Positions 1 through 60,336 of a DNA stretch of 60,336 nt are shown here, one piece after another (positions within the stretch are counted from its first letter, which is position 1; each line of letters starts with the position of its first letter). The DNA is taken from the NCBI GenBank assembly GCA_040756435.1, contig JBFLZD010000017.1:1-60336 (forward strand), in the 5' to 3' direction. The stretch is from Spirochaetota bacterium. Its GTDB lineage: Bacteria > Spirochaetota > UBA4802 > UB4802. Position numbers and translations under genes: made by a program. Below the pieces are notes generated by a model, which had not been told where the DNA came from, ran no database searches, and saw only the letters and a list, made by a program, of their open reading frames with translations.

Positions 1-116
1 CCTATTCATTGGGCAAAGAAAACCTTTTAGTGCAAAAGATACTTGAAGAAATGGTTAAGAAGGGTGTGGTTGAGTATTTTGATGATGCTCGTGGAAGATT
101 TTATAAAAAAATATAA
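1..116 (+). CDS. C-terminal end of a truncated gene, unknown function
   Basis: The window opens inside this gene. The last 37 codons are readable from base 3 to a TAA at 114-116. The visible peptide starts YSLGKENLLVQKILEEM and ends RGRFYKKI: one amphipathic helix followed by a short strand-turn-strand stretch. That layout resembles the last helix and wing of a winged-helix domain, but this is by eye and the family cannot be named. A GC-rich hairpin at 171-203 follows and may terminate its transcript. Confidence 0.5.
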   Translation, partial: YSLGKENLLVQKILEEMVKKGVVEYFDDARGRFYKKI

Positions 117-141
117 TTTTTTCAATAATTATTTCTCAATG

Positions 142-245
142 TGGAAATTTGAACAAAATACAATATAGTGTACACTCCCGCCACCGAAGGCGGCGGGGGT
201 GTATATTATTTTCAGTATAAAATTTTTTAAAGAATTATTACTGGA
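142..245. repeat. composite repeat, copy A (shared flanks, GC-rich hairpin core)
   Basis: The left flank (142-172) and right flank (211-245) reappear at 25932-25962 and 26144-26178 with about 28/31 and 32/35 identical bases. Between the flanks copy A has about 38 bases centred on a GC-rich hairpin, whereas copy B has a 170-bp MITE-like element. The flanks are AT-rich and non-coding in both places. Confidence 0.75.
171..212 (+). terminator. GC-rich hairpin, possible terminator
   Basis: The arms TACACtCCCGCC and GGCGGcGGGGGTGTA pair around an ACCGAA loop and are followed by a T-rich stretch (TATATTATTTT). It lies 55 bases after the truncated gene's stop and could end its transcript. It also forms the core of composite repeat copy A, so it may be a repeat element used as a terminator. 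Confidence 0.5.
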
Positions 246-271
246 TTTTTTTTTAAATTCATGAAAAAAAC

Positions 272-300
272 TTTACAAATTAAAAAAAAATAGCCATAAT
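272..300 (+). promoter_or_regulatory. sigma-70-type promoter for the TetR gene
   Basis: TTTACA at 272-277 and CATAAT at 295-300 are separated by 17 bases. The expected start site is near 307, which leaves a leader of about 70 bases before the TetR start codon. No obvious inverted repeat was found that would serve as a TetR operator. Confidence 0.55.
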
Positions 301-376
301 TGTATAAACGCTAATTTTACAGTGTTGTGTATTATTTTGTGCCAGGATTGAATACATAGAGTACGAGGGAAACTAC

Positions 377-1006
377 ATGCCACGATTAAAACCGGAAGCA
401 CGTGCGGAAAAAGAGGAGCAAAGAAAAACGCAGATAATAAAAGCGGCGTATGAGGTTATTTCTGCAAAAGGGTATAATAACTTCACCCTGGATGATATTG
501 CAAAAAATGCAGGCTTATCAAAAGGTGGTGTGCTGCACTATTTTAAATCCAAAGAAGATATACTCATCTATTTGCTGGAACAAATTTATATTATCATTAA
601 AAAAAATATTAACAAGCGAGCAGCAAAATACCGCACGCCTGAGCGCCGTATGCGAGCTATAGTTATAGCATTTATTGTTACGGCAAAACGTCATCCTGCA
701 TTTTACACGGTGCTGGTTGATTTCTGGGCACAGATTCCTATAAATGAACGAGTGAAACATATAAATACTGATATCTACAAGCAGTTGTGTGATGAGATAG
801 TTAAGGTTATTGAAGATGGTATAGGTCAGGGGGTTTTCAAATCAGTTGATGCCAGGTTAGCTTCGCATGCCATTGTGGCAATGGTGATGAATGTTGCTAT
901 ACAGTGGACATTTAATCACGAGCTTTACAACATAGATCACCTGGCAAAAACCTGCATGAAAATGATAATGTCATATTTAGAAGCCAAACCCAAAGCGGGA
1001 CAATAA
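377..1006 (+). CDS. TetR/AcrR-family transcriptional regulator
   Basis: This 209-residue protein has a classic TetR N-terminal helix-turn-helix at roughly residues 20-60 (FTLDDIAKNAGLSKGGVLHY). The ligand-binding half (about 85-200) is all helical and most like the BetI-type C-terminal domain. Members bind operators as dimers and release DNA when a small molecule binds; the effector here is unknown. The ATG follows a GAGGG ribosome site by 7 bases and has its own promoter at 272-300. No efflux pump or enzyme gene lies beside it, so the target cannot be read from context. Confidence 0.88.
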   Translation: MPRLKPEARAEKEEQRKTQIIKAAYEVISAKGYNNFTLDDIAKNAGLSKGGVLHYFKSKEDILIYLLEQIYIIIKKNINKRAAKYRTPERRMRAIVIAFIVTAKRHPAFYTVLVDFWAQIPINERVKHINTDIYKQLCDEIVKVIEDGIGQGVFKSVDARLASHAIVAMVMNVAIQWTFNHELYNIDHLAKTCMKMIMSYLEAKPKAGQ

Positions 1007-1023
1007 ACAATGCGCTTGTGTCA

Positions 1024-1195
1024 GGGGGTGTCCCAAAAGACACCTCTTTGCAATGACTTTTGCCTTCCTGTCATTGCGAGGAACGAAGTGACGAAGCAAT
1101 CTTATCTTGTGCGGCATTGAGATTGCTTCACTTCGTTCGCAATGACATTGCGCTCACGCCATTGCATGCCCTACCGTTTCTTTTGAGACGGCCCC
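1024..1195. mobile_element. MITE-like palindromic element (ERSDEA type), copy 1
   Basis: The element starts GGGGGTGTCCCAAAAGA and ends with an imperfect inverted copy (TCTTTTGAGACGGCCCC). Inside it carries facing copies of the CATTGCGAGGAACGAAGTGA type of sequence, which gives meaningless ERSDEA-type peptides when translated. It has no transposase, so it would have to move in trans. Copy 2 lies at 25963-26132 with the same length and ends. Its right edge overlaps the stop codon of the neighbouring minus-strand gene. Confidence 0.75.
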
Positions 1196-1848
1196 TACAT
1201 TAAAGGTACAATAATACGGGCAATTGTTTTTGTTTTAAAATCAGTATATAACGTAAAATTAGTATACGGTATCCCAACGCTTTTTAACAAAACCACTACC
1301 ATGGAAAGACCTAACCCCATACCCTCAGCAGTTGGGTCAGGATTTTCTAAAAAGAAATCTGCAATGCTATCATAGTGAGAGGAGCGTTCAATTCTTTCCC
1401 GCATACGTTCCAGTTCTTTTCTGGTTACTGGCAAATTATTTATTACTTCAATTGTGAGTCGTGTTGGTTGTGGTTTTATATATATCCTGGTGGATAATCC
1501 ATATTGCTTTGCCTTTATGCCGTAAATAAGCAGCGATTCTTCGTTAAGAATATTTCTAACTTTAGTTACAACTTCCATGATGTCATCAGGGTTTTTAATT
1601 TCACCTTCTTCAATAAGAATATATTTGGCGTTGGCTTTTACCGCATTTGCTATCAGTTCCTTGATGGATGAATAAACAGGCGTGTAAAGGTCTGATTTGT
1701 TATGCTTTTCCAGTATTTTACTCAATGCATACTGTATATTTTTTTCTGTTTCATCTAAGATGGAATAGCTGACAAAAACCACTTCCTGGTTTTTATTGAT
1801 TGCCGATAGTATCTCGTGTAAAATGTCCTGTGATGTTGTTGGCGCCAT
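1195..1848 (-). CDS. stand-alone GHKL/HATPase-fold ATP-binding protein
   Basis: The 217-residue product has the marks of a histidine-kinase-type ATPase domain: an N-box-like ELIANAVKANAKY at about 64-76 and a glycine-rich ATP lid GMGLGLS at about 176. There is no dimerisation/phospho-acceptor helix with a conserved His, no sensor domain and no membrane segment. It is therefore not a complete kinase and may be an anti-sigma or partner-switch type ATPase, or a detached catalytic domain. The neighbouring genes do not resolve this. The ATG lacks a strong ribosome site; a good promoter lies at 1883-1911. The TAG stop sits on the edge of the adjacent MITE-like element. Confidence 0.75.
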   Translation of the reverse strand: MAPTTSQDILHEILSAINKNQEVVFVSYSILDETEKNIQYALSKILEKHNKSDLYTPVYSSIKELIANAVKANAKYILIEEGEIKNPDDIMEVVTKVRNILNEESLLIYGIKAKQYGLSTRIYIKPQPTRLTIEVINNLPVTRKELERMRERIERSSHYDSIADFFLENPDPTAEGMGLGLSMVVVLLKSVGIPYTNFTLYTDFKTKTIARIIVPLM

Positions 1849-1882
1849 AGAGTAAATGGTTATTATTTCATTGATTTTACAT

Positions 1883-1911
1883 ATACTATCGGTATAATGC
1901 TATTATTGCAA
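1883..1911 (-). promoter_or_regulatory. promoter for the GHKL ATPase gene
   Basis: Read on the minus strand, TTGCAA (1911-1906) and TAGTAT (1888-1883) are separated by 17 bases, about 35 bases upstream of the ATG. It is divergent from the promoter-like sequence at 1934-1962. Confidence 0.5.
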
Positions 1912-1933
1912 GAATTTTTTAATTGCAACAGTA

Positions 1934-1962
1934 TTGACTTTTTATATAGTGTACTACACAAT
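1934..1962 (+). promoter_or_regulatory. possible promoter for rnfB-fliG
   Basis: TTGACT at 1934-1939 is followed after 17 bases by CACAAT at 1957-1962. The -35 is good and the -10 is weak. It lies about 30 bases upstream of rnfB. Confidence 0.4.
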
Positions 1963-1993
1963 GCTACTTTAAAATGAAATTCTGAGGTTAACT

Positions 1994-2857
1994 ATGCTGG
2001 ATATACTTTTTCCTTCGGTGCCATCTATCATTAGTATAACGATACTCAGCCTGGCATGTGGTATATTGCTGTCCCTTGCCAAGGTTTTACTAAAAGTGGA
2101 AAAGGATCCCCGCATTGAGAAGGTAATGGAAGCTCTTCCCGGTGCAAATTGTGGTGCATGCGGGTTTCCCGGTTGTGCCGGGTATGCAACCAATATTGTT
2201 GAACATGGTGCAGCCATTAATATGTGTCCTGTTGGTGGCCCGGAAAGTGTGAAGAAAATTTCAGAAATTATGGGAATAGAAGCCCAGGTTGGTGTTAAAC
2301 GAATTGCCCGTGTTCACTGTCAGGGTGGCGTGAATGAAACCAAGATACGGTTCATGTATCAAGGCCCTCATAGTTGTACGGCTGCTCAGCTTGTTATGGG
2401 TGGCTTCAAGGTTTGTGAATATGGATGTTTAGGCCTTGGTGATTGCGTACGGGCATGTCCATTTGATGCTATTCATCTGGACGATAGGGGGCTGCCTTTT
2501 GTTGATGCTGAAAAATGCACAGGTTGTGGCAACTGTGTTGAAGCCTGTCCACGCAATATAATAAGCCTGCTGGATAACTCAGTGGACGTCTATGTGATGT
2601 GCCGCAATAAGCAGAAAGCACCGGTTATGAAGTTAGGTTGCAGTGTGGGTTGTACTGCATGCCGGCGATGTGAAAAAGTGTGCCGTGAGGAAGTATTTAA
2701 AGACAATCCTGAAGTTGATACAGCAATCAAGGTGGAAAACTTTTTAGCTACTATTGATTATGAATTATGTATTAATTGTGGAAGATGTGCTGAAGTTTGT
2801 CCGCAGAATGTTATTGACTTTAAAAAAGTTATGGTAATCAAACGTGAAACCAATTGA
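1994..2857 (+). CDS. rnfB: RnfB-like membrane-anchored iron-sulfur protein
   Basis: RnfB is the ferredoxin-like subunit of the Rnf complex, which links ferredoxin oxidation to NAD reduction and ion pumping. The 287-residue protein has one N-terminal membrane helix (about 8-30), then the Fe-S motif CGACGFPGCAGYA of the family at about 52-64. Further cysteine clusters follow (CLGLGDCVRACP, CTGCGNCVEACP, CSVGCTACRRCEKVC, CINCGRCAEVCP), more than the two classical 4Fe-4S sets of short proteobacterial RnfB. A ribosome site (TGAGG) precedes the ATG. No rnfC, D, G, E or A lies nearby, so the rest of the complex, if present, is elsewhere. It overlaps fliG by 14 bases. Confidence 0.88.
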   Translation: MLDILFPSVPSIISITILSLACGILLSLAKVLLKVEKDPRIEKVMEALPGANCGACGFPGCAGYATNIVEHGAAINMCPVGGPESVKKISEIMGIEAQVGVKRIARVHCQGGVNETKIRFMYQGPHSCTAAQLVMGGFKVCEYGCLGLGDCVRACPFDAIHLDDRGLPFVDAEKCTGCGNCVEACPRNIISLLDNSVDVYVMCRNKQKAPVMKLGCSVGCTACRRCEKVCREEVFKDNPEVDTAIKVENFLATIDYELCINCGRCAEVCPQNVIDFKKVMVIKRETN

Positions 2858-3860
2858 CCAGATGAACGGTGCCGAAAAGGCAGCAGCGCTTTTAGTGGCA
2901 CTGGGCCCTGAAGTTGCTTCAGAGATAATGAAATTTCTTGATGAAGAAAGTGTTAATAAATTAGCTGCAGAGATAGCAAAGATAGATGTACTGTCACCTG
3001 AAGAAAAAGAAGAACTTATAGGACAATTTTTGCTGGAACTTAAGAAAGCGCGTGGAGTGGCCTTTGGTGGTCACAATGTTGCCAAAGAAATACTGTATGC
3101 AGCTTTTGGAGAGGACAAAGCAAAGGACATTTTAAAACGACTAACCCATAAGGATTTAGAAAAAGGATTTGGATTTTTAAATGATATAGATGCCGAGCTA
3201 ATTGTCACATTTTTGCAAAATGAGCATCCTCAGACTATTGCTGTAACATTGGCTTACATTCCTGCAGCCAAGGCAGCTGAGGTTGTTAAATTGCTTCCCA
3301 GGGATTTAGCAAAAGAAGTAACGCTGCGCATGGCAAAAATGGAACGCACTTCGCCTGATGCAGTGCTTGAAATTTCACGGGTGCTACGCAAAAAATATGA
3401 TGAGTACCGCTATCAGGGGCAATCCAGTTCAAAAGCGGGAGGCCTCAATGCGCTTATTGATATCATGGCGCACTTAAGTGGCGATCAGGAAAAACAGCTT
3501 ATTGATTATTTTGAAAGCACCATGCCGCAGATTGCTGATGAGATAAGGAGTCGTATCTTCACCTTTGAAAATGTTCTTACCCTCACCAATACTGAAATGC
3601 GCATATTGATTGATGTAATTAACAATGACTATATGATTGCAAAGGCGCTGAAAGGTGCTGGCGATGAAATTCGTTTCAAGTTTTTCCGCAATATGAGCAA
3701 AAACCGCGCAACCGATATCATGCAGGAAATGGAAGCCATGGGCCCCGTGCGCCTGTCCGAGATACAGGAAGCACGAGACAATATTGTCAGAGTAATGCGT
3801 CAATTGCATGACAATGGTGTCATTAGCCTCAGGAAAGAAAAAGAGAAGTATATTGAATAA
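2844..3860 (+). CDS. fliG: flagellar motor switch protein FliG
   Basis: FliG forms the rotor ring that couples MotA/MotB stator force to flagellar rotation. The 338-residue length is normal. The family's EHPQT motif (NEHPQTIAVTL) sits at about 127-137, and the C-terminal torque domain (about 235-335) keeps the pattern of charged residues around NNDYMIAKALKGAGDEIRFKF. The GTG at 2844 overlaps rnfB; an ATG at 2862 gives a plausible alternative start and neither has a strong ribosome site. There are no other flagellar genes in the window. rsmA starts inside its last codons, so the two are translationally coupled. Confidence 0.92.
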   Translation: MKPIDQMNGAEKAAALLVALGPEVASEIMKFLDEESVNKLAAEIAKIDVLSPEEKEELIGQFLLELKKARGVAFGGHNVAKEILYAAFGEDKAKDILKRLTHKDLEKGFGFLNDIDAELIVTFLQNEHPQTIAVTLAYIPAAKAAEVVKLLPRDLAKEVTLRMAKMERTSPDAVLEISRVLRKKYDEYRYQGQSSSKAGGLNALIDIMAHLSGDQEKQLIDYFESTMPQIADEIRSRIFTFENVLTLTNTEMRILIDVINNDYMIAKALKGAGDEIRFKFFRNMSKNRATDIMQEMEAMGPVRLSEIQEARDNIVRVMRQLHDNGVISLRKEKEKYIE

Positions 3861-4683
3861 AAAAGAAATCCTTGCATACCTTAAAGAAGCGGGTCTATCG
3901 CCCAACAAGGCTTATGGCCAGCATTTTTTAATTTCAGAAAAATATATTGAGGCCATAGTTACTGCAATAAGCCCGCAGCCTGACGACTGTATACTGGAAA
4001 TAGGACCAGGGCCTGGAATTCTCACAGTACCGTTAAGCAGGCTTGCAAAAAAGCTTGTTTGTGTTGAGATAGACGCAGGATTTGCCCGAATACTGAAAGA
4101 ACAATTTGCAGCAATGACACAGGTCACTATCGTACATGATGATTTTTTAAAAGTACCCCCTGTTGAAGGGTGCACGCGTATTGTTGGCAATCTTCCCTAC
4201 AATGTGTCCTCGCAGATTATTTTCAGAGTGGCAAAACACTATAAAGCTTCACAATGTTTTTTTCTGATTCAGAAGGAGTTGGCGGGGCGACTGATTGCTT
4301 TGCCAGGAAGCGCTATGTATTCAGCATTCACGGTGGGTGTGCAGCTTTACTTTGATGTGCACAAACTTTTTGATATACCACCACATGCATTTTTTCCGGC
4401 GCCAAAGGTGCATTCAACATTTGTGCAGCTGATACGAAAAAAAGATTTACCCCTACAGGACAACGAAAAAGAAATATTTGAACAGCTTGTTGCAACAGCC
4501 TTCTGGGCACGCCGCAAGATGTTAAAAACAGCGTTGAAGCGTTCGCCGTATGGAACGTATGATGAATTATTGATTGGCAGGGCATTTGAGGCATTAGGTT
4601 TTAATCCCGGAGTGCGTGGTGAAGAGCTTTCATTACAGGATTTTATTGCACTGGCACAGTACTGTGCACACCATGAAAAATAA
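3853..4683 (+). CDS. rsmA: 16S rRNA dimethyladenosine transferase RsmA (KsgA)
   Basis: RsmA methylates two adjacent adenines near the 3' end of 16S rRNA using S-adenosylmethionine, a late step in small-subunit assembly. Motifs are in order: YGQHFL near the N-terminus, the SAM-binding EIGPGPGILT and the catalytic NLPYNVSS. The TTG at 3853 is preferred: it lies over the fliG stop, follows a purine-rich AAGAGAAG and gives the expected family N-terminus. An in-frame ATG at 3808 would overlap fliG by about 50 bases. Length 276 residues is normal. Confidence 0.9.
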   Translation: MNKKEILAYLKEAGLSPNKAYGQHFLISEKYIEAIVTAISPQPDDCILEIGPGPGILTVPLSRLAKKLVCVEIDAGFARILKEQFAAMTQVTIVHDDFLKVPPVEGCTRIVGNLPYNVSSQIIFRVAKHYKASQCFFLIQKELAGRLIALPGSAMYSAFTVGVQLYFDVHKLFDIPPHAFFPAPKVHSTFVQLIRKKDLPLQDNEKEIFEQLVATAFWARRKMLKTALKRSPYGTYDELLIGRAFEALGFNPGVRGEELSLQDFIALAQYCAHHEK

Positions 4684-4693
4684 AGGTATCAGC

Positions 4694-7129
4694 ATGGCAA
4701 TTGACAAAGAAAAGATATTTGGTCTTGTGGCGCACGTTTCAAAACCTGCACGTTATGTGGGTGGCGAATGGAATGCTGTTGTAAAACCTGATGCAATAGT
4801 CAGGGTTGGGCTGTGTTTCCCCGACCTGTATGAGGTGGGAATGTCCAATAACGGCATTCAGATTTTGTACAGTGTGGTGAATGCACTAAAAGATGCTGCG
4901 TGTGAGCGCGTGTTTGCCGTGGAGCGCGATTTTGAAAAGGTTTTAAAAGAATCAAGGACGCCACTATACACCCTTGAGACATTTACACCGCTCCATATGC
5001 TTGATATGGTAGGCTTCAATGCAGCCTGCGAACTTTTATACACCAACATTTTGCAGGTTCTTGATTTAGGCAACATTCCATTTTTTGCAAAAGATAGGGG
5101 CGATAGTTACCCGTTAATAGTCATTGGTGGGGAGGCAGCCAGCAATCCAGCACCACTATTGCCATTTGCTGATGCAATCTTTGCTGGCGATGGTGAAGAA
5201 GCCATAGTGGAGATTGTAAACATCCTTATAGAAAAAAAGACAAAAGGTTTACCAAGAAATGAGGTGCTTGCACGATTAGCAAATATAGATGGAGTGTTAT
5301 GCAGCCGTGATGTTGAGTTTAGCTATGAAGGTAATATGTTGACAGCAATCAAAGCGCCAGAGGTGTATAAAAGAGTTGCACACCATTTTCATAGATATGA
5401 AGCTACACGGCCAGTGGTACCATCTATACGCAGTGTGCAGGACAGGGTTTCCATTCAGTTAGACAGAGGCTGCAAAAACCTGTGCAAGTTTTGTCATGCA
5501 GGCTACTGGGAGCTTCCCTATAGAAAAGTAAATGCTACGGCACTTGCTGACACTATACTTGACACCGTGCAGCACACAGGGTTTGGCGATGTATCACTGC
5601 ATTCGCTCAGTGTTGGGGATTATTCTGATATAGTGGAGCTTTTAAACCAAATTGTTCCACCACTGATAGAGCAGGGTGTTAGTATATCGCTTCCTTCGCT
5701 AAGAGTGGATTTGCAAACGCTTGATATTATTGAATCAATATCTGATTTAAAAAAAACATCGCTGACCTTTGCCATTGAGTCAGCTTCCGATATTCTGCGC
5801 TATAAGGCGTATAAGCGCCTTACCGTTGAAGAAATCATGAATATTATTACCGTGCTGTCCCAACGTGGGTGGCAGCGTATAAAACTATACTTTATGATTG
5901 GCCTGCCAGGGTGTGAAGAGGTAGATGAAGCAGCTGATATTGTTGCGTTCATGAAACAGGTATGTTCTATTAATAGAAAAATTCAGTACAATGTTACTAT
6001 CTCACCGTTTGTACCAAAACCACACACGCCATTTCAGTATGAAAAGCAGTATGATGAAACCTATTGCCTTGAGGTAATACGCACGGTTAAACGCAGCGTG
6101 TCAAAATCGGTAACAATAAAAAATCATGATGTTTATGCTTCATTAATTGAAGGTGTATTTGCACGTGGCGATAGTTTACTGTCAAATGCCCTTGTTGCAG
6201 CATACCATAATGGAGCCCGTTTAGATTTATGGGGTGAGCATTTTGATTTTACTATCTGGGATAACGCATTGCAGACTACTATTGGTAACTGGCGCCGTTA
6301 TTTAGAAAAAAGACAGTTACAGGAACTATCGCCCTGGCATATTATCAAAACACGCTACGATGCCCTGATATACAAAAAGATGCATTCAAGCTGGGATGGG
6401 AAAACATTCCCTGCTGGTTTTAAAAAATTAAAGCTTAATAAAGATGAATTTAAAAAAGCCGCTCAGTCATTTGAAAAACGGTATAAAGCTGTTGCTACTC
6501 TACGTGTGAAATATGCTAAAAAGGGGAAAGCCCGGTTTTTAGGTCACATAGATTGCATGGAAATTTTCAAGCGTGCATTGCGAATGGCTCAGGTTCCGGT
6601 AGCCTATACGCAAGGGTATAATAAACATGAGCGTCTGGTCACCGGGCAAGCGCTGCCGCTTGGTTATGAAAGCCTGTGTGAGTTTGTTGATGTTGAACTC
6701 TATGAGCAGTGCAGCAATACAGTAGTACGTAATCTGGGAAAATTATTTCCTGACGGTTTTGAAATTATATCGGCAAATCATCATACTGAAACAACGCTTC
6801 CCCTGCAATCCATTGCATATTCCAGGTATTGTATAACATTTTTTGATAATAGGCTGTATGATATATTTGCCAACAAATTAAAGAACAAAACAGATATAGT
6901 TAAGAAGACGAAAAAAGGATTGAAGAATTTACCATTTGATGATGCTATTGTACAGTTTTGGATACATGATGAAAGCATTGAGTTACTCATACCATCAGGT
7001 GAAGGATCAATACGACCTGACAGTCTTATTGCTGACTGGTGCCAGGTTGAACATCCACACTCATCGGCAACTATTATTAAAACTGCTGTGTATTATAGGG
7101 ATAATGGAGCTTTAGTTGAGTTTATATAA
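4694..7129 (+). CDS. radical-SAM protein fused to a DUF2344 domain
   Basis: The 811-residue protein joins two conserved units: an N-terminal B12-binding-like/radical-SAM part and a C-terminal DUF2344 part (from about residue 600, starting near LRVKYAKKGKARFLGHID). The 4Fe-4S cluster motif is CKNLCKFC at about 262-269. Many bacteria carry the two as adjacent genes or as this fusion, often near rng, bL21 and bL27. The reaction is not established; an RNA- or ribosome-related modification is a guess from context. The ATG at 4694 has AAAGG 7 bases upstream; an earlier ATG at 4673 overlaps the rsmA stop. Confidence 0.85.
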   Translation: MAIDKEKIFGLVAHVSKPARYVGGEWNAVVKPDAIVRVGLCFPDLYEVGMSNNGIQILYSVVNALKDAACERVFAVERDFEKVLKESRTPLYTLETFTPLHMLDMVGFNAACELLYTNILQVLDLGNIPFFAKDRGDSYPLIVIGGEAASNPAPLLPFADAIFAGDGEEAIVEIVNILIEKKTKGLPRNEVLARLANIDGVLCSRDVEFSYEGNMLTAIKAPEVYKRVAHHFHRYEATRPVVPSIRSVQDRVSIQLDRGCKNLCKFCHAGYWELPYRKVNATALADTILDTVQHTGFGDVSLHSLSVGDYSDIVELLNQIVPPLIEQGVSISLPSLRVDLQTLDIIESISDLKKTSLTFAIESASDILRYKAYKRLTVEEIMNIITVLSQRGWQRIKLYFMIGLPGCEEVDEAADIVAFMKQVCSINRKIQYNVTISPFVPKPHTPFQYEKQYDETYCLEVIRTVKRSVSKSVTIKNHDVYASLIEGVFARGDSLLSNALVAAYHNGARLDLWGEHFDFTIWDNALQTTIGNWRRYLEKRQLQELSPWHIIKTRYDALIYKKMHSSWDGKTFPAGFKKLKLNKDEFKKAAQSFEKRYKAVATLRVKYAKKGKARFLGHIDCMEIFKRALRMAQVPVAYTQGYNKHERLVTGQALPLGYESLCEFVDVELYEQCSNTVVRNLGKLFPDGFEIISANHHTETTLPLQSIAYSRYCITFFDNRLYDIFANKLKNKTDIVKKTKKGLKNLPFDDAIVQFWIHDESIELLIPSGEGSIRPDSLIADWCQVEHPHSSATIIKTAVYYRDNGALVEFI

Positions 7130-7150
7130 CTTTCAAAAAGGAGGCTTTGT

Positions 7151-7915
7151 ATGGGTTTACTTTCATATAATTTAGATGGCAAGGTTGCTATTGTAACCGG
7201 TGGCACTCGTGGTATTGGGCTTGCTATTGCCCAGGAGTTATTGCGCCAGAATGCAAAGGTTGTAATCTGTGCACGCAAGCAGGATGGGCTGGATAAAGCA
7301 AAAGAAATCCTAAAAGGTGGCGATAACCTTTTAACCTGTGTAGCGCATATTGCTAAGGAAGAGGATGTCAGCGCTCTGGTGGATACAACAGTAAAAGTTT
7401 TTTCAAAAATTGATATATTAATTAATAACGTTGGGATGAACCTGCCAACGGGAAGCCTTGTTGATGTTGAACTGTCTGCATGGCAAAAGATTATTGATTC
7501 AAACCTTACCGGCACGTTTCTTGTGTCAAAGAAGGTTGGTGCAATCATGCGCCAGCAGAAAAGCGGAAAGATTGTCAGCATATCATCAATTGCAGGCAGG
7601 TTAGCTTCACCAGGTATGAATGTTTATGGCATTGCAAAAGCAGGCATTGAGATGATGACAAAAAATTTGGCACTGGAGCTTGCACCGTTTAATGTACAGG
7701 TAAATGCGGTTGCTCCCGGAATGGTACGAACTGATTTCAGCAAGCCATTCTGGTCAAATGATGCCATTCATGATATGATTGTCAAAAATATCCCCATGGG
7801 TAGAATTGCCGAAATTGACGAAGTTGTGCATCCTGTTCTTTTCCTGGCATCGGATGGAGCGCGGTATATTACCGGGCAAACAATCTTAATTGATGGCGGT
7901 GCTTCAATAGTGTGA
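7151..7915 (+). CDS. short-chain dehydrogenase/reductase (FabG-like SDR)
   Basis: A 254-residue classical SDR. The cofactor motif TGGTRGIG is at about 16-23, NNVG at about 91-94, the catalytic Ser in SISSIAG, and Tyr/Lys in YGIAKAG. The C-terminal ITGQTILIDGG is typical. The family oxidises or reduces alcohol/carbonyl substrates with NAD(P)H; FabG-type 3-ketoacyl-ACP reductase is one option, but no fatty-acid genes are adjacent. The ribosome site AAAGGAGG is strong. Its TGA directly abuts the stop of the converging gene, with no bases between them. Confidence 0.88.
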   Translation: MGLLSYNLDGKVAIVTGGTRGIGLAIAQELLRQNAKVVICARKQDGLDKAKEILKGGDNLLTCVAHIAKEEDVSALVDTTVKVFSKIDILINNVGMNLPTGSLVDVELSAWQKIIDSNLTGTFLVSKKVGAIMRQQKSGKIVSISSIAGRLASPGMNVYGIAKAGIEMMTKNLALELAPFNVQVNAVAPGMVRTDFSKPFWSNDAIHDMIVKNIPMGRIAEIDEVVHPVLFLASDGARYITGQTILIDGGASIV

Positions 7916-9577
7916 TCAATCTATCAGAAGTATCTGGCTATTAAGTTTTATTGCGTACCGGTGGTTGTCCATACGCCACTGCATAAAGTGATTGCTTTCG
8001 GCAATAAAGATCTGTGAGCGTTTCATTTCACGTATAGAAACTATTATTTTATTAAGCGATAGTTCCTGTTTAGATATCCTGTTTTGCTGAATGATCATTT
8101 CTTTTATAGTGTTTGGGTTGCTATTACTTCGTATAAAAGGTGGCACCCATTTGTTATGTGATTTAACAAACCAGTCCCACCGCAGGCAATCAGTGGCAAG
8201 CCTGGTATATTCAGGATAGTGCTGTTTGATGAATTCAAGCAAAACTGCAGCAATTGATTCAAAGCTTTTTGCATACAGTGTAAAGTTAACTTCTAAAAAG
8301 AAGTTAGCAATTTCGTTGTATATATCAAACAGATTATCTTTTGCAATAAAATTAGCAAGCATAAGTGATGTTGTTTTAAAATGATAATTATACAGACTAT
8401 CGACAACGCGTTCAATGTGGTGAAGAAGTTGCATCTCTTCCTGCGAAAGCCATTTATTTTTTTTCACCATGTAGGGTGGATTGTCTTCATGTTCAATACC
8501 ATACTCATGTTTTTTTGTATCAATATCTGTTCCTGGCAATATCTTTAAAAAACCCATCTGGAAGTAGTGAGGTTGCAGGCTTACTATTGCATTAAAACTT
8601 TCTTTAACTCCCTCCATGTCTTCGTAGGGAAGCCCACAGATCATATCAAGGTGGATATGGATGTTTTGTAAATCTAAAAGTTTGCGAATATTTTCTCTTG
8701 CTTTTTCCCAGTTCATCTTGCGCTGAATAGCATGTAATGTATTTTCATGTATTGATTGAATCCCAATTTCAAACTGGAAGTACTGTGGTGGCACCTGTTT
8801 CAATATTTCAAAATCCTCATCGTAAAGAAGGTCAGGATGTATTTCAAAATGAAACCGGGTATGGTCATTATTATGATCAAGCAAATATGTAAACAGTGCC
8901 CGTGAATGTGTAGGATTGCAGTTAAAGGTTCTATCAACAAATTTTACCATACGTACTTTATGTTGCAAAAGAACATCTAGTTCATCATATACTTTCTGGA
9001 TGTCCTTAAATTGCAATTTCTGGTCATCACGTGATGATATACAGTAACTGCATGCGTAGGGGCATCCACGGCTTGATTCGTAGTAAATATAATGAGTGGC
9101 TAAACTTTCTAAATCTTCAGAAGTATACGGAAAAGGGATATTATTAAAATGATAATTTGGATAACGTAGTATTTTTTCATGTGTGATGAATTGATGGTTA
9201 ACTAAATATTCAAAGGATTTTTCACCAGCTCCCTGTATGATACAGTCAATAAACGGAAACTGTTGTAGCCAGTCATTGCTGGTATAGCTTACCTCAGGAC
9301 CACCCAATATGATTTTACATTGTGGAAGCTTGGCATGTAATAATGGTAAAAGACTTTTGATATACTGTGCATTCCATATATATACAGCTATACAACATAT
9401 ATCAGGCTTTATGGCCTGTACACAGTTTATAGTTTCATGCACCTGATTGTTAATGGTTGTTTCAAGGATAATAGCTTTATAATCATAGGGTGCAATAATT
9501 TGTTTTAAGTAGTAAAGAGATAGAGTGGAGTGGATGAATTTAGCATTGATGCCCAGTAACAGTACTGTTGGTTTCAT
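7916..9577 (-). CDS. B12-binding-domain radical-SAM protein (DUF4080-like C-terminus)
   Basis: This protein of about 553 residues has an N-terminal cobalamin-binding Rossmann-like domain (KPTVLLLGINAKFIHSTL to about residue 130), a radical-SAM domain with cluster motif CPYACSYC at about 187-194, and a C-terminal region resembling DUF4080. B12-type radical-SAM enzymes methylate or rearrange unactivated carbons; the substrate here is unknown. The ATG at 9577 is chosen because an upstream TTG start at 9613 would put the first codons inside the terminator of the preceding gene. No good ribosome site is seen. Confidence 0.82.
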   Translation of the reverse strand: MKPTVLLLGINAKFIHSTLSLYYLKQIIAPYDYKAIILETTINNQVHETINCVQAIKPDICCIAVYIWNAQYIKSLLPLLHAKLPQCKIILGGPEVSYTSNDWLQQFPFIDCIIQGAGEKSFEYLVNHQFITHEKILRYPNYHFNNIPFPYTSEDLESLATHYIYYESSRGCPYACSYCISSRDDQKLQFKDIQKVYDELDVLLQHKVRMVKFVDRTFNCNPTHSRALFTYLLDHNNDHTRFHFEIHPDLLYDEDFEILKQVPPQYFQFEIGIQSIHENTLHAIQRKMNWEKARENIRKLLDLQNIHIHLDMICGLPYEDMEGVKESFNAIVSLQPHYFQMGFLKILPGTDIDTKKHEYGIEHEDNPPYMVKKNKWLSQEEMQLLHHIERVVDSLYNYHFKTTSLMLANFIAKDNLFDIYNEIANFFLEVNFTLYAKSFESIAAVLLEFIKQHYPEYTRLATDCLRWDWFVKSHNKWVPPFIRSNSNPNTIKEMIIQQNRISKQELSLNKIIVSIREMKRSQIFIAESNHFMQWRMDNHRYAIKLNSQILLID

Positions 9578-9590
9578 ATATTGAAGAATA

Positions 9591-9622
9591 TAATAAAAGA
9601 GGGCTTTTATCAAGCCCCCTTT
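9591..9622 (-). terminator. terminator after inositol-3-phosphate synthase
   Basis: Read on the minus strand, GGGCTT pairs with AAGCCC around a GATAA loop and is followed by TCTTTTATT. It starts about 12 bases past the stop of the minus-strand gene at 9635. The structure is nearly symmetrical and would also work weakly on the plus strand. Confidence 0.75.
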
Positions 9623-9634
9623 TTATTATTAATA

Positions 9635-10954
9635 TCAGTCGTATGTTTCAGCTCCTAAGTAGGTTACCGGAGGAACATCCATCAACCATCGCAGCGTATT
9701 TTTCAACTTCATGAGCTGAACAAAAAGGTCATGGATTGGCTCTTCGCCGGGTTCAAACATTGGGCTCTTCCAGTAGAAAGAAAGCCATTCCTGAATACCA
9801 TACATTGATGCACGTTGTGCTAAATCAAAGAAGAGTACCAGATCAAGAACAACAGGAGCTGCCAATATTGAGTCGCGACACAGGAAATTGACCTTAATCT
9901 GCATTGGATAATCTAACCAGCCACGTATATCAATGTTGTCCCAGCTTTCCTTATTGTCGCCACGAGGTGGATAATAGTTTATTCTGACAACATGGTGATA
10001 GCCGTCATACAGTGCAGGGTATTCATCAGGTTGGAAAATATTATCCAGAACTGAAAGTTTACTTACCTCTTTGGTTTTGAAAGATTCAGGGTCATCAAGA
10101 ACTTCACCATCACGATTACCTAAAATGTTGGTTGAATACCAGCCATCAACACCAATCATTCGTGCTTTAAGACCGGGGGCAATAATAGTCTTCATCAATG
10201 TCTGGCCTGTCTTAAAATCTCTGCCACCCATAGGCACCTTGTTCTTTTCAGCTAATTGACGCAATGCTGGTATTTCATTACACAGGTTGGGAGCACCATT
10301 GGCAAATGGTATTCCTAAATCAAGGGCTGCATACGCATATATCATGCTGGGAGCAATATACTTGTTGCTTTCTTTAAGAGCTTTTTCAAAATTTTCAATA
10401 GTGTCATGCACTCCTGGCTTCATTTCCTGGTATATTTCGGTGCTGGCACACCATACCATTACCATACGGGAAATATTTTTTTCTTTTTTGAAATTAAGAA
10501 TGTCTTCTTTAATCATCTGGGCTAAGTCCCAGTAGCTAGGAGCATTTTTTACCCATGTTCCATGAAGCTTTTTAACGTAATTATTAAAAAATACGGCTTT
10601 CCATGGCTTGACTGAAGATAATTCTTCCTTTATTGGTTCAAGGTCCTGCTTCTGTAACACACCCGATTTTATGGCTGCTTCATACGCATTATCCTCAAAA
10701 ATGTCCCATCCGCCAAATTCCATATCTTTTAAATCAGCCAGTGGAACAAAATCTTTGATTGGCACATACTGTGCATCATCACCTTTACCAATTCTGAGCT
10801 TTCCCATCATTGCTACAGAGCCTTTAGGAAGCTTTAATCCTTTGCGAATAAGCATTACACCTGCGATAAAAGTGGTGCTAACAGCACCAAGCCCGGGGAT
10901 AAGCACCCCTAATTTGCCTTCGGCTTTTTGAATTTCAGTATTTTTTAGTGTCAA
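9635..10954 (-). CDS. ino1: inositol-3-phosphate synthase
   Basis: The enzyme converts glucose 6-phosphate to 1D-myo-inositol 3-phosphate with internal NAD recycling, the first step to inositol lipids and solutes. The 439-residue protein opens with a dinucleotide-binding stretch LGVLIPGLGAVSTTFIAGV. It later shows the family's NGAPNLCNEIP and DFKTGQTLMKT region and SWDNIDIRGWLDYPMQIKV. The start is a TTG at 10954 with GAGAGG six bases upstream. The gene stands alone, with about 500 AT-rich bases upstream and a terminator at 9591-9622. Confidence 0.9.
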   Translation of the reverse strand: MTLKNTEIQKAEGKLGVLIPGLGAVSTTFIAGVMLIRKGLKLPKGSVAMMGKLRIGKGDDAQYVPIKDFVPLADLKDMEFGGWDIFEDNAYEAAIKSGVLQKQDLEPIKEELSSVKPWKAVFFNNYVKKLHGTWVKNAPSYWDLAQMIKEDILNFKKEKNISRMVMVWCASTEIYQEMKPGVHDTIENFEKALKESNKYIAPSMIYAYAALDLGIPFANGAPNLCNEIPALRQLAEKNKVPMGGRDFKTGQTLMKTIIAPGLKARMIGVDGWYSTNILGNRDGEVLDDPESFKTKEVSKLSVLDNIFQPDEYPALYDGYHHVVRINYYPPRGDNKESWDNIDIRGWLDYPMQIKVNFLCRDSILAAPVVLDLVLFFDLAQRASMYGIQEWLSFYWKSPMFEPGEEPIHDLFVQLMKLKNTLRWLMDVPPVTYLGAETYD

Positions 10955-11476
10955 GGTACGCCTCTCTTATTGTATAAAAAATTTATCTAAAAAATTAATA
11001 GGTTTTTACTGCTATTCCATATTCATAGCATCAATCTATTAATTTTTTTCTTACAATGAGATTCTCTAAATATAATAGTCAAGAAGATTATGAAAAAAAA
11101 TGCAATTGATTATTGAAACCGCCTTTACAATAATCCCAGTTGGTTGGTTATCTTTTTTTTACCATTAGATAAATACAATAAAAAAAGTCAATAGAAAAAT
11201 TTAAATAATATCTATGATGTTAGGTCTTCCCTCCTGAAGTTTCAGAACCATTATAGATGGTATGCCATGTTCATTGAGATACTGCGATGTGCCTTCTGTT
11301 GCAAAAATTGAAAAGCCTAACTTGTGGAAATTTTGTTATTTTCTTTTTCAATAATTTTTGTAAGTGATTCAACGGTTAAAAAATTAACTTTATTTTTTGC
11401 TTGATATTTTATATAAGTACAATAGGATTAAATAATTTGAGGTTAGCATATTTGAATTTTTTAAGGGAGGGATACT
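10955..11476. other. AT-rich intergenic stretch with a gene relic
   Basis: About 520 bases between divergent genes. Part of it (11201-11335, minus strand) is a decayed carB fragment, described separately. The remainder is AT-rich with no convincing gene. A TACAAT -10-like hexamer at 11418-11423 lies upstream of the small gene at 11477, but its -35 is poor. Confidence 0.6.
11201..11335 (-). pseudogene. decayed carB fragment (MGS-like C-terminal domain)
   Basis: Minus-strand translation gives a 45-residue peptide containing LGFSIFATEGTSQYLNEHGI and VLKLQEGRPNIIDII, then TAA. This closely matches the methylglyoxal-synthase-like allosteric domain at the end of carbamoyl-phosphate synthase large subunit, where LGF.I.AT.GT..L...GI and V.K..EGRPNI.D are hallmarks. 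There is a TAA just upstream in the same frame, the frame before it is shifted, and the stop falls inside the domain. The rest of carB is absent here, so this is a relic and not a gene. Confidence 0.7.
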
Positions 11477-11620
11477 ATGGAAATAATGCGTATTTCAGGT
11501 GCAGATGTTATTCCTGCAGGGTTTTCGGTGAATAAACAACAGGAAGAGCCAAAAGCGCAAACTGAGGTTAAAAAAGAACCTGAGAAAGCTAAAGAAACAA
11601 CTATCGACACTTATGCATAG
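11477..11620 (+). CDS. small protein of 47 residues, unknown
   Basis: An ATG at 11477 sits 5 bases after a strong ribosome site (GGGAGGG). The product begins MEIMRISGADVIPAGFSV and ends in a charged, Lys/Glu-rich tail with TTIDTYA before TAG at 11618-11620. There is no signal peptide or membrane segment. It ends 12 bases before the next gene, so the two are probably co-transcribed. The quality of the ribosome site and the spacing are the main evidence that it is real. Confidence 0.6.
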   Translation: MEIMRISGADVIPAGFSVNKQQEEPKAQTEVKKEPEKAKETTIDTYA

Positions 11621-11632
11621 AGGGAACAATAA

Positions 11633-12442
11633 ATGCCAATCACAAAAGCCGAGAAAGCAGCGTACAATGACTTTATTAAAGGGTATAAAGCAAAATTAGA
11701 TGAGTTGACCAAACAGATAAAAGAAGCTGAGCAGAAAAAGAAAAAAATGTCCAATATTATGGGTTATGTTAATATTGAGCTTATTTTGCTGTATACAAAA
11801 TACATATATACATTGCTCAATATGAACAAAGCATCGCTGGATATGCTCAAGATTAAAAACGAACGTTTTTTAAATGATGCACGCAAGGAATTTTACAGAA
11901 TTTTACAATTATTTGAAGAGATAGTTGGCAAGGACATTGACCGTCCCTTAAAAGAAAATGAGGAATATTTACAGGCAATAGCAAAATTAAATCCAACACA
12001 GATTCTTAATCTAATAAAAGAACTCCATACATTATTGCAAAAGATTATGGAAGCTTTAGGCGAAAGTTCTAAATGGAAATGGTCCTTTGTTGAACTACAG
12101 GGCAGGGTGGCTGTAATTACCAAAAACCTGATCAATTTTAGTGATTTGCAGAAATACCGGGATCCCCGTAAAGAGTTTTATTATGATCGCCAGGAGATGC
12201 TGAAGCTTTGCAAACAGAGCCTTTCAGAGGCAGCAAAGCAGTATCGGAATAAATACGAAATATCAACGAAATCTTCAGAGGATATTCTGCGTTCCATAGA
12301 GCTTCTGACAGCTTTACGAAGGATTAACATACTGTTTGGTGAATCAGAAGAAGCAGAAAAGCTTAAAAACACCATTGAGGCACTCCGGTTGCGGCTTGAA
12401 GCTGATGAAAAAGAAGAAGAAGAGAAAAAAAAGAAAAAATAA
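11633..12442 (+). CDS. helical, coiled-coil-rich protein of unknown function
   Basis: I do not recognise the family. The 269-residue product is almost entirely helical and highly charged, with coiled-coil-like stretches at about 5-45 and 225-269, and ends in a run of Glu and Lys. There is no signal peptide; a moderately hydrophobic stretch around 45-65 (VNIELILLYTKYIYTLLNM) is too polar to call a membrane helix. The ATG follows GAGGGAAC. It is co-directional with the 47-residue gene 12 bases upstream; hrcA has its own promoter downstream. Confidence 0.75.
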   Translation: MPITKAEKAAYNDFIKGYKAKLDELTKQIKEAEQKKKKMSNIMGYVNIELILLYTKYIYTLLNMNKASLDMLKIKNERFLNDARKEFYRILQLFEEIVGKDIDRPLKENEEYLQAIAKLNPTQILNLIKELHTLLQKIMEALGESSKWKWSFVELQGRVAVITKNLINFSDLQKYRDPRKEFYYDRQEMLKLCKQSLSEAAKQYRNKYEISTKSSEDILRSIELLTALRRINILFGESEEAEKLKNTIEALRLRLEADEKEEEEKKKKK

Positions 12443-12533
12443 ACTAGTATCTTCAGACAAAGTCAATGCATGAAAAATTTAAGGGATTTACACTAAAAAA
12501 TCCAAATATTTAAACATTTTTAAGCAAAATGAC

Positions 12534-12562
12534 TTGACGAGTGCTAATTTTTTTAGTACATT
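12534..12562 (+). promoter_or_regulatory. promoter of the hrcA heat-shock operon
   Basis: TTGACG at 12534-12539 and TACATT at 12557-12562 are separated by 17 bases, a vegetative-type promoter. Transcription should start inside the CIRCE operator at 12564-12590, so HrcA binding would block it. Confidence 0.8.
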
Positions 12563-12563
12563 A

Positions 12564-12590
12564 TTAGCACTCATATAGATAGAGTGCTAA
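12564..12590 (+). promoter_or_regulatory. CIRCE operator (HrcA binding site)
   Basis: A perfect TTAGCACTC-N9-GAGTGCTAA, the consensus CIRCE element. HrcA binds it as a dimer to repress heat-shock genes and releases on heat stress. A third half-site, GAGTGCTAA at 12539-12547, overlaps the -35 region 16 bases upstream. Confidence 0.97.
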
Positions 12591-12613
12591 TAATTGCAAA
12601 TGAGGGTGAAGCA

Positions 12614-13657
12614 ATGATACTGAAGCAATTAAATGAACGTGAAGCACAGGTTTTAAAAGCAATCGTATATGAGTATATTTCAACCGGTAAACCGGTAGGT
12701 TCCCGGTCATTTGTCCAAAAGTATTCGTTTTCACTTTCACCAGCAACTATGCGTAACATCATGTATGATCTGGAGCAGATGGGCTACCTATCGCAGCCGC
12801 ATACATCGGCAGGGCGGATCCCTACCGATAAGGGGTACCGGTTTTATGTGGATTCCCTTCTGGATACCTATGAAACTGTAGCCAAAAACGGTGTGGAAGT
12901 GAGAGAGGAACTGTTGACCCGTGAGATTGAACTGGACAAGATATTCATGTCTATTGTCAGGATGCTATCGCTTATATCAAAATATACAGGCATTGCACTT
13001 ATGCCAAAGCCCGATTTTACTGTTGTCAAGCACATTGAAATTATATCGCTTACAGCCAATGAGGTATTGTTTATTATTGTAACCAGGACAGGCATTGTTA
13101 TCCATAAAAATGTAAGGCTTTCTTCACCTGTCAATCAGGATGAGTTGTATAAATACTCACGATTTCTTACTGCGGAGCTTTCAGGATATTCGTTAGTTGA
13201 AATCAAGCAAAGTTTAATTAATCAACTGCGTACTGTAACTGGTATTGAACCCCAGGTGCGCGATATAGCGCTGGATATAACTGAACTGGCACTGAAAGAT
13301 GAGAAGGAACCGGAAATCTATATTGATGGTATTGAAAATCTTTTACACATACCTGACATGGTTGAAACCGAAAAATTGCGCGAGGTATTGCGGTTCATTG
13401 AACAGAAGGATACTCTACGTAAAATAATGGAAGAGTTGCGCCAGAAAGAAGGAGTATTTACGTTGATTGGAGAAGAAATAAAGGAGATAGCAATCCCATG
13501 TTGCAGCATTATTGCTTCATCATATAAAATAGGCAATAGCCCTGTTGGCGTTGTTGGCATTATTGGCCCAACGCGAATGGATTATGAAAAAGTTGTCCCG
13601 CTTGTGGATTATACGGGCAAAGTGGTTTCAAACTTTTTAACACAGATGACCAAATAA
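12614..13657 (+). CDS. hrcA: heat-inducible transcription repressor HrcA
   Basis: HrcA represses its own operon through CIRCE. The 347-residue protein has the N-terminal winged-helix domain with LNEREAQVLKAIVYEYI and the family hallmark PVGSRS, SPATMRNIM, SAGRIPTDKGYRFYVD, followed by the GAF-like dimerisation core. The ATG at 12614 with GAGGG upstream is chosen; an in-frame GTG at 12584 lies inside the CIRCE element and is not credible. First gene of hrcA-grpE-dnaK-dnaJ. Confidence 0.95.
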   Translation: MILKQLNEREAQVLKAIVYEYISTGKPVGSRSFVQKYSFSLSPATMRNIMYDLEQMGYLSQPHTSAGRIPTDKGYRFYVDSLLDTYETVAKNGVEVREELLTREIELDKIFMSIVRMLSLISKYTGIALMPKPDFTVVKHIEIISLTANEVLFIIVTRTGIVIHKNVRLSSPVNQDELYKYSRFLTAELSGYSLVEIKQSLINQLRTVTGIEPQVRDIALDITELALKDEKEPEIYIDGIENLLHIPDMVETEKLREVLRFIEQKDTLRKIMEELRQKEGVFTLIGEEIKEIAIPCCSIIASSYKIGNSPVGVVGIIGPTRMDYEKVVPLVDYTGKVVSNFLTQMTK

Positions 13658-13700
13658 TTCAAAACACATTGTTTGATTACCATTGAATGCAGGGGGATGT

Positions 13701-14441
13701 ATGAGCGGTAAGGATAAAAAACATCACAATAATGAGCAACAACACGATGCAGCAAGTAAAGAAATACATGACAATAAAAAAGAATTACATGAACACATGA
13801 ATGCACAGGAACCTGTGGGCGATAGTTCAACGAATCCATCTGATGGTGAAGAGCCACAAGCCAAGCAGGACCAATTACAACAGAAGGAGGATGCATTGCA
13901 GAAGTTACAGGAAGAATTGAATAAGAAGAATGAAGAATTGACTGCACTGAAAGATTTGCTGGTGCGTCGGCAGGCTGATTTTGAAAATTATAAAAAACGT
14001 GTCATCCGTATGCAGGAGGATGATAGGAAGTTAGCCATAAAGGATATGGCTCTTGATGTTATTACCATTAACGATGATTTAATCAGAGCAATTGAAGCTG
14101 CCAGTAATGTGCAGAATGTTGAAAATTTAGCTGAAGCACATACATCGTTTGTTGAAGGTGTAAAGATTATATCACGACAGATAGAGGATATGCTGAAGCG
14201 CTATGGTGTTGAAGAGATTGAAAGTTTCAACCAGCCGTTTGATCCGGAGTATAATGAAGCTATTGAAATTGATGAAAGTCCAGATGTTGAAAAAGATACT
14301 ATCACCAAAGTATATCAAAAAGGCTTTAAGTTAGATAAATATGTGATCAGGGCTGCACGGGTTAAGGTGACGCGCCCGGCAAAAAAGCCTGATACTACCA
14401 ATGAAAAAGCTGAAGAAAATACGACAGCGTCACCGCATTGA
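13701..14441 (+). CDS. grpE: nucleotide exchange factor GrpE
   Basis: GrpE releases ADP from DnaK. The 246-residue protein has a long charged, Gln/Glu/Lys-rich N-terminal extension (about 1-70), a long coiled coil containing RRQADFENYKKRVIRMQED, and the C-terminal beta domain with DPEYNEAIE and VYQKGFKLDKYVIRAARVKV. The ATG at 13701 follows AGGGGG; an in-frame TTG at 13683 would be inside the ribosome-site region. It lies 43 bases after hrcA in the same operon. Confidence 0.93.
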   Translation: MSGKDKKHHNNEQQHDAASKEIHDNKKELHEHMNAQEPVGDSSTNPSDGEEPQAKQDQLQQKEDALQKLQEELNKKNEELTALKDLLVRRQADFENYKKRVIRMQEDDRKLAIKDMALDVITINDDLIRAIEAASNVQNVENLAEAHTSFVEGVKIISRQIEDMLKRYGVEEIESFNQPFDPEYNEAIEIDESPDVEKDTITKVYQKGFKLDKYVIRAARVKVTRPAKKPDTTNEKAEENTTASPH

Positions 14442-14502
14442 TGTGCATGATACAATGATACAAACTATCATTAGAATATATTCATAAAAAAGGAGAATGA
14501 CT

Positions 14503-16419
14503 ATGAGTAAAATAATAGGAATTGACCTTGGAACCACAAACTCATGTGTTGCAGTTATGGTTGGTGGTGAACCAGTGGTTATACCCAATTCCGAAGGGCA
14601 ACGGACAACACCATCGGTTGTTGCGTTTACCGATAAAGGTGAGCGTTTGGTTGGACAGGTTGCCAAAAACCAGATGATAACCAACCCTGAGAACACCATC
14701 CGATCAATCAAGCGGTTTATGGGGCGTGCATACAGTGAGGTTTCAAGTGAAATTAAAATGGTCCCCTATACTGTTGTGGATGATGGGAAAAATGGCGTAA
14801 AGGTTAAAACCATTGCTGGGGATTTTACTCCTCAGGAGATATCGGCACGAATTTTACAGAAGATGAAACAGAGTGCTGAAGATTACTTAGGCGAAAAGGT
14901 TACCCGCGCTGTTATTACAGTACCAGCGTACTTTAATGATGCCCAAAGGCAGGCAACAAAGGATGCTGGCCGTATTGCAGGATTGACAGTTGAGCGAATA
15001 ATAAATGAGCCAACTGCTGCAGCGCTGGCATATGGCCTTGATAAGAAGGAGCGTAATCACAAAATAGCAGTATATGATCTGGGTGGTGGTACGTTTGACA
15101 TTTCCATACTGGAATTAGGCGATGGGGTGTTTGAAGTTAAATCAACCAATGGTAATACCCATTTGGGTGGTGACGACTTTGATCAGCGTATTATGGAATG
15201 GTTGATTGCTGAGTTCAAGAAGCAGACAGGCATTGATTTAAGTACTGACAAGATGGCCTTGCAGCGATTAAAAGAAGCAGCTGAAAAGGCAAAGATTGAG
15301 CTTTCCAATAAATTGCAGACTGAGATCAATATACCTTTTATTACTGCAGATCAGAGTGGCCCAAAACACCTGATTATGACATTGACCCGGTCAAAATTTG
15401 AAGGGTTGGTGGAAGACCTGATTGAATCAACCAAAGAGCCCTGTATTAAAGCATTAGAAGATGCAGGACTTACACCTGGTGATATAGATGAAGTAATTTT
15501 AGTTGGTGGCTCAACACGAATTCCCGCTGTTCAGGAACTTGTACGCAGGGTGTTTGGCAAGGAGCCTCATAAAGGTGTAAACCCTGATGAAGTGGTTGCA
15601 GTTGGTGCTGCTATTCAGGGTGGTGTGTTGGCTGGTGAAGTTCATGACGTGTTGCTGCTTGATGTTATACCATTGTCACTTGGTATTGAAACATTGGGTG
15701 GTGTAATGACAAAGCTTATTGAACGCAACACAACCATACCAACACGAAAAAGCCAGATATTCTCAACTGCAGCAGATAACCAGACAGCAGTGTCAATACA
15801 TGTGTTACAGGGTGAGCGTGAACTGGCATCACAAAACAGAACCATTGGCAGGTTTGATTTAATTGGCATACCACCTGCACCTCGTGGCGTGCCACAGATT
15901 GAGGTAACATTTGATATTGATGCTAATGGTATATTGCATGTATCGGCAAAGGATCTGGGTACTGGCAAAGAACAGAAGATCCGAATAGAAGCTTCAAGTG
16001 GCTTGAGCGAAGAAGAAATCAAGAAGATGGTGAAGGATGCAGAATTGCATGCAGAAGAAGACCGTAAAGCACGCCAGCTTGTTGAAGCACGCAATGAAGC
16101 CGATGCGCTCATCTATTCACTTGAAAAACTTATTCGTGAAAATGAAGGCAAGATAGAAGCCAGTGAAAAAGCATCCATTGAAGCAGAAATTGAAAATCTG
16201 CGGAAAGCAATGGAATCAACGGATATCAATGTTATCCGTGATGCAAAGGCAAAATTGGAACGCGCATCGCATTCCTTTGCTGAACGCTTATACAAGCAGG
16301 GTGCTGAGCAGTATGCCAAATCACAACAGTCTGAAGCAGGTGAGCAACAGACAGCTCAGAGTGGCGAAAAAGTATATGATGCCGATTATGAAGTAGTGGA
16401 TGATGATAAGAAAAAATAA
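14503..16419 (+). CDS. dnaK: molecular chaperone DnaK (Hsp70)
   Basis: The ATP-driven chaperone works with DnaJ and GrpE. The 638-residue length is standard. It begins [16 protein letters not shown] (phosphate 1), and carries [24 protein letters not shown] (phosphate 2) and [13 protein letters not shown] (adenosine motif). A substrate-binding domain and helical lid follow, with an acidic tail. The ATG at 14503 is preferred over the one at 14497 because AAGGAG needs the longer spacing. A strong hairpin follows at 16432-16469, before dnaJ. Confidence 0.97.
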
Positions 16420-16431
16420 TAAATTATGAAC

Positions 16432-16469
16432 AATTATACGACAATGCTTGCCATTGTCGTATAATTTTT
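16432..16469 (+). terminator. perfect 15-bp hairpin between dnaK and dnaJ
   Basis: The arms at 16432-16446 and 16452-16466 are perfectly complementary (AATTATACGACAATG and its inverse) with a 5-base loop, then TTTG. The stem is AT-rich. It looks like a partial terminator or an mRNA-stabilising structure that would lower dnaJ levels relative to dnaK. Confidence 0.65.
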
Positions 16470-16498
16470 GTAATCTTTTTAAATAAGGGGTGATGACC

Positions 16499-17611
16499 TT
16501 GGCTACGACAAAGAGAGATTATTATGAAGTGTTGGGTGTTCCTCGGAATGCATCTGAAGATGAAATAAAGCAAGCTTACCGAAAGCTTGCTTTAAAATAT
16601 CACCCTGACCGCAATAAAGGAAGCAAAGAAGCAGAAGAAAAATTCAAAGAAGCAACTGAGGCATATGAAGTATTGCGTGATCCCAAAAGGCGTGCGCAGT
16701 ATGATAAATTTGGCCATGAAGGTGTTGCTGGATTTGAAGGTTTTGGCAGAGGGGCTTATACAGATTTTTCGGATATCTTTGGAGATTTTGATTTAGGTGA
16801 TATATTTGAAAGTTTTTTTGGTGCTGGTTTTGGCACCCGGACCCGTTCAACACGTGTCAGACGTGGCAGGGATATTCAATATGACCTTTCAATTACGCTG
16901 GAAGATGCAGCGTTAGGCAAAGAAGTTCAAATTGAAATTCCACGTCATGAAATATGCAGTGCATGTGGAGGGACAGGCTCAGCGTCGGGAACAAAACCAA
17001 CGGTATGTCCTGTATGTAATGGCACAGGACAGATCCGTCAGACTCAGGGGTTTTTCTCAATTACTCAAACCTGTTATAAATGCAGGGGAGAAGGTAAGAT
17101 TATAACTTCGCCATGCAGAGTATGTAAAGGAACAGGCCTTGAGGAAAAACATCGCAAGATTACAGTAAAAATACCTGCTGGTGTTGAATCAGGTTCTCGA
17201 CTCAAGATTGCCGGTGAAGGTGAGCAGGGACCGGGAGGAGGGCCTGCAGGAGATTTATATGTTGTGGTTCATATTCAGAAACACCCAATGTTTGAACGAC
17301 ATGGCAATGACCTGATAAGCATTGTAGATGTTTCTTTTGCTGTTGCCTGTTTAGGCGGTGAGATTGAAGTGCCAACAATCTATGGGAAAAAAGCCAAGAT
17401 GAAAATACCCGCAGGCACCGAAAATGGCCAGATTTTTAGACTTAAAGGTAATGGTATGCCCTATTTAGGTTCATATGGCAAAGGAGATCAGCTGGTAAAG
17501 ATTAATATTAAAGTACCCAAGAAACTTAGCCCGCGACAGAAGGAGCTATTAAAGGAGTTTGCTCGTATTGAGGGTGAAACTGTTGATTCAGACCGGGAGT
17601 TTTATACTTAA
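16499..17611 (+). CDS. dnaJ: co-chaperone DnaJ (Hsp40)
   Basis: DnaJ delivers substrates to DnaK and stimulates its ATPase. The protein has the J domain with HPD (KYHPDRN), a Gly/Phe-rich linker, four zinc-binding CXXCXGXG repeats ([32 protein letters not shown]) and the C-terminal substrate domain. The TTG at 16499 is chosen: it gives the family N-terminus [14 protein letters not shown] with AAGGGG 8 bases upstream, while the ATG at 16493 is too close to that site. Length 370 residues is normal. Confidence 0.94.
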
Positions 17612-17612
17612 T

Positions 17613-17643
17613 AAAAGAGCGGCTTTTTCACAGCCGCTCTTTT
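17613..17643. terminator. bidirectional terminator between converging genes
   Basis: AAAAGAGCGGCT and AGCCGCTCTTTT pair around a 7-base loop, with A- and T-runs on either side, so it works in both directions. The stop codon of the minus-strand gene (17628-17630) lies in the loop. Confidence 0.9.
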
Positions 17644-18668
17644 ACATATTTTGCAATAACATTTTGTGCAGCTTCAGACATTTCAATAAATTTAAATGTA
17701 TAATAGATGATCTTTTCTTTTGTAATAGTCCGTGAAGCCAAAATTTTGCTAACTATCTCAATTTTAAAATTTTCCAGAGTAAAAAACAGGGTATATTCAT
17801 GTTGATACTGTAATGTTTTTTCAACCCGTACAACTGCTTCAAATTCATTAAGCCGTTCAATTGTGCCATTTACTATCTCATTATCATCATGTTGTATGAT
17901 TGCTTCTTCCTCTTCTTTATCTTCTTTTTTCCTCTGGATACTGCAGGGTATGAGCGTCTGTATAAATGGATGATGGACTTCTTTTCCCCGTTTTATAGCT
18001 TCAGGTTTTTTTAATATTATTGTGTTTTCCTGTATTGCTGTAATTTCAGATTCAAAGGAATATTCAGCATCACCACTTCTAAAAAAGAATATTGATACAG
18101 GTTCAGTTATTATTTCATCGGGAAGTTGTCCTGGCTTTCTGAAATATCTGCAATGGATTGCATCTTCTGCAATCAGCATAATTTTTGCTATAAATGCTCT
18201 ACCGGTCTGGCTATATCCACAAACCAGTGTATCTGTAGATATATCCTCAATTGAATCAAGTGGTTGCTGATATTCTACAGGGTTATAAATTCGTTCATAT
18301 GTAATAACTATATCCTTGAAGATATCCTTTAAATCTTCAGGGGGTTCTTTGAGTTTGGCCATATATTGCAAAAATTTAACTAAACCTGTTTCAAATAAAG
18401 CTTTATTGATGAATATAATTTCAGGTGAACTGAGTTTGGATAGTGCAACAATATGCTGCAGTATACGAACCTGGTAACCGGTAAGTCCCCGCTGTCGGGC
18501 TTTGTATATAAAAATTTGCTCTAAGCTGGATTTTTTTAGTTTGAGATATTGATTATATTTCAGCAATGCAAAGAATGCTATTACTAAAAGGATTACAAAT
18601 ACTGTTAATCCCACCTCCCATAAGGGAGCAACACGCCAGCGAACACCAAAAACGGTAATTATTTCCAT
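17628..18668 (-). CDS. membrane-anchored protein, possibly PilZ/YcgR-like
   Basis: The 346-residue protein has one N-terminal membrane helix (about 20-40), a helical middle part, and two beta-rich regions. The first (about 170-235: EPVSIFFFRSGDAEYSFESEITAI) resembles the YcgR N-terminal/PilZ fold, and the second (about 260-345) is similar in texture. The usual c-di-GMP-binding RxxxR and DxSxxG motifs are not clearly present, so nucleotide binding is unproven. The start overlaps the end of the upstream minus-strand gene by 10 bases, suggesting coupling. A GGDEF protein is encoded at 23919. Confidence 0.55.
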   Translation of the reverse strand: MEIITVFGVRWRVAPLWEVGLTVFVILLVIAFFALLKYNQYLKLKKSSLEQIFIYKARQRGLTGYQVRILQHIVALSKLSSPEIIFINKALFETGLVKFLQYMAKLKEPPEDLKDIFKDIVITYERIYNPVEYQQPLDSIEDISTDTLVCGYSQTGRAFIAKIMLIAEDAIHCRYFRKPGQLPDEIITEPVSIFFFRSGDAEYSFESEITAIQENTIILKKPEAIKRGKEVHHPFIQTLIPCSIQRKKEDKEEEEAIIQHDDNEIVNGTIERLNEFEAVVRVEKTLQYQHEYTLFFTLENFKIEIVSKILASRTITKEKIIYYTFKFIEMSEAAQNVIAKYVKERL

Positions 18669-18997
18669 ATTTTTGCCAATATATTATAATAACCCGCGTG
18701 TGCCGTAGTGGTATGAATATTTGAGCTCCCTTTGTAAAGGTGGATTCCCGCATGCAGGTATCTATCTACTTCATAATGAAGCGTGATATCAACCTGCAGA
18801 TTTGAGATTCCATGCTCAGTAGTGTTGGAACTACAATATGACATACCATACACGAACACCGCAGGCTTATTATCTAATATACTCAAATAATATTTGTTGG
18901 CAACAAAAATTTTACTTGCTAATGTATAAGCGTTCACTGCTACATATTCAAAAATATTACAAAATACATCAGTGTATCCTTGACTATGGATGAACAA
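18659..18997 (-). CDS. conserved-looking protein, possibly lacking its N-terminus
   Basis: I cannot name the family. The 112-residue sequence (for example LSNLQVDITLHYEVDRYLHA would be typical in texture; the actual core is ISNLQVDITLHYEVDRYLHA) is balanced, mixed alpha/beta, and ends exactly over the start of the next minus-strand gene. The only available start is a TTG at 18997 without a ribosome site. Coding-like sequence (ENLRHSNKVLFIHSQGY) continues about 10 codons further upstream to a TGA at 19030-19028 with no start codon. The 5' end may therefore have been lost by truncation or frameshift. Confidence 0.5.
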   Translation of the reverse strand: MFIHSQGYTDVFCNIFEYVAVNAYTLASKIFVANKYYLSILDNKPAVFVYGMSYCSSNTTEHGISNLQVDITLHYEVDRYLHAGIHLYKGSSNIHTTTAHAGYYNILAKIWK

Positions 18998-19123
18998 TAC
19001 TTTATTACTATGACGTAGATTTTCTTGTCATGACACATGTAACTCATAATACTTGATTATTTGGCTGTTACTAGCAAAAAGTAAAGGTATTGAATTTTTA
19101 TGTAAGGATTGTAAATCGCATTC

Positions 19124-21988
19124 ATGATTAAGAAATATACATATACGCTCATTGCAATAATGGTTTGTATAGCTCTTCCATTATTAACATATCCTTTTGG
19201 CAAAAATAAGGTAACTATCGAACCATTCAAATGGCACATATTAAAGACAATCCATTGTAATGTGTATTATCCCTATGGGATGGAGCAGCTTGCTACAAAA
19301 ACCGCTGTTATAGCTGAAAAGGCTTATGTCCATATAGCTGACGCATTGCAACACGAACTCAATGACCCGGTGCCAATCATTGTGTATCCATCACATATTG
19401 ATTTTCAGGAAAATAACATTCTTCTGCAAATTATTGGGGAAGGAACTGGTGGTTTTACCGAAGCGTTTAAAAATAGAGTGGTTGTGCCTTTTAATGGTTC
19501 GTATGATGAATTTCAGCATGTGCTGGTACATGAGCTGGTGCACGCATTTCAATATAATATTTTAATGCGCGATAGTTCCGGAAAAATGCAGTCACTCATG
19601 AGTATGGGTGGCGTACCCTTATGGTTTACTGAAGGCATGGCCGAGTATTTGTCGATTGGCTTTGATGAAACTGCAGATATGACCATGCGCGATTTCTTTC
19701 TGAACGATCAGTATGTCAGTTTGATTGATTTTACCACATATCGTGTTGGGAACATGTATTACTACTATAAGGTTGGTCAGGCTTTTTTTTATTATTTTGA
19801 AACAACGTATGGAAAAGGTAAAATTGGGGAATTTTTGCGAGATATACGGGATCTGGATAACTTTGAAGAAGCATTGAAGGTACACACAAAGAAAAACCTT
19901 GAAGAAATTGATACTGAATTTAAACATTTTTATAAAAAGCGCTTTTATCCCATCATAGCAGGAAGAAATTTTGATGAAGAAGAAGGACAGCGAATAACCA
20001 ACCATCAAAAGACGCGTTCACTATTTAATACCTGCCCTGCCATCTCACCCGATGGGAAAAAAATTGCCTATATTGACAACAGGGATATCTATTCCTCCAT
20101 TTCAATACTAACTATTGGCCAGGAGCAAGCTGAAGAAAAAGCGCGTGTCATACTTACAGGCAATGAAACATCTGAATTTGAAGGGATGCATTTGCTTGAT
20201 AACTATCTGTCATGGACACCTGATGGTAAAGGCATTGTGTTTGTATCGCAGTCTAGAAACAGGGATGTTATATTTATTATTGATGCCAGTAATGGAAAAA
20301 TTTTGAATGAAATTGTATTGCCATTCAGATCACTAAAGGATCCTGCGCTATCACCTGATGGAAAATTTATATGTTTCATTGGGCAAACAAATATACAAAG
20401 TGATGTTTATATCTATTCATTGAACGATAAATCATTGAAACAGGTAACACACGATGTATACAGTGAGCGCTATCCAAAACTTAATGCTGATAATACCATT
20501 ATCTTTTATTCATCTAATTACCCTGCAGGAGATTATACCAGCCAGCAGTATGCCATCATTAAACATACACTTTTAACAAATGCACGCGAAATTATTGTAC
20601 AACCGCAGTCAAAAAATTTACAGGTTGATATTGCTAAGGATGGGAATAGCATTGTGTATATCTCAAACAGGGAAGGAATATACAATATTTATCAATATGA
20701 TATATCCAAATCATCTGAAACAAAGATAACCAATGCATCAACCGGTATATTTTATCCACGCGTATTTCCTGATGCAAGCAAAATTGCATTTGTATCATAT
20801 CAAAATGGTGGATATGATATTTTCATCAAAAAAGACATTAAACCAGTAACTATCGCTCCCCCTTATAATACTGAGCATATACCCGTTATGTTGCCTCAAA
20901 GCTATTTCCCGTTGTCACAGGCTATATGGGACAATTACACAACGACAGTATCGCCCGACTGGGTGTTTTTTGGACTTGGTGGCACGGTGGGATATGGTTT
21001 TGCTGGTTTTGCGCAGATGAGTTTCAGCGATTATTTAGGTGACAACCGCATTGTGGTAACTACGGATTATCTTCGCTATGGCAGCAGTGCTAATTATTTG
21101 AACTGGGATGTGCAGTACCTTTACCTGCGTTACCGGTGGGATTATTCATTGGGATTTTTCAGGCAAAAAAATCCTTTTGGCATATTTACCCTGGCAAGTA
21201 TAAATGATCTTATTCACAATGCCTACTGGTCCACTCTGTCTATGGATCATTATGGTGTATATGCCATTGCAAGCTACCCATTTACCAGGTTTTCCCGGTT
21301 CAGCACCCGTGTTTCGTCAAGTCGCTATGAGCGTGATTACAGTTACCTGGATCAGCGTCCAGATGTTTATGCCAATTTAAATTCAGTATCGGTATCATAC
21401 AATTACGATAATGTATTGTGGGGTTTTCTGGTTCCCTTACGGGGTACACGTGGTCAGATAATGTTTACCCAGGTTGTTAATTTGACAGGCCAGGATTATT
21501 CTTTTAGTAGTATTGATATTGATATACGACAGTATTTCTTTCTGGACAAACAGTATGTGCTTGCATTCAGAGGAATTGGTGGGAAAATAATTGGTGAAAA
21601 GAAAGAATATTTCAAGTACTATATTGGTGGATTCAATACCCTGCGCGGGCATCCGTTTATAGAATATGGTGGTACCAATGTTTTCCTGTTCAACGCTGAA
21701 TTCAGGTTTACGTTCATTGAATCAATACAGATGGGATGGCCATTGTTTTTAAAAATTGGTAATATTGGTGGAGTTTTATTTGTTGATGCTGGTTCGGCGT
21801 GGGATAATAACTATACTTTTATGAATAAGAATACAGGAGAATTTCAGGACTTCAAAATGGATATGGGTTTTGGATTTCGCCTTACATTGTATCCCATCGT
21901 TATTTTAAAGCTTGACTATGCCTGGCCGTATTATTATGGAAGGTTTGGTAATAAAGAAATTGTTTTCAGTTTAGGATATGAGTTTTAA
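19124..21988 (+). CDS. outer-membrane peptidase MA-like / beta-propeller / barrel fusion
   Basis: A 954-residue exported protein with an N-terminal signal helix (about 5-25). Next comes a gluzincin-type peptidase domain with HELVH at 136-140 and a downstream Glu in WFTEGMAEY (about 167-175), consistent with zinc binding and catalysis. Residues of about 305-560 contain TolB-type beta-propeller (PD40) repeats (CPAISPDGKKIAYI, PALSPDGKFICFI). The last third (about 620-954) resembles an Omp85/BamA-type barrel, with GGFNTLRGHPF and a terminal SLGYEF ending in Phe. It probably sits in the outer membrane with peptidase and propeller in the periplasm. No strong ribosome site is visible. hisB follows 18 bases later. 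Confidence 0.82.
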   Translation: MIKKYTYTLIAIMVCIALPLLTYPFGKNKVTIEPFKWHILKTIHCNVYYPYGMEQLATKTAVIAEKAYVHIADALQHELNDPVPIIVYPSHIDFQENNILLQIIGEGTGGFTEAFKNRVVVPFNGSYDEFQHVLVHELVHAFQYNILMRDSSGKMQSLMSMGGVPLWFTEGMAEYLSIGFDETADMTMRDFFLNDQYVSLIDFTTYRVGNMYYYYKVGQAFFYYFETTYGKGKIGEFLRDIRDLDNFEEALKVHTKKNLEEIDTEFKHFYKKRFYPIIAGRNFDEEEGQRITNHQKTRSLFNTCPAISPDGKKIAYIDNRDIYSSISILTIGQEQAEEKARVILTGNETSEFEGMHLLDNYLSWTPDGKGIVFVSQSRNRDVIFIIDASNGKILNEIVLPFRSLKDPALSPDGKFICFIGQTNIQSDVYIYSLNDKSLKQVTHDVYSERYPKLNADNTIIFYSSNYPAGDYTSQQYAIIKHTLLTNAREIIVQPQSKNLQVDIAKDGNSIVYISNREGIYNIYQYDISKSSETKITNASTGIFYPRVFPDASKIAFVSYQNGGYDIFIKKDIKPVTIAPPYNTEHIPVMLPQSYFPLSQAIWDNYTTTVSPDWVFFGLGGTVGYGFAGFAQMSFSDYLGDNRIVVTTDYLRYGSSANYLNWDVQYLYLRYRWDYSLGFFRQKNPFGIFTLASINDLIHNAYWSTLSMDHYGVYAIASYPFTRFSRFSTRVSSSRYERDYSYLDQRPDVYANLNSVSVSYNYDNVLWGFLVPLRGTRGQIMFTQVVNLTGQDYSFSSIDIDIRQYFFLDKQYVLAFRGIGGKIIGEKKEYFKYYIGGFNTLRGHPFIEYGGTNVFLFNAEFRFTFIESIQMGWPLFLKIGNIGGVLFVDAGSAWDNNYTFMNKNTGEFQDFKMDMGFGFRLTLYPIVILKLDYAWPYYYGRFGNKEIVFSLGYEF

Positions 21989-22006
21989 ACACAGGAGAAT
22001 ATACCA

Positions 22007-22591
22007 ATGGAACGGTCTGCACATATTGAGCGCAAAACCAAAGAAACTGATATAACCTTAAAACTGTTTCTTGATAGCATGCAGCCATGCACCATACAAA
22101 CCGGCATTGGTTTTTTTAACCATATGTTAACACTTTTTGCAACCCACGGAAGGATGAGTATTCAGCTAAATGCAAAAGGTGATTTAGATGTTGATGCCCA
22201 CCATACAATTGAAGATACAGGAATTTGCTTAGGGAAGGCATTTCAGAAAGCTCTGGGGGATAAACAGGGAATTGTTAGGTTTGGTCAGGCGATAGTACCT
22301 ATGGATGAAGCATGCAGCAGTGTCATTGTCGACATATCAGGACGAGGGTATTTTGTATACAGGGGTGATAAGCTAAACGGTTTGATACAAACATACAGTG
22401 AGGAGTTAACACTGGAGTTTTTCAAAGCATTTGCACACAATGCACAGGTTACCCTGCATATTCAACAATTATATGGCGACAACAGGCACCATATTCATGA
22501 GTCAATATTCAAAGCTGCAGGCATAGCACTTTACCGAGCATATACAATAGGTGATAGCACTGCCATTCCATCCACAAAAGGAGTCTTATGA
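22007..22591 (+). CDS. hisB: imidazoleglycerol-phosphate dehydratase HisB
   Basis: HisB dehydrates imidazoleglycerol phosphate in histidine biosynthesis, using bound manganese. The 194-residue monofunctional form carries the repeated metal motifs GFFNHML, DAHHTIEDTGI and DNRHHIHES. AGGAG lies upstream of the ATG. Its stop overlaps the hisH start (TTATGA). No phosphatase domain is fused. Confidence 0.96.
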   Translation: MERSAHIERKTKETDITLKLFLDSMQPCTIQTGIGFFNHMLTLFATHGRMSIQLNAKGDLDVDAHHTIEDTGICLGKAFQKALGDKQGIVRFGQAIVPMDEACSSVIVDISGRGYFVYRGDKLNGLIQTYSEELTLEFFKAFAHNAQVTLHIQQLYGDNRHHIHESIFKAAGIALYRAYTIGDSTAIPSTKGVL

Positions 22592-23196
22592 TTACCGTTA
22601 TTGATTATGGCATGGGAAATCTGCGTTCAGTTGTTAAGGCAGTTGAAAAATATACCAGCGCTGTCCGTATAAGCTCTGACCCTGGCAGTATTGCTTCATC
22701 TAAAGCGCTGATAATGCCTGGTGATGGTGCATTTGGGCATGCAATGGAAAATTTAACTACATTAGGTTGGGTTGAGCCTCTTGTTGATTTTATACGGCGT
22801 GGAGGATATTTTTTTGGAATATGCTTGGGCTATCAGCTTTTATTCACAAGCAGTGAAGAATTTGGCAACCATAAGGGACTTGACATAATACCGGGTAATG
22901 TGGTACGATTTACCACTGATTTAAAAGTACCGCATATGGGATGGAATCAGGTTGTTTTCAGACAGCATCACCCTGTTGTTGACGGAATTCCTCAACATAG
23001 CTACTTTTATTTTATTCACACCTATTATCCTGTAGTGCTTGATAACTCATGGATAATAGGCCAAACACAGTATTCAGTTGAATTTGCCAGTATTGTTGGA
23101 AAAGGTAATTGCATAGCAACACAATTTCATCCCGAAAAGAGCCATACGTATGGATTGCGCATGATAGAAAATTTTGTGAGGTTGGCATGCTCGTAA
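22588..23196 (+). CDS. hisH: imidazole glycerol phosphate synthase subunit HisH
   Basis: HisH is the glutamine amidotransferase that feeds ammonia to HisF. The 202-residue class-I domain has the catalytic Cys in GICLGYQ (about residue 80) and the His/Glu in QFHPEKS. It overlaps hisB by 4 bases and hisA by 10 bases. The cyclase partner HisF is not in this window. Confidence 0.96.
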   Translation: MITVIDYGMGNLRSVVKAVEKYTSAVRISSDPGSIASSKALIMPGDGAFGHAMENLTTLGWVEPLVDFIRRGGYFFGICLGYQLLFTSSEEFGNHKGLDIIPGNVVRFTTDLKVPHMGWNQVVFRQHHPVVDGIPQHSYFYFIHTYYPVVLDNSWIIGQTQYSVEFASIVGKGNCIATQFHPEKSHTYGLRMIENFVRLACS

Positions 23197-23906
23197 TACC
23201 AGCTATTGATTTAAAAGAAGGGCGTTGTGTCCGACTGGTACAGGGGGACCCTTTGCAGGAAACAGTCTATTCATATGATCCCAAAGGTATTGCACAGCAG
23301 TTTGAAGAAGCAGGCGCAAAATTAATTCATGTAGTTGATCTGGATGGTGCTTTTGAGGGACAGCCTGTCAATATGCATATAGTCAAAAGAATAGCAAAAG
23401 CAGTTTCAATCCCCATTGAAATTGGAGGTGGAATTAGAACCGAAACTGCAATAAAGATGTATCTGGATGAAGGAATTGAAAGGATAATTATTGGGACAGT
23501 GTTAATGGAGGATACCTTCAGGGAGATAGCTGAGCGATTTAAGGAATATATTATTGCTGGTGTTGATGCTAAAGATTTAAAAATTGCCACTCATGGCTGG
23601 AAAAAAATAATTGACATGGATGCAATCAAATGTATAAAGGAGCTTCAAAGCATTGGCATCTCTGAGATCATTTATACAGATATAGCAACTGACGGGATGC
23701 TGCAGGGGCCAAATTATACGTCCATAGAGAAAATTTTATCTGAAATTCCTGGTATAGCTCTTATTGCTTCTGGTGGTGTTTCAGCTATTGAAGATTTGGA
23801 AAAATTAAAAAAATATGAAAATCGCGGATTAAAGGGTTGTATTGTTGGCAAGGCCATATATGATGGAAGGATAAATTTGCGCAATGCTATAACATTGTGT
23901 GACTAA
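23187..23906 (+). CDS. hisA: HisA (ProFAR isomerase)
   Basis: HisA isomerises ProFAR to PRFAR in histidine biosynthesis. The 239-residue beta/alpha barrel has the N-terminal catalytic Asp in PAIDLKEGRCVRLVQGD, the phosphate site IEIGGGIR, and the second catalytic Asp in YTDIATDGMLQGPN. The ATG at 23187 overlaps the hisH end by 10 bases; an in-frame upstream start at 23109 would lie deep in hisH. Third gene of hisB-hisH-hisA. Confidence 0.96.
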   Translation: MLVIPAIDLKEGRCVRLVQGDPLQETVYSYDPKGIAQQFEEAGAKLIHVVDLDGAFEGQPVNMHIVKRIAKAVSIPIEIGGGIRTETAIKMYLDEGIERIIIGTVLMEDTFREIAERFKEYIIAGVDAKDLKIATHGWKKIIDMDAIKCIKELQSIGISEIIYTDIATDGMLQGPNYTSIEKILSEIPGIALIASGGVSAIEDLEKLKKYENRGLKGCIVGKAIYDGRINLRNAITLCD

Positions 23907-23918
23907 ATGGTGAAACAC

Positions 23919-24992
23919 ATGAATGATGACATGTCATTATATGATGAAGATATAAAATTCCCTGTTGAAATTGAACAATATGAGCGCAAAATCTACGATT
24001 TAAAGCAGTTGATTGAAATAAGCAAGGGGTTAAATTCAACATTAGATTATAATGTTCTTATTGATTCAATTCTATTAACCTGTATGGGTCAGATGCAGCT
24101 TTTAAAGGCTGGCATTTTTACACACCGAAGTATTGATCGGCAGGAATTTGTATTACACCGTAACTACAAAGGCTTTGAAATAGACCATAAAAATGAATAC
24201 CTAATTCCCACAAATTCCAAGCTCATACAGTTTCTGGATGCTAATTTCCGCTGCTATACCTTAGATGAATTAAAAGAGCTCCTGCCTGATGAGCCATCAT
24301 TGGAAAATCTCATCAGATTGGATCCATCATTGATTGTACCGTTAAAGGGTAAGGGTACTCTTAATGGAATAATTGTTCTGGCTGACCGTATAAACCAGAA
24401 AGGCTTTAGTGAATCTGATAAGGAGTATATGTTAAACATAGCTTCCTTAGCTGGTATTGCTATTCAAAATGCTTACCTGTATGAGTTAGCAACAACCGAT
24501 ATGATGACAAAGCTTAAAATTCATCATTATTTTCAGACAGCACTAATGGAAGAACGTGAAAAATCGTTAAAAAGCAGTTTGCCTCTATCACTCATAATGA
24601 TGGATATTGACCATTTTAAAAATTTCAATGATACATATGGGCACAGCTGTGGTGATATGGTATTGAAAAATGTTGCTTCTGTTATTTCCAGTTCCGTACG
24701 GCAAAGTGACATTGCAGCACGCTATGGTGGTGAGGAATTTGCTGTTATACTCCCTCATACTGATATCAATGAGGCGTTCAAAGTAGCTGAACGTGTTCGT
24801 ATATCAGTTCAAAAGTCATATATTCTTTATAAAAGAAAAAAGTTAGGGGTGACTGTTTCACTGGGCATAACACAATTCAATCCCGCTATCGACATATCTA
24901 CAAAGAATATTATTGAACGTGCTGATAAAGCATTGTATGTTTCCAAGCAGCAGGGCCGAAACAGGACAACGGTTCTGCTTTCTGATAAATAA
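23919..24992 (+). CDS. GAF-GGDEF diguanylate cyclase
   Basis: This protein of about 357 residues has a GAF-like sensor domain (roughly 35-190) and a C-terminal GGDEF domain. The active-site motif is GGEEF, with MMDIDHFKNFNDTYGH before it, so it should make c-di-GMP from GTP. RQSD, five residues before GGEEF, fits the RxxD inhibitory site for product feedback. There is no membrane segment, so it is cytoplasmic. The start is ambiguous between ATG 23907, directly after the hisA stop, and ATG 23919, which has GGTGA upstream. Confidence 0.9.
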   Translation: MNDDMSLYDEDIKFPVEIEQYERKIYDLKQLIEISKGLNSTLDYNVLIDSILLTCMGQMQLLKAGIFTHRSIDRQEFVLHRNYKGFEIDHKNEYLIPTNSKLIQFLDANFRCYTLDELKELLPDEPSLENLIRLDPSLIVPLKGKGTLNGIIVLADRINQKGFSESDKEYMLNIASLAGIAIQNAYLYELATTDMMTKLKIHHYFQTALMEEREKSLKSSLPLSLIMMDIDHFKNFNDTYGHSCGDMVLKNVASVISSSVRQSDIAARYGGEEFAVILPHTDINEAFKVAERVRISVQKSYILYKRKKLGVTVSLGITQFNPAIDISTKNIIERADKALYVSKQQGRNRTTVLLSDK

Positions 24993-25133
24993 GGTAACTT
25001 ATAAAAACTGTTTTTTTGGATGTTCCCTTGTGGTCACAATGTATAGGATAAAACCGCTTTCTCTATGTATATATAAATGATTTTGGAAGAAAGTAGTTTT
25101 AAAGATGTCCATAATAAATAACAAGAATAATAG

Positions 25134-25162
25134 TTGACTTTTTTATTATATGCACATATAGT
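25134..25162 (+). promoter_or_regulatory. promoter upstream of the small membrane protein gene
   Basis: TTGACT at 25134-25139 and TATAGT at 25157-25162 with a 17-base spacer, about 64 bases upstream of the ATG at 25226. Confidence 0.65.
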
Positions 25163-25225
25163 AAAGCATCTTTTAGGACTATCTCAATATATGTAATTGT
25201 ATATTAATAATAAGGGATATTGGTT

Positions 25226-25768
25226 ATGGTATATAAGAAGGACAACGGAATTATACATTGTTTTAAGTACATTGCAGCACTTTTAGTTATTACATTTTCT
25301 GTAAATTTTATTGGTTACCCGTTAATAGCGCAAACAATAGAATCTGATGCTGGTAAAAAATATAAAGATGTTCCCTATCAGGACGAATTTTCCAAAAAAG
25401 CACAGGAGCGCCGTGAAGAATCGCCTAACATGCAACGGGATCCACGGCTGGCATGTCTTTTGTCATTAATAATTCCTGGAGGTGGGCATGTTTATCTGCG
25501 CAATGACCTCAAAGCAGCAGGTTTTTGCCTGTTAACAGCTACAGCATATTCAGTTTCGGCATATTATCTTTATGTTGCATTGATGAAAACAGACTCATCA
25601 ACCGAAAGAAAATCACGACTTATCCTATCAGGGTTATTATTTGTTGTTGGAGCACTTATTCATGTAGTTGGTATTGTTGAGGCATATAATGACGCAATTG
25701 AAATTAATGAAAAGCAGTTTTACTTTGGAACTGAAAAATCTGTAAGTCCCTATGTTGCAAAGAATTAA
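25226..25768 (+). CDS. exported/membrane protein, DUF5683-like
   Basis: A 180-residue protein with an N-terminal signal or membrane helix (about 10-35, ending near AQTIES), a polar charged stretch, then two more hydrophobic segments (about 85-110 and 130-155). SLIIPGGGHVYLRNDLKAAG resembles the small-residue/glycine start of the first helix in DUF5683/TM2-like proteins. The role of that family is unknown. The ATG at 25226 has AAGGG upstream, and its own promoter lies at 25134. Confidence 0.65.
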   Translation: MVYKKDNGIIHCFKYIAALLVITFSVNFIGYPLIAQTIESDAGKKYKDVPYQDEFSKKAQERREESPNMQRDPRLACLLSLIIPGGGHVYLRNDLKAAGFCLLTATAYSVSAYYLYVALMKTDSSTERKSRLILSGLLFVVGALIHVVGIVEAYNDAIEINEKQFYFGTEKSVSPYVAKN

Positions 25769-25931
25769 AAAAAGGTAGCCTTCTTTAAAACCAACGTATT
25801 TTTGTCACGGCTTCAAAACCTTATACAACAAAATTTTAGAAAAAATTGATTGGTTATATTATATTGTATTAAACAATAATTATAATTAGTGAATATTATT
25901 ATTAAATTATATTATTCCTGAATATGGAATA

Positions 25932-26178
25932 TGGAAGTTTGAACAAAATATAATATAGTATAGGGGGTGTCCCAAAACAATCCGTGGAGTTCTCAATGAC
26001 GCGGGTGCAAAGTCATTGCGAGCGTAGCGAAGCAATCTAAATACCACAGAAGACAAGATTGCTTCGTCACTTCGTTCCTCGCAATGACAGTATGGCAAAA
26101 GTCATTGCAGAAGATGTCTTTTGAGACAACCCTGTACACTATATTCATTATGAAATTTTTTAAGGAATTATTACTGGA
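25932..26178. repeat. composite repeat, copy B (same flanks, MITE-like core)
   Basis: The left flank (25932-25962) and right flank (26144-26178) match the flanks of copy A at 142-245. Here the core is the MITE-like element at 25963-26132 in place of a GC-rich hairpin. It lies between the small membrane protein gene and the tRNA. Confidence 0.75.
25963..26132. mobile_element. MITE-like palindromic element (ERSDEA type), copy 2
   Basis: Starts GGGGGTGTCCCAAAA and ends TTTTGAGACAACCCT, with facing copies of the CATTGCGAGCGTAGCGAAGC type inside. Length and ends match copy 1 at 1024-1195. No coding capacity of its own. Confidence 0.75.
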
Positions 26179-26218
26179 ATATTATTAAAAAAATATAGTA
26201 GTGTATGGTTTAATTTTA

Positions 26219-26247
26219 TTGACATAATAATGCGGTTATTATTATTT
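26219..26247 (+). promoter_or_regulatory. promoter for the tRNA gene
   Basis: A consensus TTGACA at 26219-26224, a 17-base spacer, then TTATTT at 26242-26247. It lies 14 bases before the tRNA and may also serve the bL21 genes downstream. Confidence 0.55.
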
Positions 26248-26260
26248 TGTCATTTCACAG

Positions 26261-26334
26261 GGGCCCATAGCTCAGCAGGTTAGAGCGGCTGACTCATAAT
26301 CAGTAGGTCCGGGGTTCGAATCCCTGTGGGCCCA
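26261..26334 (+). tRNA. tRNA with anticodon CAU (Met elongator or Ile2)
   Basis: A full cloverleaf of 74 bases: acceptor GGGCCCA/TGGGCCC, D-arm GCTC/GAGC, anticodon loop CTCATAA and T-arm with GGTTCGAATCC. The discriminator is A and no CCA is encoded. It is not the initiator, since its first acceptor pair is a regular G-C. CAU can be elongator Met, or Ile2 whose C34 is changed to lysidine by TilS (encoded at 42451). The sequence alone does not settle which. Confidence 0.95.
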
Positions 26335-26339
26335 ATACA

Positions 26340-26355
26340 GGGAGGATGTCCTCCC
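26340..26355 (+). terminator. GC-rich hairpin after the tRNA
   Basis: GGGAGGA-TG-TCCTCCC, a 7-bp stem with a 2-base loop, followed by ATTGTTATT. It could end the tRNA transcript or form part of the bL21 leader; the T-run is weak. Confidence 0.45.
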
Positions 26356-26398
26356 ATTGTTATTATGTAATGCAATTTCAAAAATCCGGGAGAAGGGT

Positions 26399-26713
26399 AT
26401 GTACGCAATAGTTGAAATAGCTGGAAAGCAATATAAAGTGGAAAAGGATAAAACTATAGCTGTTGACCTGCTTGAAGCAAAGGATGATGAAACAATAGCT
26501 ATCGATAAAGTAATGATGTTTGTTGATGGTGACAGGGTTTTAGTTGGTCAGCCGTATTTGCCAAATGTAGAAGTTAAAGCCAAAGTTGGCGGAGTGGTTC
26601 GTGGCAAAAAAGTTCGTGGTATAAAATTCAGGAAACGTAAAAATTACACCAGAACGTTAGGGCACAAACAGCCGTATACCAGTATTACTATTGTTGATAT
26701 GTCAGTTAAATAG
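26399..26713 (+). CDS. rplU: 50S ribosomal protein bL21
   Basis: Large-subunit protein binding 23S rRNA. The 104-residue protein begins MYAIVEIAGKQYKVEKD and has the C-terminal basic signature KFRKRKNYTRTLGHKQPYT. The ATG at 26399 with GAAGGG upstream gives the normal family length; an upstream in-frame start at 26357 would add 14 unrelated residues. First gene of bL21-Prp-bL27. Confidence 0.96.
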   Translation: MYAIVEIAGKQYKVEKDKTIAVDLLEAKDDETIAIDKVMMFVDGDRVLVGQPYLPNVEVKAKVGGVVRGKKVRGIKFRKRKNYTRTLGHKQPYTSITIVDMSVK

Positions 26714-27066
26714 TGATCAATATCACATTACAGGGTATAGTCGTTAAAAACAACCAATTTAGCCTGTCGGGCTCTGTTTTTGCTGTCAGTATATCAGGGC
26801 ATTCAGGGCAGGCGTCAAAAGGTAATGATATAGTATGTGCCGGTGTTTCGGCATTATCGCAATCAGTTGTTTTAGCTTTAGAATATTATGAGATAGTTCA
26901 TAGTATCAGTCAACAGGAGGGATTACTGGAATTTTCTGTCAATCTTGATAGCCTTACTGATGACAGGAAGATTCGTTGTGAAAGTTTAGTAAGCGTTTTT
27001 GTCCTTGGTATAAATGAGATAAGAAAACAATATCCTGAATTTGTGCATGTGAGCATAAAAGGGTAA
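26713..27066 (+). CDS. prp: Prp-type ribosomal-processing cysteine protease (YsxB-like)
   Basis: Prp removes an N-terminal extension from bL27 in Firmicutes and some relatives. The 117-residue protein keeps the catalytic signature: the His in ISGHSGQAS and the Cys in NDIVCAGVSALSQS. The start is a GTG that shares its first base with the bL21 stop. The bL27 encoded next has no cleavable extension, so the expected substrate site is missing. Confidence 0.85.
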   Translation: MINITLQGIVVKNNQFSLSGSVFAVSISGHSGQASKGNDIVCAGVSALSQSVVLALEYYEIVHSISQQEGLLEFSVNLDSLTDDRKIRCESLVSVFVLGINEIRKQYPEFVHVSIKG

Positions 27067-27109
27067 ATACAATATATTACGACAATTACTGAAATAATGA
27101 GGTGAATAT

Positions 27110-27370
27110 ATGGCACATAAAAAAGGTGGCGGTTCATCACGAAATGGACGAGATTCCCGGTCCCAGCGCCTGGGAGTCAAGGTTTTTGGTGGGCAGTTTG
27201 TGAAAAGTGGCTCAATAATAGTACGTCAGAGAGGAACCAAACTGCATCCTGGCACTAATGTAAAACGTGGTAGCGATGATACTCTCTTTGCTATCACTGA
27301 CGGGATAGTGAAATTTGAACGCCTTGATAAGGATAGAAAAAAGGTATCGGTGTATCCTGTTCAGGCGTAA
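27110..27370 (+). CDS. rpmA: 50S ribosomal protein bL27
   Basis: bL27 lies near the peptidyl-transferase centre with its N-terminus reaching the tRNA ends. The 86-residue protein begins directly [16 protein letters not shown], with GAGGTG upstream. A TGA four codons before the ATG rules out an in-frame extension of the Prp-cleaved kind. Third gene of the cluster; a terminator follows. Confidence 0.97.
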
Positions 27371-27407
27371 GGTACAGTATATTAGCATATTTTAAAACTA
27401 TACTAAT

Positions 27408-27448
27408 AAAAGCTTGTATTGTTGTTGTAACAATATAAGCTTTTTTTA
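27408..27448 (+). terminator. terminator after rpmA
   Basis: AAAGCTTgTATTGTT pairs with AACAATAtAAGCTTT, followed by a run of seven T. It ends the bL21-Prp-bL27 transcript. Confidence 0.85.
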
Positions 27449-27606
27449 TTTGTAAAATAATGTTCTGTAGCCATAAATGTGGTTTTTCATTGTGATAGGG
27501 ATAGTGATATTATAAATCCATAGTAATCTATTTTCATGCTGGATTCATACCATGAGCTATCCTGTACTATATGTTTATCAATGTTTTACAGTAAACAGGT
27601 AATGAT

Positions 27607-28590
27607 GTGGCAAAATTTAAAGATAACATAGTAATCAAAGTGCGTGCTGGCAAAGGTGGTGCCGGTTCTGTTTCGTTCAGAAGGGAAAAGTATATTCCCA
27701 AGGGTGGTCCTGATGGTGGTGATGGAGGTAAAGGCGGTGATGTTATTATACAGGCAACCCAGGGATATTATAACTTAGGTCATCTTTTTAAAGATAGGAT
27801 ATATAAAGCCCAGAATGGTGGTTTTGGGATGGGCCAGAACCGCCATGGTAAAGATGGGCAGGATTTGGTTATACATGTGCCGGCTGGTACACAGGTGCTG
27901 GATGCAGAAACTGGGGAACTTTTAGCTGATCTTGTGCATGAAGGTGATACAGTATGTGTGGCCAGGGGAGGTATGGGGGGAAAGGGCAATGCGTTTTTTA
28001 AAACAGCAACACATCAGGCACCACGGTTTGCACAGCCTGGTATGCCTGGTGAAGAACGTTCAATTTTACTGAACCTTAAATTGATTGCTGATGTGGGTTT
28101 GGTGGGGCTTCCCAATGTGGGTAAGTCAACCTTGCTGAAAGCTATCACTAATGCCCAGCCAAAGATTGCTGACTATCCATTTACGACGCTTATACCCAAT
28201 TTAGGAGTTATTGAGCGGGGTGAGACAGTAATTAAAATAGCAGATATACCAGGAATCATTGAAGGAGCACATAAGGGGTTGGGCTTGGGATTATCGTTTT
28301 TGCAGCATATTGAGCGTGTGCGGATTATCCTGTTCTGTATTGAGGCAATTGATGCTGATCCACTGTACACACTTTCACTGTTAAAAGCTGAACTGTCCAC
28401 ATATAATAAGGATTTACCTCAAAGAACATCCATGATTCTATTAACAAAAAGCGATTGTGTAAATGAATCAGTTGTACGTAAACGTATTTCATTGCTTGAA
28501 AAAGAAAAATATACAGTGCTTCCCATATCATCATTGACAGGATACAATATAGATATATTAATAGAAAAACTTTTTTTGTTAATGGAATAA
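27607..28590 (+). CDS. obg: ribosome-assembly GTPase Obg (CgtA)
   Basis: Obg is a GTPase that acts on the 50S subunit and stress control. The 327-residue protein has the glycine-rich Obg fold (about 1-158, with GGPDGGDGGKGGDV) and the G domain: GLPNVGKS (G1), DIPG (G3), LTKSD (G4). It lacks the C-terminal OCT domain, like many non-Firmicute members. The start is a GTG preceded by AGGT. It lies after bL27 but beyond a terminator, so it probably has its own promoter within the 150 AT-rich bases upstream. Confidence 0.95.
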   Translation: MAKFKDNIVIKVRAGKGGAGSVSFRREKYIPKGGPDGGDGGKGGDVIIQATQGYYNLGHLFKDRIYKAQNGGFGMGQNRHGKDGQDLVIHVPAGTQVLDAETGELLADLVHEGDTVCVARGGMGGKGNAFFKTATHQAPRFAQPGMPGEERSILLNLKLIADVGLVGLPNVGKSTLLKAITNAQPKIADYPFTTLIPNLGVIERGETVIKIADIPGIIEGAHKGLGLGLSFLQHIERVRIILFCIEAIDADPLYTLSLLKAELSTYNKDLPQRTSMILLTKSDCVNESVVRKRISLLEKEKYTVLPISSLTGYNIDILIEKLFLLME

Positions 28591-28594
28591 TTAC

Positions 28595-29701
28595 ATGCCA
28601 CGTTCTGCATACTTGAAACATGTCAAAACAATTGTTGTTAAAGTTGGGTCATCGCTCATTACTGATGAATCAGGCATATCAAAAAAACAGGTGACCCGGC
28701 TGGTTGATGATGTTGTCTTTTTATTAAAGAAAAAGTACCGGATTGTTATTGTAAGTTCCGGAGCTATCAGTGCCGGTTCAGCGGTTATGAAGAAAAAGCG
28801 CAATCTGTGCACCATACCTGAAAAGCAAGCTCTGGCGGCCATAGGTCAATCCATACTTATGGATGTGTACCGTGAATGCTTCAACAAATATGGTTATGAA
28901 GTTGGCCAGATATTACTTACCGAGGATGATGTGAAACACCGGCGCAGGTTTTTAAATGCCCGCCATACCCTGAACGCACTTTTAGAAATGGGTGTAGTAC
29001 CGATAGTTAATGAAAATGACTCGGTTGTGATTAAAGAGATTAAATTTGGCGATAATGATACACTGTCTGCCCATGTTGCCAATATTGTACAGGCAAATCT
29101 TTTGGTGCTGCTATCGGATGTTGATGGCTTTTACTGGGATGAAGGTGATACTGAACCAGTGTCTGAAATTCATGAAATTAATGATGAGGTGCGCGCACGC
29201 TGCAGAGGTGCTGGCAGTGAACATGGTACTGGTGGTATGTTTACAAAAATAAAAGCGGGAGAGATGGTCATTCAATCTGGTGAGATGATGATTATTGCAA
29301 ATGGCAGGACGGAACATATCTTAAAACGAATTATGCAGGGTGAGAAGGTTGGCACGCTGTTTATAGGCAAAACACAATTGAAAAGTAAAAAGCGCTGGAT
29401 AGCATTCAATGTAAAACCCAAAGGGAAGCTCATTATTGATGATGGGGCGGTTAAGGCACTGAAGGAAAATAAAAAATCATTACTGGCCATAGGCATAACA
29501 CAGGTAGAGGGAAATTTTGATTTAGGTGATGCAGTAGAAATTACTGATAAAAGAGGAACACTGATAGCAAAAGGTATTGTCAATTATACCAGTGGAGAGC
29601 TTGAAAAAATAAAAGGTAAAAACACTCAGGAGATAAAAAAAATATTTGGTTCAGAATACTATGAAGAGGTTATTAACAGGGATGATTTGATTGTATTTTA
29701 A
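28595..29701 (+). CDS. proB: glutamate 5-kinase ProB
   Basis: ProB phosphorylates glutamate in the first step of proline synthesis. The 368-residue protein has the amino-acid kinase domain (VVKVGSSLIT, VSSGAIS, VNENDSV, GTGGMFTKI) and a C-terminal PUA domain (from about 275). It starts 5 bases after the obg stop, so the two are co-transcribed. ProA and ProC are not in this window. Confidence 0.95.
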   Translation: MPRSAYLKHVKTIVVKVGSSLITDESGISKKQVTRLVDDVVFLLKKKYRIVIVSSGAISAGSAVMKKKRNLCTIPEKQALAAIGQSILMDVYRECFNKYGYEVGQILLTEDDVKHRRRFLNARHTLNALLEMGVVPIVNENDSVVIKEIKFGDNDTLSAHVANIVQANLLVLLSDVDGFYWDEGDTEPVSEIHEINDEVRARCRGAGSEHGTGGMFTKIKAGEMVIQSGEMMIIANGRTEHILKRIMQGEKVGTLFIGKTQLKSKKRWIAFNVKPKGKLIIDDGAVKALKENKKSLLAIGITQVEGNFDLGDAVEITDKRGTLIAKGIVNYTSGELEKIKGKNTQEIKKIFGSEYYEEVINRDDLIVF

Positions 29702-29968
29702 TGGTTGGGAGTATTTCTACCACGTTTGTTCCCAGAAAAGTATTGTATTTCCAGGGATGATGTAATTGTGGCTTGAAAAGAAGAGAATACTCTACAGCCT
29801 ATGATACTTGAGGAAGAAGTATAGTAAATGCTTTTATGTAACAATAGATATACAATTGTTTCTATGTAAAGATATTAAATACAATGAATCTAACTCATGT
29901 AAAAAAATACTTGTGTACAGAGTTGTTTAACGGATAGTAAATTATAATTTTATAAGCAGGTAAATGAT

Positions 29969-32716
29969 ATGATAGATAAAATTTTGAGTTTATTTTTTGG
30001 TACAAAGCACGAACGTGATATTAAAAAGCTACAACCCATTGTAGCTCAAATAAATGCACTGGAAGATGAAGTTAAAAGATTAACACAGGACCAGATGCTT
30101 TCAAAAACTGCTGAATTCAGAGGGCGCATAGAACAGGGACAGCCAATAGATGAACTGTTACCATATGCGTTTGCCATGGTAAGAGAGGCTGCGTGGCGAA
30201 CCATTGGTATGCGTCATTTTGATGTGCAGCTTATGGGGGCAATTGTACTGCATCAGGGCAAGATAGCTGAAATGAAGACAGGTGAAGGAAAAACGCTTGT
30301 GGCAACCATGCCAGTATATCTCAATGCACTGGCAGGGAAAGGTGTCCATGTTGTTACGGTTAACGATTATTTAGCACGCCGTGACTCTGAGTGGATGGGC
30401 CCAATCTATAAATATTTAGGGCTTTCGGTTGGTGTTATTCAGCATAATATGGATTATTATGCACGCCAGAAAGCGTACCGCTGTGATGTGACCTACGGAA
30501 CCAATAACGAATTTGGTTTTGATTACCTCAGGGATAATATGGTAGAACATAAATCCCTCAGAGTACAGCGCGATCTTTACTATGCAATTGTAGACGAGGT
30601 TGATTCAATACTCATTGATGAAGCACGTACACCGCTTATCATTTCAGGTTCCACTGATGAATCCACTAAAAAATACTATCTGATTAATAAAATTATTCCA
30701 AGCCTTAAGGAAGGCGTTGATTATGAAGTAAACGAAAAAGATCGCAATGCCCTTTTGACGGAAGAAGGTGTGAAACATGTTGAAAAGCTCTTAAAGATAG
30801 ATAATTTGTACGATAGTCGCAATATAGAACTGGTGCATCATGTTAATCAGGCATTGAAAGCTCATACCTTATTCAAACGTGATATTGATTACATTGTAAA
30901 AGATGGGCAGGTCATTATTGTTGATGAATTTACTGGAAGGCTTATGCCTGGAAGGCGCTATTCTGATGGATTGCATCAGGCACTGGAAGCAAAGGAAAAT
31001 GTGCCCATAGCGCGTGAAAGCCAGACATTTGCACAGATTACATTCCAGAATTATTTCAGGATGTACAAAAAGCTTGCTGGTATGACAGGTACCGCTGATA
31101 CAGAAGCCATCGAATTTAAAAAGATATATAATTTAGATGTTGTTGTCATTCCCACAAATGAACCTGTACGAAGAACCGATTATCCTGACAGGATCTATCG
31201 TACTGAAAAAGAAAAGTTCAACGCTATTGTACAGGAAATTCAGCAATTGCGCCAGGAGGGCAGGCCAGTACTGGTGGGTACAATCTCTATTGAAAAATCT
31301 GAAAAATTGTCGGACATGCTGAGAAGAGTGGGTATTCCGCATAATGTGTTAAATGCAAAGTATCATGAAAAAGAAGCTCAGATTATTGCCGAAGCAGGGC
31401 GTCCTGGTACAGTAACTATCGCCACTAATATGGCCGGGCGTGGTACGGACATTGTGCTTGGTGGAAGAAAGACGTATATTGATGAACTGGAAAATTGGAA
31501 GCCCATTCATGATGCTGCACTCTGGGAGCGATTCAGAGAAGCAATTTTAAAGAGCGATTTTGACTATGCAGCAAGTCTTGCCAATACCATGATAGGACAG
31601 GATCAGCACAAAGCACTGGATATTGTGCGTAAAGGTAAGGAATGGCTGGATAACCATAATAAAGTGGTACAGGCGGGTGGGCTGCATATTCTGGGTACTG
31701 AACGTCATGAAGCACGAAGAATTGACAATCAGTTGCGGGGGCGTTCAGGAAGGCAGGGCGATCCAGGTTCATCACGGTTTTATCTTTCACTGGAAGATGA
31801 CCTGATGCGTATTTTTGGCTCGGATAGGATTTCCGGTGTTATGCAGCGTTTGGGTATGGAGGAAGGACAGGAAATTGAAAGCAGGATGGTGTCACGCGCC
31901 ATTGAAAATGCACAGAAAAGAGTGGAAGCAAGAAACTTTGAAATACGAAAGCACCTGCTGGAATATGATGATGTTATGAACAGCCAGCGTGAATATATTT
32001 ATAAGGAACGCAATGCTATCCTTGATGGTGAAGATGTTTCGCCTAAGATTCGTGAGTATATTGATGATGTAGTGGAAAGCTGGATTCCCTATTTTACTGA
32101 GGGGAAGCGGCATGCCGAAGATTGGGATATTGAGGGCTTAAATGGTTTCCTGAGATCAAAGTTTGGATTTGATATTGGATCGTTAGGGATAGATAGCGAA
32201 AGTTTATCGCATGATGAACTTATTAATTGTGTAAAAGAAGAATTGCTGAAATTGTACAAAGCAAAAGAAGAGGAAGTTGGCAGTGACCATATGCGTACGC
32301 TTGAACGGCTGGTATCACTTCAGGTGATTGATACCAAGTGGCGTGATCATCTGCTGGTAATGGATGACTTGCGTGACGGTATATGGACAGCAGGCTACAG
32401 CGAGCGCAATCCGCTGGTTGAGTATAAGCTTAGGGGTTTTGAGCTTTTCAACGAGATGCTTGATAATCTAAAATTAGATATTATTGAGATGCTTCTGAAA
32501 GTGCGTTTACAGAAGGTTGAGGAAATTGAAATCAAGCCTGAAGAGCTTCCTGTACCGTTTGGACAGGAAATCAAACCTGAGGTTGAACAATTTGGCGCTG
32601 GTGGAATTCCTGTTGCTGCTGTACCACGGCCATCGGTACGCAGCCAGGAAGATAAAAACCGGGAAATAATAGGCGGTGTGAAGCGCAAAAAAACAAGAAG
32701 AAGCAGGCGAGGCTAA
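29969..32716 (+). CDS. secA: preprotein translocase ATPase SecA
   Basis: SecA drives protein export through SecYEG. The 915-residue protein has Walker A (MKTGEGKTL, about 101-109), the [19 protein letters not shown] region, and the second nucleotide domain with [10 protein letters not shown] and [12 protein letters not shown]. The C-terminus ends in a basic tail (KKTRRSRRG) and lacks the usual SEC-C zinc motif. That motif is found instead on the protein at 47636-48337. The ATG has AGCAGGT upstream; about 270 AT-rich bases separate it from proB. Confidence 0.97.
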
Positions 32717-32777
32717 CTAAACAGGTGCAAATATGTGTTATATTAATGATGCAGGTATGTAGTGTATAAAGAGGTTT

Positions 32778-34136
32778 ATGATGAGCTTAATGAAAAGTAT
32801 TTCGGGCATCCGCGGTGTGGTTGGAGAATCTTTTACGCCTGATTTGATTACCAGAGTTGCAATGGCATTTGCCAGTCACATACGTTGTGGTAAAGTTATA
32901 GTTGGCCGTGACTCGCGCATTACCGGGAAAGAGATTGCACAGTGTTTTGAGAGTGTGCTGTCATTATGTGGCTGTCAGGTCATTGATATTGGTGTGGTGC
33001 CAACGCCCACGGTGCAAATTATGGTTGAGCACACTAAAGCAAAAGGTGGTGTGGTTATTTCTGCATCACATAATCCCATACAGTGGAATGCTTTCAAGCT
33101 CATCAATGCAACGGGCAGCTTCTTTGGTCCTGAAGAGATGAATACGTTTCTGTCACTGGTTGATACCATTGTGCCTTTTGGTGCCAAATGGAATGCCATA
33201 AAGCCTGTTATGTGCGATAGTTCTGCGGCAGACATCCATATTGAAAAAGTACTTGCTGCCATAGACGTTGCCGCTATCAAAAAAAGAAAATTCACGGTGG
33301 TACTTGATTCAGTTAATGGTGCCGGTTCACTCATTACTCAAAAACTGTTGAAGCAATTGGGATGCAGGGTAATTCCCATTCATTGTGATATGACTACCGG
33401 TACATTTCCCCGGGGGGCAGAACCTGTTGCAAAAAATTTAAAAGCGTTATCTAGTGCTGTACAAAAGCATACGGCTGATATTGGCTTTGCGCAGGATCCG
33501 GATGCGGACAGGTTGGCGATAGTTAATGAAAAAGGGAATCCCATTGGCGAGGAGCTTACCGTAACGCTGGCTGCCATGCGATGTCTTGCAAGGAAGAAAG
33601 GGCCGGTAGTGGTAAATATGTCCACAACGAAAGCAATTGAGGATGTTGCATCCCGTTTTGGCGCACCGGTGTATCGTTCAAAGGTTGGCGAGATACATGT
33701 GGTTGAAGCAATGAAAAAATACAGGGCAGTGATTGGTGGCGAAGGGAACGGTGGTGTTATTTCACCTGAGGTCCATTACGGTAGGGATAGCCTGGTGGGT
33801 ATTGGGTATTGCCTGGAGCTAATGGCACACAGAAAAGAGCCAATATCACAGATTGTAGCAAAGCTGCCTGCGTATTACATGCACAAGGATACCATGACTA
33901 TTGACAGTGGATTTGATACCGGAACTATCGCCCAAAAAATTAAAGAACAATATGCAGATGAAGTTATTAACACTCTTGATGGCATACGCATAGATTTTGT
34001 GCACCATGATGTGTTTCACGGTGGCTGGGTACATTTGCGTCCTTCCAATACGGAGCCAATATTCAGAATCATCGCTGAAGGGAAGTCAAAAAAACAGTGT
34101 GAAGCCATTGTCAATACGTTTAAAACAATGAAATAA
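32778..34136 (+). CDS. phosphohexomutase (GlmM/ManB type)
   Basis: An alpha-D-phosphohexomutase of 452 residues. The active-site phosphoserine loop is SASHNP, the metal loop DPDADR, the sugar loop GEGNGG and the phosphate loop RPSNTEP. The short bacterial type converts glucosamine-, mannose- or glucose-6-phosphate to the 1-phosphate. GEGNGG fits phosphoglucosamine or phosphomannomutase, but substrate cannot be fixed from sequence alone. GAGG precedes the ATG. A second, larger mutase is at 39894-41636. Confidence 0.88.
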   Translation: MMSLMKSISGIRGVVGESFTPDLITRVAMAFASHIRCGKVIVGRDSRITGKEIAQCFESVLSLCGCQVIDIGVVPTPTVQIMVEHTKAKGGVVISASHNPIQWNAFKLINATGSFFGPEEMNTFLSLVDTIVPFGAKWNAIKPVMCDSSAADIHIEKVLAAIDVAAIKKRKFTVVLDSVNGAGSLITQKLLKQLGCRVIPIHCDMTTGTFPRGAEPVAKNLKALSSAVQKHTADIGFAQDPDADRLAIVNEKGNPIGEELTVTLAAMRCLARKKGPVVVNMSTTKAIEDVASRFGAPVYRSKVGEIHVVEAMKKYRAVIGGEGNGGVISPEVHYGRDSLVGIGYCLELMAHRKEPISQIVAKLPAYYMHKDTMTIDSGFDTGTIAQKIKEQYADEVINTLDGIRIDFVHHDVFHGGWVHLRPSNTEPIFRIIAEGKSKKQCEAIVNTFKTMK

Positions 34137-34155
34137 CATACATGCATATAATTAC

Positions 34156-34185
34156 TTGACAAAAATAAGCCTGCCTTCGTAATAC
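34156..34185 (+). promoter_or_regulatory. promoter of aspS
   Basis: TTGACA at 34156-34161 and TAATAC at 34180-34185 with an 18-base spacer. The predicted leader to the AspS start is about 130 bases and contains the hairpin at 34213-34244. Confidence 0.65.
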
Positions 34186-34212
34186 TATCGAAATCAAATT
34201 ATTGGTTACAGT

Positions 34213-34244
34213 GCCCGGCGTGAGGTAATGTGCTTTGTGCCGGG
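34213..34244 (+). promoter_or_regulatory. hairpin in the aspS leader
   Basis: GCCCGGC and GCCGGG pair across a loop of about 19 bases. A run of seven T lies 15 bases further on, too far for a classical terminator. It may be a leader structure that modulates aspS. I see no T-box sequence. Confidence 0.35.
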
Positions 34245-34321
34245 AGCAAAATTGCATATTTTTTTGAATTTTTATATTGATTCTGGTATGTTGCTATATT
34301 ATTTTCTATTGGGTTAGGGTA

Positions 34322-36097
34322 ATGTTTGAACAACGAAGCTATTGTGGTGAATTGACACGTAATGATGTAGGGAAAGTGGTAAACCTTTCAGGCTGGGTTG
34401 ATACCAAGCGTGATTTAGGTGGCATTATATTTATCGAGATGAGGGACGTGACAGGAATTGTACAGGTTGTATTTGATGCATCAAAGAATAGTACCGCGTA
34501 TGAAAAAGCTGATAAAGTGAAAAATGAGTACTGTATTTTTGTAACCGGTGAGGTTGCAAAGCGTTCTGAGGAAACAGTCAATCCCAATCTAAAAACTGGT
34601 ATGATAGAGGTTATTGGAAAGGATATTGCCATTTTATCAGAATCGGAAGTGACACCATTCCCCATTGATACTTATACTAACCTGAACGAAGAGGTACGGT
34701 TAAAGTACCGTTATTTAGATCTTCGCAGGGCTGATATGCAGGAAGCTATTATAGTACGCCATAAGGTTATGCAGACAATACGGCATTATCTTACTGATAA
34801 CCGGTTTATTGAAGTTGAAACGCCAATACTGAATAAGTCCACACCTGAAGGTGCACGTGATTTTCTTGTTCCAAGCCGCATAAATCGTGGAATGTTTTAT
34901 GCACTGCCGCAATCGCCACAGTTGTTCAAACAGATTTTGATGATTTCAGGTTTTGACCGCTATTTTCAGATTGCCAAATGTTTCCGTGATGAGGATTTAC
35001 GCAATGACCGTCAGCCTGAATTTACTCAGGTGGACTTAGAAATGTCATTTGTCAATCCTCACATGATTATGAATATTATTGAAGGGCTTTTGAAAGAGAT
35101 CGTTAGAGATGTACTGGGTAAAGAAATTGAAACTCCATTTCCGGTATTCACGTATGATGAAGTAATGCAGCGCTATGGCAAGGATGCCCCTGACACACGT
35201 TTTGGCTTAGAACTGGCGGATGTAAGTGATATCTTTACCGATTCGTCATTTAATGTTTTTAAAGCGGCACTGGGAAATGGTGGCATCATTAAGGCAATAG
35301 TTATTAACGATGAAGGCAAAATTTCACGTGCAATGATTGAAGAATACATTAATTATGTGCGCACGTTTAAAGCCATGGGACTGCCAAGTGTGCGTTATAC
35401 AGGGAGTGCTTTTGAAACAGGGATAGCAAAATTTTTAAGCGATAGTGAAAAGCAAAAGCTTGTTGACAGGTTAAAACTCAATTCCAATTCACTCATTATT
35501 TTTTCCTGTGATAAGCCAAAGATAGTTAATGATGCACTGGGCAATCTGCGTATCAAGATTGCACAGCAGCTTAATCTCATTGACGAAAATAAACTCAACT
35601 TTCTGTGGGTGGTTGATTTCCCACTTCTTGAGTATGATGTTGAGGAAGGCCGTTACTATGCAATGCATCATCCGTTTACAGCGCCAAAACCTGAGTGCGA
35701 GCCAATGCTTGATGCTATTACTCCACAAACAACACAAGCAATCAAGGCTCAGGCTTATGATGTTGTGCTCAATGGTGTTGAAATTGGTGGCGGTTCTATC
35801 CGAATTAACCGTATGCCATTACAGAAAAAGATGTTTGGCATCCTTGGTATTTCTGAGGAAGAGGCAAAAATAAAGTTTTCATTTTTACTGGATGCATTAA
35901 AATATGGTGCGCCACCTCATGGTGGTATTGCATTAGGGTTGGACAGGATTCTGATGCTGCTATTAAAGCGCAATTCTATACGGGATGTGATAGCATTCCC
36001 CAAAACGCAGAAAGGACAATGCCTCATGAGTGAAGCTCCTTCGCCTGTGAGTGCACAGCAGTTAAAAGAGCTATCTATCAAGGTGGTTGAATTATAA
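34322..36097 (+). CDS. aspS: aspartyl-tRNA synthetase
   Basis: AspRS charges tRNA-Asp (and tRNA-Asn where it is non-discriminating). The 591-residue bacterial-type enzyme has the N-terminal OB fold, class-II motif 2 (FRDEDLRNDRQPEFTQVD) and motif 3 (GLDRILMLLL), with GVEIGGGSIRIN and the bacterial GAD insertion between motifs 2 and 3. The ATG at 34322 follows TAGGG; an in-frame start at 34277 would add 15 unrelated residues. It overlaps phoH by one base (TAATG). Confidence 0.96.
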   Translation: MFEQRSYCGELTRNDVGKVVNLSGWVDTKRDLGGIIFIEMRDVTGIVQVVFDASKNSTAYEKADKVKNEYCIFVTGEVAKRSEETVNPNLKTGMIEVIGKDIAILSESEVTPFPIDTYTNLNEEVRLKYRYLDLRRADMQEAIIVRHKVMQTIRHYLTDNRFIEVETPILNKSTPEGARDFLVPSRINRGMFYALPQSPQLFKQILMISGFDRYFQIAKCFRDEDLRNDRQPEFTQVDLEMSFVNPHMIMNIIEGLLKEIVRDVLGKEIETPFPVFTYDEVMQRYGKDAPDTRFGLELADVSDIFTDSSFNVFKAALGNGGIIKAIVINDEGKISRAMIEEYINYVRTFKAMGLPSVRYTGSAFETGIAKFLSDSEKQKLVDRLKLNSNSLIIFSCDKPKIVNDALGNLRIKIAQQLNLIDENKLNFLWVVDFPLLEYDVEEGRYYAMHHPFTAPKPECEPMLDAITPQTTQAIKAQAYDVVLNGVEIGGGSIRINRMPLQKKMFGILGISEEEAKIKFSFLLDALKYGAPPHGGIALGLDRILMLLLKRNSIRDVIAFPKTQKGQCLMSEAPSPVSAQQLKELSIKVVEL

Positions 36098-37056
36098 TGG
36101 TAGATACAAAATTTGAAATTGACGATATATCCATTTATAAACGTATATGTGGGTATAAAGATAAGAATATCAAAGCAATTGAAAAGCTTCTTGATGTTAA
36201 AATAATCCCCCGTGGCAATACCCTGATAGTTGAAGCTTCCGGTGATAATGCCGCTAAGGCATTACAGCTTTTGCACCTGATGGGTGATTATTTATATATG
36301 CGTGATTCTCTCTATGAGTTTGATGATTTTGATATACGCTACCTGGCACTTTCCATTAATCAGGGGATTAAAGTAGATGCTGATGAAATCAACAGATTGA
36401 AGATTGTTATCCCTGAAACAGGAAAAACCATTGTACCCAAAACTATCAATCAGGCAAATTACATGTCGGCAATCCATAAAAGCCCCATCACTATCTCCAT
36501 TGGGCCAGCCGGGACAGGGAAAACATATTTAGCGGTAGCTGTAGGTGTAAAGTTTTTGTTAACGGGCAGAGTGGAGCGCATCATTTTAACACGGCCTGCT
36601 GTTGAAGCAGGTGAAAGCTTGGGGTACCTGCCTGGTGATTTTATTCAGAAGATTAATCCCTATTTAAGACCGCTGTATGATGCCCTGTTTGATATTCTTC
36701 CGTATGAAAGAATTTCCAAATATATGGAAAAAGGGATAATTGAGATTGCACCATTAGCCTATATGCGCGGACGTACACTCAATAAAGCTTTCATTATACT
36801 TGATGAAGCACAGAACACCACGTCATCACAGATGAAGATGTTTTTAACACGTCTGGGTAACAATTCAAAGATGGTTATATCCGGTGATATTACTCAGATA
36901 GATCTGGAAAAACCACGACAATCCGGTTTACTTGCTGCACAAAAAATTCTTCATGGTATTGAAGAGATTACCTTCATTGAATTCTTAAAAGAGGACATTT
37001 GCCGGCATCCAATAGTTGAAAAAATTATTGCAGCGTATGAACAACATGCTGAATAA
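36097..37056 (+). CDS. ybeZ: PhoH-like ATPase
   Basis: PhoH-like proteins are P-loop NTPases that work with YbeY in RNA and ribosome quality control. The 319-residue protein has Walker A (GPAGTGKT, about 138-145) and Walker B (FIILDEAQNT), with SGDITQIDL beyond. The N-terminal region looks like a KH-type RNA-binding fold. It forms the common phoH-pgpH-ybeY order with the next two genes. Confidence 0.93.
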   Translation: MVDTKFEIDDISIYKRICGYKDKNIKAIEKLLDVKIIPRGNTLIVEASGDNAAKALQLLHLMGDYLYMRDSLYEFDDFDIRYLALSINQGIKVDADEINRLKIVIPETGKTIVPKTINQANYMSAIHKSPITISIGPAGTGKTYLAVAVGVKFLLTGRVERIILTRPAVEAGESLGYLPGDFIQKINPYLRPLYDALFDILPYERISKYMEKGIIEIAPLAYMRGRTLNKAFIILDEAQNTTSSQMKMFLTRLGNNSKMVISGDITQIDLEKPRQSGLLAAQKILHGIEEITFIEFLKEDICRHPIVEKIIAAYEQHAE

Positions 37057-37074
37057 TACAATCCGGTTACCTAT

Positions 37075-39327
37075 ATGTTAAATTCATTTATGGTTTTTAA
37101 AAGAGGCATACAGTTTGCTTTCAAGAAAAAAAGCCTGAAAGCCTCTTTTATTTATACATTGATAGTTATACTATCCGCTACTGCACTTCTCACATTAAAC
37201 AGAATAGGTGCCACATATAGTTATCAGGCTGGGGATATTGCACGTGAGGATATTCGTGCACCTATGACCATAGAATATCCTGTATCAATAGAAACTGAAA
37301 TTGAAAAAAACCGTATTGCCGAAGCAATGCCTGCCATCTTTGACCTCAATGAATCCATTGTTGAAGATAAGCTTAAAATTAGCAATATGCTGTGTGAGGC
37401 AGTTATTAAAGTTAAAGAGCAAATGTCTGACACCAGTCCTTCAAAGCAGGTGTTGTTACTGAGGACAATGCTGCCTGATTATCTGCAGTATTCAGATAAG
37501 GTGTTAATGGGATTGTTGCAATATGATGAACAGCTTCTGCATCGGGACATGAATAAGATTCTATTACAAGTATATAATAATGGTATTCTGGAGAAGCCAT
37601 ATACCAATCCATTAAAATTACAGTCAAACCATGTTATTGTGAGGGTAGTAGGGAATGCTGCAGAATTAAAAGAAAAACAGATCAATGTTGATGCACTCAT
37701 GGACATGAAAAAAATACAATCGTTAGTGCCGGTCATAAGCAGGGAGGTTCTTAACAAACCATCCAATGACGCGTTATATGCAGTAAATTCTGTTATTATC
37801 AGTTTATTACAGCCAAATCTTTTTTATAATGAGGAAGAAACTAAAAGAAGAATAGCTGAAGCTGTTCAATCTGTAAAACCTGTTACCCGTGTGATAAAGA
37901 AAGGCCAGTCCATAGCCCGTGAAGGTGATACCATAACAGAGGATATGTTGCAAAAGATAAATATTATAAACAAGAATGCCCACTTTTCTGGTTCAAGTTT
38001 TATTATAGGGCTGCTTCTTATCCAGTTGGGATTTTTAGTCATATTTGGCTATTTCCTCATCACCTATTACAGCAACCTGGTTGTTGATAATAAAATGCCC
38101 TTGATAGTGTTTACGCTAGTGATGGCTTTTATTGTTATTGCCTTTTTTGTTGCCCGGTGGCAGGGAAGGGCATTTGAGGGTTTATTCTTCCCGCTTCTTT
38201 TACCTATTCCCCTGGTTACCATGGTACTTGCAATCATGTATAACATGCACATTGCCATGTTGATTGGTGTGTATATTGTGTTCTTTGTTACGGTAAGTAT
38301 GAAGGGTGATTTTACGACATTATTATTGGCTTTTAGTTCTGCATTATCGGGTGTTTTCGTTGTTGGTGATGTTGAACGTCGTTCTGACTTTCTGAGGGGT
38401 GGTGTTACCTTAGGGCTTATTAATCTGGTGATAGTTATTGCAGTTGGTTTGATGCAGGAAATGCAATTTGGTATCATTGCAAATAATGTTGGATTGGCTT
38501 TTATAGCAGGTATCATTAATGCAATAATTGTGTTTGGTGTGTTTCCGGTATATGAAAACATGTTTGGTGTCACAACAAAGTTTAAGTTGCTGGAGCTATC
38601 GGACCTCAATGCACCAATATTTAAAGAGATGCTTATCAAGGCACCTGGTACGTATAATCATTCACTGATGGTGGCAACACTTGCTGAATCTGCATGTAAG
38701 GAGGTTGGTGCCAACGCCTTGCTGGCACGCGTTGGCGGGTATTACCATGATATAGGAAAAATTCAGGACGCAAATTTTTATATTGAAAATAAGGTTACCG
38801 ACCCACGTGCCAAAGATATGTCAGCCCTTGAATATTGCAGGTTAATTATTTCACATGTTGAAAAGGGCGTTGAGCTGGCACGGAAGAATAATCTACCGGA
38901 AATGGTTATTGATTTTATCCGTGAGCATCACGGACAGACAGTGATGACATATTTTTACCATCAGGCACTTGAAGAAGGCAGTACTAACGGTAACAACATA
39001 AAGAAAAGCGATTTCCAGTACCCTGGCCCAAAACCACATACTCGTGAAACAGCCATTGTCATGCTGGCGGATGCAATTGAGGCTGCATCACGTTCAATAC
39101 AGGAGCCAACACTGGAAAAATTAGAAACACTGGTAAAACGAATAATCTATAATCGGCTGAATGAAGGTGACTTAGAAAGGGCCGATATTAACCTGAATGA
39201 ATTAAACAAAATTCAGAATGCATTTGTACAGGTATTACAGGGCATATTCCATTCACGCATTGAATATCCCACAAAGGAAGCAATAAATCGATTGGAGAAA
39301 AAATCATCCAATGGCAATCAAGGTTAA
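37075..39327 (+). CDS. pgpH: PgpH-like 7TM-HD domain phosphodiesterase
   Basis: PgpH-type proteins degrade the second messenger c-di-AMP. The 750-residue protein has one N-terminal membrane helix (about 20-42), an extracytoplasmic domain (about 45-300), a cluster of about seven membrane helices (about 305-485), and a cytoplasmic HD domain with the paired His-Asp in GGYYHDIGKI (about 557-566) and the later REHHGQT. No good ribosome site is seen for the ATG, but the gene follows phoH by 18 bases. It overlaps ybeY by 17 bases. Confidence 0.92.
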   Translation: MLNSFMVFKRGIQFAFKKKSLKASFIYTLIVILSATALLTLNRIGATYSYQAGDIAREDIRAPMTIEYPVSIETEIEKNRIAEAMPAIFDLNESIVEDKLKISNMLCEAVIKVKEQMSDTSPSKQVLLLRTMLPDYLQYSDKVLMGLLQYDEQLLHRDMNKILLQVYNNGILEKPYTNPLKLQSNHVIVRVVGNAAELKEKQINVDALMDMKKIQSLVPVISREVLNKPSNDALYAVNSVIISLLQPNLFYNEEETKRRIAEAVQSVKPVTRVIKKGQSIAREGDTITEDMLQKINIINKNAHFSGSSFIIGLLLIQLGFLVIFGYFLITYYSNLVVDNKMPLIVFTLVMAFIVIAFFVARWQGRAFEGLFFPLLLPIPLVTMVLAIMYNMHIAMLIGVYIVFFVTVSMKGDFTTLLLAFSSALSGVFVVGDVERRSDFLRGGVTLGLINLVIVIAVGLMQEMQFGIIANNVGLAFIAGIINAIIVFGVFPVYENMFGVTTKFKLLELSDLNAPIFKEMLIKAPGTYNHSLMVATLAESACKEVGANALLARVGGYYHDIGKIQDANFYIENKVTDPRAKDMSALEYCRLIISHVEKGVELARKNNLPEMVIDFIREHHGQTVMTYFYHQALEEGSTNGNNIKKSDFQYPGPKPHTRETAIVMLADAIEAASRSIQEPTLEKLETLVKRIIYNRLNEGDLERADINLNELNKIQNAFVQVLQGIFHSRIEYPTKEAINRLEKKSSNGNQG

Positions 39328-39754
39328 TGTTGAACGTGAGCACGTCACAATGCCCCGGGACTTTCCTGCATTTTGTAAAAAAATTATAGCTGCTGTTGTA
39401 AAGAGTCAGGAAGTTGATAATGTCGTTGTTACACTCATTATCACTAATGATGAGGCGATAGCTCATATTAATAAAACCTACCGTAAAAAGAAAGGCCCTA
39501 CTGATGTCATATCCTTTGCCTACCGTGAAGCACCCATGCCACATGTAACCACAAAAGAACATTTAGGCGACATTTTCATTTCGCTGGAGACTGCCCAAAG
39601 GCAGGCTATAGAATATGGAGTGCCCCTGAAAGAAGAATTAAAGAGATTACTGATACATGGAGTGCTGCATCTATTGGGATATGACCATGAAAAGTCATCA
39701 TACAAAAAAAGAAAAATGCAAAAAAAGGAAAAAGAGATTATGCAAACTATCTAA
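39311..39754 (+). CDS. ybeY: endoribonuclease YbeY
   Basis: YbeY is a zinc-dependent RNase involved in 16S rRNA 3'-end maturation. The 147-residue protein carries the zinc motif HGVLHLLGYDH with three His, and TDVISFAY. It ends with a basic tail. The start lies inside the end of pgpH. It fits with RsmA and Obg as ribosome maturation functions in this window. Confidence 0.96.
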   Translation: MAIKVNVEREHVTMPRDFPAFCKKIIAAVVKSQEVDNVVVTLIITNDEAIAHINKTYRKKKGPTDVISFAYREAPMPHVTTKEHLGDIFISLETAQRQAIEYGVPLKEELKRLLIHGVLHLLGYDHEKSSYKKRKMQKKEKEIMQTI

Positions 39755-39893
39755 AGAAGAATCATACCTGGTTCATAATACCCCTTACCCATTACAAGAA
39801 AAACCAGGCAATCTCTTTTGTGAAGTTGAGATTACTACACTTTGACACAGTGCAGTGACCTTTCCAATGCACGGCTTGCATAATGCTTTGTTG

Positions 39894-41636
39894 CTATTTA
39901 ATAATAGATTCAATTGTACTCAATAATTCACTTGCTAACGTTTCATTATACCGGATTACTTCTTCTTCCAGTTGTTTGATGTCTTTTCCCTTTTTATGTG
40001 AGCTAAAATAAAACTTGATTTTGGGTTCGGTACCTGAAGGGCGCATGGTTACCTTTGAGCCATTGTCTAATGTGAACTGCAATACGTCTGATGCAGGCAA
40101 ATCCACTGTTGTTGTGGTGCCGCTCGTTACATCAGTAAGCGTTCTCTGTTTGACGTCAAGAATTGCAGTAACAGCGGTTCCAGCCAATTGTTTTGGTGGA
40201 TTGCTTCGGAAATGTTTCATGATGGATTCTATCTTTTGAATGCCTTCAACTCCTTTAAGTGTAAGCGAGACAAGCTTTTCGTTGTAATAGCCAAACTGAG
40301 CGTATATTTCATATAAAAAGTCTTTCAGCGTTTTATTGTGTGAATGAAGCCAGTGCGCCATTTCGGCAAAGAAGTAGCAGGAACTCACCGCATCCTTGTC
40401 CCGCACAAAATCAAGAGGTAGATACCCATAGCTTTCTTCGCCACCAAAAATAAAAATATGTGAGCCTTCATAATCCTTCATCTTTTTTGCAATCCATTTA
40501 AATCCAGTGAGGACATTTTCAATAGTAACATTGAAATGGTCAGCTATCTCCTGTTGAAGGTCAGTGGTAACTATTGTTTTTACAACAAATCCATTTTTTG
40601 GTAGCTTGTTTAGCTGTTGCAACCGTAACAGCATATAATATAAAAGCATGCTACCTATCTGATTTCCATTAATGAGCATGTACTGCCCGTTGTCATCTTT
40701 GAAAGCTACACCCATGCGATCAGCATCGGGGTCAGTTGCCAGCACTATATCCGCATTTATTTTTTGTGCAAGTTCTATGGCCTGTGTTAGCGCCTCAGGT
40801 TCTTCAGGATTGGGTGATTGGACAGTGGGGAAATTGCCATCAGGGATTGCCTGTTTTTCAACATTATGAACATTAGGGAAACCGGATATTTTCAGTATAT
40901 GCGGCACAATACGGTAACCAGTTCCATGTAGTGGCGTGTAAACAATATGTATGGGCGATAGTTCATCGGATTTGAATCGTACCTGCGAAAGTTTCTGGGC
41001 ATAGATTTCAATGATTTCATCTCCAACTAAGGTTATAATGCCATTAACTATCGCTTTATCAAAATTCATTTTCTTAATTTGTGCGATATCCTGTATTTTT
41101 GAAACTTCATTGATTATTTCTTTGTCCTGTGGTGGGACAACCTGACCGCCGTCCTCCCAGTATACTTTGTATCCATTATATTCGGGTGGGTTGTGGCTGG
41201 CTGTGATAACAATACCTGCTGTAGCATTGTAATGGCGTATTGCAAATGAACAGATTGGTGTGGGCATGATATCCTTGAAAAGATATACTTTAATACCATT
41301 GCCCGCTAATATTGAAGCTGCTTCCTTTGAGAATACATCTGACATCCTGCGTGAATCATACGCTATAACAACGCCTTTTTGAGCATTCCCTTTGTGGACA
41401 ATGTAGTTTGCCAGGCCCTGCGTTGCCATACCAACAGTGTAAATGTTCATTCGGTTGGTGCCTGCACCAATAATCCCACGAAGTCCGCCTGTACCAAACT
41501 CAAGTGTGGTGTAAAAGCGTTCGTACAGTTCTTTTTCATTATTTTGTGCAACAAGTTGTTTGATCTCATGTATAGTGTTGGTGTCAAATGGTGGATTTTG
41601 CCATTGTTCTATTCGTTTTTGAATGGTGATGTCCAT
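39894..41636 (-). CDS. phosphoglucomutase/phosphomannomutase (long type)
   Basis: A 580-residue phosphohexomutase of the long PgcA/PGM2 type, which interconverts hexose 1- and 6-phosphates. Key loops: phosphoserine TASHNPPEYNGYK, metal DPDADRMG, sugar GGEESYG, phosphate RPSGTEPKIKFY. GGEESYG is more typical of glucose or mannose mutases than GlmM, which complements the shorter enzyme at 32778. GGGAGA lies upstream of the ATG. It converges with ybeY across 139 bases without a clear terminator. Confidence 0.9.
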   Translation of the reverse strand: MDITIQKRIEQWQNPPFDTNTIHEIKQLVAQNNEKELYERFYTTLEFGTGGLRGIIGAGTNRMNIYTVGMATQGLANYIVHKGNAQKGVVIAYDSRRMSDVFSKEAASILAGNGIKVYLFKDIMPTPICSFAIRHYNATAGIVITASHNPPEYNGYKVYWEDGGQVVPPQDKEIINEVSKIQDIAQIKKMNFDKAIVNGIITLVGDEIIEIYAQKLSQVRFKSDELSPIHIVYTPLHGTGYRIVPHILKISGFPNVHNVEKQAIPDGNFPTVQSPNPEEPEALTQAIELAQKINADIVLATDPDADRMGVAFKDDNGQYMLINGNQIGSMLLYYMLLRLQQLNKLPKNGFVVKTIVTTDLQQEIADHFNVTIENVLTGFKWIAKKMKDYEGSHIFIFGGEESYGYLPLDFVRDKDAVSSCYFFAEMAHWLHSHNKTLKDFLYEIYAQFGYYNEKLVSLTLKGVEGIQKIESIMKHFRSNPPKQLAGTAVTAILDVKQRTLTDVTSGTTTTVDLPASDVLQFTLDNGSKVTMRPSGTEPKIKFYFSSHKKGKDIKQLEEEVIRYNETLASELLSTIESIIK

Positions 41637-41881
41637 AGTAACTATCTCCCAATCTTATGTGGTATTTTTTAACAAATTATAAACTATTATACCTGCAAAT
41701 GCAACACCGTAATAATTGATTAATAAAGAGGTTATACATTCTTTATAGTACAATAGTGTTGTTTAAATGTATAATGACAATCATTATTTTATGCTTGCAA
41801 TTCTTTTATTACTTTTTACAATGATGAAAGCGTATTTTTGATGTGCCCATAAATAAAATAATTACTTTGAGAGGAAAACGT

Positions 41882-42352
41882 ATGGACATTGAAACTACTA
41901 CCTGTATTTCACTATACCACCTTGGTGTAGTACGTCACTATGCAGAAGAACATGGCATGTCAATGCGTACATTTCTTTCAGCACTGGTGAGTTTTGCTGC
42001 ACAATGCAAAAATATTGACGTAGGTTATTTTAAACAGGTAAAATACAGGCCTAAGGGTAGTGAATGGAAGAGATTGCATTTAGTACTGTATAATGATGAA
42101 TATGAGTTTTTCCTTGATGTAAAAAAGCTCTGGAAGATGTCGCTGGCTTTGGTTATTGCGTATTGTTTGGATAATGTATTATATGATTTTTTACAATTTT
42201 TAACAAAAGCAGAAGAAGACGAAGATTACTATGCCGATAACTATCGTTATAGAGGCTATGCATTTGAAATTGGTGAGGAAGAAAATATATTTTATTATAA
42301 ATTATATTGGGGACCACACCCCGAAATAGTAAAAGAAGCACTGAAAGCATGA
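41882..42352 (+). CDS. putative tandem ribbon-helix-helix protein, paralogue 1
   Basis: I do not recognise the family. The 156-residue protein contains two stretches that both look like a ribbon-helix-helix: ETTTCISL strand, helix, MSMRTFLSALVSFAAQ helix (about 3-42), then WKRLHLVLY strand, helix, MSLALVIAYCLDNV helix (about 61-100). A conserved C-terminus (DNYRYRGYAF, YWGPHPEIVKEA) follows. It is about 55-60% identical to the protein at 53640. Single-chain DNA binding is inference. The ATG at 41882 has GAGAGG upstream, shared by both paralogues. Confidence 0.7.
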   Translation: MDIETTTCISLYHLGVVRHYAEEHGMSMRTFLSALVSFAAQCKNIDVGYFKQVKYRPKGSEWKRLHLVLYNDEYEFFLDVKKLWKMSLALVIAYCLDNVLYDFLQFLTKAEEDEDYYADNYRYRGYAFEIGEEENIFYYKLYWGPHPEIVKEALKA

Positions 42353-42450
42353 CATATAAAATATATTGAAAGAATCCACACATCATGTATAATGGGTAAA
42401 TCATCGGTTATCTAAAAATACCTTTATTTTATTATTATAACTCCTGCGGC

Positions 42451-43866
42451 ATGAATAACATTATACAAAAAGTTTATACATTTATACAGAATAATAACCT
42501 TATTGTGCATGGTGATAGAGTACTGGTATCAGTTTCTGCTGGCAAGGATTCAATGGCACTATTACATATACTCTACGTGATACGTGAGCAACTTGGGTGC
42601 ACCATTGCTATCTATCATCTTGATCATAAGATGCGGGGTGAGGAATCATTTGGCGATCTTCTTTTTGTTATGAATCAGGCTTCACGGTATGGAATCCCTG
42701 CTTTTATTGAACGGTTTGATTTTGTGCAACATAAAGAACCTGGAAAAAGTTTTGAGCAGCAAGCACGAGAACACCGCTATACACGATTACACTTTATAGC
42801 ACAACACTACGGTTATACTAAAATTGCAACTGCGCATACAAAAAATGATCAGGTTGAAACCCTGATTATGCGCATGGTACAGGGGACTGGATTGCAGGGT
42901 TTAGGAGCAATAGCGCTGGCATATGGAACCATCATACGTCCTTTGCTGGTGTTGTCACAGGATGAAGTGTATTCATATCTACAATATAATGACCTGTCTT
43001 ATCGGCATGACAATACCAATGATGATACTACATATCTAAGAAATTATATACGCCACAGTGTAATCCCGGTCATTCAAAAACGGTTTCCACAATTTGATGA
43101 AGCACTGCTTACTCTTCAGAAACAAGCACAAGATGCAATCAGGAGCATCATTGACCTGATGCATTCGCTTTATCCAGGATTTATTCAAGAGCAGCCCGGA
43201 TTAATACAGGTGCAGGAAAATGCCATTGCACACAGTGAATATATATATAAATTTTACTGTGCATATATTATCAGTAACTATCTCAAAAAATATGTTAATT
43301 CAGATATTCTTGATGCGCTGTATTGTGCGCATTACTCAAAGAAAAAGAATGTTACCCTTTTTGAAGGAAAAGGAATCTACATATACAGGCGCTATCGCAA
43401 TGGCACCTCGTTTCTGCTTTTTTCTTCAAAGTCTTTATGTATGGGCGATAGTAACTATGAATATAAACTTCCGGTGGGCAAAACGGTTACTGTTACACAA
43501 GCTGGTATTACCGTTGGATGCGCTGTTGCTGAATCAATTGATGTGCAACCACCTGAAAGCAGCACGCTGGTATTGCGCTATACTGGATGTGACCATATTG
43601 TTATCAGAAACAAACGAACAGGCGATGTCATTGCCCGTAAAACGGGAAGACGGACACTGAAACGCTTATATATTGATTATAAGCTTACTCCGGAACAAAA
43701 AAATATGGTACCACTGATTGTTATTAATAATCAGATAGCAGCTGTATTGTTTGATGTTGCAGGTGCTTTAAAAGCTGAAATTTCACCTCCTTTTTTGCCG
43801 GAAAAAGGTCAAAAAATGCTTGTTATTCGTTACTGGCATAGCAATACTGTGTCAAATACAGCGTGA
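42451..43866 (+). CDS. tilS: tRNA(Ile)-lysidine synthase TilS
   Basis: TilS attaches lysine to C34 of tRNA-Ile(CAU), making it read AUA. The 471-residue protein has the PP-loop ATP motif (SAGKDSM, a variant of the usual SGGxDS), HLDHKMRGEES and TAHTKNDQVET, plus the C-terminal TilS domains. It is followed by ftsH, the common tilS-ftsH order. No obvious ribosome site precedes the ATG. Confidence 0.92.
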   Translation: MNNIIQKVYTFIQNNNLIVHGDRVLVSVSAGKDSMALLHILYVIREQLGCTIAIYHLDHKMRGEESFGDLLFVMNQASRYGIPAFIERFDFVQHKEPGKSFEQQAREHRYTRLHFIAQHYGYTKIATAHTKNDQVETLIMRMVQGTGLQGLGAIALAYGTIIRPLLVLSQDEVYSYLQYNDLSYRHDNTNDDTTYLRNYIRHSVIPVIQKRFPQFDEALLTLQKQAQDAIRSIIDLMHSLYPGFIQEQPGLIQVQENAIAHSEYIYKFYCAYIISNYLKKYVNSDILDALYCAHYSKKKNVTLFEGKGIYIYRRYRNGTSFLLFSSKSLCMGDSNYEYKLPVGKTVTVTQAGITVGCAVAESIDVQPPESSTLVLRYTGCDHIVIRNKRTGDVIARKTGRRTLKRLYIDYKLTPEQKNMVPLIVINNQIAAVLFDVAGALKAEISPPFLPEKGQKMLVIRYWHSNTVSNTA

Positions 43867-44020
43867 TTAAAATAAAATGACTTTTATCCGGCTCATTTAT
43901 TAAAATTGGATAGGGTACAATAAATTTATTTGAGTATTTCTGTATTTGTAGTATCTTGTAAGTAAAGACTATACTATATGTATGACTTCTTGATCAAAAC
44001 AGCTAACCACGGGAGATTCT

Positions 44021-45943
44021 ATGAATAAAGCTGCTAAACAGGTTGCTCTGCTTTTGCTTATAGCGCTTCTTGCTATAGCCATATTCAGAATGAATGATAT
44101 TAATACTCAGAAAGTTGAGCAGCTGCAATATAGTGATTTCATAAAGAAAGTTTATGAAAATAAAGTTAAATCAGTTACGATAGTTAATGGCAAAAAAATT
44201 GAAGGTACCTTTACCAAAGGTGATAAAGTCTATCTTTTTGAAACAGTTATACCGTATCAGGATCCGGATTTAATAAAAACACTTATTAATAATCGGGTTG
44301 AAATTAAAGGTGAAGAAGTTGATGATAATCTTTTCTGGAAAGGTGTACTCAATTTTCTGCCATGGCTTCTTTTCTTTGGGTTTATCTGGTTTTTTATGAT
44401 ACGCCAGATACAGTCCACCGGAAACAAGGCAATGAGTTTTGGCAAAGTGCGAGCAAAACTACAGCCGGAAACAAAAAATAAAGTAACATTTGCTGATGTG
44501 GCAGGTGTTGATGAAGCTAAAGTGGAACTTCAGGAAATCATTGAATTTTTAAAAGACCCAAAGAAATTCATTACCATTGGAGCAAAGATACCTAAAGGTG
44601 TTCTTCTGGTAGGGCCTCCTGGTACAGGTAAAACATTACTTGCACGAGCTGTTGCTGGTGAAGCTGGTGTACCATTTTTTTCTATCAGCGGTTCTGATTT
44701 TGTTGAAATGTTTGTTGGGGTAGGTGCATCGCGAGTACGTGACCTGTTTGATCAGGGAAAACGTAATGCTCCCTGTATCATATTTATTGATGAAATAGAT
44801 GCTGTGGGAAGGCTTCGCGGTGCTGGACTTGGTGGCGGGCATGATGAACGTGAACAAACGTTGAATCAGCTTCTTGTTGAGATGGATGGATTTGAAACCA
44901 ATGAAGGTGTTATTATTGTTGCTGCTACCAACAGGCCTGATGTACTGGACCCTGCGTTGCTCAGGCCCGGTCGTTTTGACCGCCAGGTTGTTGTTGACAT
45001 ACCTGATATCAAGGGAAGAGAAAAGATATTAGCCGTTCATACCCGTAAAATTCCTTTGGCAAAAGATGTGGATTTAAAGGTAATTGCTCGTGGAACTCCC
45101 GGATTTACCGGTGCAGATCTGGCAAACCTTGTTAATGAGGCTGCACTCCTGGCTGCACGGCGTAATAAAAAGCGCGTGAGCATGCTTGAGATGGAAGACG
45201 CCAAGGACAAAGTATTGATGGGTCCTGAAAGAAAGTCGGTCCTCATTTCTGCCGAAGAAAAGAAGGTTATTGCCTATCATGAGGCAGGTCATGCATTGCT
45301 GGGTATACTTACCGGAGCTGACCCTGTGCACAAAGTAACGGTGATTCCTCGTGGAAGGGCGTTAGGCTTAACCATGCATTTGCCCAAAGAAGAACGCCAT
45401 TTGCATAACAGGGAATACTGGCTCAATCAGATCACTATTTTATTTGGTGGCCATGTTGCTGAAAAGATAAAGTTTGGACAGGTTACCACGGGTTCAAGTA
45501 ATGATATTGAACGTGCTACTGATATTGCTCGTCGTATGGTGTGTGAATGGGGAATGAGTGAAATATTGGGCCCGTTAGCATTTGGTAAAAAAACCGAACA
45601 GATATTTCTGGCACGCGAAATAGCTCAACACAGAGATTACAGTGAAGAAACAGCACAGCTTATTGATAAAGAAGTTCATGATATCGTCACCAGCTGCAGG
45701 GACAGGGCTATAAAGCTTATAGAAGAAAACAGCGACAAATTTGAGTTGATTGCTACAAACCTCATAGAACGTGAAACACTGAATGCTCAGGAAATTGAGC
45801 TTTTGATGAAAGGTGAACCATTGCCGCCTATTCATAATGGTGAAAATCCACAACAGCCTGACGAAGAACCCAAGTTAGAAAAAATAAAAAAGAAAGCATC
45901 ACAAAAACCTTTGCTGGATGATAAAGAAGTGATTCCAACATAA
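44021..45943 (+). CDS. ftsH: ATP-dependent zinc metalloprotease FtsH
   Basis: FtsH degrades membrane and regulatory proteins. The 640-residue protein has two N-terminal membrane helices (about 7-25 and 107-127) bracketing a periplasmic domain, an AAA domain with Walker A GPPGTGKT (about 198-205) and Walker [12 protein letters not shown], and zinc motif HEAGH (about 420-424). CGGGAGA lies upstream of the ATG. Confidence 0.97.
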
Positions 45944-45959
45944 AGAGTTTGGGGTTTGT

Positions 45960-47621
45960 ATGATAGATGATGAACTGGACAGGTTATTACAGGATATCGA
46001 TAGTGAAAAGGATCATACAGTTCAGAAAGCACATATAAAGCAATTTACGGAACACATACTTGATAGTGAACTCTATGAAACATCACATGATATACCATTG
46101 CCTGATAAAAAAAATATATCAGAAGTGGTTAAGTTTTTTAAGCGTGGACTTTCAAACGGAATACACAGGCACATTGAACTGGCAAAGCTTTTACGATCAC
46201 GGTTGGATATAACTGAGGTTCCTGAACAGGTTGTTCCTGTAATAAAGAAATCTTCGTACTCAATATTTAAAATTGTTGAAGATGTTGAAATTCTTACAGA
46301 TAAATTTTTAAATGAAATAAATGAAGCAAATTTAAGAAGAAAAGCAACCAAAGATTTCCCCCTTTATTTCCCTGATGATTATCCTGACGACAACCGACTT
46401 GACTTTATTGTACTTAAAGAAATGTACCTGTTATTGCGTTCATTTAATAGTATTGTTAAAAAGGATTGGACAGAGCTTGAAAAACAATCAGCAGTGTTTA
46501 ACTTTGCTGATGGTGGTAAACAGCTGTCATCAGTACTTAATGATATTATTGTTGAAGGAAACAGCCTGTGTAAAGCAACAGATATGTTACTGGAATTAAT
46601 TGCTAATCATTTAGGATTGCTTTCCCATCATTATAATTTGTCTGATGTAGATATACGTTCCAAATTGCAATTTAATGAATATAAATCGTATACGGTGCAA
46701 GGTCTGATAAATGAACTGGATACCTCAGAATCTGCAACACATCAATCAGAAGCTTTTAAGCAGGATGTACACCAATCTTCACCGTTAACTTCCTCTACTG
46801 GTTTGGAAGAAGCTTTAGATTCCAATCAATACAATAACCATGAACAATATGGAAGACCTATAAATAAATCCCAAACCCAGGACATTACCCAACACAGTAC
46901 AATTCCATTTACGGTTAAAGGTACAAAGCCATGGAATACTCGTGAACCATATATGCTACCAGTTGATGAAAATGTAATGAACATTGAAAAGGAAGATCTG
47001 GAATATATGGTCTATTATACAAAATCACAGCTGACCGATGACCAGATTAAGTCAGAATTACGGAGGGCTTTATTAAAGTTATCTATCGATAAAGAAAAAT
47101 ATGATATTGTTGAAGATTTTATTGAGTTTATCAAAAAAAAAATTGTATCTATATTGCATGAAAGTGTTGAATATTTTGATATTCCTGAAAATGACCAATG
47201 GCTGTTTTATTATCATTTAGGGCCACACACTATATTCCGTTTGCTTTTAGCTGATATTCAATTGACAGGCGAGGGGTACTGTTTCAGTTCACGGGATGGC
47301 AAAAAAATCAAGAAGCTAGTTCCCTATGAATTTTTAAAGGCAATTGTTTTAGAATGGTTTGAGAATAATGTCAATAACCGTGATTTACCATTTGACAGCG
47401 TTAATGCTCTTGATTTGATTCGCAGGCAGGTTTCAAAAAAATATTTTTCTGAGATAGATGAGTTTGTTGCAAAGATTGATGCATATCTTGGAACATTGAA
47501 TCCAGAAACATTAAAAAAGTTAGATCGCAAATCATTCATAAAACAAAAAGCCTTACAGGTTTATAATCAGAAACAAGTATTAATTTTCAATCGCTTTGTT
47601 GATAGAACAATATTTAAGTAG
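45960..47621 (+). CDS. large hypothetical protein
   Basis: I do not recognise the family. The 553-residue product is acidic, mostly helical, with no signal peptide or membrane segment. A low-complexity, Gln/Asn/Ser-rich linker at about 255-330 separates an N-terminal half from a C-terminal half of about 220 residues. It starts 17 bases after ftsH with GGGG upstream, and the SEC-C gene follows 15 bases later, so ftsH and these two probably form one transcript. Confidence 0.75.
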   Translation: MIDDELDRLLQDIDSEKDHTVQKAHIKQFTEHILDSELYETSHDIPLPDKKNISEVVKFFKRGLSNGIHRHIELAKLLRSRLDITEVPEQVVPVIKKSSYSIFKIVEDVEILTDKFLNEINEANLRRKATKDFPLYFPDDYPDDNRLDFIVLKEMYLLLRSFNSIVKKDWTELEKQSAVFNFADGGKQLSSVLNDIIVEGNSLCKATDMLLELIANHLGLLSHHYNLSDVDIRSKLQFNEYKSYTVQGLINELDTSESATHQSEAFKQDVHQSSPLTSSTGLEEALDSNQYNNHEQYGRPINKSQTQDITQHSTIPFTVKGTKPWNTREPYMLPVDENVMNIEKEDLEYMVYYTKSQLTDDQIKSELRRALLKLSIDKEKYDIVEDFIEFIKKKIVSILHESVEYFDIPENDQWLFYYHLGPHTIFRLLLADIQLTGEGYCFSSRDGKKIKKLVPYEFLKAIVLEWFENNVNNRDLPFDSVNALDLIRRQVSKKYFSEIDEFVAKIDAYLGTLNPETLKKLDRKSFIKQKALQVYNQKQVLIFNRFVDRTIFK

Positions 47622-47635
47622 GATAAAGGATTACT

Positions 47636-48337
47636 ATGTTCACAGTTAAACAGTATAAAGGTGATGAAAATCTTAAAAAGATTCTGGATAAGAATAATAT
47701 GCCTGTAGACATATATAATCTCAAAGCTGCTATTCTGGGAGTTCAGGCTTCAGCAGGAAGTATTACGTTGCGGTCACTTATAAAAGATTTTTTTAATGAA
47801 GAAGTGCTGGAAAATAAAGATGTTGCAGATCAGATTGAGTCGTTGTGGTTTTACCTGTTACGCTTACAGCGCTTTGACGATAGTGAACTTGAGCAACCAG
47901 ATTTTGACAATAAAACCCGTGAATCATATACAGCGTATGTGAATGCTTCCATCATGCGTGCTGAAACGTTTTTAAAATATTTATCCACAGGCCAATTAGA
48001 TGAAATGCTGAAAAACGAGAAAGTGAATAAGATATATTCAATATTTATTGGCAATGTTAATCTGTTGAAAGCGTTGATTATAAGCATGGAAGAAAAGTGG
48101 TCGCAGGAAGATTTTACCAGTGATACAACTTTCCTGAAAAAATTAACGGGCTTTGTGCGGGTTATGTGGGATACACAAATTGCATTGAAAGAACATGCAA
48201 AAATATTTAACTTGCAAAAAATGAATAATAAGAATATCATTGAGGCAATTCAGCAGCAAACCGGGACTGAGATAGGCCGTAATGATCCATGCCCATGTGG
48301 CAGTGGCAAAAAATATAAAAATTGTTGTGGGAAATAA
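47636..48337 (+). CDS. helical protein with C-terminal SEC-C zinc motif
   Basis: The 233-residue protein is helical for about 205 residues and ends with [20 protein letters not shown], a textbook SEC-C zinc-binding motif ([13 protein letters not shown]). In SecA this tail binds zinc and contacts SecB and ribosomes; SEC-C also appears on many unrelated proteins. The SecA in this window lacks the motif. AAAGGA precedes the ATG. Its stop is 5 bases from the stop of converging recG. Confidence 0.8.
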
Positions 48338-48342
48338 GCTTT

Positions 48343-50427
48343 TTACGATAGCAATGCCAGTATATGTTTTTTTCTTAAACCTTCCAGTATATTCATAGCC
48401 TGTGTTCGTTTAATATTTTCAAAAAGTGCAGGAATATCTTGTAATCTTTCCACCTGCTTTTGAGCTTCTTGGCGTGCTATACTGATAAGTTCAAAATCGT
48501 TAACGGGATCTGCAAATTCAAACGCTATCCCCTGACCATGCTGACGGGTGCCAATGAATTCACCAGCCCCGCGCATTTTCAAATCTTCTTCAGCTATAAC
48601 AAAGCCATCATCGGTTGATGTTAAAATTTGTATGCGCTGCATGCTTTCCTGAGGGATGTCATCAGGATAAATCAAAACACAGAAAGATTTATATTCACCA
48701 CGCCCAACACGGCCTCGTAACTGATGCAGTTGTGAAAGCCCAAACCGTTCAGCATGTTCAATAACAATGATAGATGCATTAGCAACATCAATCCCAACTT
48801 CAATAACTGTTGTGCTGACAAGAAGGTCAATGGCGTGATTATTAAATTGCTGCATAATTTTTTCTTTTTCTTCATTCGGTAGCTTTCCATGTAATAGAGC
48901 AATCGTTTTTGTTGGGAATCGCTTCACAAGCTGTTTGTAGGTTGCTGTTGCGGATTTTAAATCCAATTTTTCTGAATCTTCTATTAATGGCAATACATAA
49001 TATATCTGTCTGCCCTCATTCATATATTTTTCCAGTGAACGATACACAGCTTCCAGTTTTGATGATGGAAACGCAAGAGTTGTAACAGGGATTCTGTTTG
49101 CAGGCTTTTGTTTGATTATTGATATATCCAGATCCCCATACAGTGTAAGCGATAGTGACCGGGGAATAGGCGTTGCTGTCATGACTAATAGATCTGGCAT
49201 ATAGCCTTTGGTTCTGAGACTTGCGCGCTGATTAACACCAAAGCGATGTTGCTCATCAATAATAATGAATCCTAAGTTTGCAAATTGTACTGTTTTCTGA
49301 ATCAGTGCATGGGTGCCAATGATGATATTAAGAGATCCGTCTTTTAAGGCGGCAAGAGTTTCTTTGCGTTGGGTAGCAGATGTTGAACCGGTAAGAAGCT
49401 GTACAGTAACGGATTCTGGTAAAAACTTTTTAAACGTAGCATAATGCTGTTGTGCCAGTATTTCCGTTGGTGCCATAAAGGCAACTTGCTGTCCACGGCT
49501 TACCACAGCAAGGCTTGCAATCATAGAAACTACTGTTTTGCCAGATCCAACGTCACCCTGCAGCAAACGGTTCATGGGAAAATCTACATGTAAATCATTG
49601 ATGATTTCCTGCACAGCATTTATCTGATCATCAGTAAGTTTGAATGGCAGGGTTTTGATAAAATCATTATACAGTGAATCATTCATTGCTGGTTTTGTAT
49701 GTTTCTGTGTTTCTCTGATATAGTGGCGGGAGAGGTGTAAATAATATTGTAGAAAAAAAAGTTCATTAAAAGCCAGTCGCAAACGTGCTTGATGTGCTTC
49801 ATCCATTGTGACGGGAAAGTGAATCTGCTGGATAGCCAGTGAAAGCGGCATAAGTTTCAGCCTTTCAACCATCTCACTGTCAAAGGGTTCCTGTATATGT
49901 TGCTGTGCCAATTCAAGAGCATTATAAATAATCTTTCTGAAAACCCGTGAGTTAAATCCATGTGATTTGAGTGTTTCTGTTGAGGGGTATATTGGCACTA
50001 TTCTGCCTGTGTGTAATGTATCAGAACTATCGCCTATAAAATCATACTCCGGATGGACTATCTGCTTGGTACTGTAATAATCCACTTTGCCTGAAAACAG
50101 TACTGTGTCGCCTACTTCAAAAAGTTTAAGGAAATACTGAATGCCGCCAAAAAAAACGCCTGATAATGTATCACTGCCATCGTCAATAACAACTTCAAGG
50201 AATTTGCGACGGTGGCCTGAAATTTTTACCTGCTTAACAATTCCGGTAACGGTCACAACATCATTAACAAAACAGTCTTTGATTAATTTAGTGTTGGAAC
50301 GGTCAATATATTTCCTTGGTAAAAAGTAAAGAAGATCCTCAACGGTTTCAATACCCAGTTCCTGCTTTAAGAGCTCAGCACGTTTGGGACCAATCCCTTT
50401 TATGTATTGAATGCTCTGGTCAAGCAC
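48343..50427 (-). CDS. recG: ATP-dependent DNA helicase RecG
   Basis: RecG remodels stalled forks and Holliday junctions. The 694-residue protein has the N-terminal wedge/OB region (DDGSDTLSGVFFG), Walker A (GDVGSGKTVVSM), DEQH box (IIDEQHRFGVNQR) and the RecG-type motif V-VI (HQLRGRVGRGEYKSFC). The GTG at 50427 is preferred: GAGGAG sits inside the upstream gene's last codons and the GTG is 2 bases after that gene's stop. An in-frame start at 50454 would add nine unrelated residues inside the upstream gene. Confidence 0.95.
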   Translation of the reverse strand: MLDQSIQYIKGIGPKRAELLKQELGIETVEDLLYFLPRKYIDRSNTKLIKDCFVNDVVTVTGIVKQVKISGHRRKFLEVVIDDGSDTLSGVFFGGIQYFLKLFEVGDTVLFSGKVDYYSTKQIVHPEYDFIGDSSDTLHTGRIVPIYPSTETLKSHGFNSRVFRKIIYNALELAQQHIQEPFDSEMVERLKLMPLSLAIQQIHFPVTMDEAHQARLRLAFNELFFLQYYLHLSRHYIRETQKHTKPAMNDSLYNDFIKTLPFKLTDDQINAVQEIINDLHVDFPMNRLLQGDVGSGKTVVSMIASLAVVSRGQQVAFMAPTEILAQQHYATFKKFLPESVTVQLLTGSTSATQRKETLAALKDGSLNIIIGTHALIQKTVQFANLGFIIIDEQHRFGVNQRASLRTKGYMPDLLVMTATPIPRSLSLTLYGDLDISIIKQKPANRIPVTTLAFPSSKLEAVYRSLEKYMNEGRQIYYVLPLIEDSEKLDLKSATATYKQLVKRFPTKTIALLHGKLPNEEKEKIMQQFNNHAIDLLVSTTVIEVGIDVANASIIVIEHAERFGLSQLHQLRGRVGRGEYKSFCVLIYPDDIPQESMQRIQILTSTDDGFVIAEEDLKMRGAGEFIGTRQHGQGIAFEFADPVNDFELISIARQEAQKQVERLQDIPALFENIKRTQAMNILEGLRKKHILALLS

Positions 50428-50429
50428 GG

Positions 50430-50744
50430 TTACTCCTCTTCGGCAATATACCACACACTTGCAGGTATCTGCACATATTTTCCATCACGGGTGTAGAAGA
50501 ATGAATAGTTGCGGCCGTCTTTAGGTGTGGTGACCTTTTGAACGCCATACCAGCGCTTTATTATTCTGCCATCATACCCAAATACGGTAATAGTAAGATT
50601 TTGACCGGTTATTGTTTCAATTTTTCGCTGTACGATATTCTTTTGTTCGTACGTGAAAAAATATTTAAAGTACAGATAAACGCCTGTCAATAAAAGAATT
50701 GCTAATAGTGTACCAAACACATATAGTTTTGCTTTTGTTGTCAT
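50430..50744 (-). CDS. small single-pass membrane protein
   Basis: A 104-residue protein with one N-terminal membrane helix (about 7-27) and a beta-rich domain (TGQNLTITVFGYDGRIIKRW, YVQIPASVWYI). I do not recognise the family. AAGGAGA lies 7 bases upstream of the ATG. It ends 2 bases before recG on the same strand, so the two are co-transcribed and probably coupled. Confidence 0.75.
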   Translation of the reverse strand: MTTKAKLYVFGTLLAILLLTGVYLYFKYFFTYEQKNIVQRKIETITGQNLTITVFGYDGRIIKRWYGVQKVTTPKDGRNYSFFYTRDGKYVQIPASVWYIAEEE

Positions 50745-50800
50745 TGTGATACTCTCCTTTATAAATAATATGTAATTGTTCCCACGTTAGAGGGGTAGAA

Positions 50801-51110
50801 TAAGATTTCTCCTCACTTCGTTCGTCGAAATGACAAAGTGAGTTTGGTTCGTCGAAATGACAAAGTGAGTTTGGTTCGTTGAAATGACAAAGTGAGTTTG
50901 GTTCGTTGAAATGACAGAGTGTACTTTGGCCGTCGGAATGACAGGGTGAGTTTTGCATGTAGAAAAGGCTGAGTGATGTTGTCATTTCGAGCGCAGCGAG
51001 AAATCTTTGCTTTTTATGGTAAGATTTCTCCTCACTTCGTTCGTCGAAATGACAAAGTGGACTTTGGCCGTCGGAATGACAGGATGAGTTTTGCTTGTTG
51101 AAATGACATG
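50801..51110. repeat. tandem and inverted repeat patch (ERSEEK type)
   Basis: Three near-identical 27-base units (50821-50847, 50848-50874, 50875-50901; TTCGTCGAAATGACAAAGTG...) are followed by a degenerate 28-base unit and a GGCCGTCGGAATGACAGGGT variant. An inverted partner (GTCATTTCGAGCGCAGCGAG) lies at 50980-50999 and a second partial copy of the block at 51020-51110. Translated on the minus strand it yields repeated SLCHF-type peptides, which is not a real gene. It is related in style to the MITE-like elements at 1024 and 25963. Confidence 0.75.
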
Positions 51111-51496
51111 AGCCTGGCTTTTTAAAATAGCCGAATAAATGGCTTGTTGAAATGACATTATTTTTTTTCATCTTTTTTAGCAACCGTGTATTGGGTGATG
51201 ATGGCTTACATAACCGGTAAAAAAAGTACCAGCTTTATACGTACAAAGCCAGAGTTTTCCAGTAGCTATCGCCAAAATTATACAATAATATAAAGATAAT
51301 AAACATAAAAATGTCAAATCTAAATAGAAATTTGTAGTCAATAAAAAATGATACTTGACTTCAAACGTATTTGCAGCAACACTTATTTCATATGTATCTA
51401 CAATAGTTGCAGGTAGTTGTAACTATTTTTGTATTCTCATAACATATTTCGTTGTGTGATGTATTGGAGCAAAAACAATCTTTAATTGGATGGCAT
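51111..51496. other. AT-rich intergenic stretch, no gene seen
   Basis: About 385 bases between the repeat patch and the lipoprotein gene. I see no coding frame, no convincing promoter (a TTGACT at 51356 has no good -10) and no RNA structure. Confidence 0.5.
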
Positions 51497-53044
51497 ATGA
51501 AAAAATATGTATTTCTTGTTCTTGTGTGTATGATAGCAGCAAGTAGCTGTAAAAAAGAAACAATATTTGAAATTGAACCTAATGACACCTACACGCAGGC
51601 AAACCTTATAAATGTTGGCAAGCCAGTAAGTGGTTTTATTAATACTGAAAGTGATTTTGATTTTTATATGATAGATGTTACCGAACCGGTGCTCTTTGAC
51701 ATCAGCATTTCCGCCATTAAGGGTGTGAATATTGCTTTTACTGTGTGGAAAGCAGATGATGGTATTGTGCCATTGAAATATGTTGATGATATGCGTAAAT
51801 CAGCACCCGAGCGCTTGCGTGGATTTAAAGTTGAACCGGGAAGATACTATGTTTCCATTTCACAGGGGGATAAGGATCAGCGAATTAAAAATACTGAAAA
51901 TGCATATACACTGTTAATCAATCAGGAGGATGCCGAGGGCTTTGAGTCAGAGCCCAATGATACAATCTTATCAGCAAACCCGTTACCAATAGGTGTTCCA
52001 GTACGTGGGTACTATTCGCCTGCATTTAACAAAGCAAATACCAATGCGGCAAATCCCAATCGTGAAGAGGATTGGTTTACGTTTTCCGTTGATGAAGCTC
52101 CGGTTGTGTGTGATGTTGAGGTAACAGGAGTTATCGGCATTGAAGCAGAGCTTGATATTGTTGATGCACAGGGTACAGTGTTGTTTTCTTCAAATCTGCA
52201 GGGGCAGGGGGTAAGCCAGATAGCAAAGGGTATTGGCTTATCAGCTGCAGGGAACTATTATATTATGGTTGCTTCAAAAAATTATGCTGCAAACAATGAA
52301 GTGCCGTATAGCCTTATAATTACCATACGTAGTTATGATAATACAACCGAGATAGAACCAAATAATATAATGCAGTCGGCAACACCAGTAGTGACTGATA
52401 CCATCATGGGAAGGATATATCCTGATAGTGATGTGGATTTCTATAACTATAGTGGCGATAGTTCCGAAAACAAATGGTACCGTGTTGAAGTAACACCACC
52501 CATGACTCTGGATATACTGTTTGCAATATACAACACAAAAGGCGAGGAACTCTACTCAGTTAATAATGAAGGTACCGGCCAGAAAGAATTATATCCTAAT
52601 ATTTTTATTGGCACACCATTTTATGTCAAGGTGTGGGCAAAACGTGGCCAGCTTGATCTTGATAATCATTATACATTAGCGATAGTTCCTGTGAATATAT
52701 CTGACATGATTGATATTGAACCCAATGATACAAAAGAACTGGCAAATACCGTACCGGGTAATGCAATAAACAGTTATGTATCAAAGAAAGCAGATACCGA
52801 TTATTTTATACTGCACTATAAAGGAAGGCAAAAAAAGTATTTTGTTGTTACAGCACCTGAAAAAATACCTGTGTCATTCTCTGTTACGGATTCATTGGGA
52901 TATATTTTACAAACAGTAAAAGTTAAAGAGGGGAAGTCTGCAACCTTACATGAAATAATTGATGGGAAAGGGTATTGTATAGTGAAGCCATTAAATGATG
53001 CCTATGATGGTATATATCATATAGAAATCAGGGATAAGCCATGA
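51497..53044 (+). CDS. lipoprotein with four PPC-like repeats
   Basis: A 515-residue lipoprotein: signal peptide ending AASSC (acylated Cys18), then four repeats that each begin with an E-P-N signature (EIEPNDTYTQA, ESEPNDTILSA, EIEPNNIMQSA, DIEPNDTKELA) and continue with a DFDFY/DVDFYNY-type strand. This is the pattern of the pre-peptidase C-terminal (PPC) beta-sandwich. The family is usually found beside peptidase or adhesin domains; here there is none. The ATG at 51497 follows GGATGG. It overlaps the next gene by 4 bases (ATGA). Confidence 0.8.
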   Translation: MKKYVFLVLVCMIAASSCKKETIFEIEPNDTYTQANLINVGKPVSGFINTESDFDFYMIDVTEPVLFDISISAIKGVNIAFTVWKADDGIVPLKYVDDMRKSAPERLRGFKVEPGRYYVSISQGDKDQRIKNTENAYTLLINQEDAEGFESEPNDTILSANPLPIGVPVRGYYSPAFNKANTNAANPNREEDWFTFSVDEAPVVCDVEVTGVIGIEAELDIVDAQGTVLFSSNLQGQGVSQIAKGIGLSAAGNYYIMVASKNYAANNEVPYSLIITIRSYDNTTEIEPNNIMQSATPVVTDTIMGRIYPDSDVDFYNYSGDSSENKWYRVEVTPPMTLDILFAIYNTKGEELYSVNNEGTGQKELYPNIFIGTPFYVKVWAKRGQLDLDNHYTLAIVPVNISDMIDIEPNDTKELANTVPGNAINSYVSKKADTDYFILHYKGRQKKYFVVTAPEKIPVSFSVTDSLGYILQTVKVKEGKSATLHEIIDGKGYCIVKPLNDAYDGIYHIEIRDKP

Positions 53045-53511
53045 GAAAAGTTAAAAAATATATCATTGTAGTTTTGGCCGCAGCAATCAGTTGTATATCC
53101 TGTACATCAGTTCCCAAATATGAGGCACCGGTTGAACCGGTTATTGCGCCTGTTGAGGTTAATGTTAATTTCAGGTTTATTGCAAGTGATATTAGTATTG
53201 CCAATCCTGATGATGATAAACGCTGCTATTATAAAGTGTTTATTGATAAAATAGATGCAGGAAGAACAACTATAGGCCTGGAATCACAGAAAAAATATTT
53301 TGAGGCAAAGCTATCGCCCAACACACACCTTATCGTTATAGAAAAGTGGGTGCTTGATGAGCGAGAAGGTGAATATAAAAAAGTAAATAATATATTGCAG
53401 CCAAAACCAAACTACTTTTACTTTGAAACAAAAACAAATGCAGTAACCGAAGTAATAATGGTTAATGACAAAAAAACAAATACAGCCCAGTATTCGGTTA
53501 ATATTCAATAA
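53041..53511 (+). CDS. small lipoprotein
   Basis: A 156-residue lipoprotein with signal helix and a double Cys (AISCISC, Cys18 or Cys21), then a beta-rich domain of about 110 residues. No recognised family. It overlaps the upstream PPC-like lipoprotein by 4 bases, so the two are co-translated and may act together on the cell surface or in the periplasm. Confidence 0.75.
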   Translation: MRKVKKYIIVVLAAAISCISCTSVPKYEAPVEPVIAPVEVNVNFRFIASDISIANPDDDKRCYYKVFIDKIDAGRTTIGLESQKKYFEAKLSPNTHLIVIEKWVLDEREGEYKKVNNILQPKPNYFYFETKTNAVTEVIMVNDKKTNTAQYSVNIQ

Positions 53512-53639
53512 TAGCCAAATGTCTTATAAAAATATCTTATAGTGTGTTTGTTAAGGGATAGCATTAAACCAGTAAACGATGCATATAATAACCAAAAATA
53601 AAGTGAATATGAAAATAATACATACTTAGAGAGGATGGT

Positions 53640-54113
53640 ATGAATATTGAAACAACTACCTGTATATCGCTAGAACATTTTGAGTTATGTAAATTATACG
53701 CCAGACAATATAATATGTCAATGCGTACATTTATCTCGGCACTGATAAGCTTTTCAGTTCAATGGGAAAAAGTTGATATAAAATCTTTTAAACAGCTTTC
53801 ATATAGGAAAAAAGGGACTAAATGGAGACGCTTGCATTTAGTGTTGTATGAAGATGAATACGAGTTTTTTATGGATGTAAAAAAAGTTTGGAAGATGTCG
53901 TTAGCAAAAATAATTGCATTTTGTTTGGATAATGTATTAGGTGAATTTTTAAAAATACTTGATGAAATGGGTGATGATGATTATACCGATAACTATCGTT
54001 ATTCAGGCTATACATTTAGCGTTTATAGAGAAGGTGAAATTATTTGCTGTCAATTTTATTGGGGACCACACCCGGAAATAATAAAAAAAGCAAAACTATT
54101 GGGACATATATAA
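53640..54113 (+). CDS. putative tandem ribbon-helix-helix protein, paralogue 2
   Basis: A 157-residue paralogue of the protein at 41882, with the same two strand-helix-helix stretches (ETTTCISL ... MSMRTFISALISFSVQ and WRRLHLVLY ... MSLAKIIAFCLDNVL) and the same C-terminal signature (DNYRYSGYTF, YWGPHPEIIKKA). The ribosome site GAGAGGATGG matches the leader of paralogue 1. DNA binding is inferred from the pattern only. Confidence 0.7.
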   Translation: MNIETTTCISLEHFELCKLYARQYNMSMRTFISALISFSVQWEKVDIKSFKQLSYRKKGTKWRRLHLVLYEDEYEFFMDVKKVWKMSLAKIIAFCLDNVLGEFLKILDEMGDDDYTDNYRYSGYTFSVYREGEIICCQFYWGPHPEIIKKAKLLGHI

Positions 54114-54152
54114 TTTAATATTAGAAAATATTAGAAAGAAAATCGTGGAAAT

Positions 54153-55457
54153 ATGTTTTCTTTTTCAAAAATAGATGCATTAGACTTACAGCCTTTTGAA
54201 ATATGCTCAATACGCCCACCAACGGAAAATTACAGCCTCACATTCAGACTTACCCGTAACTGCTACTGGAACAAATGCGCGTTTTGTCCTGTGTATAAAT
54301 GTGGTGCTAAATTTTCGCGTAGAAAGATTGATGAAGTAGTTGAAGATATAAACCGAGCAAAACAAATTGATGATTTTCTGTTTGAACAGGGGATTGGTTA
54401 TCCTGTCTATTCAGAGGCTGACTTCTATAAGCTGCAGAATATACTGCAAAAGGTTCAGCAGCAACGCTGGGAAGCAGGAATTATTGATGATAATGATACT
54501 GTTAGTGCTGTTGCTGGAGCACAAAGTATTGATGATGAACGTTTGCAATGGTTTATGCAGTGGTTTGTTGATAAGCCAACATTGGCTCAGTGTTTTGAGC
54601 ATGTTGTGCAGTGGCGCATTGGTGGTGGTAAAACCTGCTTTTTAGGCGATGCCGATGGTATGATAGTAGCGGCAAAAGACTATGAAAAGATACTATCGCA
54701 CATAAAACAAAGTTTCCCCACATTACAACGCTTTACTATTTATGGCCGTACCAAGACCGCTTGCAAAAAAGATTTTAAGGAGCTTGTGCAATTACACAAA
54801 GCGGGGCTGTATCGTGTGCACTTTGGGCTTGAAAGTGGTAGCGATGAGGTTTTAAAGCTTATGAATAAGGGTGAAAATTCCCGTGACCATATTGAGGGTT
54901 GCCTCAAAGCCAGGGAAGCGGGGCTTTCGGTTTCAGTGTATAGTATGCCTGGACTGGGAGGTAAAAAGTTAAGCCATCCCCATGCACTTGAAACAGCACG
55001 CGTTATCAATGCAACGGCACCTGATTTTGTACGTTTGCGTACTCTTTCAGTTTTTCCATATACACCGCTTTGGGATATGGTAAAAGCAGGGGAGTTTGAG
55101 CCGTGTAGTGATGATGAAGTTGTGGATGAAATTGAAACACTGATAACAGCCATTGATGTTCCTGTTATGCTGTATAGCGATAGCGCAACGAATCTATTGC
55201 CGCTAAATGGAAAACTACCCCAGGATAAAAGTGCACTGCTTTCAGCAATACGTGAATATAAGTCTAAGGATTGCATTGAGCGATTGCAGTATCGCTTGCG
55301 TTCGCGACTGGAATCATTTGTGGGGCAGTATGGCAGATTGACTGATGACATTGAGAAGCTTATGCAACCTCTTGTTAGGGGCAATCAGATAGTTGTTGAT
55401 AATATTGAGTATACAGAAAAAGTTATACACGCAATATGTAATAAGCTTATGCCATAA
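54153..55457 (+). CDS. radical-SAM protein with CX4CX2C cluster motif
   Basis: A 434-residue radical-SAM protein. The cluster motif is CYWNKCAFC (C-X4-C-X2-C, at about 37-45) followed by PVYKCGAKFSRR; this WN-containing variant differs from the canonical C-X3-C-X2-C and marks a subfamily of unknown function. HFGLESGSDEVLKLMNKG and YSMPGLGG are typical of the barrel. It lies 39 bases after the putative DNA-binding protein, so the two may be co-transcribed. A hairpin terminator follows at 55699. Confidence 0.82.
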   Translation: MFSFSKIDALDLQPFEICSIRPPTENYSLTFRLTRNCYWNKCAFCPVYKCGAKFSRRKIDEVVEDINRAKQIDDFLFEQGIGYPVYSEADFYKLQNILQKVQQQRWEAGIIDDNDTVSAVAGAQSIDDERLQWFMQWFVDKPTLAQCFEHVVQWRIGGGKTCFLGDADGMIVAAKDYEKILSHIKQSFPTLQRFTIYGRTKTACKKDFKELVQLHKAGLYRVHFGLESGSDEVLKLMNKGENSRDHIEGCLKAREAGLSVSVYSMPGLGGKKLSHPHALETARVINATAPDFVRLRTLSVFPYTPLWDMVKAGEFEPCSDDEVVDEIETLITAIDVPVMLYSDSATNLLPLNGKLPQDKSALLSAIREYKSKDCIERLQYRLRSRLESFVGQYGRLTDDIEKLMQPLVRGNQIVVDNIEYTEKVIHAICNKLMP

Positions 55458-55762
55458 TTAACACTTGACTATGTGTTGAAAATCCACTTTTGATTCCCAA
55501 TTAAGGTGAAGTAGGTTTTTTAATATATCACGTGGAACATAAATTGTAAACGCTTCCAATTATATGGGATGATAATGTGAATAGCAAAATTTTGATTATT
55601 GAGTCTAACTTATGCTATGATGAAAGTTCAAGAATAAAGATTAGCAGTAGATAGAATTTTTAATTATTTTTTAAAATTCAAGTACTTGAATATAAAAAGG
55701 GGCCGTCTCATGGTTTGCTTTGAGACGGCCTCTTTTTTAATAAAAATAATAATCCCATTAAA
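55458..55762. other. intergenic stretch between converging genes
   Basis: About 305 AT-rich bases with no coding frame. The only clear element is the hairpin at 55699-55738. Confidence 0.5.
55699..55738. terminator. bidirectional terminator hairpin
   Basis: GGGGCCGTCTCA and TGAGACGGCCTC pair across a loop of about 11 bases, with T-runs on both sides. It ends both the plus-strand radical-SAM transcript and the minus-strand SurA-like transcript. The arm is nearly identical to the terminal repeat of the MITE-like element at 1179-1195. Confidence 0.85.
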
Positions 55763-56422
55763 TTATTTTGCAGGTTGTTGGGTTTGTGGTGCTTGTTGCT
55801 GAGGAGCCTGAGTTTGCATATTTAATTCTTTGCGTAGCAATTCTGTATTTTTCTCAATCTTCTTTTCATCGCGCAGGGTATCTACAAGCTCTTTTATTTT
55901 CATGTTGAGTTTCTGCTGGAATAGCTGCTGTTTGATATACATCTCAGCCTGATCAACAGGGATACCTTTGAAACGAGCACGCTGCTGATTGTAAATTTGC
56001 TCAACTTCCTGAGGTGCAATAGTAATGTCGTTTTTAAACTTTTCACGAATATAGTACTGTACTACAAGGCCTTCTTTAGAAATATCTAAAAGAGTATTGA
56101 GCTCCTCATTTTTTAAAATACCATCATCTATAGCTTTTTTATAAACAAGGCGCTGTTGAATCATTTGCTCAAGGAAATTGTTTTTGTTTAACAGGGGGTT
56201 TCGTTCCAATTGTGCTGGATCCTGAGCTAATTTATCAATTTCTTCTTTGGGCAGGTTATAAATACTTTTCATTTGTGCATAGTAATATGCATTGAGTTCG
56301 TTATCAGTGATTTCATCGCTATCAATCTTTGCAATCCATTTTCCGCCATATTTATTGCCACAGGAGATTGCAAGTGCAAAAATCATAACTGCAATTAGTG
56401 AATAGAAAATCTTTGTTTTCAT
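55763..56422 (-). CDS. SurA-N-like periplasmic chaperone lipoprotein
   Basis: A 219-residue lipoprotein: signal helix ending LAISC (Cys21), then a helical SurA N-terminal chaperone-type domain (about 28-180: WIAKIDSDEITDNELNAYY) with no peptidyl-prolyl isomerase (parvulin) domain. The last 20 residues are Gln/Pro-rich. SurA-type proteins hold outer-membrane proteins in the periplasm. The ATG at 56422 follows AAAAGG. mfd lies upstream on the same strand. Confidence 0.78.
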   Translation of the reverse strand: MKTKIFYSLIAVMIFALAISCGNKYGGKWIAKIDSDEITDNELNAYYYAQMKSIYNLPKEEIDKLAQDPAQLERNPLLNKNNFLEQMIQQRLVYKKAIDDGILKNEELNTLLDISKEGLVVQYYIREKFKNDITIAPQEVEQIYNQQRARFKGIPVDQAEMYIKQQLFQQKLNMKIKELVDTLRDEKKIEKNTELLRKELNMQTQAPQQQAPQTQQPAK

Positions 56423-56525
56423 AGTATCCATCCTTTTGATAGTAAAAATTAAAAAATATGCCTCCAGGGGAGGGAATTATCATTGACTCTTTATAAAAAT
56501 TTAAAGTTTTACGATTGATACTAGA

Positions 56526-59500
56526 TTATAGTAATTGTTGCAACAATTTTTTTATCTCATCTAATTTTTTTTCTGGAGGTATAGCGCCAGTAACAAAGTT
56601 TACTATCTCTCTGTCATAGCGGTCAATGGATAGCCGTTTATCTTTTTGAATGAGTGCAACTAATTTCTTGGTGTCAAGTTTTGCTTCTTTAGTAATGCGC
56701 ATTTTGACTAATTTTGTATCTTCAATAATTTCATCAATGTAGAGTTGGGATGCTAATGTGCGCACTTCTTCTATAGCTATCAGGGATTTTACCTCTTCAG
56801 GTGGTGGGCCAAAACGGTCAATCATCTCTTTGGTAAGGTCAGTTAATTCATCCAATGATTCACAGGCTTCATACCGCTTGTAAAATTCTATCTTCTGTTT
56901 TTCATCAGCTATATAATTATCCGGGATAAATATATTGGTTTTGATATATACGGGAGTCCTGAAAACATGGACAGGCTTTTCGCCTTTGAGCTTTCGCACT
57001 GCATCCTCAAGCATCTGGCAGTATAGATCAAAACCTACATCCATAATATTGCCTGACTGCTCTTTACCTAAAATGTTGCCCGAACCTCTAATTTCCATAT
57101 CCTTCATGGCAATCTTAAAGCCGCCACCAATTTCAGTATATTCTGCAATAACCTGTAAGCGCTTCTGTGCATCTTCGGTTATTTTTGCATCTTTAGGATA
57201 AAAGAGGTATGCATAAGCTTGTTTATCGGATCTACCAACTCGCCCCTTTAATTGATATAGCTGTGATAGCCCAAACGTATCAGCCCTATTTACAATAATG
57301 GTATTGACATTGGGCATATCAAGCCCTGACTCAATAATAGAGGTTGAAACCAGCACATCATATTTCCCGTTAATAAAGTCAATCATGACCTCTTCAAGCT
57401 CGTGCTCATGCATTCTTCCGTGTGCCACACAAAACGTTGCTTCTGGCACAAGCTTTTCTAAGTACTGGGCCTGCTCATAGATGGTGTTGATGCGGTTGTG
57501 CACGTAAAACACCTGCCCCTTTCGTTCTATCTCTTTCAGTATGGCCATGCGGACAATGTCAGGATTATCTTCAATAACCAGTGTTTCAATGGACTGACGG
57601 TTTTCCGGTGGAGTTGCAATAATTGACAGGTCACGGATGCCTGCAAGTGCCATGTGCAGGGTTCGGGGTATGGGTGTAGCCGAAAGGGTAAGCACATCCA
57701 CTAGAAGACGCAATTTTTTTAAGTGCTCTTTATGCTTAACGCCAAAACGCTGTTCTTCATCTATCACTACCAGCCCTAAATTTTTAAAATGCACATCCTT
57801 TGCAAGTAATGCATGGGTACCAATAATAATGTCAATAGCCCCGCTTTTAAGTCGCTCTTTGATTAATTTTATTTGCTGTTGAGTTTTAAAGCGTGATATC
57901 ATTTCGATAGTTACCGGATAATCGGTAAACCGTTTGGAAAATGTTGTATAATGCTGCATTGCCAGCACAGTTGTGGGAACAAGTATTGCAACCTGTTTTC
58001 CCGCCATTACCGCTTTAAAGGCTGCTCTTATTGCTACCTCAGTTTTGCCAAATCCAACATCGCCACATACCAAACGGTCCATTGGCTGAGATTTTTCCAT
58101 ATCATCTTTAACATCTTCAATAGCAGTGATCTGGTCAGGTGTTTCTTCGTATTCAAACTTTGATTCAAACTCTTCCTGCCACATGGTATCTACGGGATAT
58201 TGAAATCCCTTCAAAGCTTTTCGCTGTGAGTAAATTTTTAATAAATCCTGTGCTATCTCTTCAACTGATTGCTGAACACGCTCCTTGATACGGTTCCAGG
58301 CGGATTTTTTGCCCAGTGCATCAATGCGTGGTTGACGGCCATCAAGACCTACATAGCGCTGTACCATATTTATTTGGTCAAGTGAGACATATAACTTGTC
58401 ACCCTCTGCATACTCTATGACTAAAAAGTCGCGCTCAATGCCACCTGCACTCATACGTTCAATAGCTTTGAAAATCCCTATGCCATGATTGATATGCACA
58501 ACGTAATCGCCGGGCGATAGTTCTAAGAATGTTTCTATTGGCTTTGAATATTTCTGCTTGAAGTGTTTTTTCTTTCGGTATGATTTGCCAAAAATTTCGT
58601 GGTCGGTAATGATGCATGTTTTGATACTTCCTATCTCAAGGCCTTCATGAAGATTTGAAATAATAATGCCAAAATGCTTTTTAGGATTATATATGTCAAA
58701 TTGCTCCTGCGGCTTAAATTCATTGAATAAATCGTACAATCTGCGTGCTTGCCCTTCAAACGATGTGCTTACAACAATATGCCATCCTTCTTCTATGCGT
58801 TTTGCGCACTCATTACGTACATCCTGAATTCTTCCCTGAAAGGAAGGAATGCTTTTTATGTGCCAGACATTCTGGGAATCGGTTATAAATGGATGCAGTT
58901 TGACAGCCTGCGTTTCAATATGCTGGTAACTATCGCTTAACAATAATTGCGATGCGGGAATGCAAAAGGTGCTTTCTTTTTTGTGATTGTATAGCTGATG
59001 GTATGTGCGCTCAATTTCAGATAATTTTGCTTTCAATTGCGGTGGATCGCACAGAAATATATGAGGATTATGGGCAAATGATGGTATTGTATCGGTTTGA
59101 ATTGCCAGTGGAAACAAATCGTATATGCCAGGGACATTTGCTTTTTGCAATGACTCAAGGGCCTGTTTATTCTGGTTACTATCGCCGCGCATCAATTCTT
59201 TTTGTATTTTCTCTTTTTCAGATTGAGACAACAAAATTTCACGGCGTGGATAAATGGTTATGGTTTCCACCTGCTCAAGTGAAACCTGCGTCATGGGATC
59301 AAAGTAGCGAATGGACTCGCAGGTGTCGCCAAAAAAATCTAATCGCACAGGGTTGGCTGCATTGGGAAGATAGATATCAATGATACCGCCTTTAACGGAA
59401 AATTGTCCGTAGCGATCAACACGTGTTTCGCGCTCATAGCCATAAGTGATGAGGGTTTCAATGATTACTTCAAAAGGATATTCTTGATTTCTTTCAATGT

Positions 59501-59918
59501 GGATGCCTTTTTTCAAAAAGAATTCTTTATGCGGAATGGCTCTGAGCAATGATTCAATGGTTGCAACCACAATGACAGGCTTTCCCGAAAGAAGCTGGTA
59601 GAGCGCGGTAATACGATCACGTTCAATAGATGATGATGGGTTTACATACTCATACGGGAGTACTTCTAAAGGTGGGAAAGGGAAAATGATATCTTCATTG
59701 GCAAATGCTGATATGTCGGCAACAAAGCGATTCATGGTGTGATAGTCGGTAGTAACCACAATGGTTTGTGCTTGTGTGGTGTTAAATGATGTTGCAACAA
59801 TAAATGGATACGCAGATGGGCAAATGCCTTCAATGTGGAAAGCTCTGACACCTGATGCTACCAGCGATTTGAATTCATCGGTTGATGAATATATGTTAGT
59901 AAGTTCTTTCAGGACCAT
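56526..59918 (-). CDS. mfd: transcription-repair coupling factor Mfd
   Basis: Mfd removes stalled RNA polymerase and recruits UvrA to the lesion. The 1130-residue protein has the N-terminal UvrB-like domains, an RNA-polymerase-interacting CarD-like domain (about 465-540, PGDYVVHINHGIGIFKAI), a helicase with Walker A (GDVGFGKTE, about 619) and DEEQ box (VVIDEEQRFG, about 718), and the C-terminal TRCF domain. Length is standard. There is no clear ribosome site upstream of the ATG. Confidence 0.96.
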   Translation of the reverse strand: MVLKELTNIYSSTDEFKSLVASGVRAFHIEGICPSAYPFIVATSFNTTQAQTIVVTTDYHTMNRFVADISAFANEDIIFPFPPLEVLPYEYVNPSSSIERDRITALYQLLSGKPVIVVATIESLLRAIPHKEFFLKKGIHIERNQEYPFEVIIETLITYGYERETRVDRYGQFSVKGGIIDIYLPNAANPVRLDFFGDTCESIRYFDPMTQVSLEQVETITIYPRREILLSQSEKEKIQKELMRGDSNQNKQALESLQKANVPGIYDLFPLAIQTDTIPSFAHNPHIFLCDPPQLKAKLSEIERTYHQLYNHKKESTFCIPASQLLLSDSYQHIETQAVKLHPFITDSQNVWHIKSIPSFQGRIQDVRNECAKRIEEGWHIVVSTSFEGQARRLYDLFNEFKPQEQFDIYNPKKHFGIIISNLHEGLEIGSIKTCIITDHEIFGKSYRKKKHFKQKYSKPIETFLELSPGDYVVHINHGIGIFKAIERMSAGGIERDFLVIEYAEGDKLYVSLDQINMVQRYVGLDGRQPRIDALGKKSAWNRIKERVQQSVEEIAQDLLKIYSQRKALKGFQYPVDTMWQEEFESKFEYEETPDQITAIEDVKDDMEKSQPMDRLVCGDVGFGKTEVAIRAAFKAVMAGKQVAILVPTTVLAMQHYTTFSKRFTDYPVTIEMISRFKTQQQIKLIKERLKSGAIDIIIGTHALLAKDVHFKNLGLVVIDEEQRFGVKHKEHLKKLRLLVDVLTLSATPIPRTLHMALAGIRDLSIIATPPENRQSIETLVIEDNPDIVRMAILKEIERKGQVFYVHNRINTIYEQAQYLEKLVPEATFCVAHGRMHEHELEEVMIDFINGKYDVLVSTSIIESGLDMPNVNTIIVNRADTFGLSQLYQLKGRVGRSDKQAYAYLFYPKDAKITEDAQKRLQVIAEYTEIGGGFKIAMKDMEIRGSGNILGKEQSGNIMDVGFDLYCQMLEDAVRKLKGEKPVHVFRTPVYIKTNIFIPDNYIADEKQKIEFYKRYEACESLDELTDLTKEMIDRFGPPPEEVKSLIAIEEVRTLASQLYIDEIIEDTKLVKMRITKEAKLDTKKLVALIQKDKRLSIDRYDREIVNFVTGAIPPEKKLDEIKKLLQQLL

Positions 59919-60336
59919 GGTAGTAAATAGTAGTATATATATCGTGTATACAGTGAGTATGGTAATTACTTAATAGTATGTATAACTATGCACACGCCTA
60001 TTTATAAATATTCATAATTCAATTGTACTTTTGTTTTATGATTTTTTCAATCTTTTTGTAAGGCTTTGACACTTTTATTTTCTTAGCTTTGCTCTAACAC
60101 CACACACGCGATGATATGCACTATAGTATTCATTTTTGCACTATGCCTACCATTATTTGCTCTGACACCATCGTATTTGCCCTAATGTTTTGTTTTCTTT
60201 GTTAAAACCTTGCTCTGACACCAAATTTGAAAAACTGAACTTAAATTTTTTTCCTTTTTTCTGAAATTTTTCATCATTTCATGTACTATTTTTCACTTTC
60301 CTGCGTTGTATATACACAAAAGCGTTTTTTTACCAT
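59919..60336. other. AT-rich intergenic end of window
   Basis: No gene is visible. The stretch contains three direct repeats described separately. The final CCAT could be the start codon of a minus-strand gene, but the frame closes after 16 codons, so I do not call one. Confidence 0.5.
60088..60223. repeat. three direct copies of a 15-base repeat
   Basis: TTTGCTCTAACACCA (60088-60102), TTTGCTCTGACACCA (60156-60170) and CTTGCTCTGACACCA (60209-60223), spaced 68 and 53 bases apart. No known element matches. They lie upstream of mfd in non-coding sequence. Confidence 0.6.

Follow-up and report, generated by a model that had tools for sequence, protein, structure and literature searches.

A Spirochaete Omp85-Type Barrel Protein with a TolB-Like Propeller and a Predicted Zinc Peptidase Domain in One Chain

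Architecture of the Protein

The window, by which we mean the whole stretch of 60,336 nucleotides of spirochaete DNA analyzed here, carries an open reading frame (19124..21988, +) that starts with ATG and codes for a product of 954 amino acids. The reading frame, its Pfam matches and its full-length homologues define an order of signal, metallopeptidase, TolB-like propeller and Omp85 barrel, and these parts almost certainly belong to one chain. An initial annotation, made from the letters of the sequence, had listed a signal, a HELVH peptidase-type domain, a TolB-like propeller and a BamA-like barrel within one 954-residue protein, and Pfam, hhalign and conservation among the homologues all agree with it.

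The product opens with a signal-peptide-like N-terminus at about residues 1–24 (19124..19195, +), recognized by its hydrophobic segment and by alignment and not from a tool-predicted cleavage site; the best 12-residue Kyte–Doolittle mean of the segment is 2.96, a value of 1.6 is reached by 66 of 69 homologues, and the alignment places a conserved FGKNK motif directly after it. A lipobox pattern was found in none of the 69 homologues. The POTRA model is absent from the 11 Pfam hits of the whole protein at E ≤ 1, and patatin, M48 and TPR models are likewise missing among the Pfam hits of the whole protein. The genome holds one full-length copy of the gene, with a single match to Peptidase_MA_2 and five to Omp85. 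The four other Omp85 matches (C88, C23, C2 and C21) include one in an 848-aa frame, the size of BamA; the remaining three, in frames of 405–457 aa, are perhaps of the "noNterm" kind.

The Peptidase Domain and Its Active Site

Residues 28–288 (19205..19987, +) form, according to Pfam and profile alignments, a Peptidase MA (gluzincin-like) domain. The Peptidase_MA_2 model (PF13485) matches residues 64–269 with 30.7 bits when the whole protein is searched, below the curated cut-off of 32.4, and clears that cut-off with the domain alone (34.6 bits) and in the genome search (34.7 bits); among the homologues, 66 of 71 peptidase regions match it at E ≤ 0.01. Three sites stand out within the domain. 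The predicted zinc-binding motif HELVH occupies residues 136–140 (19529..19543, +), and 65 of the 71 homologues retain H136, E137 and H140 together; E170-G171 (19631..19636, +), a putative third zinc ligand, is invariant (71/71); and Y215-K216-x-G-Q219 (19766..19780, +), a putative catalytic-tyrosine motif, aligns with the Y-x-K-G motif of the M1 family, which contains the catalytic tyrosine. Across the 71 homologues, the near-invariant positions include H136, E137, H140, E174, Y215, K216, G218 and Q219, and the number of residues between the second histidine and the glutamate varies from 19 to 30 among the intact members.

The family profile of the domain aligns with the solved M1 aminopeptidase 3cia at E 4.8e-4, with HExxH, the glutamate of WLxEG and Y-x-KGQ all in register, and weakly in the same register with Escherichia coli PepN (hhalign probability 0.8, E 0.067). 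The match to BepA (probability 17.7, E 0.0014) covers 34 columns, around HExxH only. In the intact homologues, columns with entropy below 0.5 bit make up 24 of 256 in the peptidase, 2 of 290 in the propeller and 26 of 355 in the barrel, and the greater conservation of the two outer regions is what one would expect if enzyme and barrel were both under selection. An AlphaFold2 model of the peptidase domain alone, built from a six-row alignment, was poor (pLDDT 51.8) and gave zero matches to the PDB at E ≤ 0.001, so that the zinc site is called from the sequence. A chance origin of the HELVH motif can be ruled out, given its conservation in 65 of 71 homologues, far above chance, and the coordinated manner in which the active site is lost. 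From these residues, the domain would bind zinc and catalyze proteolysis, and the protein of the window is probably an active peptidase.

Loss of the Catalytic Site

Six of the 71 homologues (G031, G027, G015, G019, G033 and G034) lack HExxH. None of the six keeps Y215 or K216, all six have lost T112, and the neighboring G218 and Q219 are kept in five and in all six, respectively. On a tree built by a quick method without the motif columns, on which G019 forms a long branch of unsure placement, the loss of HExxH amounts to two changes, pointing to at least two losses of the catalytic site. Relative to the barrel, the identity of the peptidase region differs by a mean of −4.1 in the degenerate members that have a barrel (n = 5) vs. 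+5.1 in the intact ones (n = 60), the lowest intact row being at −4.3; this comparison left out L092 and five reference rows from the genus of the window. We read these patterns as two lineages in which catalysis was lost and the remainder of the protein retained. In those two, the domain is probably a pseudopeptidase; most lineages probably have a working enzyme.

The initial annotation had offered two alternatives, an outer-membrane-anchored periplasmic peptidase or a structural protein with a degenerate peptidase fold. With members of both kinds present, both alternatives occur in the family. The former appears to fit the intact lineages, that of the window included, which combine HExxH...E, Y-K-x-G-Q, the Omp85 barrel and a C-terminal aromatic residue; the latter describes the two other lineages (6/71) and not that of the window, which keeps the full site.

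Propeller and Barrel

The TolB-like PD40 beta-propeller lies at about residues 286–575 (19979..20848, +), as placed by Pfam, AlphaFold2 and Foldseek. Pfam PD40 scores 79.6 bits over five stretches, and the full-length AlphaFold2 model from the six-row alignment, which is good for the propeller only, has pLDDT values mostly of 55–87 at about residues 360–575. With the propeller model as a query, Foldseek ranks TolB first (E 1.6e-13), and the propeller is closest to TolB in both sequence and fold. This does not make the protein a TolB, a candidate identity that was rejected on its score of 94.9 bits against the TolB equivalog cut-off of 343.

The C-terminal Omp85-type barrel region covers residues 590–954 (20891..21985, +) and is identified by Pfam, hhalign and the homologues. 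Omp85 (PF01103) matches residues 673–954 with 59 bits against a cut-off of 24; the family profile of the barrel finds E. coli BamA (hhalign probability 96.8, E 2.1e-10) and TamA (probability 96.4, E 1.1e-9), and it aligns with the solved chain 9ccg to the very last residue of that chain (E 8.7e-20). The same Pfam model is found in 59 of 69 homologue barrel regions at E ≤ 0.001 and missed in the other ten. Recognizable motifs are GGFNTLRGH at residues 835–843, of which G835, G836 and R841 are near invariant in the homologue alignment, and the C-terminal ...GYEF. A C-terminal aromatic residue is usual for outer-membrane barrels, and F or Y ends the protein in 68 of 69 homologues, a count that, like the barrel alignment, excludes L078 (at a contig end) and L092 (a 586-aa open frame with no barrel). 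Structure prediction, proposed as a check by the initial annotation, thus recovered the propeller and was uninformative either way for the other two parts, the barrel having a pLDDT of ~20–30 in the full-length, six-row model and the peptidase one of 52; the barrel, like the zinc site, is identified by profile evidence, with the propeller alone confirmed by structure prediction.

Distribution of the Family

Among 296 sampled Spirochaetota genomes, 84 contain matches to the gene at E ≤ 1e-15, many of them full length. With no match at that threshold in the other 212, the protein does not qualify as a core assembly factor of the phylum as a whole; it is an old spirochaete family, mostly vertically kept. 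Of the sequences from the matching genomes, 71 were examined and 13 excluded, 11 as short or partial and two complete ones (G181 and G213) that were used for the neighborhood only.

No relatives were found in viral contigs. On plasmids, there is one clear relative, on Salinibacter ruber pSR116 (L099:3893-5806, WP_118831798.1), a 637-aa protein annotated as "basic secretory protein-like protein" that has a similar FGKNK start, HELVH and the propeller and ends after the latter with no barrel. At least one bacterium of another phylum therefore has the enzyme–propeller unit on its own. In 18 other plasmid records, the match, judged by the residues covered, is confined to the propeller part, and one of these, from Gemmatirosa, reads as a propeller-repeat protein.

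Gene Neighborhood

In the window, hisB begins 18 bp downstream of the gene. Of the 40 loci compared, 9 have a hisB cluster close to the gene, every one of them from the genus or order of the window, and flanks vary in other families; with the linkage confined to one order, a part in histidine synthesis was rejected. Two further neighbors of the gene recur in its order, a 346-aa frame at 17628-18668 (−) in 3 of 23 loci and a 182-aa frame at 25220-25768 (+) in 5 of 23, and neither has a Pfam match at E ≤ 0.001.

The initial annotation had stated that the position before his genes offers no clue, which is fair for the order of the window. In one distant family, f34, the neighborhood does offer one: all 17 of its matching genomes, from eight genera, have a gene for a membrane-anchored protein of ~700 aa (alignment A5) arranged head-to-head with that of the barrel. 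The 17 comprise 14 of 14 loci of the neighborhood comparison, G181 and G213, and G205, the last one by position; the loci with the neighbor are L116, L117, L118, L123–L133, L148 and L149. Profile matches to the two genes usually lie within ~100 bases of each other, the maximum being 269, and overlap slightly in two cases. In 9 of 14 f34 loci, the A5 gene is joined by a small cluster (113–177 aa), of which one member has a lipoprotein-like N-terminus (c115).

We assign A5 to the AsmA/TamB clan with reservation, given that the sequence matches are weak and transitive. Pfam finds DUF748, weakly, in 2 of 14 members, and the hhalign match to E. coli AsmA, also weak, covers the N-terminus (probability 21, E 0.001); against TamB, the E-value is 0.053, vs. 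0.2 for the unrelated Wzc. The A5 profile also picks up a protein of 1509 aa that has a Pfam TamB domain and adjoins an ORF with POTRA repeats (L143:4-5998, G290), and among the weak genome matches of the profile are AsmA-family proteins in the genome of the window and in G014 (PF05170 above cut-off). The former is a 698-aa protein (C13, L142:4162-6255; PF05170 38 bits), a distant relative of the f34 neighbor. The G290 locus, where the ORF has five POTRA repeats, is a TamB/BamA-type pair of another spirochaete family.

The head-to-head arrangement in f34 is a TamA/TamB-like pairing, seen in one family only. Against a tight partnership of the two genes count G178, which has an A5 gene without the barrel gene nearby, G065, with an A5-related gene and no match to the barrel gene, and the incomplete genomes G217 and G219, with an A5 match only.

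A Possible Role in the Outer Membrane

Diderm bacteria rely on Omp85 proteins to build their outer membrane. The reading that we prefer, with a probability of about 45%, is that the protein is a periplasm-facing peptidase, anchored in the outer membrane and acting in outer-membrane biogenesis or quality control. The periplasmic topology is suggested by the Omp85 architecture and by the patatin-like Omp85 PlpD (PMC11116518, in its available text), and the role by the architecture, the conservation and the gene pairing in one family. In this picture, the TolB-like propeller and the gluzincin zinc peptidase would extend from the N-terminal side of an Omp85-type barrel into the periplasm, where the propeller would dock a client or a partner; the barrel, through the conserved Omp85 motifs, would engage the membrane and possibly the strands of the client; and the peptidase would trim or destroy clients whose assembly has stalled. 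Such a protein could be a single-chain counterpart of E. coli BamA, BamB and BepA, which contribute a barrel, a propeller and an M48 peptidase, respectively; in the two lineages in which the enzyme appears dead, the binding and barrel role would be all that is left. We regard as rather doubtful the more specific idea of a POTRA-less, TAM-like system, in which one self-sufficient chain of Omp85 barrel, TolB/BamB-like propeller and quality-control zinc protease would, in some spirochaetes, work with an AsmA/TamB-type bridge of its own and have had the enzyme switched off independently in two lineages.

The intact and strongly conserved active site would also suit a protease that matures specific secreted or surface proteins by processing pro-peptides, lipoproteins or surface-layer proteins, the barrel being an anchor or exit channel and general quality control playing no part. 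The barrel-less S. ruber homologue, in which HELVH is kept, provides an example of the enzyme module without a barrel, and the patchy occurrence of the family (84/296) would agree with a specialized client; however, no candidate substrate gene recurs next to the gene in the 40 loci, where nearby ORFs of at least 90 aa were compared, and two lineages that retain the propeller and barrel can do without the enzyme. We consider a maturation protease unlikely, if well within reach.

Those two lineages speak for another reading, an envelope tether or scaffold that would hold on to a Pal-like or peptidoglycan partner with its propeller and be anchored by its barrel, with the peptidase secondary or regulatory: catalytic residues have been lost at least twice, the complete copies keep all three regions, and the propeller is most TolB-like by both sequence and fold. 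A mere tether is nevertheless improbable given that the whole site is kept in 65 of 71 homologues, that conservation is higher in the peptidase columns than in the propeller and that the TolB equivalog score falls so far below its cut-off.

The f34 neighbor raises yet another alternative, a terminus of lipid transport, where lipids would reach the outer membrane with the help of the barrel and an AsmA/TamB-clan bridge, the latter being regulated by the peptidase. The head-to-head gene in all 17 f34 genomes speaks for it, and AsmA-like proteins have been tied to phospholipid transport (PMC12045153, in its available text), but with the pairing limited to one family and A5 resembling AsmA/TamB through weak, transitive matches only, we judge it quite improbable. 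Highly improbable, finally, is a surface-exposed protease, its peptidase and propeller translocated by the barrel as was once proposed for PlpD: the fusion of an enzyme to an Omp85 barrel does resemble the type Vd layout, but the enzyme domain of PlpD remains periplasmic (PMC11116518, in its available text), and a folded region of ~550 residues would presumably need to pass through a 16-strand barrel.

The spirochaete family brings to WD40-Omp85 proteins a putative catalytic activity whose residues can be named, and its degenerate members serve as natural dead-enzyme controls; f34 contributes a candidate partner of the AsmA/TamB type. With these three, the role becomes directly testable.

Relation to Known Systems

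The f34 pair shares with TamA/TamB (TAM) and BamA/TamB the pairing of an Omp85 gene with one of the AsmA/TamB clan. It differs from TamA/TamB in having no POTRA, in being divergent and not operonic and in the partner, which is ~700 aa long and weakly TamB/AsmA-like; we found no report, in the open-licence literature, of an Omp85 gene divergent from an AsmA-like gene. BamA and TamA have POTRA repeats before the barrel, whereas the spirochaete protein has none by Pfam. With BepA, the E. coli M48 peptidase at the BAM complex (PMC8423444, in its available text), the likeness would be one of working principle, a periplasmic zinc peptidase beside an Omp85 barrel; BepA, however, is a separate protein of the M48 family, and only its HExxH stretch matches. 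The S. ruber protein WP_118831798.1 shares the HELVH peptidase, the propeller and the FGKNK-like start, with the barrel missing. No description of an Omp85 protein with both a TolB-like propeller and a peptidase was found in the open-licence literature.

PF00149 (Pfam name Metallophos) is, as we take it, a phosphoesterase and not a peptidase family. It is the family assigned to the "Metallo" (metalloprotease) Omp85 subfamily in the available text of PMC4104836. That subfamily, too, joins a metal-dependent N-terminal domain to an Omp85 barrel, but with PF00149 in place of the PF13485 of the window's protein, which suggests that the literature label "metalloprotease Omp85" sits on a phosphoesterase-type family. 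The main text of PMC4104836, as far as available, contains no word starting with "peptidase" and uses "metalloprotease" for another subfamily, and a genuine peptidase-type Omp85 goes unmentioned there. In PlpD, the enzymatic N-terminal domain stays in the periplasm (PMC11116518, in its available text), and an N-terminal enzyme domain is similarly fused to an Omp85 barrel; PlpD, however, has a patatin lipase and POTRA where the spirochaete protein has a metallopeptidase and propeller, with POTRA not hit.

Heinz and Lithgow (2014) defined ten subfamilies of Omp85/TpsB proteins, WD40-Omp85 included, and noted the likeness of the latter to TolB (PMC4104836, in its available text). Several POTRA-less subfamilies have a name but are little characterized, and a 2024 paper, as available, still ranks the metalloprotease and WD40-like kinds among these (PMC11116518); a dedicated study of WD40-Omp85 was not found in the open-licence literature, where absence is no proof. 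By its described architecture, this subfamily is the closest published kind, with an Omp85 barrel that follows a TolB-like propeller and no POTRA detected (PMC4104836, in its available text), and the spirochaete protein differs from it by the gluzincin-type metallopeptidase domain that precedes the propeller.
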